Assembly: GCA_016926505.1 (NCBI GenBank)
Contig: JAFGOM010000022.1
Coordinates: 1-44,673 of the forward strand
Length of the DNA: 44,673 bases
Direction: 5' to 3'
Origin: Methanospirillaceae archaeon
GTDB lineage: Archaea > Halobacteriota > Methanomicrobia > Methanomicrobiales > Methanospirillaceae
A program made the translations under genes and the position numbers. The notes below the pieces were generated by a model. The model was not told the origin of the DNA. It ran no database searches and saw nothing but the letters and a program-made list of their open reading frames with translations. Positions 1-44,673 of this stretch are shown here, piece after piece. How positions within the stretch are numbered: the stretch's first letter is position 1; every line of letters begins with the position of its first letter.

Positions 1-305
1 AATTGACGTTACCGAAAGGGCAACTTGGTTTTATGTCGCCATTTGTCTGGATGTTTATATCTTCATATGAAAAATTGCGATTATTCCTGATAGAAAAGAA
101 AACAATTATTTCTTTAATTCAATTAGAATATTCTGGTTTTGAAGGAGCTACTGTCCCTATCTGTTCTTTTACCATAGAGAATTATTACAATCCAATATTT
201 AAAGGATCATACATTCGTCTCTCTGAATTTAGAGGTGCAGAGAATCAAGGCCCAAAAACCCTCGAGATTATTAAAAATTACAATACCTATCTTATGGGGG
301 CATAA
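1..305 (+). CDS. pglX: BREX methyltransferase PglX, upstream fragment (5' partial, ends early)
   Basis: The reading frame is open from the window edge (first full codon at 3) to TAA at 303. It matches the part of type 1 BREX PglX just after the methyltransferase catalytic motifs: SPFVWMFISSYEKLR, LEYSGFEGATVPIC and RGAENQGPKTLE are hallmark stretches. PglX is an adenine-specific DNA methyltransferase that marks host DNA and is needed for phage exclusion. A normal PglX of about 1,200 residues would run straight on into FYRA..DF.KIPGSPIAYW; here the frame leaves the homology after LEIIKN and stops 7 codons later. The missing continuation is found at 2118. The DNA is AT-rich compared with the genes downstream. 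The real start lies outside the window. Whether this half is still a working catalytic subunit cannot be told from sequence alone. Confidence 0.85.
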   Translation, partial: LTLPKGQLGFMSPFVWMFISSYEKLRLFLIEKKTIISLIQLEYSGFEGATVPICSFTIENYYNPIFKGSYIRLSEFRGAENQGPKTLEIIKNYNTYLMGA

Positions 306-1765
306 CCATCCTCTCTCCATCAGAACTCATCAGCCAGCCGGAAGGAAAAACGCTTGAGTTCAAGAGAGATCTGTCTTCTCCCAAAAATATCGTAAAGACC
401 ATCGTCGCTTTTGCCAACACCGCAGGGGGCAGGATTATTATCGGGGTTGCGGATGGTTCTCATGCCATCACCGGTGTTGCTGATCCCCTTGACGAGGAGG
501 AACGGCTCTGCAACCTGATTGCTGACTCGATTGCTCCACGACTGGTCCCGGATATAGATCTTCTCTCCATCGACGATAAAACGCTTCTCCTGGTTCAGGT
601 TTATCCGAGTGGAGGGCGGCCTCATTTCCTGAAAAAGGAAGGATCGGCGGAGGGAGTATACGTCAGGCTTGGGTCAACCAACCGGAAGGCGGATCGTGAG
701 TTGATTGCTGAGCTCTCGCGGACCAGCTCAGGAATCTCGTATGATGAACTCCCCATGCCTGATCTCTCAGAGGAAGATCTTGACATCGAGGCAGCCAGGA
801 AGAATTTTTCCGGGATTCATGAACTCACCCGGGAAGAACTGTTTACCCTCAAACTTCTGGTCAAAGATCAGGGAAGGGATGTTCCTGTCCATGGTTCCAT
901 GCTGCTCTATGGGAAAAGACGTGATTACTTCTTCCCGGATGCCTGGGTCCAGTGTGGTCGGTTTATGGGAGAAGACAAGGCATACATCTTTGACCATATC
1001 GATATTCATGACCACCTACCCGATGCAGTGGAGAGTATCATCCTGTTTCTGAAGAAACATGCCATGAGAGGTGCTGATTTCTCTGATATCAGGCGAAAGG
1101 ATATCTGGAGTATTCCGCTCACCATCCTTCGGGAAGTTATCATCAACGCTCTTGTCCATGCAGATTATTCACAGACAGGAGCACCTATCCGGGTAATGTT
1201 CTTCGATGACAGGATAGAGATAGAAAATCCCGGTATCCTCCTCCCGGGCATGACCATTGAGGATGTGAAATCAGGCGTATCAAAGATTCGGAACCGGGTT
1301 ATTGCACGGGTGTTTCGGGAACTGGGCCTTATCGAGCAGTGGGGAAGCGGATTTCGGCGGATTCTTCGGGAGGCTCTAGATCTGGGAATTTCCGAACCGG
1401 TTATCGAAGAGATCGGGATGCGGGTCAGAGTTACAGTTTTTCTGGCAGAAGAACTGGCGATTCACGCCGAGGGACTAAGTCGGGACCAAGTAGGGACTGA
1501 GTCGGGACTAAGTCCTCCAATCGGGGACCGGGTTGATCTGAATCATGAGCAGCGTCTGGTTCTCCAAGCTTGTATCCTGGAGTCTGGAATTACGGAACTG
1601 ATGGCAGTGGTACACAGAACCAACCGGACCAAGTTTAGGGAGGCCGTGATTAATCCATTGTTGGACCAAGGACTGTTGGAAATGACGATTCCAGATAAAC
1701 CGCAGAGCAGTAGGCAGAAATACCGGCTTACACTGAAAGGTAAGGATCTCCTAGGAATGCATTGA
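302..1765 (+). CDS. AlbA_2 / HATPase / winged-helix regulator-like protein, without a normal start codon
   Basis: The frame is open from 275 to TGA at 1763. Residues about 1-130 form an AlbA_2 (Schlafen-like) domain with LEFKRDLSSPKNI, FANTAGGRIIIGVADG and VYVRLGSTNRKADRELI. A HATPase_c_4-like region follows (REVIINALVHADYS, IENPGILLPGMT, EQWGSGFRRI), then a linker built of repeats and a C-terminal winged helix. Such proteins are common near restriction and other defence loci and are usually taken as regulators. No ATG, GTG or TTG lies between the in-frame stop at 272 and the domain start; the first family-like residues are TILSPSELIS, preceded by ATA at 302. TTG at 701 is the first ordinary start but would remove the whole AlbA_2 domain. 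Either the start was lost, or the G5 run at 296-300 has shifted frame (G6 would join ATG 294 to this frame), or a non-standard start is used. Possibly a pseudogene. Confidence 0.75.
   Translation: MTILSPSELISQPEGKTLEFKRDLSSPKNIVKTIVAFANTAGGRIIIGVADGSHAITGVADPLDEEERLCNLIADSIAPRLVPDIDLLSIDDKTLLLVQVYPSGGRPHFLKKEGSAEGVYVRLGSTNRKADRELIAELSRTSSGISYDELPMPDLSEEDLDIEAARKNFSGIHELTREELFTLKLLVKDQGRDVPVHGSMLLYGKRRDYFFPDAWVQCGRFMGEDKAYIFDHIDIHDHLPDAVESIILFLKKHAMRGADFSDIRRKDIWSIPLTILREVIINALVHADYSQTGAPIRVMFFDDRIEIENPGILLPGMTIEDVKSGVSKIRNRVIARVFRELGLIEQWGSGFRRILREALDLGISEPVIEEIGMRVRVTVFLAEELAIHAEGLSRDQVGTESGLSPPIGDRVDLNHEQRLVLQACILESGITELMAVVHRTNRTKFREAVINPLLDQGLLEMTIPDKPQSSRQKYRLTLKGKDLLGMH
1471..1514 (+). 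repeat. Four tandem 11-bp repeats inside the AlbA_2 regulator gene
   Basis: The units are GGGACTAAGTC (1471-1481), GGGACCAAGTA (1482-1492), GGGACTGAGTC (1493-1503) and GGGACTAAGTC (1504-1514). The first and last units are identical. The array encodes the linker between the HATPase-like region and the C-terminal winged helix. Because 11 is not a multiple of 3, gain or loss of one or two units would shift the reading frame. Confidence 0.9.
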
Positions 1766-1775
1766 ATGTCAAGGA

Positions 1776-2072
1776 ATGAATGGTATGAATTTTTATCCCT
1801 TCCAGAATTTTGTCACTCCCCGGGTAGCCAATTCACTATCTCAACAGGATGTCAGGATGTGTGATGACCTCTGTATCACACCGGATGATAACCCGACTAT
1901 CAGTCTTATTCATTGTACTGACACAACCGAAAGAGTTGCAAGATATTCGATACTGCATGAACAAAAACAGATCTTTGCATCGAAGTATATGCTCTATCTT
2001 TCATCAGAAGAGGAACAGACAGCAGAAATTATCTGGGAACGTAAGCTGAGTGAAGGGAAGGAGATGTCGTGA
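1776..2072 (+). pseudogene. C-terminal fragment of a DUF1016 (YhcG-like, PDDEXK) nuclease
   Basis: This 98-residue frame begins at ATG 1776 with a plausible AAGGA box at 1770. The second half (DDNPTISLIHC, then ARYSILHEQKQIFASKYMLYL) matches the end of the DUF1016/YhcG PDDEXK nuclease family, where PTIGLILC..K and ASKY.LYLP.EEE are typical. Full members are about 350 residues, so the N-terminal and most of the nuclease core are missing. Residues about 8-35 look scrambled relative to the family, suggesting an internal rearrangement or a local frame change. It follows the AlbA_2 gene by 10 nt and precedes the second half of pglX by 45 nt. I regard it as a remnant; expression as a small protein is possible but unproven. 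Confidence 0.6.
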
Positions 2073-2103
2073 GTAATAGTAGTATTCAGTTATGTTTTTT
2101 AAT

Positions 2104-2120
2104 ATGAGGTGATAGTGATG
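2104..2120 (+). promoter_or_regulatory. Strong ribosome binding site deciding the start of the pglX second half
   Basis: GAGGTGAT at 2106-2113 stands four bases before ATG 2118, a strong match to the archaeal 16S rRNA 3' end. It shows that the second pglX half has its own translation start. The same GAGGTGATAGT box precedes the desulforedoxin gene at 39181. Confidence 0.7.
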
Positions 2121-3791
2121 GCAGATATAAAAACCAATAATCCGGTTCCGAATTTTTATCGTGCTTCTGCAGAGGATTTTAGGAAGATTCCGGGTAGTCC
2201 GATAGCGTATTGGGTGAGTGATAAATTTTCATCTATTTTTGAGAATAAAAAAGTCAGTGATTTCCTCACATCTGAAGGCCAAATTATTACCGGTAATAAT
2301 GAGAAATTTTTACGATTTTTTTGGGAAGTTGCTCAAAATTTAATTGGAAAGAACGGAGAATGGAAATTACACCATAAAGGGGGATTATATAGGAAATGGT
2401 ATGGAAATGTTGAATGGGTTGTTGATTGGAGTGAAATAAGTAGAGAGTTTTATAAAAAGGATAATACTGCCAGAATACCAAAGGAAGAATTTTGGGATCT
2501 TCTTGGAATAACTTGGTCTACTATTTCTTCATCAAAGATATCATTTCGAAAAGTTCATGTTAATGAAAGTTATAATAAGGCCTCACCAACATTAAGTAGT
2601 TCAAATGAAGGATTAATAGATTTTTTACTTGCGTATTTAAATACAAATATTATTTCTCATACATTATACATCATTAATCCAACATTAAATTATTTGGTAA
2701 AAGATGTTGAAATACTTCCAGTAAATTCAAAATTATTACTTCAAAAAGCAGTATTAGAGGATTCTAAATCTTGTTTATTAATCTCCAAAACCGACTGGAA
2801 CTCATACGAGACCTCCTGGGACTTTGCGACCCTCCCTCTTATCAGCCCTGATTATCTTTCCCCAACCATAGAAACCTCATACAAAAAACTCCGCAGCAAC
2901 TGGCAGGAGATGACAGATGAGATGAAAGAACTCGAGGAGGAGAACAACCGGATCTTCATCGAGGCCTACGGTCTGGAAGATGAACTCACCCCCGAAGTCC
3001 CGCTCTCCGAGATAACCCTCACCTGCAACCCCCATTACCGGTATAACAGCAATAAATCAGAAGAAGAACTCGAGTCCCTCCTCCTCACCGATACCGTAAA
3101 AGAGCTCATCTCTTATGCAGTCGGGTGCATGGTCGGGCGGTATGGGCTTGATAAACCAGGACTCATCCTTGCCAACCAGGGCGAGACTGTCGGGGATTAT
3201 CTCAGTCAGGTTCCCAATCCCACCTTCCCCCCGGACGACGACAATATTATCCCCATCCTTGACGACGAGTACTTCACCGATGACATCGTGTCCCGGTTCA
3301 AGGAGTTCTTAAAAGTCGTATTTGGCAAAGAGACCCTCTCCCAGAACCTTGACTTCATTGCCAAAGCCCTGACCGGTAAAACAACATCTTCTCCTGAAAA
3401 GGTCATCAGGGACTACTTCCTCAAGGACTTTTACAAGGACCACGTGCAGCGGTACAAAAAACGGCCGATATACTGGATCTTCTCATCAGGAAAACAGCAG
3501 GGCTTTAATGCTCTCATCTACATGCACCGGTACAACAAGACCACACTCGCCAAGATGAGGACCGATTACCTCCTTGAACTCCAGGCAAAACTCGATGCAG
3601 AACTATCCATCCTGTTAGGAGATCCGGCAAAGAATAAGATCCGGATCACGAGAATCAAAAACCAACTCGAAGAGATGAAAAGCTACGACGAACTCCTCAA
3701 CAACAAGGCACTCGCAATGATAGAAATAGACCTTGACGACGGGGTCGTAGTCAATTACGCGAAATTTGAAGGACTCGTTCGGAAGATATGA
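2118..3791 (+). CDS. pglX: BREX methyltransferase PglX, C-terminal half with target-recognition region
   Basis: About 557 residues from ATG 2118. The first 40 residues (FYRASAEDFRKIPGSPIAYW) pick up PglX almost exactly where the fragment at 1-305 leaves off. LLGITWSTISSSKIS and LYIINPTLNYLVKDVEILPV are the usual landmarks around the target-recognition domain. The C-terminal third has a helical region around NRIFIEAYGLEDEL and RPIYWIFSSGKQQGF, both strongly conserved in BREX PglX. It contains no AdoMet-binding motif, so alone it cannot methylate; it could act as a specificity subunit if paired with the upstream half. DNA up to about 2785 is very AT-rich (2641-2700 has 11 G+C in 60) and switches abruptly to GC-rich DNA (3121-3180 has 35 in 60). 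pglZ follows after 40 nt. Confidence 0.9.
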   Translation: MADIKTNNPVPNFYRASAEDFRKIPGSPIAYWVSDKFSSIFENKKVSDFLTSEGQIITGNNEKFLRFFWEVAQNLIGKNGEWKLHHKGGLYRKWYGNVEWVVDWSEISREFYKKDNTARIPKEEFWDLLGITWSTISSSKISFRKVHVNESYNKASPTLSSSNEGLIDFLLAYLNTNIISHTLYIINPTLNYLVKDVEILPVNSKLLLQKAVLEDSKSCLLISKTDWNSYETSWDFATLPLISPDYLSPTIETSYKKLRSNWQEMTDEMKELEEENNRIFIEAYGLEDELTPEVPLSEITLTCNPHYRYNSNKSEEELESLLLTDTVKELISYAVGCMVGRYGLDKPGLILANQGETVGDYLSQVPNPTFPPDDDNIIPILDDEYFTDDIVSRFKEFLKVVFGKETLSQNLDFIAKALTGKTTSSPEKVIRDYFLKDFYKDHVQRYKKRPIYWIFSSGKQQGFNALIYMHRYNKTTLAKMRTDYLLELQAKLDAELSILLGDPAKNKIRITRIKNQLEEMKSYDELLNNKALAMIEIDLDDGVVVNYAKFEGLVRKI

Positions 3792-3831
3792 GACCAAACA
3801 CTAAAACAATCAATCACCAGGAGAGACCCTG

Positions 3832-6450
3832 ATGTCCATTCTCAGCATCGAGAAGACCACTGCTGCAATCCTTGCAAAATTCCGGAACCTATCCGACTTT
3901 GAGACCCGCAAAATAGTCTTCTGGTACGACGCAGAACAGACGGCAAGCAAAGAAGACCTGAGTCAGATCACAGAGACACTCTCACAGCATAAAATCCTCG
4001 TGCATATCCTCAAAGACAACATCTTTGCAACCAAGAAACTCCTCGAACACGATGATATCACCTCCTCATACCTTGTCTACTCTCCTGCACCCGAACCCGT
4101 GTATGAAAAAAACTGGCTGCTTGACATCCAGCTCTACTCTGACCGGTTTGAGAGCAGCAGAGTATCAGACCTTAAAACCGAGATAGGGATCGAAGGGTAT
4201 ACCTTTGATCCCTTCCTTGAGAAACACCAGAAGTTCTTTGCCAGTAAAAAGCGGGTCAATACTTTTAAAAAGTTCTATGATAACGATTGGAGAGAAGACG
4301 ATCTGATTAAAGGAATGATAACCGTTCTATCAGGAGCAACGGCCCCCGAAGAGCGGGAGATCATCAAAAAAATCCTCCTTGGCTCACTCTCTGAAGACGA
4401 AAACCCCCTGTATGAAGAACTCAAACGATATGACCTGGCCGAATCCTTCTGGAAGATCGCACGAAAGACATTCGGGTTTTACACCGAGCCTCCTACTCTT
4501 AAAAAACTCTTTATCTCCTTACTCATCACCCATATCGACCGGCATGCAGATCTTGACCTGAAAAACCTAACCCCATTCATCAACAAGAAACGGCAGGAGA
4601 ACGAATGTGAGATATTCATCTCTGGCTGGATGAACCATATCAACGATGCTGCCAGGTTTGATGAATACTGCCGGATACTCCTTGAGGAACAGGATAAAAA
4701 AATCGAGAAAGAGCTTGAAAACACCCTGGAAGATACGCAGGTTGAGTGGTACCTCTCTGTTGAAGCACCGGATATCTTTGATAAACAGATCATCAGGACC
4801 ATAGTTACCACCCTCTATGATGGCGGAAAGGATTATGACCAGTACCTCGAATGGATAAAAGCCAGAAAAACAAGACATTATTTCCGGAAATTTAAGGATA
4901 TCTACTGTGCCCTTACCAATGCCATCGAGCTGATTCGGATCTCAGAGAAAATTTTTGACGAATATATCTATCCAAAAACCCCTACAGAACTCTTCAATAA
5001 ATACACCGAATCGTATTATCTCATTGATCTCTATTACCGGAAATTCTACCTCTTTTATGACCGGACAATTGATAAAGAGATTTTAAAGATCGGGATCCGT
5101 GAGCAGGTAGAACGACAGTACAAAATGATAACCGAGAAGATCCTCATGAAATGGAGCGATCTTCTCGTGGCACACTCACAAAACAGATGGGGAATCGAAC
5201 TCATCGATAACCAGGGAGAATTCTTTTCCACATATATCACAAAGATCCTCTCCCGGAATGACCGGGATAAGGTTGCCGTCATCATCTCTGATGCCCTCCG
5301 GTACGAGATAGCAATGGAACTAAAAGACGTGCTGAACAAAAGCACCAACGGTACCATTGAGATAGAGACCATGGCCGGATGCCTTCCGTCCTATACCCGC
5401 CTTGGCATGGCATCGCTCCTCCCGCACAAGCAACTCGCCTACCACAAAGACCGGATCCTTGTAGACGGAACTGAATCCGATGGCATTGAAAACCGGAGAA
5501 AAATTCTGACACGTTTTGAGAAAGAATCAGTTGCCTTCTCATTCAAGGAATTTTCCCATCAAAAAACCGAACAGGCCCGGGAGAGGGTGAAAGGAAAACG
5601 AGTTATTTATATCTACCACAACCAGATAGACGAGACCGGAGATAGTCTTGGATCCGAAGATGAGGTATTCAAAGCCGCTGATAATGCAATCCATGAACTG
5701 GATATGATGGTAAACCGCCTTGCCAGGTCAGTCAACATCAGTAACGTAATCATCACCGCTGACCATGGATTTCTCTATACCCGTGACTCGCTTGAATGTA
5801 TCGATCTCATAGAGACTGATATCGATAAAGAAGAGATAATAACCTCAAATAAACGGTTTATCATCACCGCTCAAAAGACAGACCTTCCCAATACCCATCG
5901 GTTCGAACTCAACATCCCATCAGACTCACAAAAGCCGCTCTTTATCTATACTCCCTATGCTGACCTCAGATTCAAAATGGCAGGGGGAGGAAGAAACTTC
6001 GTCCATGGAGGATTATCACTGCAGGAGATAGCAATTCCGGTCCTGCTTTATAATCACACAAAATCATTATCAGAACTTGACCGGAAAGGAATCGGTTATG
6101 GAAAGGTTGGTATCACAATTATCGGTCAGACAAGAAAGATAACCAGCAATCCGTTCCGGATAACACTCTTCCAGACCGAGAACGTCACCGATAAACGCGG
6201 GCCGCTCCGGTGCAAGATTGCACTGTATGATAATTCCGGAGAGCGGGTGAGTGATGAGAAGACGATTATCGCTGACAAAAATGAAGATAACCCTGACCAG
6301 CGGATGATTGAGATAACCCTGACCATGAACAGTACCATAAAGAACGGTATCTACATTATCAGGGCAATCGATGAAGATGAGAAGGCTACCTTTCAGGACG
6401 TGCTTGAGATACCGGTACAAGTAGATATTTTAATTATTGATGATTTTTAA
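3832..6450 (+). CDS. pglZ: BREX protein PglZ
   Basis: 872 residues, a normal length for type 1 BREX PglZ. The N-terminus (RKIVFWYDAEQ) is typical of the family. The alkaline-phosphatase-like PglZ domain is visible from about residue 479: VAVIISDALRYEIAMEL carries the first metal-binding Asp, MAGCLPSYTRLGMASLLPH follows, and VIITADHGFLYTRD (about 640) supplies the Asp-His pair. PglZ is required for BREX defence and works together with PglX; its exact substrate is not settled. The start at ATG 3832 is supported by AGGAGAG a few bases upstream. It lies 40 nt after pglX and 15 nt before brxL, so the three are likely one transcript. No frameshift or missing segment is seen. Confidence 0.95.
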   Translation: MSILSIEKTTAAILAKFRNLSDFETRKIVFWYDAEQTASKEDLSQITETLSQHKILVHILKDNIFATKKLLEHDDITSSYLVYSPAPEPVYEKNWLLDIQLYSDRFESSRVSDLKTEIGIEGYTFDPFLEKHQKFFASKKRVNTFKKFYDNDWREDDLIKGMITVLSGATAPEEREIIKKILLGSLSEDENPLYEELKRYDLAESFWKIARKTFGFYTEPPTLKKLFISLLITHIDRHADLDLKNLTPFINKKRQENECEIFISGWMNHINDAARFDEYCRILLEEQDKKIEKELENTLEDTQVEWYLSVEAPDIFDKQIIRTIVTTLYDGGKDYDQYLEWIKARKTRHYFRKFKDIYCALTNAIELIRISEKIFDEYIYPKTPTELFNKYTESYYLIDLYYRKFYLFYDRTIDKEILKIGIREQVERQYKMITEKILMKWSDLLVAHSQNRWGIELIDNQGEFFSTYITKILSRNDRDKVAVIISDALRYEIAMELKDVLNKSTNGTIEIETMAGCLPSYTRLGMASLLPHKQLAYHKDRILVDGTESDGIENRRKILTRFEKESVAFSFKEFSHQKTEQARERVKGKRVIYIYHNQIDETGDSLGSEDEVFKAADNAIHELDMMVNRLARSVNISNVIITADHGFLYTRDSLECIDLIETDIDKEEIITSNKRFIITAQKTDLPNTHRFELNIPSDSQKPLFIYTPYADLRFKMAGGGRNFVHGGLSLQEIAIPVLLYNHTKSLSELDRKGIGYGKVGITIIGQTRKITSNPFRITLFQTENVTDKRGPLRCKIALYDNSGERVSDEKTIIADKNEDNPDQRMIEITLTMNSTIKNGIYIIRAIDEDEKATFQDVLEIPVQVDILIIDDF

Positions 6451-6465
6451 AAAAGAGGATAATAC

Positions 6466-8523
6466 ATGACAGACCAGGTACCAGAACCAGAACGCCCGTC
6501 TGATGGTGATATCGATACAAAACTCAACACCTGGTTCTCAGGCAGGGTCGTCAGAAAAGACCTCACCAAGAAACTTAAAGGAAGCAACAATGTCCCGGTA
6601 TATGTCCTGGAATACCTGCTTGGATCAAACTGTGCCACCGATGACGAGTACCTCATCGAAGAGGGAGTAAAAAAAGTAAAGCGGATCCTTGCAGACAATT
6701 ACGTCCGTCCTGATGAAGCAGAACTCATTAAATCACGAATCAGGGAAACCGGATACTATACCATCATCGATAAGATAACCGTCAGGCTCAATGAAAAGCG
6801 GGATGTATACGAAGCAGAATTCTCATCCCTTGGCATCAAAGAGGTAGAGATTGACCCAGAGATCGTCAAGAAATATGAAAAACTCCTCGGAGGCGGGATC
6901 TGGTGTATCGTCAAGATGGAGTACTCAGCCGAAGGAGCACGAAGTCCCTTTATTATTGCAAGTATCAAACCCATCCAGATCCCGAACATGGATATCAAAG
7001 AGGTAATAGACCAGAGAAAACACTTTACCAAGGATGAATGGATCGATATTCTTCTTCGAACGGTCGGGATGGAACCAGACACCCTCAAATATCCGGTTAA
7101 ATGGCACCTTCTCCTCCGGCTGGTCCCCCTCGTTGAGAATAACTATAATCTCTGTGAACTCGGACCACGGAGCACGGGAAAATCCCATGTTTATAAAGAG
7201 ATCTCACCAAATTCCATACTCATATCAGGAGGTCAAACCACCGTTGCAAACCTCTTTTATAACCTGAGTCTACGTCAGGTAGGACTCGTCGGGCTCTGGG
7301 ACGTTGTCGCTTTTGACGAAGTAGCCGGTATCAGGTTCAAGGATAAAGACGGCATCCAGATCCTGAAAGATTACATGGCATCAGGCTCATTTGCACGGGG
7401 TAAAGACCAGATAAACGCAAATGCATCAATCGTCTTTGTCGGGAACGTAAACGAGAGCATTGCATCCCTCATAAAAACCGCACACCTCTTTGCACCATTT
7501 CCCGATGCCATGAACAACGACAGTGCATTCTTTGACCGGATTCACTATTACCTTCCCGGCTGGGAAGTGCCTAAGTTCAGGCCGGAACATTTCACCGAAC
7601 GATATGGCTTTATCGTTGACTATCTCGCTGAATATCTCAGAGAGATGAGAAAAAGATCCTTTGGAGACGCCGTCTTTACATATTTCAGACTGGGAAATAA
7701 TCTCAACCAGCGGGATGTTATCGCTGTCAAAAAGACCTGTTCCGGTCTGTTAAAACTTATCTACCCTGATGAGAGTGCAACCAAGGAAGACATCAGGGAA
7801 GTTCTCGAATATGCACTAGTCGGGAGAAGACGGGTAAAAGAACAACTCAAAAAAATAGGTGGAATTGAGTTTTATGATGTCAACTTCTCGTATATTGATA
7901 CTAAAAAAGGCACTGAACATTTTGTGACTGTCCCTGAGAGCGGAGGAAGCAAGTTAATCCCTGAAGGAATGGGAAAACCAGGCCAGGTATATGCAGTCAG
8001 CAGAAATGAAGATGGAAAGATAGGTGTATACAAATTTGAACTCCAGGTCGTTTCAGGATCAGGAAAATATGAAAAATCAGGCCTTGGATCCAATGCAAAG
8101 GCAAAAGAAGCAATCCAGACCGCATTTCATTATTTCAAGGCAAATGGAAAGAGTGTAAGCCAGAGCATCTCAACAAAAGAGAAGGATTACCAACTCCATG
8201 TCCAGGATCTGATGGGAGTAGGCATCTCATCTGAACTGGCCCTACCTGCGTTTATCAGCCTGTGTTCAGGAGCTCTTAACAAACCGGTCCAGGAACAGAT
8301 AGCAATCCTTGGAACGTTCACGATTGGCGGATCTATCAGTACCATTGAGAGTTTATCAGACCTTCTCCAGATCTGCCTTGGTGCAGGGGCAAAAAAAGTC
8401 TTAATACCGATATCATCAGCTGGCAAGATGTCTGTCGTCCCCCCTGACCTGTTTAGTAAATTTCAGATCTCATTTTACGAAGATCCGGTAGATGCAGTAT
8501 ATAAATCTCTGATATTGTCGTGA
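6466..8523 (+). CDS. brxL: BREX protein BrxL (AAA+ ATPase with Lon-like C-terminus)
   Basis: 685 residues, full length. The N-terminal part (TWFSGRVVRKDLTKKLKG, then VPVYVLEYLLG) is characteristic of BrxL. The AAA+ core has Walker A GPRSTGKS near residue 233 and Walker B VVAFDEVAG near 284. The C-terminus resembles the Lon protease fold (LSLCSGALNKPV-like helix, ILGTFTIGG, GAGAKKVLIP). By eye the Lon catalytic Ser aligns with Ser588 of GISSEL, but the catalytic Lys position falls on Ser631 in ESLSDLL, so proteolysis is doubtful. BrxL is a late component of type 1 BREX that acts on DNA. GAGGAT six bases before ATG 6466 supports the start. It is the last gene of the BREX operon here; brxA, brxB and brxC would lie upstream of the window if present. 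Confidence 0.93.
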   Translation: MTDQVPEPERPSDGDIDTKLNTWFSGRVVRKDLTKKLKGSNNVPVYVLEYLLGSNCATDDEYLIEEGVKKVKRILADNYVRPDEAELIKSRIRETGYYTIIDKITVRLNEKRDVYEAEFSSLGIKEVEIDPEIVKKYEKLLGGGIWCIVKMEYSAEGARSPFIIASIKPIQIPNMDIKEVIDQRKHFTKDEWIDILLRTVGMEPDTLKYPVKWHLLLRLVPLVENNYNLCELGPRSTGKSHVYKEISPNSILISGGQTTVANLFYNLSLRQVGLVGLWDVVAFDEVAGIRFKDKDGIQILKDYMASGSFARGKDQINANASIVFVGNVNESIASLIKTAHLFAPFPDAMNNDSAFFDRIHYYLPGWEVPKFRPEHFTERYGFIVDYLAEYLREMRKRSFGDAVFTYFRLGNNLNQRDVIAVKKTCSGLLKLIYPDESATKEDIREVLEYALVGRRRVKEQLKKIGGIEFYDVNFSYIDTKKGTEHFVTVPESGGSKLIPEGMGKPGQVYAVSRNEDGKIGVYKFELQVVSGSGKYEKSGLGSNAKAKEAIQTAFHYFKANGKSVSQSISTKEKDYQLHVQDLMGVGISSELALPAFISLCSGALNKPVQEQIAILGTFTIGGSISTIESLSDLLQICLGAGAKKVLIPISSAGKMSVVPPDLFSKFQISFYEDPVDAVYKSLILS

Positions 8524-8600
8524 TTAACGATTTATCAAATAACTTGTTCAATTAGACAGTATTACAGGCATAAGTATTGAATAAAAATGAAGATGCTATC

Positions 8601-8760
8601 TTAAAAATCTTGCAAAAATTCTTCACTATTCCGTCCTGCTATTGGTTTTCCCATCGAAATTTCAATAAGAGTAAGCAGATCTAAAGCCCGATGTTCGATA
8701 AATCCGTAAAAGTCATCATTTCCTTGATGATGAGGATATTGAGTGGCTTTCTCACTTCAA
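8601..8760 (-). pseudogene. Unidentified protein C-terminal fragment
   Basis: A minus-strand frame reads ATQYPHHQGNDDFYGFIEH, then RALDLLTLIEISMGKPI and AGRNSEEFLQDF before a stop at 8601-8603. The amino acid make-up looks like real protein, with a helical C-terminus, but no start codon is present and the frame is closed upstream at about 8758. I do not recognise the family. It overlaps the 5' edge of the regulator fragment on the other strand, so at least one of the two is only a remnant. Confidence 0.3.
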
Positions 8761-9430
8761 GGATGCAAATCTAACTGAAGATGAAGCCCGTATCCTCATT
8801 CATGCCCGCGAGATGAATTTTGTGAATAATGCCATCTGCCGTGATTATACAGGGCTGGATACATTAGGGGTGAGCGGTATTCTCAGGAAGCTTCGCAATC
8901 GTGGTCTTTTAGAGCAGCACTCTCATGCCTCGGCAACCTTTTACACTCCGACAGGCCGGTTATTGCACCCGGAGATACCGGATCTTCAAAATAAAGAGAC
9001 TCAGGTTCCTCCCCGGGGAACAGAGTCACATATCTCTTCAATTATGGAAGAAGGATCCATAACCGCCATGCCGGGAGGGAAAACGGGGAGCGAAAAGGTC
9101 TTACCTGCTACGCTGAATCCCTTACCTGCTAAGCGGGAGGGTGATGGAGCAGGTAAGGAGTCGTTACCTGCTACGCTCGAGATGGTTATTCAGAATCTGG
9201 GAAGAAGAAGTTCTCCTGCAGAGGTTCAGGCAGTTATTGTTGAACTGTGTACAATCCGTCCCTATACCCGGGCAGAGTTAGGAAAAATTCTGCATCGAAG
9301 CCCTAAGTGGATTTATGATAGTTATCTGAGCCCGTTGCTCCGGGATGGAATAATTGAGTTGTACTACCGGGATAAAGCAAGCAGCCCGAATCAGGCGTAC
9401 CGGGTGAGAACAGGGGAGAAGAAAGAATGA
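8702..9430 (+). pseudogene. C-terminal part of a second AlbA_2-type regulator
   Basis: The frame is open from 8702 (after an in-frame stop at 8699) to TGA 9428. FLDDEDIEWLSHF followed by LTEDEARILIHAREM and ILRKLRNRGLLEQ..ASATFY corresponds to the winged-helix part that follows the AlbA_2 and HATPase-like domains in long members of this regulator family. Those N-terminal domains are absent, and no convincing start is seen before ATG 8813. A repetitive linker (about 9100-9180) leads to a last winged helix (PYTRAELGKILHRSP, then LLRDGIIEL). The stop overlaps ATG 9427 of the hsdS fragment, the usual arrangement in restriction-modification operons. I infer a truncated regulator of a lost type I system; a shortened DNA-binding protein from ATG 8813 (205 residues) is possible. 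Confidence 0.6.
9101..9176 (+). repeat. Three copies of a 14-bp motif in the regulator linker
   Basis: TTACCTGCTACGCT occurs at 9101-9114 and 9163-9176, with a variant TTACCTGCTAAGCG at 9122-9135. An inverted partial copy AGCAGGTAAG lies at 9148-9157. The motifs encode a low-complexity linker, as the tandem repeats do in the AlbA_2 gene at 1471. Confidence 0.8.
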
Positions 9431-9690
9431 GAGATAACGAAGGGAAGTCACGATGGAAGCGGTATCCAAAGTATAAAGATTCAGGGGTTATGTGGTTAGG
9501 GGAGGACACCTGATGGGTGGAGTGTAAAAATTTTGAAACATCTCTCAAAAGAGCCATTAAAATACGGATCTAATGAATATGCAGAAGATGAGGACAATAA
9601 TTCTCCCAGATTTATTAGAATTACTGATATCGACTCTGAAGGCAATTTAAGAGAGGATACGAAAATTTTGGAATTGTCCTCAAAGAAATG
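9427..9690 (+). pseudogene. hsdS: Type I restriction-modification specificity subunit (HsdS), 5' fragment with frameshift
   Basis: ATG 9427 opens a frame reading KRYPKYKDSGVMWLGE, the classical start of HsdS, before a premature TGA at 9511. One base out of register, from about 9508, the protein goes on as PDGWSVKILKHLSKEPLKYG and then RFIRITDIDSEGNLREDTK, which is the beginning of the first HsdS target-recognition domain. A one-base insertion near 9503-9508 explains the break. The remaining about 300 residues of HsdS are missing; the frame merges into an unrelated tail after about 9670. The gene would have given sequence specificity to a type I enzyme and is now certainly inactive. Confidence 0.75.
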
Positions 9691-9831
9691 TTGCGATCAA
9701 CGATATCCCGTGAATCAGCAAATAATGAGAATATCGTGAATAAATTTTTTGCTGATCCCAAATTCGAGGAGCAGGTCGCCCAGTACATGATACACAAGGT
9801 CTATGAAGGAATACTCGCTTCAGGTTCATAA
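9661..9831 (+). pseudogene. Probable 3' end of a type I restriction subunit (HsdR) gene
   Basis: A frame running to TAA 9829-9831 reads MLRSTISRESANNENIVNKF and then DPKFEEQVAQYMIHKVYEGI. The pattern of a residue run like NENI..KFF.DP.F...V..Y....VYE near the very C-terminus is seen in some type I HsdR/helicase subunits. It has no start and abuts the hsdS fragment, so a deletion has probably removed the end of hsdS and nearly all of hsdR. The HsdR assignment rests on a short stretch and on context; another subunit is possible. Confidence 0.4.
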
Positions 9832-9943
9832 ATCCAATTTTTTTCAGATACGAAATAGATTAGGGAGACGAACAATTGAGGAAGATTATAATGGACTTTC
9901 GGTATGGTTTTTTTATTGAAACTGATTAACGTTTCCTAACGCT

Positions 9944-10057
9944 CTAATCTTCTCTCCTCCACTGATTCCAGATCTCAATCGGAATATGGACGGCAGTTTT
10001 GTGACCCCGGGCATCAAGGAGATCCTGAATCTTATCCTGATGATGACTGAGTGCCTT
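9944..10057 (-). pseudogene. Unidentified short C-terminal fragment
   Basis: The minus strand reads DIKALSHHQDKIQDLLDARG and then HKTAVHIPIEIWNQWRRED to a stop at 9944-9946, 38 residues in all. It looks protein-like but has no ATG, GTG or TTG start after the preceding stop. It lies just downstream of the broken antiporter in the same direction and could be the tail of a co-transcribed small gene. Family not recognised. Confidence 0.3.
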
Positions 10058-10063
10058 TATATC

Positions 10064-10460
10064 TTATTTTCGTCTTCCTGATAGGAGATAGGATTTCCCA
10101 TAGATTATCAGAGTGTACCCTGGCAGTAACCCGACAGGAAAGTACGTCGCCACTTGTCGTATCTGTACAATAATGAAAAACGTTGCCTCAGGAAGAGACT
10201 CCCTGACACCCTGTAACCGGATTGAAAGACCACCCTCAAAGAGGATGATAATGGCAGTGGCAGTGGCAACGGCAAACACCGGACCAGGAGATCCAAATTC
10301 ATCCGGACAGATAAGATGCAGAAGATCCTGCAGCGATTCCTATCAGTATCAGAAATAAGAGATCAGGTATTCCCGTCTCCAAAAAGAGCCGGTGTAAAAA
10401 ATACCCGATACAGATGAGAACACCGATAGAAAAGATAAGATATGTCGGATCCACTGCCAT
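10064..10460 (-). pseudogene. Cation/proton antiporter (CPA family) N-terminal fragment, frameshifted
   Basis: From ATG 10460 on the minus strand the frame reads MAVDPTYLIFSIGVLICIGY, with a first membrane helix, then a GIPDLLFLILIGIAAG helix, and stops after about 53 residues at YLSG. In another frame the protein continues as DEFGSPGPVFAVATATAIII and LFEGGLSIRLQGVRE, a signature of NhaP/Kef-type Na+ or K+/H+ antiporters. Similarity fades near 10110 and the frame ends at 10064. A full member has 10-13 helices and about 400-600 residues, so only the first three or four helices remain and a frameshift near 10295-10310 splits them. Confidence 0.7.
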
Positions 10461-10676
10461 ACATTCAGGTTTTCAGATATCTTTCCGGTGAATACTAATA
10501 CTCCTTTGGTAAGAGACAAAAACCTTGGGAAAAAAGCATCCTTATCCGGCAGGAGTCAGCCTGGTTTTTTTTTCAAATTGAAGGGTTGAATCTGTGAAAT
10601 TATCGGGAATACGTGGACCCGTTATCGGCCGATGCACAAGAGAGATCTTTTCGCACCTCTGAATCAATTCACAACT

Positions 10677-10684
10677 GATATATT
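10677..10684 (+). promoter_or_regulatory. TATA box for the amino acid binding-protein gene
   Basis: GATATATT is centred about 28 nt before ATG 10709. With the archaeal TATA box at about -26, transcription would start at or within a few bases of the ATG, so the mRNA is probably leaderless; no ribosome binding site is seen. Confidence 0.5.
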
Positions 10685-10708
10685 GCATCTTATGCAAGTA
10701 CTACACTG

Positions 10709-11488
10709 ATGAATCGGAATCTTTGTACCATTATGACCGGCACTTTCCTTGTGCTGCTCCTTCTTATCACAGGATGCACGACAACCCCGTCCACGGAAAC
10801 CCAGACTGAAAAACCCCTTTATATCGTCGGGATCGATGGAGAGTACCCTCCCTACAGTTATATCGAACCTGATGGAACCCCGATGGGTTTTGACGTGGAG
10901 TCAGTCATCTGGATAGCAGAGCAGAAAGGATTCGATGTTAAAATCCAGCCGATAGCATGGGATGGTATTATTCCGGCACTTCAGGCAGGAAAGATTGACA
11001 TGGTATACTCAGGCATGACCATCACTGACGAAAGGAAAGAGATGGTGAACTTCAGCGACCCCTACTACAAAGTCAACCAGTCTGTGGTGATATACGAGGA
11101 CTCCGGAAAAACCTTTGATGAATTCATGGCAGGTTCTCTGAAGATTGGAGCACAGCGTGGCACCACCGGTGCTTTCTGGGTCGAGGAACATTTAATCGAT
11201 GCCGGTCTGATGCCTGCCGAAAACCTGGTAACCTATGATAACTTCCCGATCGTGGTACAGGATCTCCAGAACAAACGTCTTGACGCAATAATCTATGACA
11301 CAACCCCGATGCGTGAAGCCATTGCAGGCAAACCCCTGACCCAGATCGGAGAGATCGATACCGGTGAGGATTATGGTGTTGCTATCAGGAAGGAAGATAC
11401 AGAACTTCTTGCTACCATCAATGAAGGCCTTTCCCAGTTAATGAACGATCCCTACTGGGAAACCCTCAAAGAAAAATACGATCTGTAA
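10709..11488 (+). CDS. Polar amino acid ABC transporter substrate-binding lipoprotein
   Basis: 259 residues. The N-terminus is a signal peptide with a lipobox (LLITGC, Cys about 23), so the protein is likely lipid-anchored outside the membrane. The mature part is a type 3 extracellular solute-binding protein: PLYIVGIDGEYPPYSY, PMGFDVESVIWIAEQKG, WDGIIPALQAGKIDMV and MTITDERKEMVNFSDPYY are the standard blocks, and LKIGAQRGTTG opens the second lobe. Such proteins capture polar amino acids or related solutes and hand them to the permease encoded downstream. The exact ligand is not readable from sequence. A strong hairpin with a T-run separates it from the permease genes, so more binding protein than permease is probably made. 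Confidence 0.92.
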   Translation: MNRNLCTIMTGTFLVLLLLITGCTTTPSTETQTEKPLYIVGIDGEYPPYSYIEPDGTPMGFDVESVIWIAEQKGFDVKIQPIAWDGIIPALQAGKIDMVYSGMTITDERKEMVNFSDPYYKVNQSVVIYEDSGKTFDEFMAGSLKIGAQRGTTGAFWVEEHLIDAGLMPAENLVTYDNFPIVVQDLQNKRLDAIIYDTTPMREAIAGKPLTQIGEIDTGEDYGVAIRKEDTELLATINEGLSQLMNDPYWETLKEKYDL

Positions 11489-11496
11489 AGAGAACC

Positions 11497-11521
11497 AAAA
11501 AGAGAACTGATTCTCTTTTTT
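11497..11521 (+). terminator. Hairpin with T-run after the binding-protein gene
   Basis: AAAAAGAGAA (11497-11506) and TTCTCTTTTT (11511-11520) form a perfect 10-bp stem with a CTGA loop, ending in six T's. It sits 8 bases after the stop codon. Its place between the binding protein and the permease fits partial termination or mRNA processing. Confidence 0.6.
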
Positions 11522-11574
11522 AGAAAATCCCATTTTGTGTTTCATAGGAAAAAGAATACTGAAGAGATCAGATC

Positions 11575-11595
11575 ATCATGCATCTGGTGCATGAT
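11575..11595. promoter_or_regulatory. Inverted repeat upstream of the permease gene
   Basis: ATCATGCA (11575-11582) and TGCATGAT (11588-11595) form a perfect 8-bp inverted repeat with a 5-base spacer. It lies 45 nt before the permease start, a suitable place for a repressor operator. A TATA-like CATATAATG follows at 11615, although it is only about 20 nt from the ATG. Confidence 0.45.
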
Positions 11596-11639
11596 CATTG
11601 AAATTGGTAAACGGCATATAATGGAACTGGTAAGCCCGG

Positions 11640-12326
11640 ATGAGTACTGAATCAATTATCCTTGACTGGTTACCGTACCTTTCAGAGGGGATCGCAGTAA
11701 CTCTCGGGCTTGTGGCATGTTCTCTGGGAATAGGTCTTATCATGGGCCTGCCCATGGCTCTCGGTCAGATCTATGGCAGCAGACCCGTTCAGATCATTGT
11801 CGGGACCTATGTCTGGTTCTTTCGGGGTCTGCCGGTTCTGGTCCTGCTGTTCCTTTTTTATTTTGGCATATTCCCGGGGATAGGACTGGGAGGGATTCCG
11901 GCCTTTATCGTTGGAGGAACTGTCCTTGGCCTTCGGGGCGCAGCATACCAGTCACAGATCTTCAGGGGAGCCATCCAGTCAATCAGCGAAGGGCAGATGA
12001 CAGCGGCACGCTCACTGGGCATGAGCAGGTTTACCGCGATAAAAAGCATCATTCTCCCCCAGGCAATGCGCATTGCCCTTCCGGGATGGTCAAATGAGTA
12101 CCCTGAGATGCTGACGGAATCATCAGTCTGCTATGCAATCGGTGTTGCAGAGCTTCTGACCCGGTCTTCACAAATAGTATCACAGACCTACATCACGTTA
12201 CCTATCTATATCGTCTGTGCACTCATTTTCATCCTGTTAAATTATATTGGAATGAAAGGACTGACCATTCTTGAGAAAAAATTGAAAATTCCCGGGTTTG
12301 GTGGAGGCGGAGAAGGAGCGTTATAA
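11640..12326 (+). CDS. Amino acid ABC transporter permease 1
   Basis: 228 residues of the HisM/GlnP type. A first helix (IAVTLGLVACSLGIGLIMGLP) is followed by YVWFFRGLPVLVLLFLFYF, typical of polar amino acid permeases. The cytoplasmic EAA loop that docks the ATPase reads EGQMTAARSLGMSRFTAIKS, followed by IILPQAMRIALPGWSNEY. Five membrane helices can be seen. It ends one base before the ATPase ATG and is followed by a second, related permease, so the two probably form a heterodimeric channel. The start ATG 11640 has only a weak GGTAAG ribosome binding site. Confidence 0.92.
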   Translation: MSTESIILDWLPYLSEGIAVTLGLVACSLGIGLIMGLPMALGQIYGSRPVQIIVGTYVWFFRGLPVLVLLFLFYFGIFPGIGLGGIPAFIVGGTVLGLRGAAYQSQIFRGAIQSISEGQMTAARSLGMSRFTAIKSIILPQAMRIALPGWSNEYPEMLTESSVCYAIGVAELLTRSSQIVSQTYITLPIYIVCALIFILLNYIGMKGLTILEKKLKIPGFGGGGEGAL

Positions 12327-12327
12327 T

Positions 12328-13080
12328 ATGGAAACCACAGAGTATATCCTGAAAGTAAAAGACATCCACAAAAGTTACGGAAATGTGGAAGTACTCAAAG
12401 GAGTCTCGTTTAACGTGAAAAAAGGGGAGACGAAATGCTTTATCGGGCCCTCCGGTACCGGCAAGAGTACACTCCTTCGGTGTATTAACCAGCTTACGGT
12501 TCCGGATCAGGGACAGATATGGCTGCACGATGAAGAAGTTACCCATGCAGGGCCGCGTATTAACTATTTCCGGCAGCGTATCGGGATGGTCTTTCAGAAT
12601 TTCTACCTTTTTGATCATCTTACCGCTGTCAGGAATGTCGAGATCGCTCTCATCAAAGTGCTCCGGATGAACCCAAAAGAGGCCCGGGAAAAGGCAATGT
12701 ATGAATTAAACCAGGTTGGCATGGCTGACTGGGCTGATCATTACCCGGCCGAGCTCTCAGGAGGACAGGCCCAGCGGGTCTCGATAGCCCGGGCTCTGGC
12801 AATGGATCCTGATGTTATCCTGTTTGATGAACCCACGTCGGCACTCGATCCTGAACTGACCCGGGAAGTTATCGAGGTGATGAGAAACCTGGCCTCCCTT
12901 GGTATGACCATGCTTGTCGTGACACACGAGATGGGATTTGCCTGCTCTGCTGCCAATGAGATTCTTTTTATGGAGAACGGCAGGGTCATTGAACAGGGCA
13001 GTCCGTCGGATCTCCTGAATAATCCTCAGTTTGAACGATGTAAAGCATTTATCGGGCAGTATCACGGTTTTCACGAGTAG
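12328..13080 (+). CDS. Amino acid ABC transporter ATP-binding protein
   Basis: 250 residues from ATG 12328. Walker [11 protein letters not shown]-loop [13 protein letters not shown] signature [15 protein letters not shown], Walker [13 protein letters not shown] and the H-loop VVTHEM are all intact. This is the GlnQ/HisP subfamily that powers polar amino acid uptake. The upstream GTG at 12298 in the same frame lies inside the permease gene and is rejected; ATG 12328 follows GGAGAAGGAG at 12309-12318 and the permease stop by one base. The adjacent permeases are its obvious partners. Confidence 0.95.
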
Positions 13081-13088
13081 AGTAAAAC

Positions 13089-13757
13089 ATGGACCAGATT
13101 GTTTTTTTAACAGAGATTCTCTTCCCTGCACTTATCGGAGGCACCGTTATTACCTTGGAGCTGATAGCAGTTACCGCTCCAATCGGTCTGCTTCTCGGTA
13201 TTGCAATCGCTGTCGGAAGGACATACGGTTCATGGACAATCGTTGAGATCTGTAAAGGATATGTCATTTTCTTTAAAGGATGCCCCCTTCTCCTGCTTCT
13301 CTTTATCCTCTACTTCGGGTTCCCGACCATCGGCATCACATTCACTGCTTTTACTGCTGCCGTTATCGGGTTTATCTGCTGTAATTCCGCATATAACTCT
13401 GAATACATCAGGGGAGCAATGCTCTCGGTCCAGCAGGGACAACTGATCGCGGCAAAAGCTCTCGGTATGACAAAAAGACAGGCTATTATCAATATTGTTC
13501 TCCCCCAGGCTTTGCGACGGGCTATTCCCGGAATATCAAATGAATTTATCTATCTCATCAAGTATTCCTCGCTTGCGTACGTGATAACCGTCATCGAACT
13601 GACCGGATCTGCAAAACAGGTGGCAACGAAGTATTTTATGTATACTGAGACATTCATCATCGTAGCTCTCTTTTACCTGGCAATCGTTACGGTAGCAACA
13701 ATCGGGATCAATGCCATCGAGAAACGGGTTGCAATACCAGGGTTTGTCCAGAAATAA
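13089..13757 (+). CDS. Amino acid ABC transporter permease 2
   Basis: 222 residues, a paralogue of the permease at 11640. The same blocks are seen: a first helix (IGGTVITLELIAVTAPIGLL), YVIFFKGCPLLLLLFILYF and the EAA loop QQGQLIAAKALGMTKRQAII followed by VLPQALRRAIPGISNEF. It starts 8 bases after the ATPase stop and closes the operon, followed by a CCTTTTTTAC run. Two non-identical permeases with one ATPase fit a HisQ/HisM-like heterodimer. Confidence 0.92.
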   Translation: MDQIVFLTEILFPALIGGTVITLELIAVTAPIGLLLGIAIAVGRTYGSWTIVEICKGYVIFFKGCPLLLLLFILYFGFPTIGITFTAFTAAVIGFICCNSAYNSEYIRGAMLSVQQGQLIAAKALGMTKRQAIINIVLPQALRRAIPGISNEFIYLIKYSSLAYVITVIELTGSAKQVATKYFMYTETFIIVALFYLAIVTVATIGINAIEKRVAIPGFVQK

Positions 13758-14114
13758 TCCTTTTTTACTCCGATACAACCTTCACGGAAATGAATGCAGT
13801 ATCCTTCATAAAAGTGAACAATAATAAGTGTTCGCCGCAGGAAAAGATGAATGTCATCTCTGTTGCGGTTTTTAGGCATAGATACGTAGTAGTTTGATCC
13901 CCTATCTCCTGAACCAACTGGTTCTCTCATCGGCCCGGACGGATCAGGGCATTTTTATGAGAACAACCTCCCCACCATAGATATCGTTCCGATCCGGATG
14001 GGGGTTTTGTGTCCACAATACGAGGATGAGTCTTCCTCTCATGGATATAACCCCCAAAAAGAATGAAAGATATATCGCGAGTCCCCCTATACTAGTGCAG
14101 GAGAAGAGATACCC
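13758..14114. other. Intergenic region, 357 bp
   Basis: It begins with a T-run just after the permease gene (13762-13767), a likely terminator. The TATA box GATATATCG (14069-14077) and the ribosome binding site AGGAGAA (14099-14105) of the following gene are near the right end. The middle (about 13790-14050) has open frames on the minus strand, but none resembles a known protein and none has a ribosome binding site. Confidence 0.6.
14069..14077 (+). promoter_or_regulatory. TATA box of the FHA-phosphatase operon
   Basis: GATATATCG is centred 42 nt before ATG 14115. A start of transcription about 26 nt downstream gives a short leader of about 15 nt that includes AGGAGAA. Confidence 0.5.
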
Positions 14115-14915
14115 ATGACACAAGGAGAGAATGTTCATACCCTGATTATCGACAAAGATCCTGAATTTTTAGAAGAATTATCTGATTATCTCGATGTACT
14201 CGGAAGTGCAACACGTCTTCGGATATTAAAGGCAATAGAACACCATCCAAAAGACGTCCGGGCAATATCCCGTGATATCGAGACAAGCTACGAGAACACA
14301 AAGAAACATCTCAACAAACTCCTGCTTGCAGGAGTCATCAGGAAAGAACCGGGAATGAGTGATGCCTCGTCTAAAGGTCTCCATCCGGTCTGGAAATACT
14401 CGATACAGCCGGGAGGACTGGAGGCGATCGTAAGGAACCTGGGCGTCTTCTCAAATATTCCTATCCCGGTTTCAGACGAGGAACTATCAGGAAAACTTGC
14501 TGAGATCCGAACAAACCTCTCCCATGAAATATCAGGAGCGGTCCCGGTTCTCATGATGATCGGAGGTCATGATGACGGAAAGGTCTATCCGCTTAAGGCA
14601 ACCTCCATCCTCCTTGGCCGGGAAGATAAACACATGAGGGATGGGATTAATCCTGACCGTGACGTGGTACTCCCTGCCAGTTACGGATCGGTAACCCGGA
14701 TATCCCACCCGCATGCAAGGCTGAAAAAAACAGATGATATCTGGCACATTGAAGATTCGGGAAGTACCGGCGGGACATATGTAAATGACCGTCAGCTGAA
14801 CCATAAAGAGATGGTCCCTTTGTCTGACGGAGATATCATCGTCCTTGGCAAGGGTCCGCAGAGTGCCCGTTTTATCATTAATATTCCTGAAAAAGAGAGA
14901 GAGACCGGGAAATAA
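14115..14915 (+). CDS. Winged-helix and FHA domain protein 1
   Basis: 266 residues. Residues about 20-100 are an ArsR-like winged helix (LGSATRLRILKAIEHHPKDV, then ISRDIETSYENTKKHLNKLL and AGVIRK). The C-terminal third is an FHA domain: SILLGRED, SVTRISHPHARLKK and HIEDSGSTGGTYVNDRQL contain the Gly-Arg, Ser-x-x-His and Asn residues that bind phosphothreonine. The combination suggests a DNA-binding protein whose activity or partners depend on Thr phosphorylation. A PP2C phosphatase follows after 18 nt, and a kinase with a paralogue of this protein lies 3 kb on. The family role is inferred from domains; no target is known. Confidence 0.85.
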   Translation: MTQGENVHTLIIDKDPEFLEELSDYLDVLGSATRLRILKAIEHHPKDVRAISRDIETSYENTKKHLNKLLLAGVIRKEPGMSDASSKGLHPVWKYSIQPGGLEAIVRNLGVFSNIPIPVSDEELSGKLAEIRTNLSHEISGAVPVLMMIGGHDDGKVYPLKATSILLGREDKHMRDGINPDRDVVLPASYGSVTRISHPHARLKKTDDIWHIEDSGSTGGTYVNDRQLNHKEMVPLSDGDIIVLGKGPQSARFIINIPEKERETGK

Positions 14916-14933
14916 GGAGTATCATTACCGGAT

Positions 14934-15680
14934 ATGGATAGTAACACAGAGAATTGTCTGCCTGAGACAGACGTTATCTATGGTCTCACCGATGCCGGCA
15001 ATCGTTCTTCAAACGAGGATGCTATTGCAATCATTCCCCTGCAAAAAGCAATTCTGGTAATCCTTGCAGACGGAATGGGAGGACATGCTGCAGGGGAAGT
15101 GGCCTCGGCGATTGCGGTATCCACCGTATCTGTCCGGATACAGGAGAACTACTCTTCCGGCATGGCTGCAGAAAAGGTTGCCGAGCTTCTTGCCTCAGCA
15201 TTTACCGATGCGCATGGTGCCGTTATCAGTATGGCACAGGATGAGAAAGCAGGTATGGGCACGACACTTATTGCTGCAGTTATCAGGGATAACGAGGCTA
15301 TCGCAATAAACACCGGCGATTCAAGACTCATGCTTGCACGCAACGGGGTTATTGTCTGTGAGAGTGATGATCATACCCCGGTACGGACCCTTTTTCGGAT
15401 GGGTGAGATTACCGAGGATGAAGCGATGGTTCACCCTTACCGGCATATCCTCTCCCATGCTATCGGTATCAACCTAAAGACCGATTCGTACCGCCTCTCG
15501 TTAGAGAAGGGAGATATACTCCTTTTTACCAGTGACGGTATCCACGATTACATAAAAAAAGATGATATCCTCAGACACATGAGAGTCTTTCATGCACAGG
15601 ATATCGTTACCGGGATCATGGCCCAGGCCATGCTGCAATCAGAAGATAACTACAGTATCATCGTATACCTGCACCACTAA
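14934..15680 (+). CDS. PP2C-type Ser/Thr protein phosphatase
   Basis: 248 residues, the usual size of a stand-alone bacterial/archaeal PP2C (Stp/PrpC type). Metal-binding and catalytic motifs are intact: TDAGNRSSNEDA (about 19-30), LADGMGGHAAGEVAS (about 45-58), AGMGTTL, NTGDSR, and SDGIHD near 200, with DNYSIIV at the end. It removes phosphate from Ser/Thr using two Mn or Mg ions. It shares an operon with the wHTH-FHA gene upstream and probably reverses the kinase encoded at 18854. AAGGAG lies 14 nt before ATG 14934, a long but usable spacing. Confidence 0.93.
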   Translation: MDSNTENCLPETDVIYGLTDAGNRSSNEDAIAIIPLQKAILVILADGMGGHAAGEVASAIAVSTVSVRIQENYSSGMAAEKVAELLASAFTDAHGAVISMAQDEKAGMGTTLIAAVIRDNEAIAINTGDSRLMLARNGVIVCESDDHTPVRTLFRMGEITEDEAMVHPYRHILSHAIGINLKTDSYRLSLEKGDILLFTSDGIHDYIKKDDILRHMRVFHAQDIVTGIMAQAMLQSEDNYSIIVYLHH

Positions 15681-15817
15681 AAAACCAGAGAAAGGGAACA
15701 CAACGAACCAATAAAAGATCCTCTCTTTTCAGATGATGGAACAGTAGTGAGACTGCCATTCTTTGCCGAAAATGAGATGATTCGGCACCCTCACCGCATG
15801 AATCCCAAAAATGACGG

Positions 15818-17674
15818 TTACGTATTCTCACTCATCTGCGCTGCACGTTTCATCTCCATCTCACGGAGCTCTTTGCGCATAATCTTTCCTGATATGGTCT
15901 TTGGGAGTTCAGATACAAACTCTATTTTGCGTGGGTATTTATACGGGGCAGTTACTGACTTTACATAATTCTGGAGCTCTTTTACCAGAGTATCTGATGG
16001 TTCCCAATCCTTGTGTAACACAACAAATGCCTTGACCACAAGACCCCTGATGGGATCCGGTGAACCGACCACTGCCGTCTCTACCACTGCAGGGTGTTCA
16101 ATCAGGGCGTTCTCAACCTCAAACGGCCCGATTCGGTACCCTGAAGCCTTGATAACATCATCATTTCTCCCCACAAACCAGAAAAACCCGTCCTTATCCA
16201 TACATGCACGGTCACCGGTGTAGTAAAACTCTCCCTTAAATGACTCATCATGTGACTCCTGATTCTTCAGATAATCATCAAAGAGACCAACCGGACGGGG
16301 GTTGAGATGGATAGCAATATGCCCTTCTTCTCCTTGTGCAACCGGGTTTTTATCTTCATCATGTAACTCGATACGCCAACCGGGAGCCGGCCTGCCCATG
16401 GACCCGAACCTGGGTTCCATGCAGGGAAACGTCCCGAGAACGAGGACGGTCTCAGTCTGCCCGTATCCCTCATAGATCGTCAGTCCGGTTCCGGCCTTCC
16501 ATGCCCTGATGACTTCAGGATTTAAAGGTTCTCCTGCACTGGTACAGTGACGAAGTTCTGAAAAATCAAATTTCTTCAGGTCTGCCATAATAAGCATCCG
16601 GTATATGGTTGGAGGACAACAGAACGTGGTAATTCCGTACTTCTCGATTAAAGGTAACAGTTCTGTTGCGTTAAACTTGCAGCGGTAATCATACACAAAG
16701 ATGGCAGCTCCCTCTATCCACTGGCCAAAAAGTTTTCCCCAGGCAGATTTTCCCCAGCCGGTATCAGATACGGTAAAGTGCAGATCAGTACTGCGCAGAT
16801 CATGCCAGAACCGTGCAGTGACGATATGACCAAGGGCATACGATTGGGGATGAAGCACCATCTTCGGATCCCCGGTGGTGCCGGATGAGAAGAAGATAAG
16901 CATCGGGTCTGATGAACGGGTCTTGCGAATCCCTCCGAGATTGACGATATGGGAAGAGACGGGAGCGGGATAGTCAAGTTCAGTCAGGTAGGATATCCAG
17001 CCGTCTTTCCGGGAATCAACAAGCATGCGGACTTTGAGCGTCGGACATGCCTGACAGATCTCTTCAACCTTGGATGCATTCTCTTCGTTCGTGATGACCA
17101 TCTTCACTTCTGCCGTATTGACCCGGTATGTGAGATCTTTCGGGGTAAGCATGGTAGGTGCAGGGATGTAGACCGCACCCACCTTGATAAGAGCGATTGC
17201 AGCAAACCACCATTCAGGTACCCGCGGTAACATGAGAAGCACCCGATCTCCCTTGCTAATCTTGTATTTTATCAGCATATTGACGATCTGGTTTGAGAGA
17301 CGGGAGAGATCCCGGAAGGTATAAAATTTCTCTTCACCCTGCTGGTTTGTCCAGATCATTGCCAGTTTATTCCTGTCTTTTCTTGCCCATGAATCTACAA
17401 TGTCAAATCCAAAATTAAAGAACTCGGGGACATCTATTTTGAAATCCCGATACGTATCATCATAATCCTGCATATTATGCCTGACAACCGCAGGGACATC
17501 CCCGATAACCAACTCCTGTTCTTTTTGGGAAGCAATTCCGCATGCCCCAAGTGCACCAAGCTGCCGTTCACATGCCTCACTTATCCATTCTGATCGTGAC
17601 ATCTTGCGTGCAGCACATTCTGCATCGATACACCCGGTCATTTTTGCATCCATGGTAACTGAATATCGAACCAT
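15818..17674 (-). CDS. AMP-forming acyl-CoA synthetase with an RHH-like N-terminus
   Basis: 618 residues. From about 60 on this is an acetyl/medium-chain acyl-CoA synthetase: FFSSGTTGDPKMV (P-loop, about 260), a YEGYGQTE motif near 400, YYTGDRACMDKDG, FVGRNDDVIKASGYRIGPFE and the C-terminal PKTISGKIMRKEL with the adenylation Lys. It activates a carboxylic acid to the acyl-CoA via acyl-AMP. The first 40 residues (VRYSVTMDAKMTGCIDAEC, then ARKMSRSEWISEAC) look like a ribbon-helix-helix DNA-binding unit: a short strand, a helix, and the SRSEWI second helix. This is not part of the normal enzyme. ATG 17674 is the first start and is required for the strand. It lies alone between the FHA/phosphatase operon and the FHA/kinase operon and diverges from the latter. 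Confidence 0.9.
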   Translation of the reverse strand: MVRYSVTMDAKMTGCIDAECAARKMSRSEWISEACERQLGALGACGIASQKEQELVIGDVPAVVRHNMQDYDDTYRDFKIDVPEFFNFGFDIVDSWARKDRNKLAMIWTNQQGEEKFYTFRDLSRLSNQIVNMLIKYKISKGDRVLLMLPRVPEWWFAAIALIKVGAVYIPAPTMLTPKDLTYRVNTAEVKMVITNEENASKVEEICQACPTLKVRMLVDSRKDGWISYLTELDYPAPVSSHIVNLGGIRKTRSSDPMLIFFSSGTTGDPKMVLHPQSYALGHIVTARFWHDLRSTDLHFTVSDTGWGKSAWGKLFGQWIEGAAIFVYDYRCKFNATELLPLIEKYGITTFCCPPTIYRMLIMADLKKFDFSELRHCTSAGEPLNPEVIRAWKAGTGLTIYEGYGQTETVLVLGTFPCMEPRFGSMGRPAPGWRIELHDEDKNPVAQGEEGHIAIHLNPRPVGLFDDYLKNQESHDESFKGEFYYTGDRACMDKDGFFWFVGRNDDVIKASGYRIGPFEVENALIEHPAVVETAVVGSPDPIRGLVVKAFVVLHKDWEPSDTLVKELQNYVKSVTAPYKYPRKIEFVSELPKTISGKIMRKELREMEMKRAAQMSENT

Positions 17675-18049
17675 TACTCAACTGTTCGGTGCAGATATAG
17701 AAAAATACATCGGCTTTATGCACCACTTTTTTCCATTTCTTATAAAAAGTGCACCATTACAGGGACAGGAGGGAGACAAATCATCAGAAAAATCCTTTCT
17801 GACCAGGGACTGCAGGAAATCGACAGAGATAAAAGAGAACCATCTGGTTGGATGAGAGATACACATCCAACACAGATCCTTAAATAGCAGATGAAAAATA
17901 TCAGATACGAAAAGAGAACGGTTCCGATCAAAAACCCATACTGTCTGGGGTATCATCGGTGAGAGGACACAGAAAAAGAACAAAATTATCCCTCCTGATA
18001 ATCCGGGCAGACCTGCCAGAGAGTCCCTGAATAGTACCATACCCTTATT
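17675..18049. other. Divergent intergenic region, 375 bp
   Basis: It separates the acyl-CoA synthetase (minus) from the second FHA gene (plus) and must hold both promoters. CTATATC on the minus strand (about 17694-17700) is a TATA candidate for the synthetase, with a longer AT-rich block around 17741-17748. A perfect inverted repeat lies at 17724-17751. Minus-strand frames here resemble no protein. Confidence 0.55.
17724..17751. promoter_or_regulatory. Inverted repeat upstream of the acyl-CoA synthetase
   Basis: CACTTTTT (17724-17731) and AAAAAGTG (17744-17751) are perfect arms with a 12-base spacer, each arm extended by related sequence (GCACCACT, GTGCACC). It lies 50 nt upstream of the synthetase ATG and is a candidate operator, possibly for the RHH-like N-terminus of the synthetase itself (inference). 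Confidence 0.4.
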
Positions 18050-18853
18050 ATGATACATTGCAAAACCTTTGAATTACCAGAAGATATGCGTGATTACCTC
18101 CTGTTACTTCAGGATCCGATACACCTTGCCATCATCTCCCGGATCACAAAAGAAGAGAATACAACCCTCGAACTTGCAGAACTGCTTGGACACACTCAGG
18201 ACGAGATGAAAAAACGAATGCAATCCCTTCATCATGCAGGCCTTGTCATCAGATGGCCGAAACTCTCATCTCATACACAAAGCGGGATCTGTACCTGGTC
18301 ATACCGGACACCCCGTGCACTCATCCAAAACATCCTACAGGAATGCTCTTATATTGAGAATTGCCCTGATGTTTCAAAAGAAACTGAATCCATTGCACGG
18401 AAAACAAGGGAACAGATACAGGAGCATCTCGGGCAACAGACATCCTCACTGGCAATTATGGGAGGAGAGGGGGATGGAATGGTCTTTGAACTGGCATTCC
18501 GGTCTCTGGCAGTAGGACGTGAAGATAAAGAAGGTATGAAGGGAATCGAAAAAAACCGTGACATCATCATCCCTGGATCATACCGGGGAGTTACCAGGAT
18601 CTCAAAACCTCATGCAATAATCACCCGTATATTTCCCTGCTGGTACATCGAAGACTGCAACAGCTCAGGCGGGACATACATCAATAACCTGATGCTGAAG
18701 CCGGAAACCCGGCACCTCATTTGTGATCAGGATATCATCATACTTGGTTCAGGACCACATGCCGTCCGGTTACGTGCCCATATAGAGAACGGAGAGAACT
18801 GCGATATTGGAGATCTGGGATCCCTGCCGATCCATGCCGTGGGAAGGGTATAA
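18050..18853 (+). CDS. Winged-helix and FHA domain protein 2
   Basis: 267 residues, a paralogue of the protein at 14115. The N-terminal half is a winged helix (DPIHLAIISRITKEENTTLE, then LAELLGHTQDEMKKRMQSLH and HAGLVIRW). The FHA domain shows SLAVGRED, GVTRISKPHAIITR and IEDCNSSGGTYINNLML, again with Arg, Ser-x-x-His and Asn in place. The region around REDKEGMKGIEKNRDIIIPG parallels REDKHMRDGINPDRDVVLPA in the first protein, which shows recent common origin. It directly precedes and is translationally coupled to the kinase gene (stop TAA ends at 18853, kinase ATG at 18854). Likely a kinase substrate or a reader of its phosphorylation; this is inference. Confidence 0.82.
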   Translation: MIHCKTFELPEDMRDYLLLLQDPIHLAIISRITKEENTTLELAELLGHTQDEMKKRMQSLHHAGLVIRWPKLSSHTQSGICTWSYRTPRALIQNILQECSYIENCPDVSKETESIARKTREQIQEHLGQQTSSLAIMGGEGDGMVFELAFRSLAVGREDKEGMKGIEKNRDIIIPGSYRGVTRISKPHAIITRIFPCWYIEDCNSSGGTYINNLMLKPETRHLICDQDIIILGSGPHAVRLRAHIENGENCDIGDLGSLPIHAVGRV

Positions 18854-20599
18854 ATGAAAACCATACTATCAGGTTTTTCTGCCATACAAAAAGGTACTGC
18901 CATCACAACACTTGGTATCCTTCTTGTTCTCTCTCTCTTCACCGGGTTCGTCTGCGCATCTGATGATGAAAGTGCAGGTTCCCCGATACCCGGGCAACAG
19001 ATAGTCTATATTGCAAACTCTCCTGAACAGTTAAACGAGATGATTGTGCACCTCAGTCCCGGTGCAAAAAACAGAATGGAAGTATTGGCAGTCAGATCAC
19101 CACCGGAACATGTACCTGACAATACGAGCAGTGAGATGATCCTGTATAAGACTGAAGGCTACTATGGATTCGGACCCGGTGCATCTGCCATGGACCCCGT
19201 ACATAATCCGGTGCCGATGATGATGCTCTTCGGTATCTATGGTGGTGCGTTACTTCTGCTCATCGTCCTTTACGGTGCAGGGAGACGGTTTTCAGCCGGA
19301 TACAGGATTTGTATCCCGGAATTTTATGCGGGTCTCGCAATCGCGTCATACCTCGTTCTGGCCGGCCTTTTACTCCTCTCATCCTACGTGCTCACCGGCA
19401 GCGCCCTCGAGGCGGTAGATATCACGGCGTTTCTCCTCTGGATAGCGCTCTTCTTCCAGCTCTATCTCGGGATCTCTTCCCTTGCACTCGCATACAGTGT
19501 CCATAACAGGGAAGCGTTTCCGGTCATTCATCTTTTTCACATTGTTCTTGCCGCTCTTGCACTAATTCTTACCCATTCTCTTGAGTACTTCTCGGGAGGC
19601 AGGATCATCCCGGATCTCTATGTATCAGCCTTCCTCCTCCTCTCCATCGTACTTGCCCTGATTCATTACCGGACATTCCAGAAGATTGAACTTGCCCCGG
19701 TTCGTGATTTTTACAAAACCGGCTGGAAACCTGATGAGAACGATACCTTCATCGGGAGTGAAGAGACAACCAGAACCCTTAACAATGCAGGATTTCCCGT
19801 TGCACTTGAAGAGAAATACCAGGATTTGCGCATGGTCGGGAGGGGAGGAGCGGCACGGGTCTATACCGGTATCCGCATAAGCGATCAGAAACAGGTTGCC
19901 ATAAAGGTTCCTGCTCATTTTGATGAGAAAACAGGAATATCTTTCTTAAAAGAGATGCGAAACTGGAAAGACCTGATCCACTCCAATATTGTGCGGGTGT
20001 ACACCGCAAACATCCTGCCGGTACCGTATGTAGAGATGGAATATGTTCCCCACTCCCTTGATGAATGGAAGCGCCCTTCCCCGGTCTCCCAAATCATTCC
20101 GGCCATACAGGGAGTAGGAGAGGGACTCGTGTATGCCCACAAACAGGGAATCGTACATCTTGATATCAAACCCAGAAATATCCTGATTGATGAGAACGGG
20201 TTTGCCAAAATTACTGACTGGGGACTTTCACGACTGGCTGGCGATTCAAATGATACAACCATGATAGCATTTTCCTTACACTATGCCTCGCCAGAACAGA
20301 TCTCTCCAAAGCAGTATGGAAGGGCAGATGCACGGACTGATATCTACCAGTTGGGAGTTGTCATGTATGAGTTATTAACAGGCCGGCAGCCCTTTGCAGG
20401 AGAGGGTGTCGGGGAAGTAACATCTGCTATCCTTTCTCTTACTCCCCCTGCCCCTTCGGTATCAGATCCCCTTCTCTCACCCTTTGACGCGCTCCTCTCA
20501 AAGGCCCTTGCCAAGCGCCCGGAGGACCGGTACCAGACAATCGGGGAGATGATGCAGGACCTGGCAGATGCATATGACACGTATTGCACCAGGAAATAA
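18854..20599 (+). CDS. Membrane-bound eukaryote-like Ser/Thr protein kinase
   Basis: 581 residues. A signal-like helix (about 14-35) and an outside segment of about 85 residues precede five membrane helices (about 119-273). The kinase domain occupies about 319-575 on the inner side. The glycine loop is VGRGGAARVYTG, the ATP-binding Lys is in VAIKVP, and the catalytic loop is HLDIKPRNIL (Asp about 436). The metal motif is DWG instead of DFG, and HRD is HLD, as in several prokaryotic kinases. YASPEQ marks the activation segment end, DIYQLGVVMYELLTGRQPF the F helix. The helices before the kinase suggest a signal sensed in or outside the membrane. Partners are the coupled wHTH-FHA gene and the PP2C phosphatase 3 kb upstream. 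Confidence 0.9.
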   Translation: MKTILSGFSAIQKGTAITTLGILLVLSLFTGFVCASDDESAGSPIPGQQIVYIANSPEQLNEMIVHLSPGAKNRMEVLAVRSPPEHVPDNTSSEMILYKTEGYYGFGPGASAMDPVHNPVPMMMLFGIYGGALLLLIVLYGAGRRFSAGYRICIPEFYAGLAIASYLVLAGLLLLSSYVLTGSALEAVDITAFLLWIALFFQLYLGISSLALAYSVHNREAFPVIHLFHIVLAALALILTHSLEYFSGGRIIPDLYVSAFLLLSIVLALIHYRTFQKIELAPVRDFYKTGWKPDENDTFIGSEETTRTLNNAGFPVALEEKYQDLRMVGRGGAARVYTGIRISDQKQVAIKVPAHFDEKTGISFLKEMRNWKDLIHSNIVRVYTANILPVPYVEMEYVPHSLDEWKRPSPVSQIIPAIQGVGEGLVYAHKQGIVHLDIKPRNILIDENGFAKITDWGLSRLAGDSNDTTMIAFSLHYASPEQISPKQYGRADARTDIYQLGVVMYELLTGRQPFAGEGVGEVTSAILSLTPPAPSVSDPLLSPFDALLSKALAKRPEDRYQTIGEMMQDLADAYDTYCTRK

Positions 20600-20758
20600 T
20601 CCTGATTATTCCAGGTAACGAAAGGATAGATCATGAATAAATCCCGCATGCATCATCATCCTGATTACCTCTCCAGAGGGATTTGAGAGATTCGTTCAGG
20701 TCCAGGATCACGAATCTCATTCCATCTTATTCATCATCCGGCAACAACAATCTGATAC

Positions 20759-21685
20759 GTGGATCTCCTTACCATTCTTCTTACCATATCCGGGCTGTGT
20801 CTCTTTGAGATCATCTGCAGCATCGATAATGCCATCATTAATGCAGAAGTGCTCAGCACCATGCAGGAGAAGTTCCGGCGCTGGTTTCTCATCTGGGGGA
20901 TGATAATTGCCGTCTTTCTTGTCAGGGGACTTCTTCCCCTCCTGCTCGTCTGGCTCTCATCACCTGATTTATCACTCTGGGAAGCATTCACTGCGATGTT
21001 CTCTGAGTCACCTGATGTTGCACATGCAATCGAAGAGTCTACCCCGCTTCTTCTCACCGGCGGAGGCGTTTTTCTGGTGTTTCTCTTTCTTCACTGGCTG
21101 TTTTTAGAAGAGAAACATTTCGGATTCCGGGGAGAGTCGTTCTTTTACTCAAAGGGAGTCTGGTTTTTTGCCGTCGTCTCACTATTTTTAAGTCTTATTG
21201 TCTGGTTTGCCCTGAACCGGGATCCCATGATGGCGTTCTCTGCAGTCATCGGTTCGACAGCGTTTTTTATTGTTCATGGATTCCGGCAAAATGCCGAACT
21301 CCAGGAGAAGAAACTCCTCGGAACCGGTCTTTCTGACATGAGCAAGATCCTGTATCTCGAGGTTATCGATGCAACATTCTCAATAGACGGTGTCGTCGGA
21401 GCGTTTGCCTTTACGATGTCAGTACCTCTCATCCTTATCGGAAATGCACTCGGAGCAATTGCCGTGCGTCAGCTTACCATCAGCAACATTGATCGTATCC
21501 GGAGGTATGTCTTCTTAAAGAATGGTGCCATGTACTCCATCTTCTTTTTGGGAACAATCATGCTCCTTGAGAGTTTCGGATTCGGCATTCCGAAATGGAT
21601 CTCACCAATAATGACCTTTCTTATCGTCGGATACTTCTACTTCAGATCAGTAGAGTATGCGAAAAGAACAATGGACCCGGCATAA
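20759..21685 (+). CDS. TerC/DUF475-family membrane protein
   Basis: 308 residues with about eight membrane helices. Two acidic signature segments typical of the TerC/DUF475 group are present: CSIDNAIINAEVL near residue 20 and LEVIDATFSIDGVVGAFAFT near 200. TerC-like proteins are linked to metal homeostasis and tellurite resistance, but the transported species is not settled. The start is GTG 20759, the only start after the in-frame TGA at 20753, and removing more would cut the first helix. No ribosome binding site is seen, so the transcript may be leaderless. It lies 159 nt after the kinase gene and is probably a separate unit. Confidence 0.85.
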   Translation: MDLLTILLTISGLCLFEIICSIDNAIINAEVLSTMQEKFRRWFLIWGMIIAVFLVRGLLPLLLVWLSSPDLSLWEAFTAMFSESPDVAHAIEESTPLLLTGGGVFLVFLFLHWLFLEEKHFGFRGESFFYSKGVWFFAVVSLFLSLIVWFALNRDPMMAFSAVIGSTAFFIVHGFRQNAELQEKKLLGTGLSDMSKILYLEVIDATFSIDGVVGAFAFTMSVPLILIGNALGAIAVRQLTISNIDRIRRYVFLKNGAMYSIFFLGTIMLLESFGFGIPKWISPIMTFLIVGYFYFRSVEYAKRTMDPA

Positions 21686-21859
21686 AACCAAAAAGCCAAA
21701 CCAAAAATTTCCTTGATTTTTGCATCTATCCGGGTATCAGACCCGGATTGCCGGTGAAGGGGAGATGAACTATCATACGGATAAACATACTCTTTTATGC
21801 ATAATACAGGACTGATGCGAACGAAGAACGAGAAAGAGACGTCTCACTCAGGGATTTCC

Positions 21860-23281
21860 TCACTCAACCGGGAAGAGAGATGTCTGAAAGTCACTCTCAA
21901 CAAAATCGACAGGACGTGATTCGCACTCCTCACCCCGGATCTCAATGGGGTACTTACCGGTCAGGCACCCGGTACAGAGATCAGAGACAGGCTTACCAAT
22001 GGACCTGACAAGGGCATCAAGAGAGATGTAATGAAGAGTTGTTGCAGTTATCCGGTTTCGTACATCCTCAACACCACACCTGCTCCCGATGAGCTCATTT
22101 CTCGTCGGCATATCAACACCAAGGTAACAGGGTGCCGTTATCATGGGAGATCCTATCCGCATATGTATCTCTTTTGCCCCTGCCTGACGCATGATAGTAA
22201 TAATCCGCCGTGACGTGGTACCTCTGACGATAGAGTCATCAACAAGAACGATGGATTTGCCCCGCAGGTGATCAGAGATCGGGTTGAGTTTTATCCTCAC
22301 TGCAATCTCCCTCAGTTCCTGGGTCGGCATGATAAATGTCCTCCCCATGTACCGGTTCTTTATCAGGCATTCGACATAGGGTATCCCTGATCGCTCTGAG
22401 TACCCGACTGCATAGGCAGTACCTGAATCAGGAACGGTACAGACCGCATCAGCCTCTACCGGAGCCTCTTCTGATATCAGTCCGCCGATTCTCCGCCTGA
22501 CATCATAGACAAGGGTTCCGTCAACATAGGAGTCTGCACGGGAAAAATAGATGTACTCAAAGATACAGTGGGCTTTATGCTCTGCATCAGTAAACCTCCG
22601 GGACCGGAAGCCGTCTTTTGTAACACATATCATCTCTCCCGGACAGACATCACGCTCAAGGGTGGCACCCAGTGCATCGATGGCAACACTCTCAGATGCA
22701 ACGATAAATCCCCCGTCTGTTGTCCGCCCGAAACAAAGTGGTCGTATCCCGTACGGGTCACGAAAAGCATACAGGTCACCGTCTATCATGATGACAACCG
22801 AGTAGGATCCTTTCAGCAGATGCATACACTGCCTGATGGCATCATCCATCGAACCGCCGCACCGTATCTCCTCGGTGATGACCTTCGATATTATCTCGGT
22901 ATCTGATGTCGACCAGAATATCTGGCCTTTATCCTCAAAATAGGTTCGGATATCCTGGTAATTGACGAGATTCCCATTGTGGGCAATGGCAATTGAATGG
23001 TTCCGAAACTCAAAAAGGAACGGCTGAATGTTCTCAGGCCGGTTCTCTCCGGTTGTCGGGTACCTGACATGACCGATACCGATTGTTCCCTCCAGAGAAG
23101 AGAGATTGATACCGTTAAAAACTTCAGATACCAGTCCGTTTCCTTTGTGTTTGCATAAGGAGGTGGTATCAAAAGTTGCAATACCTGCACTCTCCTGGCC
23201 ACGATGCTGGAGAGCATACAGGGCATAATAAATAGAAAAGGAAACGTCAGCAATACCAGTAATGCCAACGATTCCACACAT
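21860..23281 (-). CDS. purF: Amidophosphoribosyltransferase
   Basis: 473 residues. The protein starts MCGIVGI, so the catalytic Cys2 is exposed by Met removal, with no propeptide. The glutaminase half shows ALQHRGQESAGI, GHVRYPTTG and AHNGNLVN. The PRPP-binding loop is SIVLVDDSIVRGTTSRR. Four Cys at places equivalent to the Fe-S ligands of the B. subtilis enzyme are visible: AHCIFEYIYFSR, APCYLGVDMP and CTGCLTGKYP. It makes phosphoribosylamine from PRPP and glutamine, the first step of purine synthesis. It lies 3 nt downstream of rpl37e, in what looks like an lsm-rpl37e-purF operon. Confidence 0.97.
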   Translation of the reverse strand: MCGIVGITGIADVSFSIYYALYALQHRGQESAGIATFDTTSLCKHKGNGLVSEVFNGINLSSLEGTIGIGHVRYPTTGENRPENIQPFLFEFRNHSIAIAHNGNLVNYQDIRTYFEDKGQIFWSTSDTEIISKVITEEIRCGGSMDDAIRQCMHLLKGSYSVVIMIDGDLYAFRDPYGIRPLCFGRTTDGGFIVASESVAIDALGATLERDVCPGEMICVTKDGFRSRRFTDAEHKAHCIFEYIYFSRADSYVDGTLVYDVRRRIGGLISEEAPVEADAVCTVPDSGTAYAVGYSERSGIPYVECLIKNRYMGRTFIMPTQELREIAVRIKLNPISDHLRGKSIVLVDDSIVRGTTSRRIITIMRQAGAKEIHMRIGSPMITAPCYLGVDMPTRNELIGSRCGVEDVRNRITATTLHYISLDALVRSIGKPVSDLCTGCLTGKYPIEIRGEECESRPVDFVESDFQTSLFPVE

Positions 23282-23284
23282 CTT

Positions 23285-23467
23285 TTAATGAGTTGGAACT
23301 TTTGGCCTTTTCATTATCCAGCGATACGAACGAAGTCTGCTTGACCGTCCAAACCCGCATGATGAACAGATCTTATGACGTTTGTGATAGGATGTTTTCC
23401 CACATCTCCTGCAGGTGATGTGACTCTGTGTCTGTCGTTTTCCACGTGATGGTGTTCCTTTTGACAT
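23285..23467 (-). CDS. rpl37e: 50S ribosomal protein L37e
   Basis: 60 residues, full length for archaeal L37e. [20 protein letters not shown] and a Cys4 zinc-binding pattern ([20 protein letters not shown]) are typical, with a basic tail SSRLRSYRW. It binds rRNA in the large subunit. It is 23 nt downstream of the Sm-like gene, the standard archaeal pairing, and 3 nt upstream of purF. Confidence 0.97.
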
Positions 23468-23490
23468 GTGTATTACCTCGGTATTGATGA

Positions 23491-23709
23491 TTATGGAGAG
23501 ATGTAAATAACATTATCTCCACGAATGATGAGGGTACCGATCCCCTGCATTACCCCGTTAATCTCTTCTTCTGCCTTGTCTAAAACAAGGTTCATGTGCA
23601 CGTCATATCCCTGGAGAACACCCCGGATTTCGCGCCCACCCTTGAGAGATACCAGTACAGGTTCACGATTCAAAACCTGATCTAAAATATCCAACGGTCT
23701 CTTAGTCAT
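23491..23709 (-). CDS. Sm-like (LSm) RNA-binding protein
   Basis: 72 residues. Sm1 ([26 protein letters not shown]) and Sm2 ([15 protein letters not shown]) motifs are intact. Archaeal Sm proteins form heptameric rings that bind U-rich RNA and take part in RNA metabolism. It heads the operon with rpl37e and purF. The ATG at 23709 has GGCAGGGTAG upstream on the minus strand. Confidence 0.96.
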
Positions 23710-23807
23710 ATACTACCCTGCCTATTCGTTTAGGTTTTTATTATTGCGTGACAGACCTATTTAACCATTGCCTGAGTCCGTCACGAACCTTTTGTGAGGG
23801 AACTTAT

Positions 23808-23817
23808 CATATATACG
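23808..23817 (+). promoter_or_regulatory. TATA box for the PUA-protein gene
   Basis: CATATATACG is centred about 26 nt before ATG 23838, which points to a leaderless transcript and rules out the in-frame ATG at 23748, which lies upstream of this box. Confidence 0.6.
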
Positions 23818-23837
23818 AATACGGAATTGGTACACAA

Positions 23838-24335
23838 ATGTCAAAAATCCAGACCAAAAAACGTCATCCCATTAAAAAATCTCAGATTTCAAGAATCGAA
23901 GAGAAGTTACGGGAAGAGATGGGCACGTATGCAGACCTCTTCGCATCAAAACAGATCGAATTTGTCAGCACCAATGCACCATTTCAGATCTATCTTGTCG
24001 ATAAAGCAGCCCTCCTCCTGGAACGTGAAGGTATTATCTTTCCCACCCTCCTTGGAGCACTGGAGAGACCCTTTCCGAATCGGAGGGTAACTATTGACAT
24101 GGGAGCAATACCCTATGTGATAAACGGTGCTGATATCATGCGCCCGGGAGTGGTCATGGTTACCGATGACATCCGTGCCGGGCATCCGGTCCAGATTGTT
24201 GATGAGAAACATGGAAAGCCGGTTGCTCTCGGGATTGCATTGTATGATGCCGATGATCTCCGTTCATGCACCAGTGGAAAGGTTATAAAGACGTTCCATC
24301 ACATCGGTGATGAACTCTGGAACCTCGAGATCTAG
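23838..24335 (+). CDS. Archaeal PUA-domain RNA-binding protein
   Basis: 165 residues from ATG 23838. The N-terminal domain (RHPIKKSQISRIEEKLREEM) and the C-terminal PUA domain (RVTIDMGAIPYVINGADIMR, PGVVMVTDDIRAGHPVQIVD, KPVALGIALYDADDL) match a conserved archaeal family similar to MCT-1 and the RNA-binding end of archaeosine transglycosylase. A role in RNA binding is likely, possibly in translation, as for MCT-1/eIF2D relatives; no catalytic part is present. It diverges from the Sm-like gene. Confidence 0.88.
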   Translation: MSKIQTKKRHPIKKSQISRIEEKLREEMGTYADLFASKQIEFVSTNAPFQIYLVDKAALLLEREGIIFPTLLGALERPFPNRRVTIDMGAIPYVINGADIMRPGVVMVTDDIRAGHPVQIVDEKHGKPVALGIALYDADDLRSCTSGKVIKTFHHIGDELWNLEI

Positions 24336-24412
24336 GAAAAACCAGGTACTTCTATGGGTTTTTTGCAGGAATTACAGGAAATTTTAATAGTATCAACGTA
24401 AAAGGATGAACT

Positions 24413-24787
24413 ATGGGAATTAAGGATCGTCTGCTCGGCAGGAAGGAACCTGCTGAAGTTGAGGATTATGCTGAGATCGATCTTGCAGCAGCAGAAGCAG
24501 ATAGTTTTGGAGAACCTGCACTGTACGTACGGATAGCATCAATATCTGATCTCAAGGAGAGCCAGACCATCAAAAACGAGATCTACGATGGCAACATCGT
24601 TATTGTTGATATCTCCAAGCTCAGGATGGATAAAATAAACTGTGAACGGCTGCTTAAGGATCTCAAACAGGTTGCATCAGATATCAAAGGAGACATCGTA
24701 GGTCTTGGGGATCAGCAATATGTCATCATAACCCCACACCGGGTACGAATCTCACGGGAACGCATCGGTGGAGGTGGCCGGTACTGA
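24413..24787 (+). CDS. sepF: SepF-like cell division protein
   Basis: 124 residues. The N-terminal MGIKDRLLGRK is a typical amphipathic membrane-targeting helix, followed by an acidic linker and the SepF fold (ALYVRIASISDLKESQTIKN, VIVDISKLRMDKINCERLLK, GDIVGLGDQQYVIITP). In archaea SepF anchors FtsZ to the membrane at the division site. AAAGGATG before ATG 24413 supports the start. The end GGAGGTGGCCGGTACTGA carries the ribosome binding site for the next gene and overlaps its start. Confidence 0.92.
   Translation: MGIKDRLLGRKEPAEVEDYAEIDLAAAEADSFGEPALYVRIASISDLKESQTIKNEIYDGNIVIVDISKLRMDKINCERLLKDLKQVASDIKGDIVGLGDQQYVIITPHRVRISRERIGGGGRY
24770..24787 (+). promoter_or_regulatory. Ribosome binding site and CTG start overlapping the sepF stop
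   Basis: GGAGGTG (24770-24776) is a strong Shine-Dalgarno sequence seven bases before CTG 24784. The CTG overlaps the sepF stop in CTGA, the same geometry as the common ATGA overlap. No ATG, GTG or TTG exists in the zpr1 frame upstream of the first zinc-finger Cys. Confidence 0.6.
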
Positions 24788-25317
24788 CCAACCGGAACCT
24801 TCCGGGAACCTGCCCTTCCTGTGGTGCCTTTAGTGAATTTACGTATCATACAGAGACCATCCCTTATTTTTCCGAGATCCTCATCTGCCAGATGACCTGT
24901 ACGTCCTGCGGGTACCGGTACACGAGCGTGGAACCTGTCTCGTCCCGGGAACCGGTTCAGTATCGGTTTTCCGTAACGACTCCCGAGGATTTAAACGTCC
25001 GTGTAATCAGGAGCACACAAGCACAGGTTACCGTTCCAGAGATAGGAGTCACCATTGACCCGGGTCCGGGATGCGAAGGATTCATCTCTACGATAGAAGG
25101 CGTTATTCACCGGATCGATGCGGTTTTGGACACAATACTACTCACCGCGGGCACAAAGGAACGGGAACGGGCACTGGCATTAAAAGAACAGGTCAGTCTG
25201 GCACTCGAAGGAAAATTTCCTGTAACCATAATTATCCGCGATCCGTCAGGAATCTCATCAATCGAATCTGAAGCTGCGAAACGTGATTTGTATGACCCGG
25301 AAAAGGAGATCAGGTAA
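24784..25317 (+). CDS. ZPR1-type zinc-finger protein (probable CTG start)
   Basis: 177 residues if translation starts at CTG 24784. The N-terminal zinc finger requires this start: CPSCGAFSEF lies at about residue 10 and CTSCGYRYT about 28 further on. ATG 24892 would fall inside the finger and remove the first Cys pair. YRFSVTTPEDLNVRVIRSTQ and PGPGCEGFISTIEGVIHRID are typical of archaeal ZPR1. The eukaryotic relative binds elongation factor 1A; the archaeal role is not known. It is translationally coupled to sepF. Its 3' end overlaps that of convergent purM by 8 nt. Confidence 0.85.
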   Translation: MTNRNLPGTCPSCGAFSEFTYHTETIPYFSEILICQMTCTSCGYRYTSVEPVSSREPVQYRFSVTTPEDLNVRVIRSTQAQVTVPEIGVTIDPGPGCEGFISTIEGVIHRIDAVLDTILLTAGTKERERALALKEQVSLALEGKFPVTIIIRDPSGISSIESEAAKRDLYDPEKEIR

Positions 25318-26311
25318 TAGGAATCCCGTTTATTGAAACGCAGTGATCAGGGATGATTGTTCCAACCACACGGGCACCAGGAATGTGGGAACAGACACCA
25401 TCAGCATCGTCTGCAGAAACGATACAGGCAAACCCCATCCCCATGTTGAATGTCCGGTACATCTCCTGCAGGGAGAGGGAAGCAGTTCGCTGTATCCATG
25501 AAAAGATCTCTGGTGGTTGTAACGGATCGGTTATCTCAATTCCGAAAGGAGAGAGTCGCAGGAAATTGAGGAGACCTCCTCCGGTAATATGACACATTCC
25601 ATGAATCCGGCATTTTGCGCAGAGTGCAGGAATTTCATGGTAAATCCGTGTCGGGGTGAGGAGTTCCTGCCCAAGCGTCCTTCCTGATGAGAGTTTCATG
25701 GCATATGATGCATGATTCTCAACGATTTTTCTTGCAAGGGTAAGACCGTTACTGTGTATTCCCGATGACGGTATCCCGATTATCAGGTCTCCGGGGGTTA
25801 TCAGATCTCCGGTTACGATCTCTTCCTTCTTCTGCACGCCAAGACAGGATCCGGCGAGATCAAGGCCTGCAACAAGTCCGGGCAGTGTTGCCGTCTCACC
25901 GCCGACGATACTGATATTGCTTATTCGTGCTCCTTCATTGAGTCCTTCGCCTATCTGGGCCATAATCCCGGTATCGTATGAAGGAGAAGCGATATAATCA
26001 ACAAAGGCTATCGGTTCAAGATTCATGACATACAGGTCGTTGACATTCATCGCGATACAGTCAATACCGACGGTACTCCAGTCACGAAGCTCTTCTGCAA
26101 CGAGCATCTTGGTCCCGACTCCGTCTGTCACCATTCCAAGGTAGTACTCGCCAAAAGAGATTAACCCTGCAAAATGTCCTGTCTTCCCGGCCATGGGAAA
26201 AGATCCGCTGCGACGGTAGGTCAGGCGGCTTACCAGTGCCTGTATCACCGAAGATTCAAGATCAATATCAACCCCGGCCTGCCGGTAGGCATCCCCCTCA
26301 TTCTCACTCAT
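25310..26311 (-). CDS. purM: Phosphoribosylformylglycinamidine cyclo-ligase
   Basis: 333 residues from ATG 26311. YRQAGVDIDLESSVIQAL, GHFAGLISFG, GTKMLVAEEL, CIAMNVNDLYVMNLEPIAF and GLVAGLDLAGSCLG are classic AIR synthetase blocks. It closes the imidazole ring of AIR using ATP in purine synthesis. The upstream ATG at 26338 is rejected because GAGGGAT lies 5 bases before ATG 26311 and family homology starts there. The start overlaps the aspartokinase stop by 8 nt, so it is likely co-translated with lysC. Confidence 0.96.
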   Translation of the reverse strand: MSENEGDAYRQAGVDIDLESSVIQALVSRLTYRRSGSFPMAGKTGHFAGLISFGEYYLGMVTDGVGTKMLVAEELRDWSTVGIDCIAMNVNDLYVMNLEPIAFVDYIASPSYDTGIMAQIGEGLNEGARISNISIVGGETATLPGLVAGLDLAGSCLGVQKKEEIVTGDLITPGDLIIGIPSSGIHSNGLTLARKIVENHASYAMKLSSGRTLGQELLTPTRIYHEIPALCAKCRIHGMCHITGGGLLNFLRLSPFGIEITDPLQPPEIFSWIQRTASLSLQEMYRTFNMGMGFACIVSADDADGVCSHIPGARVVGTIIPDHCVSINGIPIT

Positions 26312-27701
26312 CTGATCCCTCTGATAACAGAAACTCATCGTGCAGGATCCTGACAGCCTCCGGTCCGTCCTTCTGGCTTACTACAAACGAGATATTCACC
26401 TCAGAAGATCCCTGCGAGATCATCATCACGTTGATACCGGCCTTCCCAAGGGCAGTAAATGTCCTGCCTGCTGTCCCAAGGGCACCGGCCATTCCTGCTC
26501 CGACTACTGCCACTGCACAGACATCAGTGTTTGCCGTAACCTCCCGTACCATACACCGGTCAATCAGGTCTCTGAGTGCCAGAACCGCAACCTGTGCCTG
26601 AGACTCCTCAACGATGAGAGATATATTTGCTTCAGATGAACCCTGCGAGATCATCATCACATTTACCTGTGCCCCGGCAAGACCTGAGAAGATGGTCTTT
26701 GCCACCCCGGGTCTTCCTATCATCGAAGCCCCGGTGATATTGATCGCCGCGACCCGATCGATATAGGTGATCGCTTTTACAACGCGCGACCCGGTCTGCT
26801 GACCCTTGGTGATACAGGTTCCGGGAATCGCCGGATTGAAGGTATTTTTCACCCATACCGGGATATTCTTCTGCATGGCAGGCTCAACCGAACGTGAATG
26901 CATAACCTTTGCTCCAAAATACGAGAGTTCCATCACCTCGCTGTACGAGATTGACGGGATGACCCGTGCAGTAGAGACAAGCCTGGGATCGGTTGTCATG
27001 ATACCGTCCACATCGGTCCAGATCCAGATTTCATCTGCCGAAAGGGCATTGCCGATGATCGAAGCAGTATAATCAGATCCGCTTCGTCCCAGTGTTGTGA
27101 TGATCCCCTCCTCGGTGCATCCCATAAACCCCATGATAACCGGGACGGCATCCTTCATGAGCGGTAAGACACGGTGCTTTATTCGTGGTGCACTCCCGGG
27201 AAGAGCAATGGCATCACCATGAACCGCGGTGGTACGGATCCCTGCCTCACAGCCATCGAGTACAACCGATGGCACCCCGGCCTGCATCAGGGCTGCACCA
27301 ATCACCGGTGCGCTCAGTCGTTCGCCAAAGACACTGATATAATCCCGGGAGCGGGGGGTCAGTTCCCGCAGATGAAATACTGCATGAAGAAAATTTGAGA
27401 GTGTCTGGAGACGTTTTTGGATAACCGGTGCAACCTCGCTGTACCGGTCAGGTGCAACCTCCTGTAATGTTGCCAGGTGCTGTTTCTCCAATCCCCCGAT
27501 ACAGGGATGTATTATCTCCTCGTTCGTTGCCATCGCAAGACTGTCTGCCATCCTGATGATGGTATCAGTCACACCGCTCTGGGCAGAGACTACTACTGCT
27601 ATCTTCTCACCTGCTGAAAAATGCTCTTTAATAATAGCGACAGCACGTCCGATTGCTTCTGCATTTGCAACAGAAGTGCCTCCAAATTTCATTATGCGCA
27701 T
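26304..27701 (-). CDS. lysC: Aspartate kinase
   Basis: 465 residues from ATG 27701 (ATG 27704 is equally possible). MKFGGTSVANAEAI is the nucleotide-binding start, followed by VVVSAQSGVTDTI, GERLSAPVIGAAL, LGRSGSDYTASIIG and IWTDVDGIMTTDPRLV. Two C-terminal ACT domains contain near-identical MMISQGSSEANIS and MMISQGSSEVNIS segments, pointing to allosteric control by Lys or Thr. It makes aspartyl phosphate for Lys, Thr and Met synthesis. No homoserine dehydrogenase part is attached. Family homology begins at the ATG cluster; the longer frame up to 27794 runs through the promoter region. It forms an overlapping pair with purM. Confidence 0.96.
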   Translation of the reverse strand: MRIMKFGGTSVANAEAIGRAVAIIKEHFSAGEKIAVVVSAQSGVTDTIIRMADSLAMATNEEIIHPCIGGLEKQHLATLQEVAPDRYSEVAPVIQKRLQTLSNFLHAVFHLRELTPRSRDYISVFGERLSAPVIGAALMQAGVPSVVLDGCEAGIRTTAVHGDAIALPGSAPRIKHRVLPLMKDAVPVIMGFMGCTEEGIITTLGRSGSDYTASIIGNALSADEIWIWTDVDGIMTTDPRLVSTARVIPSISYSEVMELSYFGAKVMHSRSVEPAMQKNIPVWVKNTFNPAIPGTCITKGQQTGSRVVKAITYIDRVAAINITGASMIGRPGVAKTIFSGLAGAQVNVMMISQGSSEANISLIVEESQAQVAVLALRDLIDRCMVREVTANTDVCAVAVVGAGMAGALGTAGRTFTALGKAGINVMMISQGSSEVNISFVVSQKDGPEAVRILHDEFLLSEGSDE

Positions 27702-27732
27702 CATTAATGTCGCTTCCGGGATGTTACTATCT

Positions 27733-27740
27733 TTAATTAA
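27733..27740. promoter_or_regulatory. Shared palindromic TATA-like element for lysC and tfrA
   Basis: TTAATTAA is centred 28 nt before the tfrA ATG (27765) and about 32-35 nt before the lysC ATGs (27704, 27701) on the other strand. It is the only AT-rich TATA-like element in the 60-bp gap. Both transcripts would be leaderless or nearly so. Confidence 0.5.
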
Positions 27741-27764
27741 TGGTGCATCCACACTACTAATAAG

Positions 27765-29387
27765 ATGCTGGGAGAGCAGATTCACGAATGTCATGTCGCT
27801 GTTATCGGAAGCGGTGGTGCCGGTATCAGGGCAGCAATTGAGGCTTCATCTCATGGTGAAACACTCCTTATTTCAAAGACCATCGCAGGAAAGGGCGGAT
27901 GTACCATCATGGCAGAGGGAGGGTACAATGCAGTTATGTGCGAGGCTGACTGCACTGATGACCACTACCAGGATACCATGCGTGGGGGAGCATACCTCAA
28001 TGATCCGGAACTTGTACGGGTGCTGGTATCAGAAGCCCCTCTGCGGATGAATGATCTTATCAGCTGGGGTGCAGTCTTTGATGTAACTCCTGAGTGTACC
28101 ATTGCACAGCGGCCCTTCGGAGGACAGAAGTTTCCACGAACCTGTTATGCCGGAGACCGGACCGGTCACGAGATGATGATGACACTCATGGACCGGTACC
28201 ATGCCTGTGGTGCAGAGACGTTGCACGAGGTTGATGTCATCGATCTGATCCCTTCAAAAGAAGGAATAACCGGCCTCGTCGGTCTTGACAGGAAGGGAGA
28301 TCTCGTTATCGTACATGCTGATGCAGTCATCCTTGCAACCGGGGGTGGAACCCGTATCTATGATATCTCAACAAACTCCATGAGCGGTACCGGGGACGGG
28401 TATGCCATCGGGTACCGGGCAGGTGCAACGCTCATCGATATGGAACAGATCCAGTTCCATCCGACCGGAGCGGTATATCCCCGGGATGCCCGGGGACGGC
28501 TTATCACCGAGGCTGTCCGCGGAGAAGGAGGAGTCCTGAAGAATACAAAGGGAGAGCGGTTTATGAGCCGGTATGATCCCGAACGTATGGAACTCTCCAC
28601 CCGTGACGTGGTTGCCCGTGCCGTTGCAACCGAGATACAGGAAGGGAGGGGAACAGAACACGGTGGTGTATACCTTGATGTCACGCACCTAAAACCCGAA
28701 GAGATAGAGCGGCGTCTCCCGATAATGCTCGAACAGTACCTGCAGTTTGGTGTTGACATCAGGAAAGAACCCATGGAGGTTGCCCCGACAGCCCACCATA
28801 TCATGGGAGGCCTCAAAATTACCCCTGATGGTGCGACAACCATCAGGAGACTGTACGCCTGTGGTGAAGTTACCGGAGGAGTGCACGGTGCAAACCGGCT
28901 TGGGGGCAATGCCCTTGCAGACACCCAGGTGTTTGGGAAACGGGCAGGAGAAGCTGCAGCATTGTGTTCCCGAATCTCCTGCCCTGACATCGATCCAATG
29001 ATACATGATATCAGAGAACTCCTCGGTACCTACCGGGAAGGAACCATAAATCCGGCTGCTGTCATCACCGAACTCAGGCTCGCCATGTGGGAGGGGGCAG
29101 GCATCTTCCGTGACGAGGGCAGCCTCACCAGATGCCGGGAAACAATAGAGCGGCTCATGAAAATGACCCCGAAGGCAGTCTCAAACCAGAACCTTGCCGA
29201 GTGCTGCACCGTCAGGAATATGTGTACGACGGCACACCTCATCGTAACCTCTGCCCTCCTGAGAAAGGAGTCACGGGGATCGCACCTGCGAACCGATTGC
29301 ACAGAGATCTACAATCCCGAAAAATCACTATTCGGACATACCGGTATCTCACCGGCAGGTGCCCGGATTGAGAGGAGGAATTCATGA
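27765..29387 (+). CDS. tfrA: Thiol:fumarate reductase subunit A (flavoprotein)
   Basis: 540 residues, close to the methanogen TfrA. The FAD-binding start is HVAVIGSGGAGIRAAIEAS, followed by AGKGGCTIMAEGGYNAV. The fumarate site shows QIQFHPTGAVYPRDARGRLI and TEAVRGEGGVL; the C-terminal part has HIMGGLKITPDG and GEVTGGVHGANRLGGNALAD. With TfrB it reduces fumarate using coenzyme M and coenzyme B, giving the CoM-S-S-CoB heterodisulfide and succinate for biosynthesis. The stop overlaps the tfrB start in ATGA, so the two are co-translated. A soluble cytoplasmic enzyme; no membrane segment is seen. ATG 27765 is 28 nt after the TATA element. Confidence 0.93.
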   Translation: MLGEQIHECHVAVIGSGGAGIRAAIEASSHGETLLISKTIAGKGGCTIMAEGGYNAVMCEADCTDDHYQDTMRGGAYLNDPELVRVLVSEAPLRMNDLISWGAVFDVTPECTIAQRPFGGQKFPRTCYAGDRTGHEMMMTLMDRYHACGAETLHEVDVIDLIPSKEGITGLVGLDRKGDLVIVHADAVILATGGGTRIYDISTNSMSGTGDGYAIGYRAGATLIDMEQIQFHPTGAVYPRDARGRLITEAVRGEGGVLKNTKGERFMSRYDPERMELSTRDVVARAVATEIQEGRGTEHGGVYLDVTHLKPEEIERRLPIMLEQYLQFGVDIRKEPMEVAPTAHHIMGGLKITPDGATTIRRLYACGEVTGGVHGANRLGGNALADTQVFGKRAGEAAALCSRISCPDIDPMIHDIRELLGTYREGTINPAAVITELRLAMWEGAGIFRDEGSLTRCRETIERLMKMTPKAVSNQNLAECCTVRNMCTTAHLIVTSALLRKESRGSHLRTDCTEIYNPEKSLFGHTGISPAGARIERRNS

Positions 29388-30859
29388 TACCGATTCATAC
29401 CAGGGTGTTTAGATGGAATCCGGCAACCGAAGATGAAGGGCGGATGGTGGCTTACGAGGTATCGGTACATGAAGGTGCACGGGTTCTTGATGTTCTGCAG
29501 AGTATTCATGACGATATCGATCCCTCCTTATCATTCCGGAGCAGTTGTAAAGCAGGACAGTGCGGTAGTTGTGCAGTTCTCGTAGACGGTGAGCCGAAAC
29601 TGGCATGCATGACCGAGGCATCCGACGGGATGGAGATAAAACCGTTAAACCTTCCGGTGATACAGGATCTGACCGTAGACCTCATCCCGGGAATCAACCA
29701 GATACCCCGGATATCTGCAGATACCGGTACAGGCCTCCCTGCCCACGAAGAGATACAGGCCATAAAACCACTCCGTGACTGCATCGAGTGTTTCTCCTGC
29801 ATCTCAGTCTGTCCTGCGTGCGATGTTACTGCATTTACCGGGCCTGCAGCGATGCGGGGTTTTATGCGGATAGCACTTGATCCCCGGGACAGCACGAACA
29901 GAATCGGAAAGGCCATAGAAGACGGTCTTTTTACCTGTACATCCTGTGGAAAATGTTTTGAGGTCTGTCCAAAGAATATCAGGATTCCGGGAAAAGCGAT
30001 AGAAAAACTGCGTGAGATTGCAAACAAGGCAGGACTGACCCTTCCCCGTCATCAGGAGGTTGAGAAGCTCGTCCAGACGACCGGGAGAAGTGTCCCGAGA
30101 GAGAAATTGACCTTCCTGGAACAGGTCGGTGAGGTTATCGAACCTGAGGGGGAAGTCAGGGGAGAAGTCGGATTCTTCGTGGGATGCATGTTTAACGGCA
30201 GACTTCCGGACACGGCACTGGACATGCTGTACGTGATGAGAAAAAACGGAATCCGGGTTATCATCCCCCCTGAACAGGTATGCTGCGGCTCACCTCTGAT
30301 TCGAACAGGCCAGACTTCGTATATCAATACTCTCCGGGAGACAAACAAGAACTGTTTCTCAAAACGGGGCATAACCACGGTAATGACGATGTGTGCCGGA
30401 TGTGGGGCAACGCTCAAGAACGATTACCCTGACAAACCATTCGTCGTAAAGGATGTAACAGAAGTTCTCACCGGGTATGGTATCATTCCGACCCAAAAAC
30501 TTCCGGTTATCGCAACCTATCATGATCCCTGCCATCTCCTGCGGGGCCAGGGAATTTCCGAGGAACCGAGGAGCCTGCTTATACCGGCGGTACAGGAATT
30601 TATTGAGATGCCGTCCATCTGTTGTGGATCCGGAGGCGGAGTTCGATCCGGGGTACCTGAAGAAGCAGCGGCCCTTGGAGAGAACCGGAGAGAAGCCATC
30701 AGAAAGACAGGTGCAGATATTGTCGTGACCGTCTGCCCGTTCTGTGAGTACCATATCCAGGAACACACTGACCGCCCGGTAAAGAACCTGCTCACTGTTC
30801 TTCGCGAAGGATATGAAGCCATGGAATCGTCAGGTAGAGAATCCACAGATGATAAATGA
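29384..30859 (+). CDS. tfrB: Thiol:fumarate reductase subunit B (Fe-S and CCG domains)
   Basis: 491 residues. A plant-type [2Fe-2S] domain (SSCKAGQCGSCAVLVDGEP, then LAC) is followed by two [4Fe-4S] motifs (CIECFSCISVCPAC, CTSCGKCFEVCPKN). The second half has two CCG domains like HdrB: VCCGSPLIRTGQ with CAGCGATLKNDYP, and HDPCHLLRGQG with CCGSGGGV and CPFCEYH. HdrB-like CCG domains bind the cluster that handles CoM-SH/CoB-SH chemistry, so this subunit carries electrons from thiols to the flavin of TfrA. It overlaps tfrA at its start and the methyltransferase gene at its end. Confidence 0.94.
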   Translation: MIPIHTRVFRWNPATEDEGRMVAYEVSVHEGARVLDVLQSIHDDIDPSLSFRSSCKAGQCGSCAVLVDGEPKLACMTEASDGMEIKPLNLPVIQDLTVDLIPGINQIPRISADTGTGLPAHEEIQAIKPLRDCIECFSCISVCPACDVTAFTGPAAMRGFMRIALDPRDSTNRIGKAIEDGLFTCTSCGKCFEVCPKNIRIPGKAIEKLREIANKAGLTLPRHQEVEKLVQTTGRSVPREKLTFLEQVGEVIEPEGEVRGEVGFFVGCMFNGRLPDTALDMLYVMRKNGIRVIIPPEQVCCGSPLIRTGQTSYINTLRETNKNCFSKRGITTVMTMCAGCGATLKNDYPDKPFVVKDVTEVLTGYGIIPTQKLPVIATYHDPCHLLRGQGISEEPRSLLIPAVQEFIEMPSICCGSGGGVRSGVPEEAAALGENRREAIRKTGADIVVTVCPFCEYHIQEHTDRPVKNLLTVLREGYEAMESSGRESTDDK

Positions 30860-32105
30860 GAACCATATCATCCCGTATCTCTCAGATTTTACTTCGGTCT
30901 GTGAGAACAATGGTCATGATCACAGCCGGGAGAACAAAACGGTTATTGATACGATCTTCCTTGACGGTTCAGAGGTATCCCGATACACCAATGCCTTCTG
31001 GACTGCACGACAACGTCAGGCTGCAAATATCCATGAAATCTCCTATCGTGCCTGTTTTAAACCCCAGCTCCCCCGTTTCTTTATATCCCTGCTCACCGCC
31101 CCGGGTGACCGGGTCTATGATCCCTTCGGGGGCCGGGGGACAACGGCAATCGAGTCAGGACTTCTGGGAAGAATTCCCCTCTCAAATGATATCAACCCGC
31201 TCTCGAAAATTCTGATACACCCCCGGCTCTGCATTCCTGATATGGCCGGACTTGATACCCGCCTGTCAGAGATTCCCATCGACGAAAAAGCCCGTTCCTC
31301 CTTAGATCTCTCGATGTTTTATCATCCTGATACCGAAGCAGAACTTGTTTCACTCCGCTCATACCTGCTCTGTCGGGAAGAGACGGGGGAGTATGATATG
31401 CTCGATGCATGGATTCGGATGGTTGCAACCAACCGGCTGACCGGTCACTCACCCGGGTTCTTCTCGGTCTATACCCTTCCTCCGAACCAGGCAACATCAC
31501 AGAAGCGCCAGATAAAGATAAATGCCGACCGGAACCAGGTTCCCCCCTACCGGAACGTCTCCGGGATCATCAGGAAAAAGTCAAGGCAACTGGTAAAGGC
31601 CCTCTCATCAGAGGATATTGTTTCTCTGCGAAAGGCCGGCAGTGATGCAATGCTGCTTGTTGAGGATGCCCGGTATACCCGTGCCATCCCCGATGCGTCG
31701 GTGCAGCTGACGGTCACATCGCCTCCGTTTCTAAACAACGTGCAATATTCCGGTGACAACTGGCTGCGTTGCTGGTTTAACGGGATAGATGCCGAAACGG
31801 TGAGCAGGGGGATCACTATTCCTGCAAACCTTTCTGCCTGGAGCAATATCATGGGAGATGTCTTTTTTGAACTCTTTCGAATCACAAAAGACGGGGGATG
31901 GGTTGCTTTTGAGGTTGGAGAAGTAAACAGCGGGAAGACACGGCTTGATGAGATTATCGTTCCCCTTGGTAGGAAGGCCGGATTTTCCTGCGTGGGAATT
32001 GTTCTGAATCAGCAGGTATTTACGAAAACCGCGAATATCTGGGGGATTGACAACATGAAACGCGGAACCAACACCAACCGGATAGTTCTCTTTAAAAAAC
32101 AGTAA
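30849..32105 (+). CDS. Orphan site-specific DNA methyltransferase
   Basis: 418 residues from ATG 30849, the first start outside the tfrB coding bulk (the frame is open to ATG 30813). The AdoMet motif VYDPFGGRGTTAIE is near residue 90 and the catalytic motif TVTSPPFLNNVQYSG near 286. TSPPF is typical of N4-cytosine methyltransferases, though some N6-adenine enzymes have it. The roughly 190 residues between the motifs probably include the target-recognition part, giving an alpha-like order. There is no restriction nuclease nearby, so a role in gene control or genome marking is as likely as defence. The start overlaps the tfrB stop by 11 nt. Confidence 0.85.
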   Translation: MINENHIIPYLSDFTSVCENNGHDHSRENKTVIDTIFLDGSEVSRYTNAFWTARQRQAANIHEISYRACFKPQLPRFFISLLTAPGDRVYDPFGGRGTTAIESGLLGRIPLSNDINPLSKILIHPRLCIPDMAGLDTRLSEIPIDEKARSSLDLSMFYHPDTEAELVSLRSYLLCREETGEYDMLDAWIRMVATNRLTGHSPGFFSVYTLPPNQATSQKRQIKINADRNQVPPYRNVSGIIRKKSRQLVKALSSEDIVSLRKAGSDAMLLVEDARYTRAIPDASVQLTVTSPPFLNNVQYSGDNWLRCWFNGIDAETVSRGITIPANLSAWSNIMGDVFFELFRITKDGGWVAFEVGEVNSGKTRLDEIIVPLGRKAGFSCVGIVLNQQVFTKTANIWGIDNMKRGTNTNRIVLFKKQ

Positions 32106-32161
32106 CTGTCTTTCTATTCTGTAAAAACCGAAAATATTGTTGATTAAACCCGGAATGACAG

Positions 32162-33313
32162 TTAATGGGTCATCAGGTAGGAGTATACCTCAAGTGCTGC
32201 TTTTGCCCCTTCTCCGGCAGCAATGATGATCTGCTTCCCCCTGATACTGGTAACATCCCCGGCTGCAAAGATACCGGGTTTACTGGTATGACAGTTGATA
32301 TCGATGATTATCTCTTCATCTTCATTGAGATCCACAAGATCCCTGACAAAGGAGGTGTTGGGAACCCATCCAATCTCTGCAAACATCCCTTCTAACGGAA
32401 GAACCACGGTCTTTTTGGTATCACGTTCCCTGAGGGTCGCTTCCTGCAGCATCGGACTGCCTCCCAGTGCAACAACCTCATAATTGAGATACATGATGAT
32501 ATTCTTCTTTTTTGCAAGCAGATCCTCGTAGATCTCATCGGCACGAATCTTACTCCTGATAATAAGGTATACCAAAGATGCTATCCCGCTCATCTCAATA
32601 GCGGTCTGAAATGCCGAGTTCCCGCCACCAACAACAGCAACAACCTTGTTCTGAAAGAGCGGCCCGTCACAGGTTGCACAGATCGAGAGTCCCCTTCCGA
32701 TATACTCCTCTTCATGTGAAACACCGATATTTCGTGGTCTTTTCCCCTGGGCAAGAATCAGTGACCGGGTGGTGTACTCCTGGTTGTTGGCAGTCTGCAC
32801 CATGTAATGCTCTCCCACAGCCCGGATTTCAGTGACCGGGATGAGTTGGAGATCGATTCCTTCCTCCCGTACCTGCTCCTCGAAACGATGCATGAGATCC
32901 TCGCCGGTTACCATCCGGAATCCCATGTAATTCTCAATTGCCCAGCTCGCCAGTGCCTGCCCCCCGATATTTTCAGAGATTATCAGGGTCTTTAATTTTT
33001 TTCTGGCGCAGTACACCGCTGCAGTAAGCCCGGCCGGACCGGCACCGATGATGACAACATCATATGCTGTTTCTTTCTGCTCTTTAGTAACAAGATTCTG
33101 TAACCTCGTCTGGTCAAATCCGATGATAATCTCATCATCAACACGAATTACCGGGACTCCGTACTGACCTGATAATGTAACCATCTCTTCTGCGGCATCC
33201 TGTGACAGCCCCACATCGATATTTTTATACGGAATATTATGACGATCCAGGAATGATTTTGCCATTCTACAGTACGGGCAGTTTTTTGTACTGTATACGG
33301 TTATTTCAGGCAT
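32162..33313 (-). CDS. Glutaredoxin-thioredoxin reductase fusion
   Basis: 383 residues. Residues 1-75 are a glutaredoxin-like fold with CPYC at 12-15 and GVPVIRVDD, the cis-Pro loop. The rest is a thioredoxin reductase: FAD motif GAGPAG at 90-95, redox pair CATC at 212-215, NAD(P)H motif GGGNSA near 229 and FAAGDVTSIRGKQ near the end. Electrons could pass from NAD(P)H through FAD and CATC to the CPYC of its own glutaredoxin domain, and then to protein disulfides. It is transcribed alone, next to secreted protein genes and upstream of the redox-defence cluster. A TATA box 26 nt upstream of ATG 33313 suggests a leaderless mRNA. Confidence 0.93.
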   Translation of the reverse strand: MPEITVYSTKNCPYCRMAKSFLDRHNIPYKNIDVGLSQDAAEEMVTLSGQYGVPVIRVDDEIIIGFDQTRLQNLVTKEQKETAYDVVIIGAGPAGLTAAVYCARKKLKTLIISENIGGQALASWAIENYMGFRMVTGEDLMHRFEEQVREEGIDLQLIPVTEIRAVGEHYMVQTANNQEYTTRSLILAQGKRPRNIGVSHEEEYIGRGLSICATCDGPLFQNKVVAVVGGGNSAFQTAIEMSGIASLVYLIIRSKIRADEIYEDLLAKKKNIIMYLNYEVVALGGSPMLQEATLRERDTKKTVVLPLEGMFAEIGWVPNTSFVRDLVDLNEDEEIIIDINCHTSKPGIFAAGDVTSIRGKQIIIAAGEGAKAALEVYSYLMTH

Positions 33314-33334
33314 ACGATTATCTTGAACCCGGAA

Positions 33335-33343
33335 GTATATAAG
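33335..33343 (-). promoter_or_regulatory. TATA box for the glutaredoxin-thioredoxin reductase gene
   Basis: On the minus strand the sequence is CTTATATAC, centred about 26 nt before ATG 33313. The remaining gap up to 33544 shows no gene. Confidence 0.55.
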
Positions 33344-33544
33344 TGATTATCGTTGGGCACGATTTTTTTTGAGAGGAGATCAGAAGCAGAACAGAGAAAT
33401 AAAGCAAGATGCTGAGCTAGATCTCTCGCATCTTCTGTTTCCCTGCATACTGTCCCGGTCGTCTCGCAATATTGAAAATCCGGGTTGCCGGGTTTATCAA
33501 TCAGTCAAAAGAGGCAGCAAAAAAATGATATTGATCGGGTATTA

Positions 33545-34060
33545 TCAGGATCTTCTGGCAAGACCCACGAGAAGAGCAGCACCAAGGAGAGAGAGAAGGA
33601 TTACACCACCAAGAGGTGCCTTTGTCGGAATCGGACCGATGGGGAGTTCCGGCGTTCCCATATCAGGCTGCGGTGTCAGGGAAGCATCGATGGTACCCTC
33701 TAATCCCTCCTCGAAAAGGAGGTTTAACTCCTGGGACTCTCCTGCCTGCAGGGTAACCGTCTGTGCAGCCTGGCGGTCACCGATCCAGAAATCTAAGGTC
33801 TTTCCGATGGTATCCTCTCCGGTGTTAACCACAAGTCTCTTGTCAAAGGTTCCGGTATCACCATACCGGCCGGCTTCTGCCGTCGTGATAGTTCCAAGGA
33901 CGGTTCCGTCCAGCTTCGCTACAATCTCCGTTCCTGCCGGAACCGGCTCATCGTCAATGGTACAGGTTCCATAAAATTCATACGGGAGCGGGGGAACTGC
34001 CATTGCTCCTGTTACCACTCCGGCAAGACACAGTATCAGTATTCCATATGTTACCTTCAT
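33545..34060 (-). CDS. Secreted or surface protein with C-terminal membrane anchor
   Basis: 171 residues from ATG 34060. MKVTYGILILCLAGVVTGAMA is a clear signal peptide. The middle is one beta-rich domain (YEFYGTCTIDDEPVPAGTEI, then GRYGDTGTFDKRLVV and KTLDFWIGDRQAAQTVTL), of a type found in many secreted proteins of Methanomicrobiales. A Pro-rich spacer with TPQPDMGTPELP leads to a membrane helix LGGVILLSLLGAALLVGLAR and a basic end RRS. This resembles a sorting or anchoring tail, but no PGF motif is seen. The upstream ATG (34105) would extend into the promoter, whose TATA-like TATATTG lies at about 34098-34104. Function unknown. Confidence 0.75.
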   Translation of the reverse strand: MKVTYGILILCLAGVVTGAMAVPPLPYEFYGTCTIDDEPVPAGTEIVAKLDGTVLGTITTAEAGRYGDTGTFDKRLVVNTGEDTIGKTLDFWIGDRQAAQTVTLQAGESQELNLLFEEGLEGTIDASLTPQPDMGTPELPIGPIPTKAPLGGVILLSLLGAALLVGLARRS

Positions 34061-34143
34061 AATACATCCCAGCGATATACGAACGATTCGCTTATCAATA
34101 TACAACGTATGTGTGATAATAAAATAATGTTGATGGTTTTTAT

Positions 34144-35121
34144 CTAATTACCCGGCAATAATCCCTCTTCCCTCATGAAAAGAAAATACCCGGTACCCGG
34201 AACGAGCAGGATCTCGTCAGTCTGAAATCCGGCAGTCTCTGCATCATGAACGATCGGTTCCTCATACCTCTGGTTTGCGGCATCATACCTGATAAGATAG
34301 ACCCACGAAGGGGCAGAAGAGAGAACCGTTCCCAATGGTACCGGATCTTCTCCCGGAATTCCAATGAGATTCCATCCCGGGTACAGGGGTTTATCAGGGG
34401 TTTTGGAAGTACCGGCAGGTACCGGCAGGGTAAAATCATGCTCTGCATAGACCCAGTAGGCATCAGTCTGCCTGATAACGGTCTGTGGATTTACGGTCAT
34501 CCACCCGGAAAACGGGAAGAAGGTAAAGATAGAGTGACCGTCTACCGGAACATCGGAAAAGATACCGGCAGTATCTTCTCCCGCGGGAAGGGATACCGGG
34601 ATCGATACCATATTCCATCCCGCGTACAGGTGCAGCTGCCCGGTCGTTTTGGTATCAGCGGTGCTGACCTGCAGGGATCCTGGTGTTATCGTTGCTTGTA
34701 TCTCATTTCCGGCATCATCGTCAAGGGCGGTTATCTCGGGAACAAGAAAGACAGAGCCGGGATTCTCACCTTTCATGATAAGTGTTCCAAGAAGAATATC
34801 ACTGTTTCCGGCCTTTATCTGCTCGTAAATATCAACTGCCTTTACCGACACACGAATCCCGTCACTGATGGTTATATCATGAAGGCCGGCCCAGTCAGGG
34901 AATGTGAAGTTCTCGATACTGGCAATTCCCGGCTCGGAAAGACTGATATCCATCACGTACCCGGCAAGCCCGGTCCCGGCAGAATCAAGGAAAATTAAAA
35001 CCGGTACCGTGGATCCCGGTGTGGTCTGTTGATCTGATACCAGTACCGTGGCTGCATCGGCAGGGTAAATGCAGAGAAGTATCAGGAGAAAAAGAAAAAG
35101 AGGGACTAACTCCCGGATCAT
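34144..35121 (-). CDS. Secreted cohesin-like protein with two GWN repeats
   Basis: 325 residues. The N-terminal signal peptide is very hydrophobic (LVPLFLFLLILLCIYPADA). Residues about 23-155 resemble a cohesin domain: TVLVSDQQTTPGSTVPVLIF, GLAGYVMDISL and GNSDILLGTLIMKGENPGSV. The C-terminal part has two related modules, LYAGWNMVSIPVSLPAGEDT and LYPGWNLIGIPGEDPVPLGT, typical of extracellular archaeal proteins. There is no membrane anchor at the end. It starts three bases after the stop of the dockerin-bearing gene, with its GGGAGGT ribosome binding site inside that gene's last codons. The pairing suggests the two proteins bind each other. The cohesin call is by pattern and context and not by alignment. 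Confidence 0.7.
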   Translation of the reverse strand: MIRELVPLFLFLLILLCIYPADAATVLVSDQQTTPGSTVPVLIFLDSAGTGLAGYVMDISLSEPGIASIENFTFPDWAGLHDITISDGIRVSVKAVDIYEQIKAGNSDILLGTLIMKGENPGSVFLVPEITALDDDAGNEIQATITPGSLQVSTADTKTTGQLHLYAGWNMVSIPVSLPAGEDTAGIFSDVPVDGHSIFTFFPFSGWMTVNPQTVIRQTDAYWVYAEHDFTLPVPAGTSKTPDKPLYPGWNLIGIPGEDPVPLGTVLSSAPSWVYLIRYDAANQRYEEPIVHDAETAGFQTDEILLVPGTGYFLFMREEGLLPGN

Positions 35122-35124
35122 GAT

Positions 35125-36669
35125 TCATACCTCCCGGTACAGCAGGATGATATCCTGCATCTCAATTGCTTTATTTCCGTTGAGATCAAAGAAAGACGCC
35201 GGCTGGTTCTGTTTTGCCCATTCAATGTTGTTATAAAACAGGATTAAATCCTGGTAATCGAGGCGGCCGTTCCCATTGATATCCTCATATATTCCATCTT
35301 TTCCCGGATCAGTGGGCATATTGATTGCTCCCGGGAAGATCTGAACAACAGGGGTCTGTTGCAGTATTTCAACGGTTCCCTGTGACGCATCGTTATCCAG
35401 CCTGACCAGCCATGCATCGGTCCGGCCCTGCAGCCCGGAGATATCACCGTCCGGTGACATGGTACTGCCGACAACAACAATACTCCCATCCGGATTGGTA
35501 AAGACTGATGAACCGGTCTCATACCTGCTCCCGCCAAGGGTCATATCCCAGAGCAGGGTTCCATCCCGTGAGAGTTGCAGGAGCCAGATATCACCGTCCT
35601 CGCGGGTTCCGGTGCCGGCAAGATCACCATCAAAAGAGTAGGTATCTCCGACAATCAGATAACCGTCACGGTTCTCAGCACAATCCCATGCAAGATCTGA
35701 ATAACTCCCGCCAAATGTCTTCTGCCAGAGGATAGTCCCGTCAGGTGAGAGCAGGACTGCCCAGAGATCACTGGTATTTGCAGCACCATAATGGGAATGT
35801 ACATCCCCGTCATCTGACGAGGTTGTACCGACGACAAAGAGATTGCCATCAGATGTCTCGATGACAGCATGGCCCCAGTCACTCCGTGATCCCCCGTAAT
35901 ATCTCTGCCAGAGTGGATCTCCTTTTGCATCGGTCCTGATGAGAAGGAGATCGGTTCCGCCATGGTGACCTGCTAACCCGGCATCAACCGAGGAGCCCGA
36001 ACCGGTCAGAATGTAACCCCCGTCACTCATCCGGTATGCCCGATCTGCATTCTCGTTTCGCAGGCCGCCATAGGTCTTCTCCCAGACAATATCGCCCGAT
36101 TTATTGAGGGAAACCAGCCATACATCATTCCCTCCTGCATTGTGACTGACATCACCGTCTGCAGATGAGGTATAACCAGAGAGGATGGCACTGCCGCCGG
36201 GAAGTACGACACCGGTTCCGGCTTCCTCATCCCGGTTCCCGCCATACTGTCTCATCTGCACAAGATCTCCATCACGCGAGAACCATGCCGCCCAGATATC
36301 AACACCCCCGTGATTCTGTACAAAATCTCCGTCAGATGACTTTGATGAGCCTACTGCAAAGAATGAACCATCGCTGTTCTCAGTGATCATGAGTCCGTAG
36401 TCACGTTTACTACCGGTAAGTACCCGTTCCCAGAGAGTGTTCCCTCTGCTGTCTGTACGGACGATCCAGACATCCTCATTCTCTTCTTTTGCAGTCATTC
36501 CTGTCAGGATATAGCCACCATCCGAGACCGGGGCTACCCAGTAGGCACAATCATGGCTCCCGGCTGAACCGATGATCTTCTCAAAAGTGATATCAGGTGG
36601 AACAATGGCCATGCCATGAACAGTACAAAACAGAAAAACTGCAATTACCGTATACAAATATGATTTCAT
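35125..36669 (-). CDS. Secreted seven-repeat beta-propeller with C-terminal dockerin-like domain
   Basis: 514 residues. A signal peptide (MKSYLYTVIAVFLFCTVHG) precedes seven repeats of about 57 residues, each with DGGYILTG-like, D.WLVRLD..G..LW and TYGG.R elements, which fits a seven-bladed propeller (about 28-435). The end is dockerin-like: DINGNGRLDYQDLILFYNNI and DLNGNKAIEMQDIILLYREV are two calcium-loop/helix units. Dockerins attach proteins to cohesins, and a cohesin-like protein is encoded just downstream in the same operon. No glycosidase or peptidase domain is seen, so the propeller may bind a ligand or a cell surface. The gene is preceded by a 10-bp palindrome with a TATA-like core. 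Confidence 0.85.
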   Translation of the reverse strand: MKSYLYTVIAVFLFCTVHGMAIVPPDITFEKIIGSAGSHDCAYWVAPVSDGGYILTGMTAKEENEDVWIVRTDSRGNTLWERVLTGSKRDYGLMITENSDGSFFAVGSSKSSDGDFVQNHGGVDIWAAWFSRDGDLVQMRQYGGNRDEEAGTGVVLPGGSAILSGYTSSADGDVSHNAGGNDVWLVSLNKSGDIVWEKTYGGLRNENADRAYRMSDGGYILTGSGSSVDAGLAGHHGGTDLLLIRTDAKGDPLWQRYYGGSRSDWGHAVIETSDGNLFVVGTTSSDDGDVHSHYGAANTSDLWAVLLSPDGTILWQKTFGGSYSDLAWDCAENRDGYLIVGDTYSFDGDLAGTGTREDGDIWLLQLSRDGTLLWDMTLGGSRYETGSSVFTNPDGSIVVVGSTMSPDGDISGLQGRTDAWLVRLDNDASQGTVEILQQTPVVQIFPGAINMPTDPGKDGIYEDINGNGRLDYQDLILFYNNIEWAKQNQPASFFDLNGNKAIEMQDIILLYREV

Positions 36670-36674
36670 GGAAG

Positions 36675-36715
36675 CAACATACCCGTATAGGCCATACTAG
36701 TATAAGAAAATGTTG
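36675..36715. promoter_or_regulatory. Palindromic promoter region of the dockerin-cohesin operon
   Basis: ATACTAGTAT (36694-36703) is a perfect 10-bp palindrome next to TTATAC on the minus strand, and CAACAT (36675-36680) with ATGTTG (36710-36715) form outer arms. It lies 6-46 nt upstream of ATG 36669. A promoter with overlapping operator is the simplest reading. Confidence 0.4.
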
Positions 36716-36767
36716 TACCGGCTTTTCCCTTAAAAGGACACCCCGGAAAAAAAAGAATCCCTGTTTT

Positions 36768-37271
36768 TCAGATCGTTATCTCTTTAAAGGATTTTCCAGG
36801 GACGTTACAGATGGGGCAGCGATCCGGTACTTCATCAATGACGACATTACCACAGACCGGACAGATCATGATTCGTGACGCCACCAGATCCTTTCCATCC
36901 TTCACTGCCTTGAGTGCTGCTTCATACAGACCTGCATGCACTTCTTCAGCCTTGTTTGCAAACGTAAAGATAGTTTTTGCAGCGGCATTCCCATCCTTCT
37001 CAGCTCCTGCCAAAAATCCGGGGTACATGGTAGTGAACTCGTGGGTCTCCCCGGCAATGGCAGCAGAGAGATTCTCTTCGGTAGAACCGATCATTCCGGC
37101 AGTGGAGAGAAGCTTCTTTGCATGAATCGTCTCAGCCTCAGATGCTGCCCGAAAGAGTTTTGCGATGTTCTTTAATCCCTCTTCTTCTGCTTTTTCTGAA
37201 AAAAAGAGATATTTTCTGCTTGCCTGGGACTCACCGGCAAATGCAGCCATAACATTCTCATCAGTACTCAT
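36768..37271 (-). CDS. rbr: Rubrerythrin
   Basis: 167 residues. A four-helix ferritin-like domain carries the di-iron ligands (FAGESQASRKYLFF, EAETIHAKK, IAGETHEF, EEVHAGLYEAAL), followed by a C-terminal rubredoxin-type knuckle pair (CPVCGNVVIDEVPDRCPICN). It reduces hydrogen peroxide using electrons from a rubredoxin-like donor. It is the first gene of the redox-defence cluster but is transcribed away from it. The divergent neighbour is radC; tandem 12-bp repeats lie between them. Confidence 0.96.
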   Translation of the reverse strand: MSTDENVMAAFAGESQASRKYLFFSEKAEEEGLKNIAKLFRAASEAETIHAKKLLSTAGMIGSTEENLSAAIAGETHEFTTMYPGFLAGAEKDGNAAAKTIFTFANKAEEVHAGLYEAALKAVKDGKDLVASRIMICPVCGNVVIDEVPDRCPICNVPGKSFKEITI

Positions 37272-37342
37272 AGGTCATATGTGTGAGAGATCCTCTAATA
37301 TCTTTTACGGCAGATGCCCTGATCTATCGGTGTGAAAAACCG

Positions 37343-37366
37343 GTGTCATGATCCGTGTCATGATCC
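37343..37366. repeat. Two tandem 12-bp repeats between rbr and radC
   Basis: GTGTCATGATCC occurs twice without a gap (37343-37354, 37355-37366). Each copy contains the palindrome TCATGA. They lie 72 nt upstream of rbr and 89 nt upstream of radC, so they could be a protein-binding site for either. Confidence 0.6.
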
Positions 37367-37454
37367 GAATGTAACAGATATTGGTCGTGAGATGAAACCG
37401 GGAGTCCCATCCCGGGGGTATCCTCAAGTGGTATGAGTTAAAAACCACTTTTGC

Positions 37455-38123
37455 ATGAAACGGATGCGTGAGATAGAGAACCTGGACCGGCCGCGGGAGA
37501 AGATTGCAAGAAAGGGGGTTTTTGCCCTCTCAGATCAGGAACTATTTGCTGCGATTATCGGGAAGGGAACACGGGATCACGATGTAAGGGAGATATCCTC
37601 CCGGCTTGCCCGGCAGATGCAGAACGGGGGTATGTTATCGTATGAAGAGCTCCTCTCAATCGAAGGGATCGGTCCGACAAAGGCCTCCGTCCTCGTCGCT
37701 TCGTTTGAACTTGCACGCAGGTATGGAATCAGGCCTGATGACATCCCGGTTAAAATTACGCATCCGGAAGATATCTTACCCTTAGTCGCCGACATCAGGA
37801 ACAGAATGCAGGAATTATTCCTCTGTATCACCTTAAACGGAGCAGGGGAGGTGATACAGAAACGGATTATCACCATGGGAATACTCAACCATAGTCTCGT
37901 CCATCCCCGTGAGGTCTTTGCTGATGCCATCACCGACCGGGCAGCATCCATCATCTGTGTTCATAATCATCCTTCCGGAACCCTGACACCATCAGAACAG
38001 GATAAGCGAGTAACTGCCCAGCTCGCAGAGGCCGGGAAGATACTGGGTATTGATCTCCTGGATCACCTGGTGGTTACCAAAAGCGGATATCTTTCCCTGC
38101 GGGAAGAAGGATTCCTGGTATAA
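37455..38123 (+). CDS. radC: RadC-like JAB/MPN protein
   Basis: 222 residues, normal length. The N-terminal helix-hairpin-helix region (REKIARKGVFALSDQELFAA, LLSIEGIGPTKASVLVASFE) leads to the JAMM metalloprotease-like domain with LVHPREVF and CVHNHPSGTLTPSEQD, where the His, His and Asp metal ligands are all present. RadC was once thought to act in recombination repair; its true role is unknown. The gene is alone on the plus strand, between rbr and a flavoprotein gene. Confidence 0.93.
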   Translation: MKRMREIENLDRPREKIARKGVFALSDQELFAAIIGKGTRDHDVREISSRLARQMQNGGMLSYEELLSIEGIGPTKASVLVASFELARRYGIRPDDIPVKITHPEDILPLVADIRNRMQELFLCITLNGAGEVIQKRIITMGILNHSLVHPREVFADAITDRAASIICVHNHPSGTLTPSEQDKRVTAQLAEAGKILGIDLLDHLVVTKSGYLSLREEGFLV

Positions 38124-38149
38124 CCGGTTTTTTTCCGTAAAAAGTGAAT

Positions 38150-38740
38150 TTACTGGATCATGAGACCAAGATTGTGTCCTTTCTCATATGCCAGGGAAAG
38201 GAGATCAGGGAACAAATCAAGGTTTTTCTTTGTATCCATGTCACGAATCAGGAGCTCGTCAGCCTGACGGCAGTCAATAATATCACAGAACGCATCAACG
38301 GTCATCTTCAGACCAACGAAATTATCAGGAAGATTGAGACCTGAAATCGATATAAGAAGAGTTTTCCGCTTTTTTTTCTTCTCTTTTGAGACGAGCGGGT
38401 TCTTCCGGACATACTTGGCATTGTAAAAGACCTGGAATCGGTCCATGAATGATTTTAATGCTCCGGGAACTCCCATGGTCATAATAGGTGTTGCGATGAT
38501 AAGCCCGTCCATTGTCTTAAACTGACGATACAAGGGAGTAATATCATCATCAAAGAAACAGTTCTCCTCGATGAGACAGTTGTTTATCTCCTCACAGGGG
38601 GAGAACGTGAGATTGGGCACTATTACTTTTGTAACCGTGCACCCGCTGTCTTCTGCTCCACAAATGGCTTTATCAAGTAATTTCGCGGTGTTCCCACCTG
38701 ATAACGGACTGCCCAGGAGCGCAATAATATTGCTGGTCAT
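38150..38740 (-). CDS. Flavodoxin-fold FMN reductase-like protein with incomplete Cys cluster
   Basis: 196 residues from ATG 38740 (MTSNIIALLGSPLSGGNTAK). The FMN phosphate loop GSPLSGGNT and the ATPIMTMGVPGALKSFMDRF helix are typical of the NADPH-dependent FMN reductase/iron-sulfur flavoprotein group. In iron-sulfur flavoproteins the pattern is CxxCxxCxxxxxC; here the corresponding PCEEINNCLIEENC keeps Cys at positions 1, 7 and 13 and has Ile at position 4, so a regular [4Fe-4S] cluster is unlikely. The region KKKKRKT is a basic loop. The longer frame to 38779 adds residues with no family match. Confidence 0.82.
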   Translation of the reverse strand: MTSNIIALLGSPLSGGNTAKLLDKAICGAEDSGCTVTKVIVPNLTFSPCEEINNCLIEENCFFDDDITPLYRQFKTMDGLIIATPIMTMGVPGALKSFMDRFQVFYNAKYVRKNPLVSKEKKKKRKTLLISISGLNLPDNFVGLKMTVDAFCDIIDCRQADELLIRDMDTKKNLDLFPDLLSLAYEKGHNLGLMIQ

Positions 38741-38868
38741 ATGGCTATGATAGGAGTAATCAGAACAGGCATATATCAATTTCGTTTTAATTTTAGCAAT
38801 ATGAAGAGATGTGTATTTAAAAATATTTTTTAAAATAGATATTAAGGAATTACAATTAAATAGGTTCC

Positions 38869-39114
38869 ATGAGGAAGTATCTATTGGTAATGCCTATGAC
38901 AGAACAGAACAAAGTAAAAGCAGGATCAAAGGTCGGACCAGGGAAGTATGTCTGTGTTGACTGCGGTATGACGTATGAGATGACAGAATCAGAGCAGGAC
39001 TTACGAATCTGTCCCTCATGCTCGTGTGAGATGTATAACTGTTTTCCCATGACCCATATCAGGTCTGATATAAAGAGCCCGGAAGACGTAAAAAATCCTC
39101 CGAAAAGAGAATAA
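38869..39114 (+). CDS. Small zinc-ribbon / rubredoxin-like protein
   Basis: 81 residues from ATG 38869; ATG 38890 or 38896 is more likely because GAGGAAG (38871-38877) lies before them, giving 74 or 72 residues. KYVCVDCGMTYEMTESEQDL and RICPSCSCEMY form a Cys4 metal-binding pair. It may be a rubredoxin-type electron carrier or a structural zinc ribbon. It lies next to the desulforedoxin gene and diverges from a flavoprotein gene. An AT-rich stretch (38814-38840) holds the promoter. Confidence 0.7.
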   Translation: MRKYLLVMPMTEQNKVKAGSKVGPGKYVCVDCGMTYEMTESEQDLRICPSCSCEMYNCFPMTHIRSDIKSPEDVKNPPKRE

Positions 39115-39128
39115 ATATCCATTATAAG

Positions 39129-39148
39129 GGATATTATCTCTTATATCC
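39129..39148. promoter_or_regulatory. Promoter of the desulforedoxin operon with inverted repeat
   Basis: GGATAT (39129-39134) and ATATCC (39143-39148) are inverted arms with an 8-base spacer. The right arm is part of the TATA-like CTTATATCC, centred about 48 nt before ATG 39192; a start about 26 nt downstream leaves a leader of about 21 nt that includes GAGGTGATAG. Confidence 0.45.
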
Positions 39149-39191
39149 TGTTGGAATCGCACGAAAAAATTGTTAATTTTGAGGTGATAGT

Positions 39192-39317
39192 ATGGTAAAC
39201 GTCTCGAAAGTCGGAGAGATCTACGAATGTGAGATCTGTGGCAACATCGTCGTGGTTCAGGAAGTCGGCGGCGGAGAACTTGTCTGCTGCGGCGAACCGA
39301 TGGTACGCACCGGGTGA
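39192..39317 (+). CDS. Desulforedoxin-like protein
   Basis: 41 residues, easily overlooked. The sequence [20 protein letters not shown] continues to [14 protein letters not shown]. Cys13 and Cys16 with the adjacent Cys32-Cys33 are exactly the iron ligands of desulforedoxin, also found as the N-terminal domain of desulfoferrodoxin. Here it stands alone, without the superoxide reductase iron-II domain. It is likely an electron carrier for peroxide or superoxide defence. GAGGTGATAG just before ATG 39192 is a strong ribosome binding site. The stop overlaps GTG 39314; the next gene begins at ATG 39323 after 5 bases. Confidence 0.93.
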
Positions 39318-39322
39318 GACCC

Positions 39323-39664
39323 ATGGACTCACAGATAAAGGAACTGGAAAAAAAGATAGGAAAAGTTCCACGGATTTTGAAGGATCTGGAGAAGTCAGAT
39401 CCTGATATCTTTGCTCTGGTGATGAAACTTGACCAGATGGTCTGGGATGACGGGGCACTGAGCAGAAAAACAAAAAAACTGATCGCCATTGCCATTGCCG
39501 CAGCATTACGGGATCAGCATGCCATTAAGGCACAGATGCAGGGAGCCCATGCGTTAGGTGTCACCAAGGACGAGGTGGAAGAAGCACTCCGGGTTGCCTA
39601 CCTTCTTGCCGGAATGCCTGCATACGTCAATGGCAAGGTTATCGAAGAAGAACTGATGAAATGA
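39323..39664 (+). CDS. Carboxymuconolactone decarboxylase-like (AhpD-type fold) protein without cysteines
   Basis: 113 residues from ATG 39323, with GGTGAG at 39313-39318. KTKKLIAIAIAAALRDQHAI and AHALGVTKDEVEEALRVAYL show the carboxymuconolactone decarboxylase/AhpD fold. In AhpD the CxxC pair lies where this protein has LRDQHAIKAQ; no Cys exists in the whole protein, so it cannot act as a thiol reductant. It sits between desulforedoxin and peroxiredoxin genes, which suggests a peroxide-related role, but the reaction is unknown. Confidence 0.85.
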   Translation: MDSQIKELEKKIGKVPRILKDLEKSDPDIFALVMKLDQMVWDDGALSRKTKKLIAIAIAAALRDQHAIKAQMQGAHALGVTKDEVEEALRVAYLLAGMPAYVNGKVIEEELMK

Positions 39665-39676
39665 CTGGAGATACAC

Positions 39677-40333
39677 ATGTACGAAGACGATGAACCCCAG
39701 AACTTTGTTGCATTCCCGACACTGGGTGAACCGGCCCCTGATTTTGAGGCGGTAACGACACACGGACCATTAAAATTATCTGATCTCCGTGGCCAGTGGG
39801 TAGTACTCTTCTCACATCCTGCCGATTTCACTCCCGTCTGCACTACTGAATTTATTGCGTTCTCAAAAGCCCATGACGAGTTTGTCGCATTAAACGTCAA
39901 ACTCATCGGGCTTTCCATCGATAGTGTCCATTCCCATATCGCCTGGGCACGAAACGTCAAAGAGAAGATGGGTGTTGAGATCCCCTTCCCCATTATCGCC
40001 GATCTCGATATGAATGTGGCCAGCCTGTACGGCATGGTCCATCCCGGACAGAGCAGTACCGCAGCAGTCCGTGCAGTCTTTTTCATCGATGACAAAGGTA
40101 TGATGCGGGCCATGATCTACTACCCGCTCTCAAACGGCAGGTATATTCCTGAGATCATCAGGCTCGTAAAGGCATTTCAGACATCAGACAAATACGGGGT
40201 GGCAACACCGGCAAACTGGCAGCCCGGGGACAAGGTGGTTGTTCCTCCCCCAAAGACCACTGCTGAAGCTGATAAACGCGTAACAGAAGGATACGAATGC
40301 AAGGATTTCTATCTCTGCTTTAAGAACATCTGA
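39677..40333 (+). CDS. Peroxiredoxin (archaeal Prx6/TPx type)
   Basis: 218 residues. The peroxidatic Cys55 is in HPADFTPVCTTEF, and the Prx6-type blocks KLIGLSIDSVHSHIAW, ADLDMNVASLYGM and RAVFFIDDKGMMRAMIYYPL follow. Cys208 and Cys214 near the C-terminus (GYECKDFYLCF) match the extra cysteines of archaeal thioredoxin peroxidases, where they help resolve the sulfenic acid. It removes peroxides. It lies 12 nt after the CMD-like gene; GGAGAT before ATG 39677 supports the start. A T-run at 40352-40358 follows. Confidence 0.96.
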   Translation: MYEDDEPQNFVAFPTLGEPAPDFEAVTTHGPLKLSDLRGQWVVLFSHPADFTPVCTTEFIAFSKAHDEFVALNVKLIGLSIDSVHSHIAWARNVKEKMGVEIPFPIIADLDMNVASLYGMVHPGQSSTAAVRAVFFIDDKGMMRAMIYYPLSNGRYIPEIIRLVKAFQTSDKYGVATPANWQPGDKVVVPPPKTTAEADKRVTEGYECKDFYLCFKNI

Positions 40334-40380
40334 GCTGACGTATAAATTCCCTTTTTTTAGTATTACCGGTTAAAAACGCT

Positions 40381-41004
40381 ATGACATACTCAATACTGGC
40401 ATTTGCCGGAAGTCCGCGACGGCACGGCAACTCAGAGACACTGCTTGACTGGGTTCTCGAAGCAATGGAAGGCTGGCCGGGAGTTTCTACCGAGAAGATC
40501 GTGCTTGTACAGTCAGATATCCTCCCCTGCAGGGGATGCAACTCGTGTGAAAAGACAAACCGCTGTGTTATCCATGATGATCTTGACACCATCTATGACA
40601 AAATTACCAGCGCTGACTGTGTCATCCTCGCCGCCCCGATCTACTGTATGAGTATCTGCTCGCAGGCAAAGGCACTCATTGACCGGGCACAGCTCTTCCG
40701 GTCACGGAAATATGTTCTTCACCTTCCGGTGACGCCCCCGGAGCAACAGGGAATGCGCATGGGTCTCTTTATCTCAACCGCAGGACAGAACTGGGATTAT
40801 GTATTTGATGCATCACTGCCGGTTATTACCTGTTTTTTCCATGTTATCGATATAAAAAACCGCGATATCAGATACCTGCTCATCAACAATGTAGATGAGA
40901 AAGGAGCAATACTCTCCCATCCTCGTGCACAGAAAAAGGCAGTGGCCATGGCAGGAGAGATCATACGAGCGTTGCAGGAGAAACGAGAGAGAGGAGTGAG
41001 ATGA
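40381..41004 (+). CDS. Iron-sulfur flavoprotein 1
   Basis: 207 residues. FMN loop AGSPRRHGNSETLL, the Cys cluster CRGCNSCEKTNRC (compact CxxCxxCxxxxxC) and AAPIYCMSICSQAKALIDRA are the marks of Isf from methanogens, which carries FMN and [4Fe-4S] and reduces oxygen or peroxide with ferredoxin electrons. The ATG at 40381 is preceded by GGTTAAAAACGCT. It overlaps the next gene by 4 nt (ATGA) and the two are 30-40 percent alike by eye in key blocks. Confidence 0.9.
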   Translation: MTYSILAFAGSPRRHGNSETLLDWVLEAMEGWPGVSTEKIVLVQSDILPCRGCNSCEKTNRCVIHDDLDTIYDKITSADCVILAAPIYCMSICSQAKALIDRAQLFRSRKYVLHLPVTPPEQQGMRMGLFISTAGQNWDYVFDASLPVITCFFHVIDIKNRDIRYLLINNVDEKGAILSHPRAQKKAVAMAGEIIRALQEKRERGVR

Positions 41005-41615
41005 TGGAAGGGAAGATCTCTGTGTTCGGGATATTGGGGAGTCCTCACCGGCATGGAAACACCGAACAACTTCTTGATCGGTTCCTGTCAGGTGCAGAAT
41101 CTGCAGGTGCCGTCTTTGAGAAGATTATACTAAAGGATCTCTCGTATTCTTCATGCCGCGGGTGCAATACCTGTCATAAAACAGGAGAATGTGTCCTGTC
41201 CGATGACCTGACTTGTGTATTTGAGCGTATCATGGACAATGTTGATATCCTTGCTATCGCAAGTCCCATCTACAGTATGACCGTTACCGCTGAACTAAAA
41301 GGGTTTATCGACCGTGCCCAGTATATCTGGGCAAACCGGTGCTTTAGAAAGACAATGTCGTACTCTCCTGAGCATATCAGCAGGCATCTTGCTTTCTTTC
41401 TCTCAACAGCAGGGATGGACATTGATTCAGTCTTTGATGCAGCGTTTCCGTCAGTACAGGCTATTATAAACAATCTTGGATTTACCTACCAGGGAAATAT
41501 CCTTGCAAACGCCCTTGACATTCATCATGGTATCCAAAACCATCCTACAGCCCTGCAGATCGCCTATGATACTGCTATAGAAGCGGTACGTGAACTCACC
41601 GCAAGGCAGAAGTAA
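41001..41615 (+). CDS. Iron-sulfur flavoprotein 2
   Basis: 204 residues, a paralogue of the previous gene with the same order of blocks: GILGSPHRHGNTEQLL, CRGCNTCHKTGEC and ASPIYSMTVTAELKGFIDRA. All four cluster cysteines are present with the same spacing. Tandem duplication and translational coupling (GAGATGATG) suggest the two act together, possibly as a heterodimer; this is inference. It ends the redox cluster. Confidence 0.9.
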   Translation: MMEGKISVFGILGSPHRHGNTEQLLDRFLSGAESAGAVFEKIILKDLSYSSCRGCNTCHKTGECVLSDDLTCVFERIMDNVDILAIASPIYSMTVTAELKGFIDRAQYIWANRCFRKTMSYSPEHISRHLAFFLSTAGMDIDSVFDAAFPSVQAIINNLGFTYQGNILANALDIHHGIQNHPTALQIAYDTAIEAVRELTARQK

Positions 41616-41721
41616 TAGCGGCTTAAGGTTCCTGACCTTTTCTCTTTTAAGAAAGAAGAATACTTTCACCCTGCAGGGCTTTTGCTTTTTATAGAACTCT
41701 TCCCGATGCTATAGAGAGGAG

Positions 41722-42810
41722 ATGTCATCAGGAATATCGTTTTGTGCAGTCAGCCGGCAGTTTCGCAATGAGACCGATGCAAACCGTGATTACCAGGTTA
41801 TTCAGCATGATAATTCCTTTCGGTTCGGGCTGCATCCCAATGCGGTCATGGAGTCGGTATACCAGGATTGTATCGGGCATCTTCTCAGACTCCTGACAAA
41901 ATACGAGGGTTTGTCTGTACCTGATGCCATCAGTGGAGAGGAGAAAAAGACATCTCTTGGATCCTGTTACCTCGTACATACGACACAACCGATTGATCCC
42001 CCAAACCATTGTACAGAGGAGATTAAGGCGATTATTTCAAGAGACCTCACGTTGGTTACCGGGATTGGAAAAAAGAGAGCAGAGTTCTTTAAAAGAAGGG
42101 GATGCAGAACCATCCCGGATCTCAGATACATACGAAAGTACGCTGACAGTGCAGAAAAAAAAATCCAAATTATAGAGGATGGAGGAGTACGGCTCATGGA
42201 CGAGATAATCCGATGGCATGGATACTCCCACCCGGCGACCCTGCTTACCTCCTGCGAGTATCCTCCTGACTCATTTCTCTTTCTTGATATTGAGACACTG
42301 GGAATCTTCTCCCGTCCCCTTTTTCTTATTGGAACCGGAGTTATGAAAGACGGATGTCTGAAAGTCAGCCAGTATCTTGCACGGGATATCAATGAAGAGG
42401 CATCGGTTTTAGCAGCATTCCTGGATAATATCAGTGAAAATACTGTTTTTGTTACCTTTAACGGGAGAGCATTTGATATCCCTTTTATCCAAAGCAGGCT
42501 TGGGTACTACGACATCCCGTTCGTTCTTTCTGCTACTCATTACGATCTTCTCTTTTTTGCACGGCATTACTACAAAAAGAAACTGCATAACTGCCGGCTT
42601 GTCACGCTGGAAGAGGAGATCCTGAAATTTTGGCGCGAGGAGGATATTCCGGGGGCTATGGTGCCACAGTGGTATGAGACCTATCTCATCGAAGAGAACC
42701 CGGGTCCCCTCATTCCGATTGTGTACCATAACCAGCAGGATATCATATCCCTTGCAAAACTCTTCTTTTATTTCAGGGAACTCGCCTATGGAGATCAGTT
42801 CTTTTCTTGA
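41722..42810 (+). CDS. YprB/MrfB-like DEDD exonuclease
   Basis: 362 residues. A helix-hairpin-helix (LTLVTGIGKKRAEFFKRRGC) near 110-130 is followed by an RNase H-like exonuclease: SFLFLDIETLGIF (about 187, first D and E), VTFNGRAFDIPFIQSRL (about 245) and YHNQQDIISLAKLF (about 335). This is the YprB family; in B. subtilis the relative MrfB acts with helicase MrfA in repair of mitomycin C damage. The stop lies 22 nt inside the next gene, which encodes a YprA/MrfA-like helicase, so they are translationally coupled. ATG 41722 lies directly behind GAGAGGAG, unusually close; a leaderless start from the TATA-like TTTTTATAG at 41686 is an alternative. Confidence 0.85.
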   Translation: MSSGISFCAVSRQFRNETDANRDYQVIQHDNSFRFGLHPNAVMESVYQDCIGHLLRLLTKYEGLSVPDAISGEEKKTSLGSCYLVHTTQPIDPPNHCTEEIKAIISRDLTLVTGIGKKRAEFFKRRGCRTIPDLRYIRKYADSAEKKIQIIEDGGVRLMDEIIRWHGYSHPATLLTSCEYPPDSFLFLDIETLGIFSRPLFLIGTGVMKDGCLKVSQYLARDINEEASVLAAFLDNISENTVFVTFNGRAFDIPFIQSRLGYYDIPFVLSATHYDLLFFARHYYKKKLHNCRLVTLEEEILKFWREEDIPGAMVPQWYETYLIEENPGPLIPIVYHNQQDIISLAKLFFYFRELAYGDQFFS

Positions 42811-44673
42811 AACGCTCTCCGCTGATGAGCGGTTCTCTCCGTATATAGTACATACAAAAAAGATTCCCGCACGTAATCCATCATACCGGACAGGAGAAAA
42901 CCTTCCCCTAAAAATCAGGAATTATCTGAAAAAAAAGGGGATAACACTCTATTCCCACCAGTACGAGGTATTTCATGCAACAAGAGATGGATCCAGTGTC
43001 ATCCTCTGTACCGCTACCGCATCAGGAAAGACACTGGCATTCATTCTTCCGTATGCAGCTCGTGCGATAGAAGATCCCGGCGCTACGGCTTTGGCCATCT
43101 ATCCCACAAAAGCACTGGCACAGGATCAGAAAAAAACCTTTGAGGCAATCGGTACTGATATCGGTATTGATCTTGCAGCAGCAATCTACGATGGCGATAC
43201 CCCCCGATCCTTTCGTCCTGCAATCAGGAAAAATGCACGGCTCATCGTAACCAATCCTTATGAAATTCATCATATCCTCTCGTGGCACCACCAGTGGCAG
43301 CGTTTTTTCCAGGGATTATCACTCATCATCATCGATGAAGCGCACCAGTACCGGGGAGTATTCGGAAGTCACATGGCGTTTCTCATCAGAAGGCTGCGGA
43401 GAATCTGCAGGTATTATGGATCTGATCCGGTTTTTGTTCTTGCCTCTGCAACACTTGCGAATCCATCGCATTTCGCAGAGAAACTCATTGGAAAACCCTG
43501 TATCACAATCACAAAAGACGGATCGCCCGGCAGTAACCGGTATTTCATCCTCTATAACCCATACAAAAACAGGATAAAAGAGCGTTCTTTGTTCTCTGAG
43601 AGTGCTGCCCTTGTTGCCGCATCTGTCCAGGCAGGATTTCAGACACTTTGTTTTACCGGTTCGCGTACGATAACCGAACTTATTGCAACCTGGGCACAGG
43701 ATCGGTATAAAGCGGTGAACAAAAGATCAGATGCACCGATTCGGGCCTACCGGGCAGGATATCTCCCCGAAGAACGCAGATACCTTGAAGATTCCTTAAA
43801 AACCGGGAAGATCAGGGGGATCATCTCAACAAACGCACTGGAGCTGGGTATTGACATCGGGGGACTTGACACCGTCATTCTTACCGGATATCCCGGGACC
43901 ATGATATCCACCTGGCAGCAGGCAGGAAGAGCCGGGAGAAGCGGGAGGGACGCACTTGCCATATTAGTTGCAGCACAAAATCCACTTGATCAGTACTTTG
44001 TACACCATCCCGGGGAATTTTTCGGGAGATCCCATGAGCATGCCATCATTGATACCAAAAATCCCTATATCGTTGCCGGTCACCTTCTGTGTGCCGCATC
44101 AGAACTGCCGGTAACCCCTGATGGCGATATCGGATTCTTTGGCAGGGATCTTCCGCTCATCCTTGATGCCCATACGAGAACAAAACTGATTGCAGAGACC
44201 GGCCACGGATTTGTGTATGCCGGAACAAGACGTGCCTGTGATCTTGTCAGCCTCAACGGTATCTCCACCTCGGATACGTATACCGTTCTCTCACAGGAGG
44301 GGGTACTTGAGACGCTCAATACCGGACAGGCACACCGTGAGGCACATCCCGGTGCAATTCTCCTCCATCAGGGAAGGCGGTTTTTAGTCACCGACTGGAA
44401 CCGATCCCTCCAGACGATCCGTGTAATGGAAACAGATATCTCCTACCATACCCGTGTCATTATGACCCGCGATATCAGTATCACAGAAGTGAACAAGACC
44501 AGAAATTATTCCGGATACAGTCTGCATTTTGGCAGTGTCTCAGTAACCGAAGCAGTCAATGGATACAAAAAGATTCTATCTGACCATATTATTGATACGG
44601 TTGAACTGAATATGCCTCCGGTCTCCTTTCTGACCCAGTCGGTATGGGTGACGATATCACCGGAGATCTGTGC
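42788..44673 (+). CDS. YprA/MrfA-like DEAD/DEAH-box helicase (3' partial)
   Basis: The frame from ATG 42788 is open to the window end, about 628 residues. Motifs in order: Q-like LYSHQYEVF, Walker A ATASGKT, YPTKALAQDQ, DEAH box LIIIDEAHQYRG, SATLANPSHFAEKL, NALELGIDIGGLDTVILTGY and QQAGRAGRSGRDA. It is a 3'-5' superfamily 2 helicase like MrfA, whose C-terminal Cys4 zinc-binding domain would lie beyond the window. It overlaps the exonuclease gene by 23 nt, which supports joint action on damaged DNA. The family role is known from Bacillus; its use here is inferred. Confidence 0.93.
   Translation, partial: MEISSFLETLSADERFSPYIVHTKKIPARNPSYRTGENLPLKIRNYLKKKGITLYSHQYEVFHATRDGSSVILCTATASGKTLAFILPYAARAIEDPGATALAIYPTKALAQDQKKTFEAIGTDIGIDLAAAIYDGDTPRSFRPAIRKNARLIVTNPYEIHHILSWHHQWQRFFQGLSLIIIDEAHQYRGVFGSHMAFLIRRLRRICRYYGSDPVFVLASATLANPSHFAEKLIGKPCITITKDGSPGSNRYFILYNPYKNRIKERSLFSESAALVAASVQAGFQTLCFTGSRTITELIATWAQDRYKAVNKRSDAPIRAYRAGYLPEERRYLEDSLKTGKIRGIISTNALELGIDIGGLDTVILTGYPGTMISTWQQAGRAGRSGRDALAILVAAQNPLDQYFVHHPGEFFGRSHEHAIIDTKNPYIVAGHLLCAASELPVTPDGDIGFFGRDLPLILDAHTRTKLIAETGHGFVYAGTRRACDLVSLNGISTSDTYTVLSQEGVLETLNTGQAHREAHPGAILLHQGRRFLVTDWNRSLQTIRVMETDISYHTRVIMTRDISITEVNKTRNYSGYSLHFGSVSVTEAVNGYKKILSDHIIDTVELNMPPVSFLTQSVWVTISPEIC

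What the first reader, a model, noticed from the sequence alone, without database searches (positions are those of the whole stretch)
1..3791. PglX of a BREX system split into two separately translated halves
The frame at 1-305 ends within conserved PglX sequence (ENQGPKTLE) and the frame at 2118 resumes at FYRA..DFRKIPGSPIAYW, which directly follows in intact PglX. The break falls near the border between the methyltransferase core and the target-recognition part. The second half has a strong ribosome binding site and an ATG, and pglZ and brxL downstream are intact. This could be a dead gene, but it could also be a two-subunit PglX resembling HsdM plus HsdS, with a regulator encoded between. 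A split that keeps both reading frames long and gives the second a good start is not what simple decay usually leaves.
Basis: partly seen in the sequence, partly recalled or inferred. Interest (0 to 1): 0.85.

Follow-up and report, generated by a model that had tools for sequence, protein, structure and literature searches.

The report
BREX methyltransferase split into two genes
In many archaea and a few bacteria the anti-virus BREX system encodes its DNA-marking enzyme as two proteins, one that methylates and one that reads the DNA sequence, often with extra defence genes slipped in between; this window holds one of those, not a broken gene.

Summary
The window is a whole contig starting inside pglX; contig C111 of the same genome overlaps its first 87 bases exactly and supplies the rest. 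The operon is brxB, brxC, pglX-N (609 aa), a Schlafen-AlbA_2/GHKL-ATPase/wHTH gene, a 98-aa YhcG remnant, pglX-C (557 aa), pglZ, brxL. N- and C-halves partition the BREX-1 PglX model exactly (6-653, 653-1209 of 1210), at the hinge between methyltransferase and target-recognition domains. The same split, frames intact, occurs in 12 other archaeal and two Pseudomonadota loci. The gene between varies: Schlafen, YhcG, a UG5-nitrilase reverse transcriptase, Schlafen plus PARIS-like genes, or nothing. A single origin is rejected (AU p = 4e-55). In split Methanosarcinaceae both halves are under purifying selection (dN/dS about 0.09) and sequence variability is confined to the recognition domain of pglX-C. 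Most likely this is a two-subunit PglX, working like HsdM plus HsdS, with the gap used as a slot for defence genes. Subunit assembly is inferred, not shown. No split PglX was found in the literature searched, including a 2026 BREX survey.

The parts
1..305 (+). 3' end (last 100 codons) of pglX-N, the methyltransferase half; the other 509 codons lie on contig C111 (L052:6170-7694)
   Evidence: Exact 87-b overlap with C111, one 609-aa frame; BREX-1 PglX model NF033452 positions 6-653 for the homologous half in L003
302..1765 (+). Schlafen-AlbA_2 / HATPase_c_4 (GHKL) / Fic-like_C wHTH gene in the slot; first codon ATA overlapping the pglX-N stop (ATAA)
   Evidence: Three Pfam domains; 63-65% identity to the gene in the same place in four other loci; start context. 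E14, E19 and D51 are invariant and are tentatively matched, by order and by the E-E spacing only, to the E205/E210/D248 active site of SLFN13. RNase activity not tested; AF2 model of this protein unusable (pLDDT 41)
1776..2072 (+). 98-aa ORF, remnant of a YhcG/DUF1016 PD-(D/E)XK nuclease gene (C-terminal part only)
   Evidence: YhcG_C E 1.9e-9 over 54 residues; 64% identical to the C-terminus of the full 449-codon YhcG frame in the slot of G246
2106..2113 (+). ribosome-binding-site-like GAGGTGAT before the pglX-C start
   Evidence: Sequence
2118..3791 (+). pglX-C, the recognition half: target-recognition domain about 2169-2762, spacer and C-terminal domain about 2763-3788
   Evidence: NF033452 positions 653-1209; AF2 model's only significant PDB matches are PglX/BrxX; segment conservation
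3832..6450 (+). pglZ
   Evidence: TIGR02687, 766 bits
6466..8523 (+). brxL
   Evidence: TIGR02653, 1175 bits

Best explanation
This is a type I BREX operon whose PglX is made as two subunits. PglX-N (N-terminal bundle plus SAM-binding methyltransferase) and PglX-C (target-recognition domain, spacer, C-terminal domain) are encoded by two genes and should reassemble across the former hinge into one methyltransferase, as HsdM and HsdS do. PglX-C supplies most of the site recognition; PglX-N supplies catalysis and probably the contact to the last base. The gap between the two genes serves as a slot for defence genes, most often a Schlafen-type putative RNase with a GHKL ATPase and wHTH. Shown here: the split, its position, its recurrence, intact frames, coupled gene starts and (on related loci) purifying selection. 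Inferred: physical assembly, methylation activity, and the middle gene's role as a backup effector.
For: Exact partition of the PglX model at the hinge with nothing lost. Same split intact in 12 other archaeal loci: ten with the Schlafen gene, G246 with a full YhcG frame, G114 with no gene between; and in two Pseudomonadota loci with a UG5-nitrilase RT or Schlafen plus AriA/AriB-like genes. pglX-N stop overlaps the next start as ATGA or TAATG behind GGAGG/AGAGG in nine archaeal loci. dN/dS 0.083-0.098 for N and the C-terminal domain, 0.42 for the TRD, in nine split Methanosarcinaceae loci. In these loci N is 82-86% identical while the TRD is 36% (fused Methanosarcina: last ~100 residues of N only 39%), so variability is confined to pglX-C. 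Split loci are not one clade (AU p 3.6e-55; three bacterial ones p 2e-6), so the hinge was cut repeatedly. The C-part of fused L005 groups with that of split G403 while their N-parts do not, suggesting C-halves are interchangeable between forms. Published DALI search: the PglX C-terminal domain alone resembles type I specificity subunits (PMC11341690).
Against: No direct evidence of a complex, of methylation or of expression. In this genome the middle gene lacks a standard start codon and the YhcG gene is a remnant, so the slot contents are partly worn. G023, the nearest relative, has the split with both the Schlafen gene and pglX-C broken by insertions, and G1233 is a decayed split, so some split systems do die. 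Selection was measured on related loci, not on the window's own genes. A single archaeal origin is possible (AU p 0.28), so the archaeal loci are not all independent evidence.
Confidence: 0.86

Rival explanations
1. A dead pglX: an insertion disrupted the gene and the two long frames are leftovers of recent decay.
For: Other interrupted PglX genes exist in the data set (G162, G342); G023 and G1233 are visibly damaged; the window's middle gene lacks ATG and its YhcG is a fragment.
Against: The same breakpoint with intact frames recurs in 12 other archaeal and two bacterial loci; dN/dS about 0.09 in both halves of related split loci; coupled starts; no residue of the PglX model is lost at the break; pglZ and brxL intact.
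Confidence: 0.08
2. The halves work apart: PglX-N pairs with another specificity protein and PglX-C acts as a DNA-binding factor on its own.
For: They are separate genes with separate starts.
Against: The halves stay side by side in one operon in every split locus found; each lacks what the other has; published PglX NTD alone does not bind DNA (PMC11341690). No second specificity gene stands in these operons except the L004 tandem.
Confidence: 0.04
3. The two frames are joined into one protein by frameshifting, hopping or trans-splicing.
For: Frames overlap closely at the pglX-N/middle-gene border, with a GGGGG run in the window.
Against: pglX-C has its own start codon in the loci read; the gene between can be 1,008 aa and varies in kind; no intein-like domain was reported by Pfam for either half; G114 has no gene between but still has a stop and a new start.
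Confidence: 0.02

Closest known systems
Type I BREX PglX/BrxX (Salmonella 8C45/8Q56, E. coli 9EWZ; NF033452)
   Same: Both halves are clear homologues; the same domains in the same order; same operon partners brxB, brxC, pglZ, brxL
   Different: Known PglX is one chain of about 1,200 aa; here it is two genes, cut at the hinge, with other genes between
Type I restriction-modification HsdM plus HsdS
   Same: Separate methyltransferase and specificity genes; conserved M and variable S; overlapping start/stop coupling as in EcoKI (PMC3510504); Schlafen/AlbA_2 and YhcG genes also stand in the hsdM-hsdS gap of related archaea
   Different: By sequence this is PglX, not HsdM/HsdS; no HsdR in the BREX operon; one TRD per PglX-C rather than two; stoichiometry unknown
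BREX-associated Schlafen RNase with minimal histidine kinase and wHTH (PMC12839542)
   Same: Same domain order; close to BREX core genes; relatives at 55-63% identity stand before an intact pglX in Azotobacter and G062
   Different: Here it lies inside pglX, between the two halves
PADLOC half-length PglX models PDLC02525 (607 aa) and PDLC02516 (593 aa)
   Same: PDLC02525 is the best match of the N-halves and PDLC02516 the second best of the C-half, so automatic clustering has already grouped such proteins
   Different: They are labelled only 'PglX'; no statement that PglX can be two subunits
Fused EcoKI M-S and type IB systems (PMC3510504)
   Same: Shows that moving or removing the M/S border can keep a functional enzyme
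   Different: Engineered fusion in type I R-M; here natural fission in BREX

Membership tests
Type I BREX | brxC, pglX, pglZ and brxL in one operon, with brxB | tested here: met
   brxB PF08747, brxC NF033441, both PglX halves NF033452, pglZ TIGR02687, brxL TIGR02653, joined across an exact 87-b contig overlap
Type I BREX | brxA upstream of brxB | tested here: inconclusive
   The three frames read upstream on C111 gave ARPP-1, HARE-HTH and an unscanned short frame, no BrxA; rest of the genome not searched for BrxA
Type I BREX | PglX as one chain | tested here: not met
   Two frames, 609 and 557 aa, separated by 1.8 kb
Type I BREX | m6A on a non-palindromic 6-bp site | not testable with these tools
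   No methylome data available
PglX/BrxX | SAM motif GxG and catalytic NPPY | tested here: met
   DPACGSG and NPPY in the C111 part of pglX-N
PglX/BrxX | TRD, spacer helices and C-terminal domain | tested here: met
   Model positions 653-1209 covered; Foldseek to 9EWZ and 8C45 at E about 1e-24, on an AF2 model of moderate confidence
Type I R-M (HsdM/HsdS) | HsdM_N and Methylase_S (PF01420) domains | tested here: not met
   Pfam scan of the halves gives Eco57I/MmeI_Mtase/N6_Mtase for N and no family for C
Type I R-M (HsdM/HsdS) | separate M and S subunits that assemble | not testable with these tools
   Gene arrangement matches; assembly needs protein work
BREX auxiliary Schlafen effector | SLFN_AlbA_2, GHKL ATPase and wHTH domains beside BREX core genes | tested here: met
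   PF04326, PF13749, PF21247; inside the BREX operon
BREX auxiliary Schlafen effector | RNase active site and activity | tested here: inconclusive
   Conserved E14, E19, D51 fit the SLFN13 triad by order and E-E spacing only; activity not testable here

The most novel reading that the evidence does not exclude
The split gives BREX an exchangeable specificity subunit. One PglX-N could serve several PglX-C proteins, as hinted by an archaeal-type contig with two ATGA-coupled pglX-C genes in tandem (L004). Defence genes lodged between the halves would be held in check by the assembled complex and released when anti-restriction proteins disturb it, as PrrC is by its type I host system. Fission at the PglX hinge would be a repeated evolutionary route for loading BREX with backup effectors.
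Probability: 0.3. Interest if true: 0.85.

Novelty: new variant of a known kind. Interest (0 to 1): 0.72.

Why it matters
PglX is treated as one monomeric enzyme that both reads and marks DNA. A natural, recurrent two-subunit form would show that its methyltransferase and recognition parts can be separated and perhaps mixed, offer a simple way to reprogram BREX by exchanging pglX-C, and tie BREX more closely to type I restriction. It also marks a defined slot in BREX operons where other defence genes collect (Schlafen, YhcG, UG5-nitrilase RT, PARIS-like), and warns that annotation pipelines may read such loci as broken or as two pglX genes.

Tried and rejected
Recent disabling insertion: rejected by the many intact loci with the same split. 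Contig-edge artefact: rejected by the exact 87-base join to C111 and by the same layout in single-contig genomes (G057, G285, G114). A second copy or rearranged version as the cause of the contig break: a search of the own genome with window 1-310 found only the two contig ends. The C86 homologue (1,114 aa, 30% identity) as the missing N-half: rejected, it is a separate full-length relative. The middle gene as a mere stray from an hsd locus: its closest relatives found sit in BREX operons. Bacterial origin of L004 (Cloacimonadota MAG): doubted, because the other Cloacimonadota PglX frames found are continuous and its TRD is 85% identical to that of archaeal G246.
Full report
WHAT IS THERE. The window is contig C23 of its genome and begins inside pglX. 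Searching the same genome with a relative's N-half found contig C111, whose PglX frame runs to its last base. The last 87 bases of C111 equal the first 87 of the window, and these are the only two places with that sequence. Joined, pglX-N is one open frame of 609 aa with the motifs DPACGSG and NPPY. The operon reads brxB (PF08747), brxC, pglX-N, a Schlafen-AlbA_2/HATPase_c_4/wHTH gene (302-1765), a 98-aa YhcG_C remnant (1776-2072), pglX-C (2118-3791), pglZ, brxL.

WHERE IT IS CUT. Against the NCBI model of BREX-1 PglX (1,210 positions) the N-half of relative L003 covers 6-653 and the window's C-half 653-1209; nothing is lost between them. The cut corresponds to the hinge between the methyltransferase and target-recognition domains of solved PglX/BrxX (PMC11341690, PMC11842806). 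In fused relatives the text runs on directly, e.g. ENQSPKTLEAIKNPKCGWFYRASATDFKKIPG in L102. The AF2 model of PglX-C is only of moderate confidence (pLDDT 65), but its only significant PDB matches are BrxX and PglX (E about 1e-22 to 1e-24).

IT IS NOT ONE BROKEN GENE. Of 393 genomes of the phylum, 27 carry a PglX-C match at E<=1e-30. Ten, the window's among them, have an intact hinge split; nine have a continuous PglX of about 1,150-1,190 aa; the rest are partial, interrupted or distant. Three further split loci (L003, L006, L008) came from the contig scan. So 12 intact archaeal loci besides the window are in hand: ten with the Schlafen gene between the halves, G246 with a full YhcG frame, and G114 with no gene between. 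The pglX-N stop overlaps the next start as ATGA (seven loci) or TAATG (two), behind GGAGG or AGAGG. In nine split Methanosarcinaceae loci dN/dS is 0.083-0.098 in the constant parts of both halves and 0.42 in the TRD; the Schlafen gene is at 0.145. These values are for related loci; the window's own genes were not measured.

BACTERIA, AND SEVERAL ORIGINS. Among 398 Pseudomonadota genomes 11 match, two with an intact split. G846 has a 1,008-aa UG5-nitrilase reverse transcriptase in the gap (PADLOC 1,019 bits). G666 has the Schlafen gene (56% identical to the window's) followed by AriA/AriB-like genes. One of six Desulfobacterota matches (G1233) is a decayed split with the Schlafen gene. The sampled plasmid hits I listed were all annotated as ordinary pglX or similar. 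On a tree of N-halves, one clade of all split loci is rejected (AU p = 3.6e-55), and so is one clade of the three bacterial ones (p = 2e-6); a single archaeal origin is not rejected (p = 0.28). The hinge has therefore been cut more than once, unless fused forms re-arose repeatedly. The C-part of fused L005 groups with that of split G403 although their N-parts do not, which suggests exchange between the two forms.

A CONSTANT SUBUNIT AND A VARIABLE ONE. Among split Methanosarcinaceae the median identities are 82% (N, residues 1-505), 86% (last ~100 of N), 36% (TRD) and 86% (C-terminal domain). In fused Methanosarcina they are 81, 39, 38 and 87%. In that split group the variability is thus confined to pglX-C, as expected of a specificity subunit. 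The window and G023 are exceptions: the last ~100 residues of their pglX-N are of other types, the window's 81% identical to that of a fused protein (L102). In E. coli BrxX a loop of the methyltransferase domain reads the sixth base pair (PMC11842806), so this difference may alter the site; that is inference.

THE MIDDLE GENE. It has SLFN_AlbA_2, GHKL ATPase and wHTH domains. A 2026 survey describes such proteins as auxiliary Schlafen RNase effectors linked to BREX and related systems in at least 1,017 taxa (PMC12839542). Close relatives stand before an intact pglX in Azotobacter (55%) and G062 (63%). In the window and G023 its frame opens with ATA overlapping the pglX-N stop, and in L006 with ATT, where others have ATG. 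Whether it is made in this genome is open.

PARALLEL WITH TYPE I R-M. In 20 type I loci fetched from relatives, Schlafen/AlbA_2 genes (L160, L168) or YhcG genes (L158, L159, L162, and L152 where the S gene looks broken) stand in the hsdM-hsdS gap (Pfam check of L158, L160, L162 and L168). EcoKI works with M and S separate or fused (PMC3510504). The same plan is seen here with PglX. It works like an M/S pair; by sequence it is PglX, not a member of the Hsd families.

NOVELTY. No paper found in the held library describes a split PglX; the main text of the 2026 survey does not contain the word 'split', and its supplements were not read. PADLOC already holds half-length PglX models without comment. 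The 2015 founding paper was not available, so an early remark cannot be excluded.

LIMITS. Assembly, activity and the middle gene's role are inferred. The hsd survey is a sample, not a statistic. N-halves may be mosaic, which could disturb the tree.

Noticed in passing
L004:1-2087: Two pglX-C genes in tandem, the second start overlapping the first stop (ATGA) on a 3-kb contig filed under a Cloacimonadota MAG but archaeal in type; possibly two specificity subunits for one PglX-N.
   Followed up: partly
window:294-310; L044:5118-5124; L006:5021-5036: The Schlafen gene opens with ATA (window, G023) or ATT (L006) at the place where relatives have ATG, directly behind an SD-like run; possible AUA/AUU starts under translational coupling, or lost starts.
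   Followed up: partly
window:1-305: The last ~100 residues of pglX-N are of a different type from most split relatives and about 80% identical to those of fused Methanosarcina-type PglX, suggesting recombination in a segment next to the hinge.
   Followed up: partly
L098 (G246), between the pglX halves: The slot holds a RhuM-like fragment, a degenerate tail resembling the Schlafen gene's C-terminus with many VTEQ-type repeats, and a full YhcG gene: layers of old cargo.
   Followed up: partly
L186 (G846), between the pglX halves: A UG5-nitrilase defence reverse transcriptase is encoded between pglX-N and pglX-C with an ATGA overlap.
   Followed up: yes
L011:6611-6613: PglX of Desulfobacteraceae Eth-SRB2 is interrupted by a single in-frame TGA inside the catalytic loop (NPPYMG*).
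   Followed up: no
L044 (G023): The nearest relative's operon has insertions in both the Schlafen gene and the start of pglX-C, so that system is probably dead.
   Followed up: partly
G000:C29 (L110): Same genome: a 7.3-kb contig with a second Schlafen-AlbA_2-type gene near a 557-aa frame weakly similar to PglX; another defence locus, not worked out.
   Followed up: no
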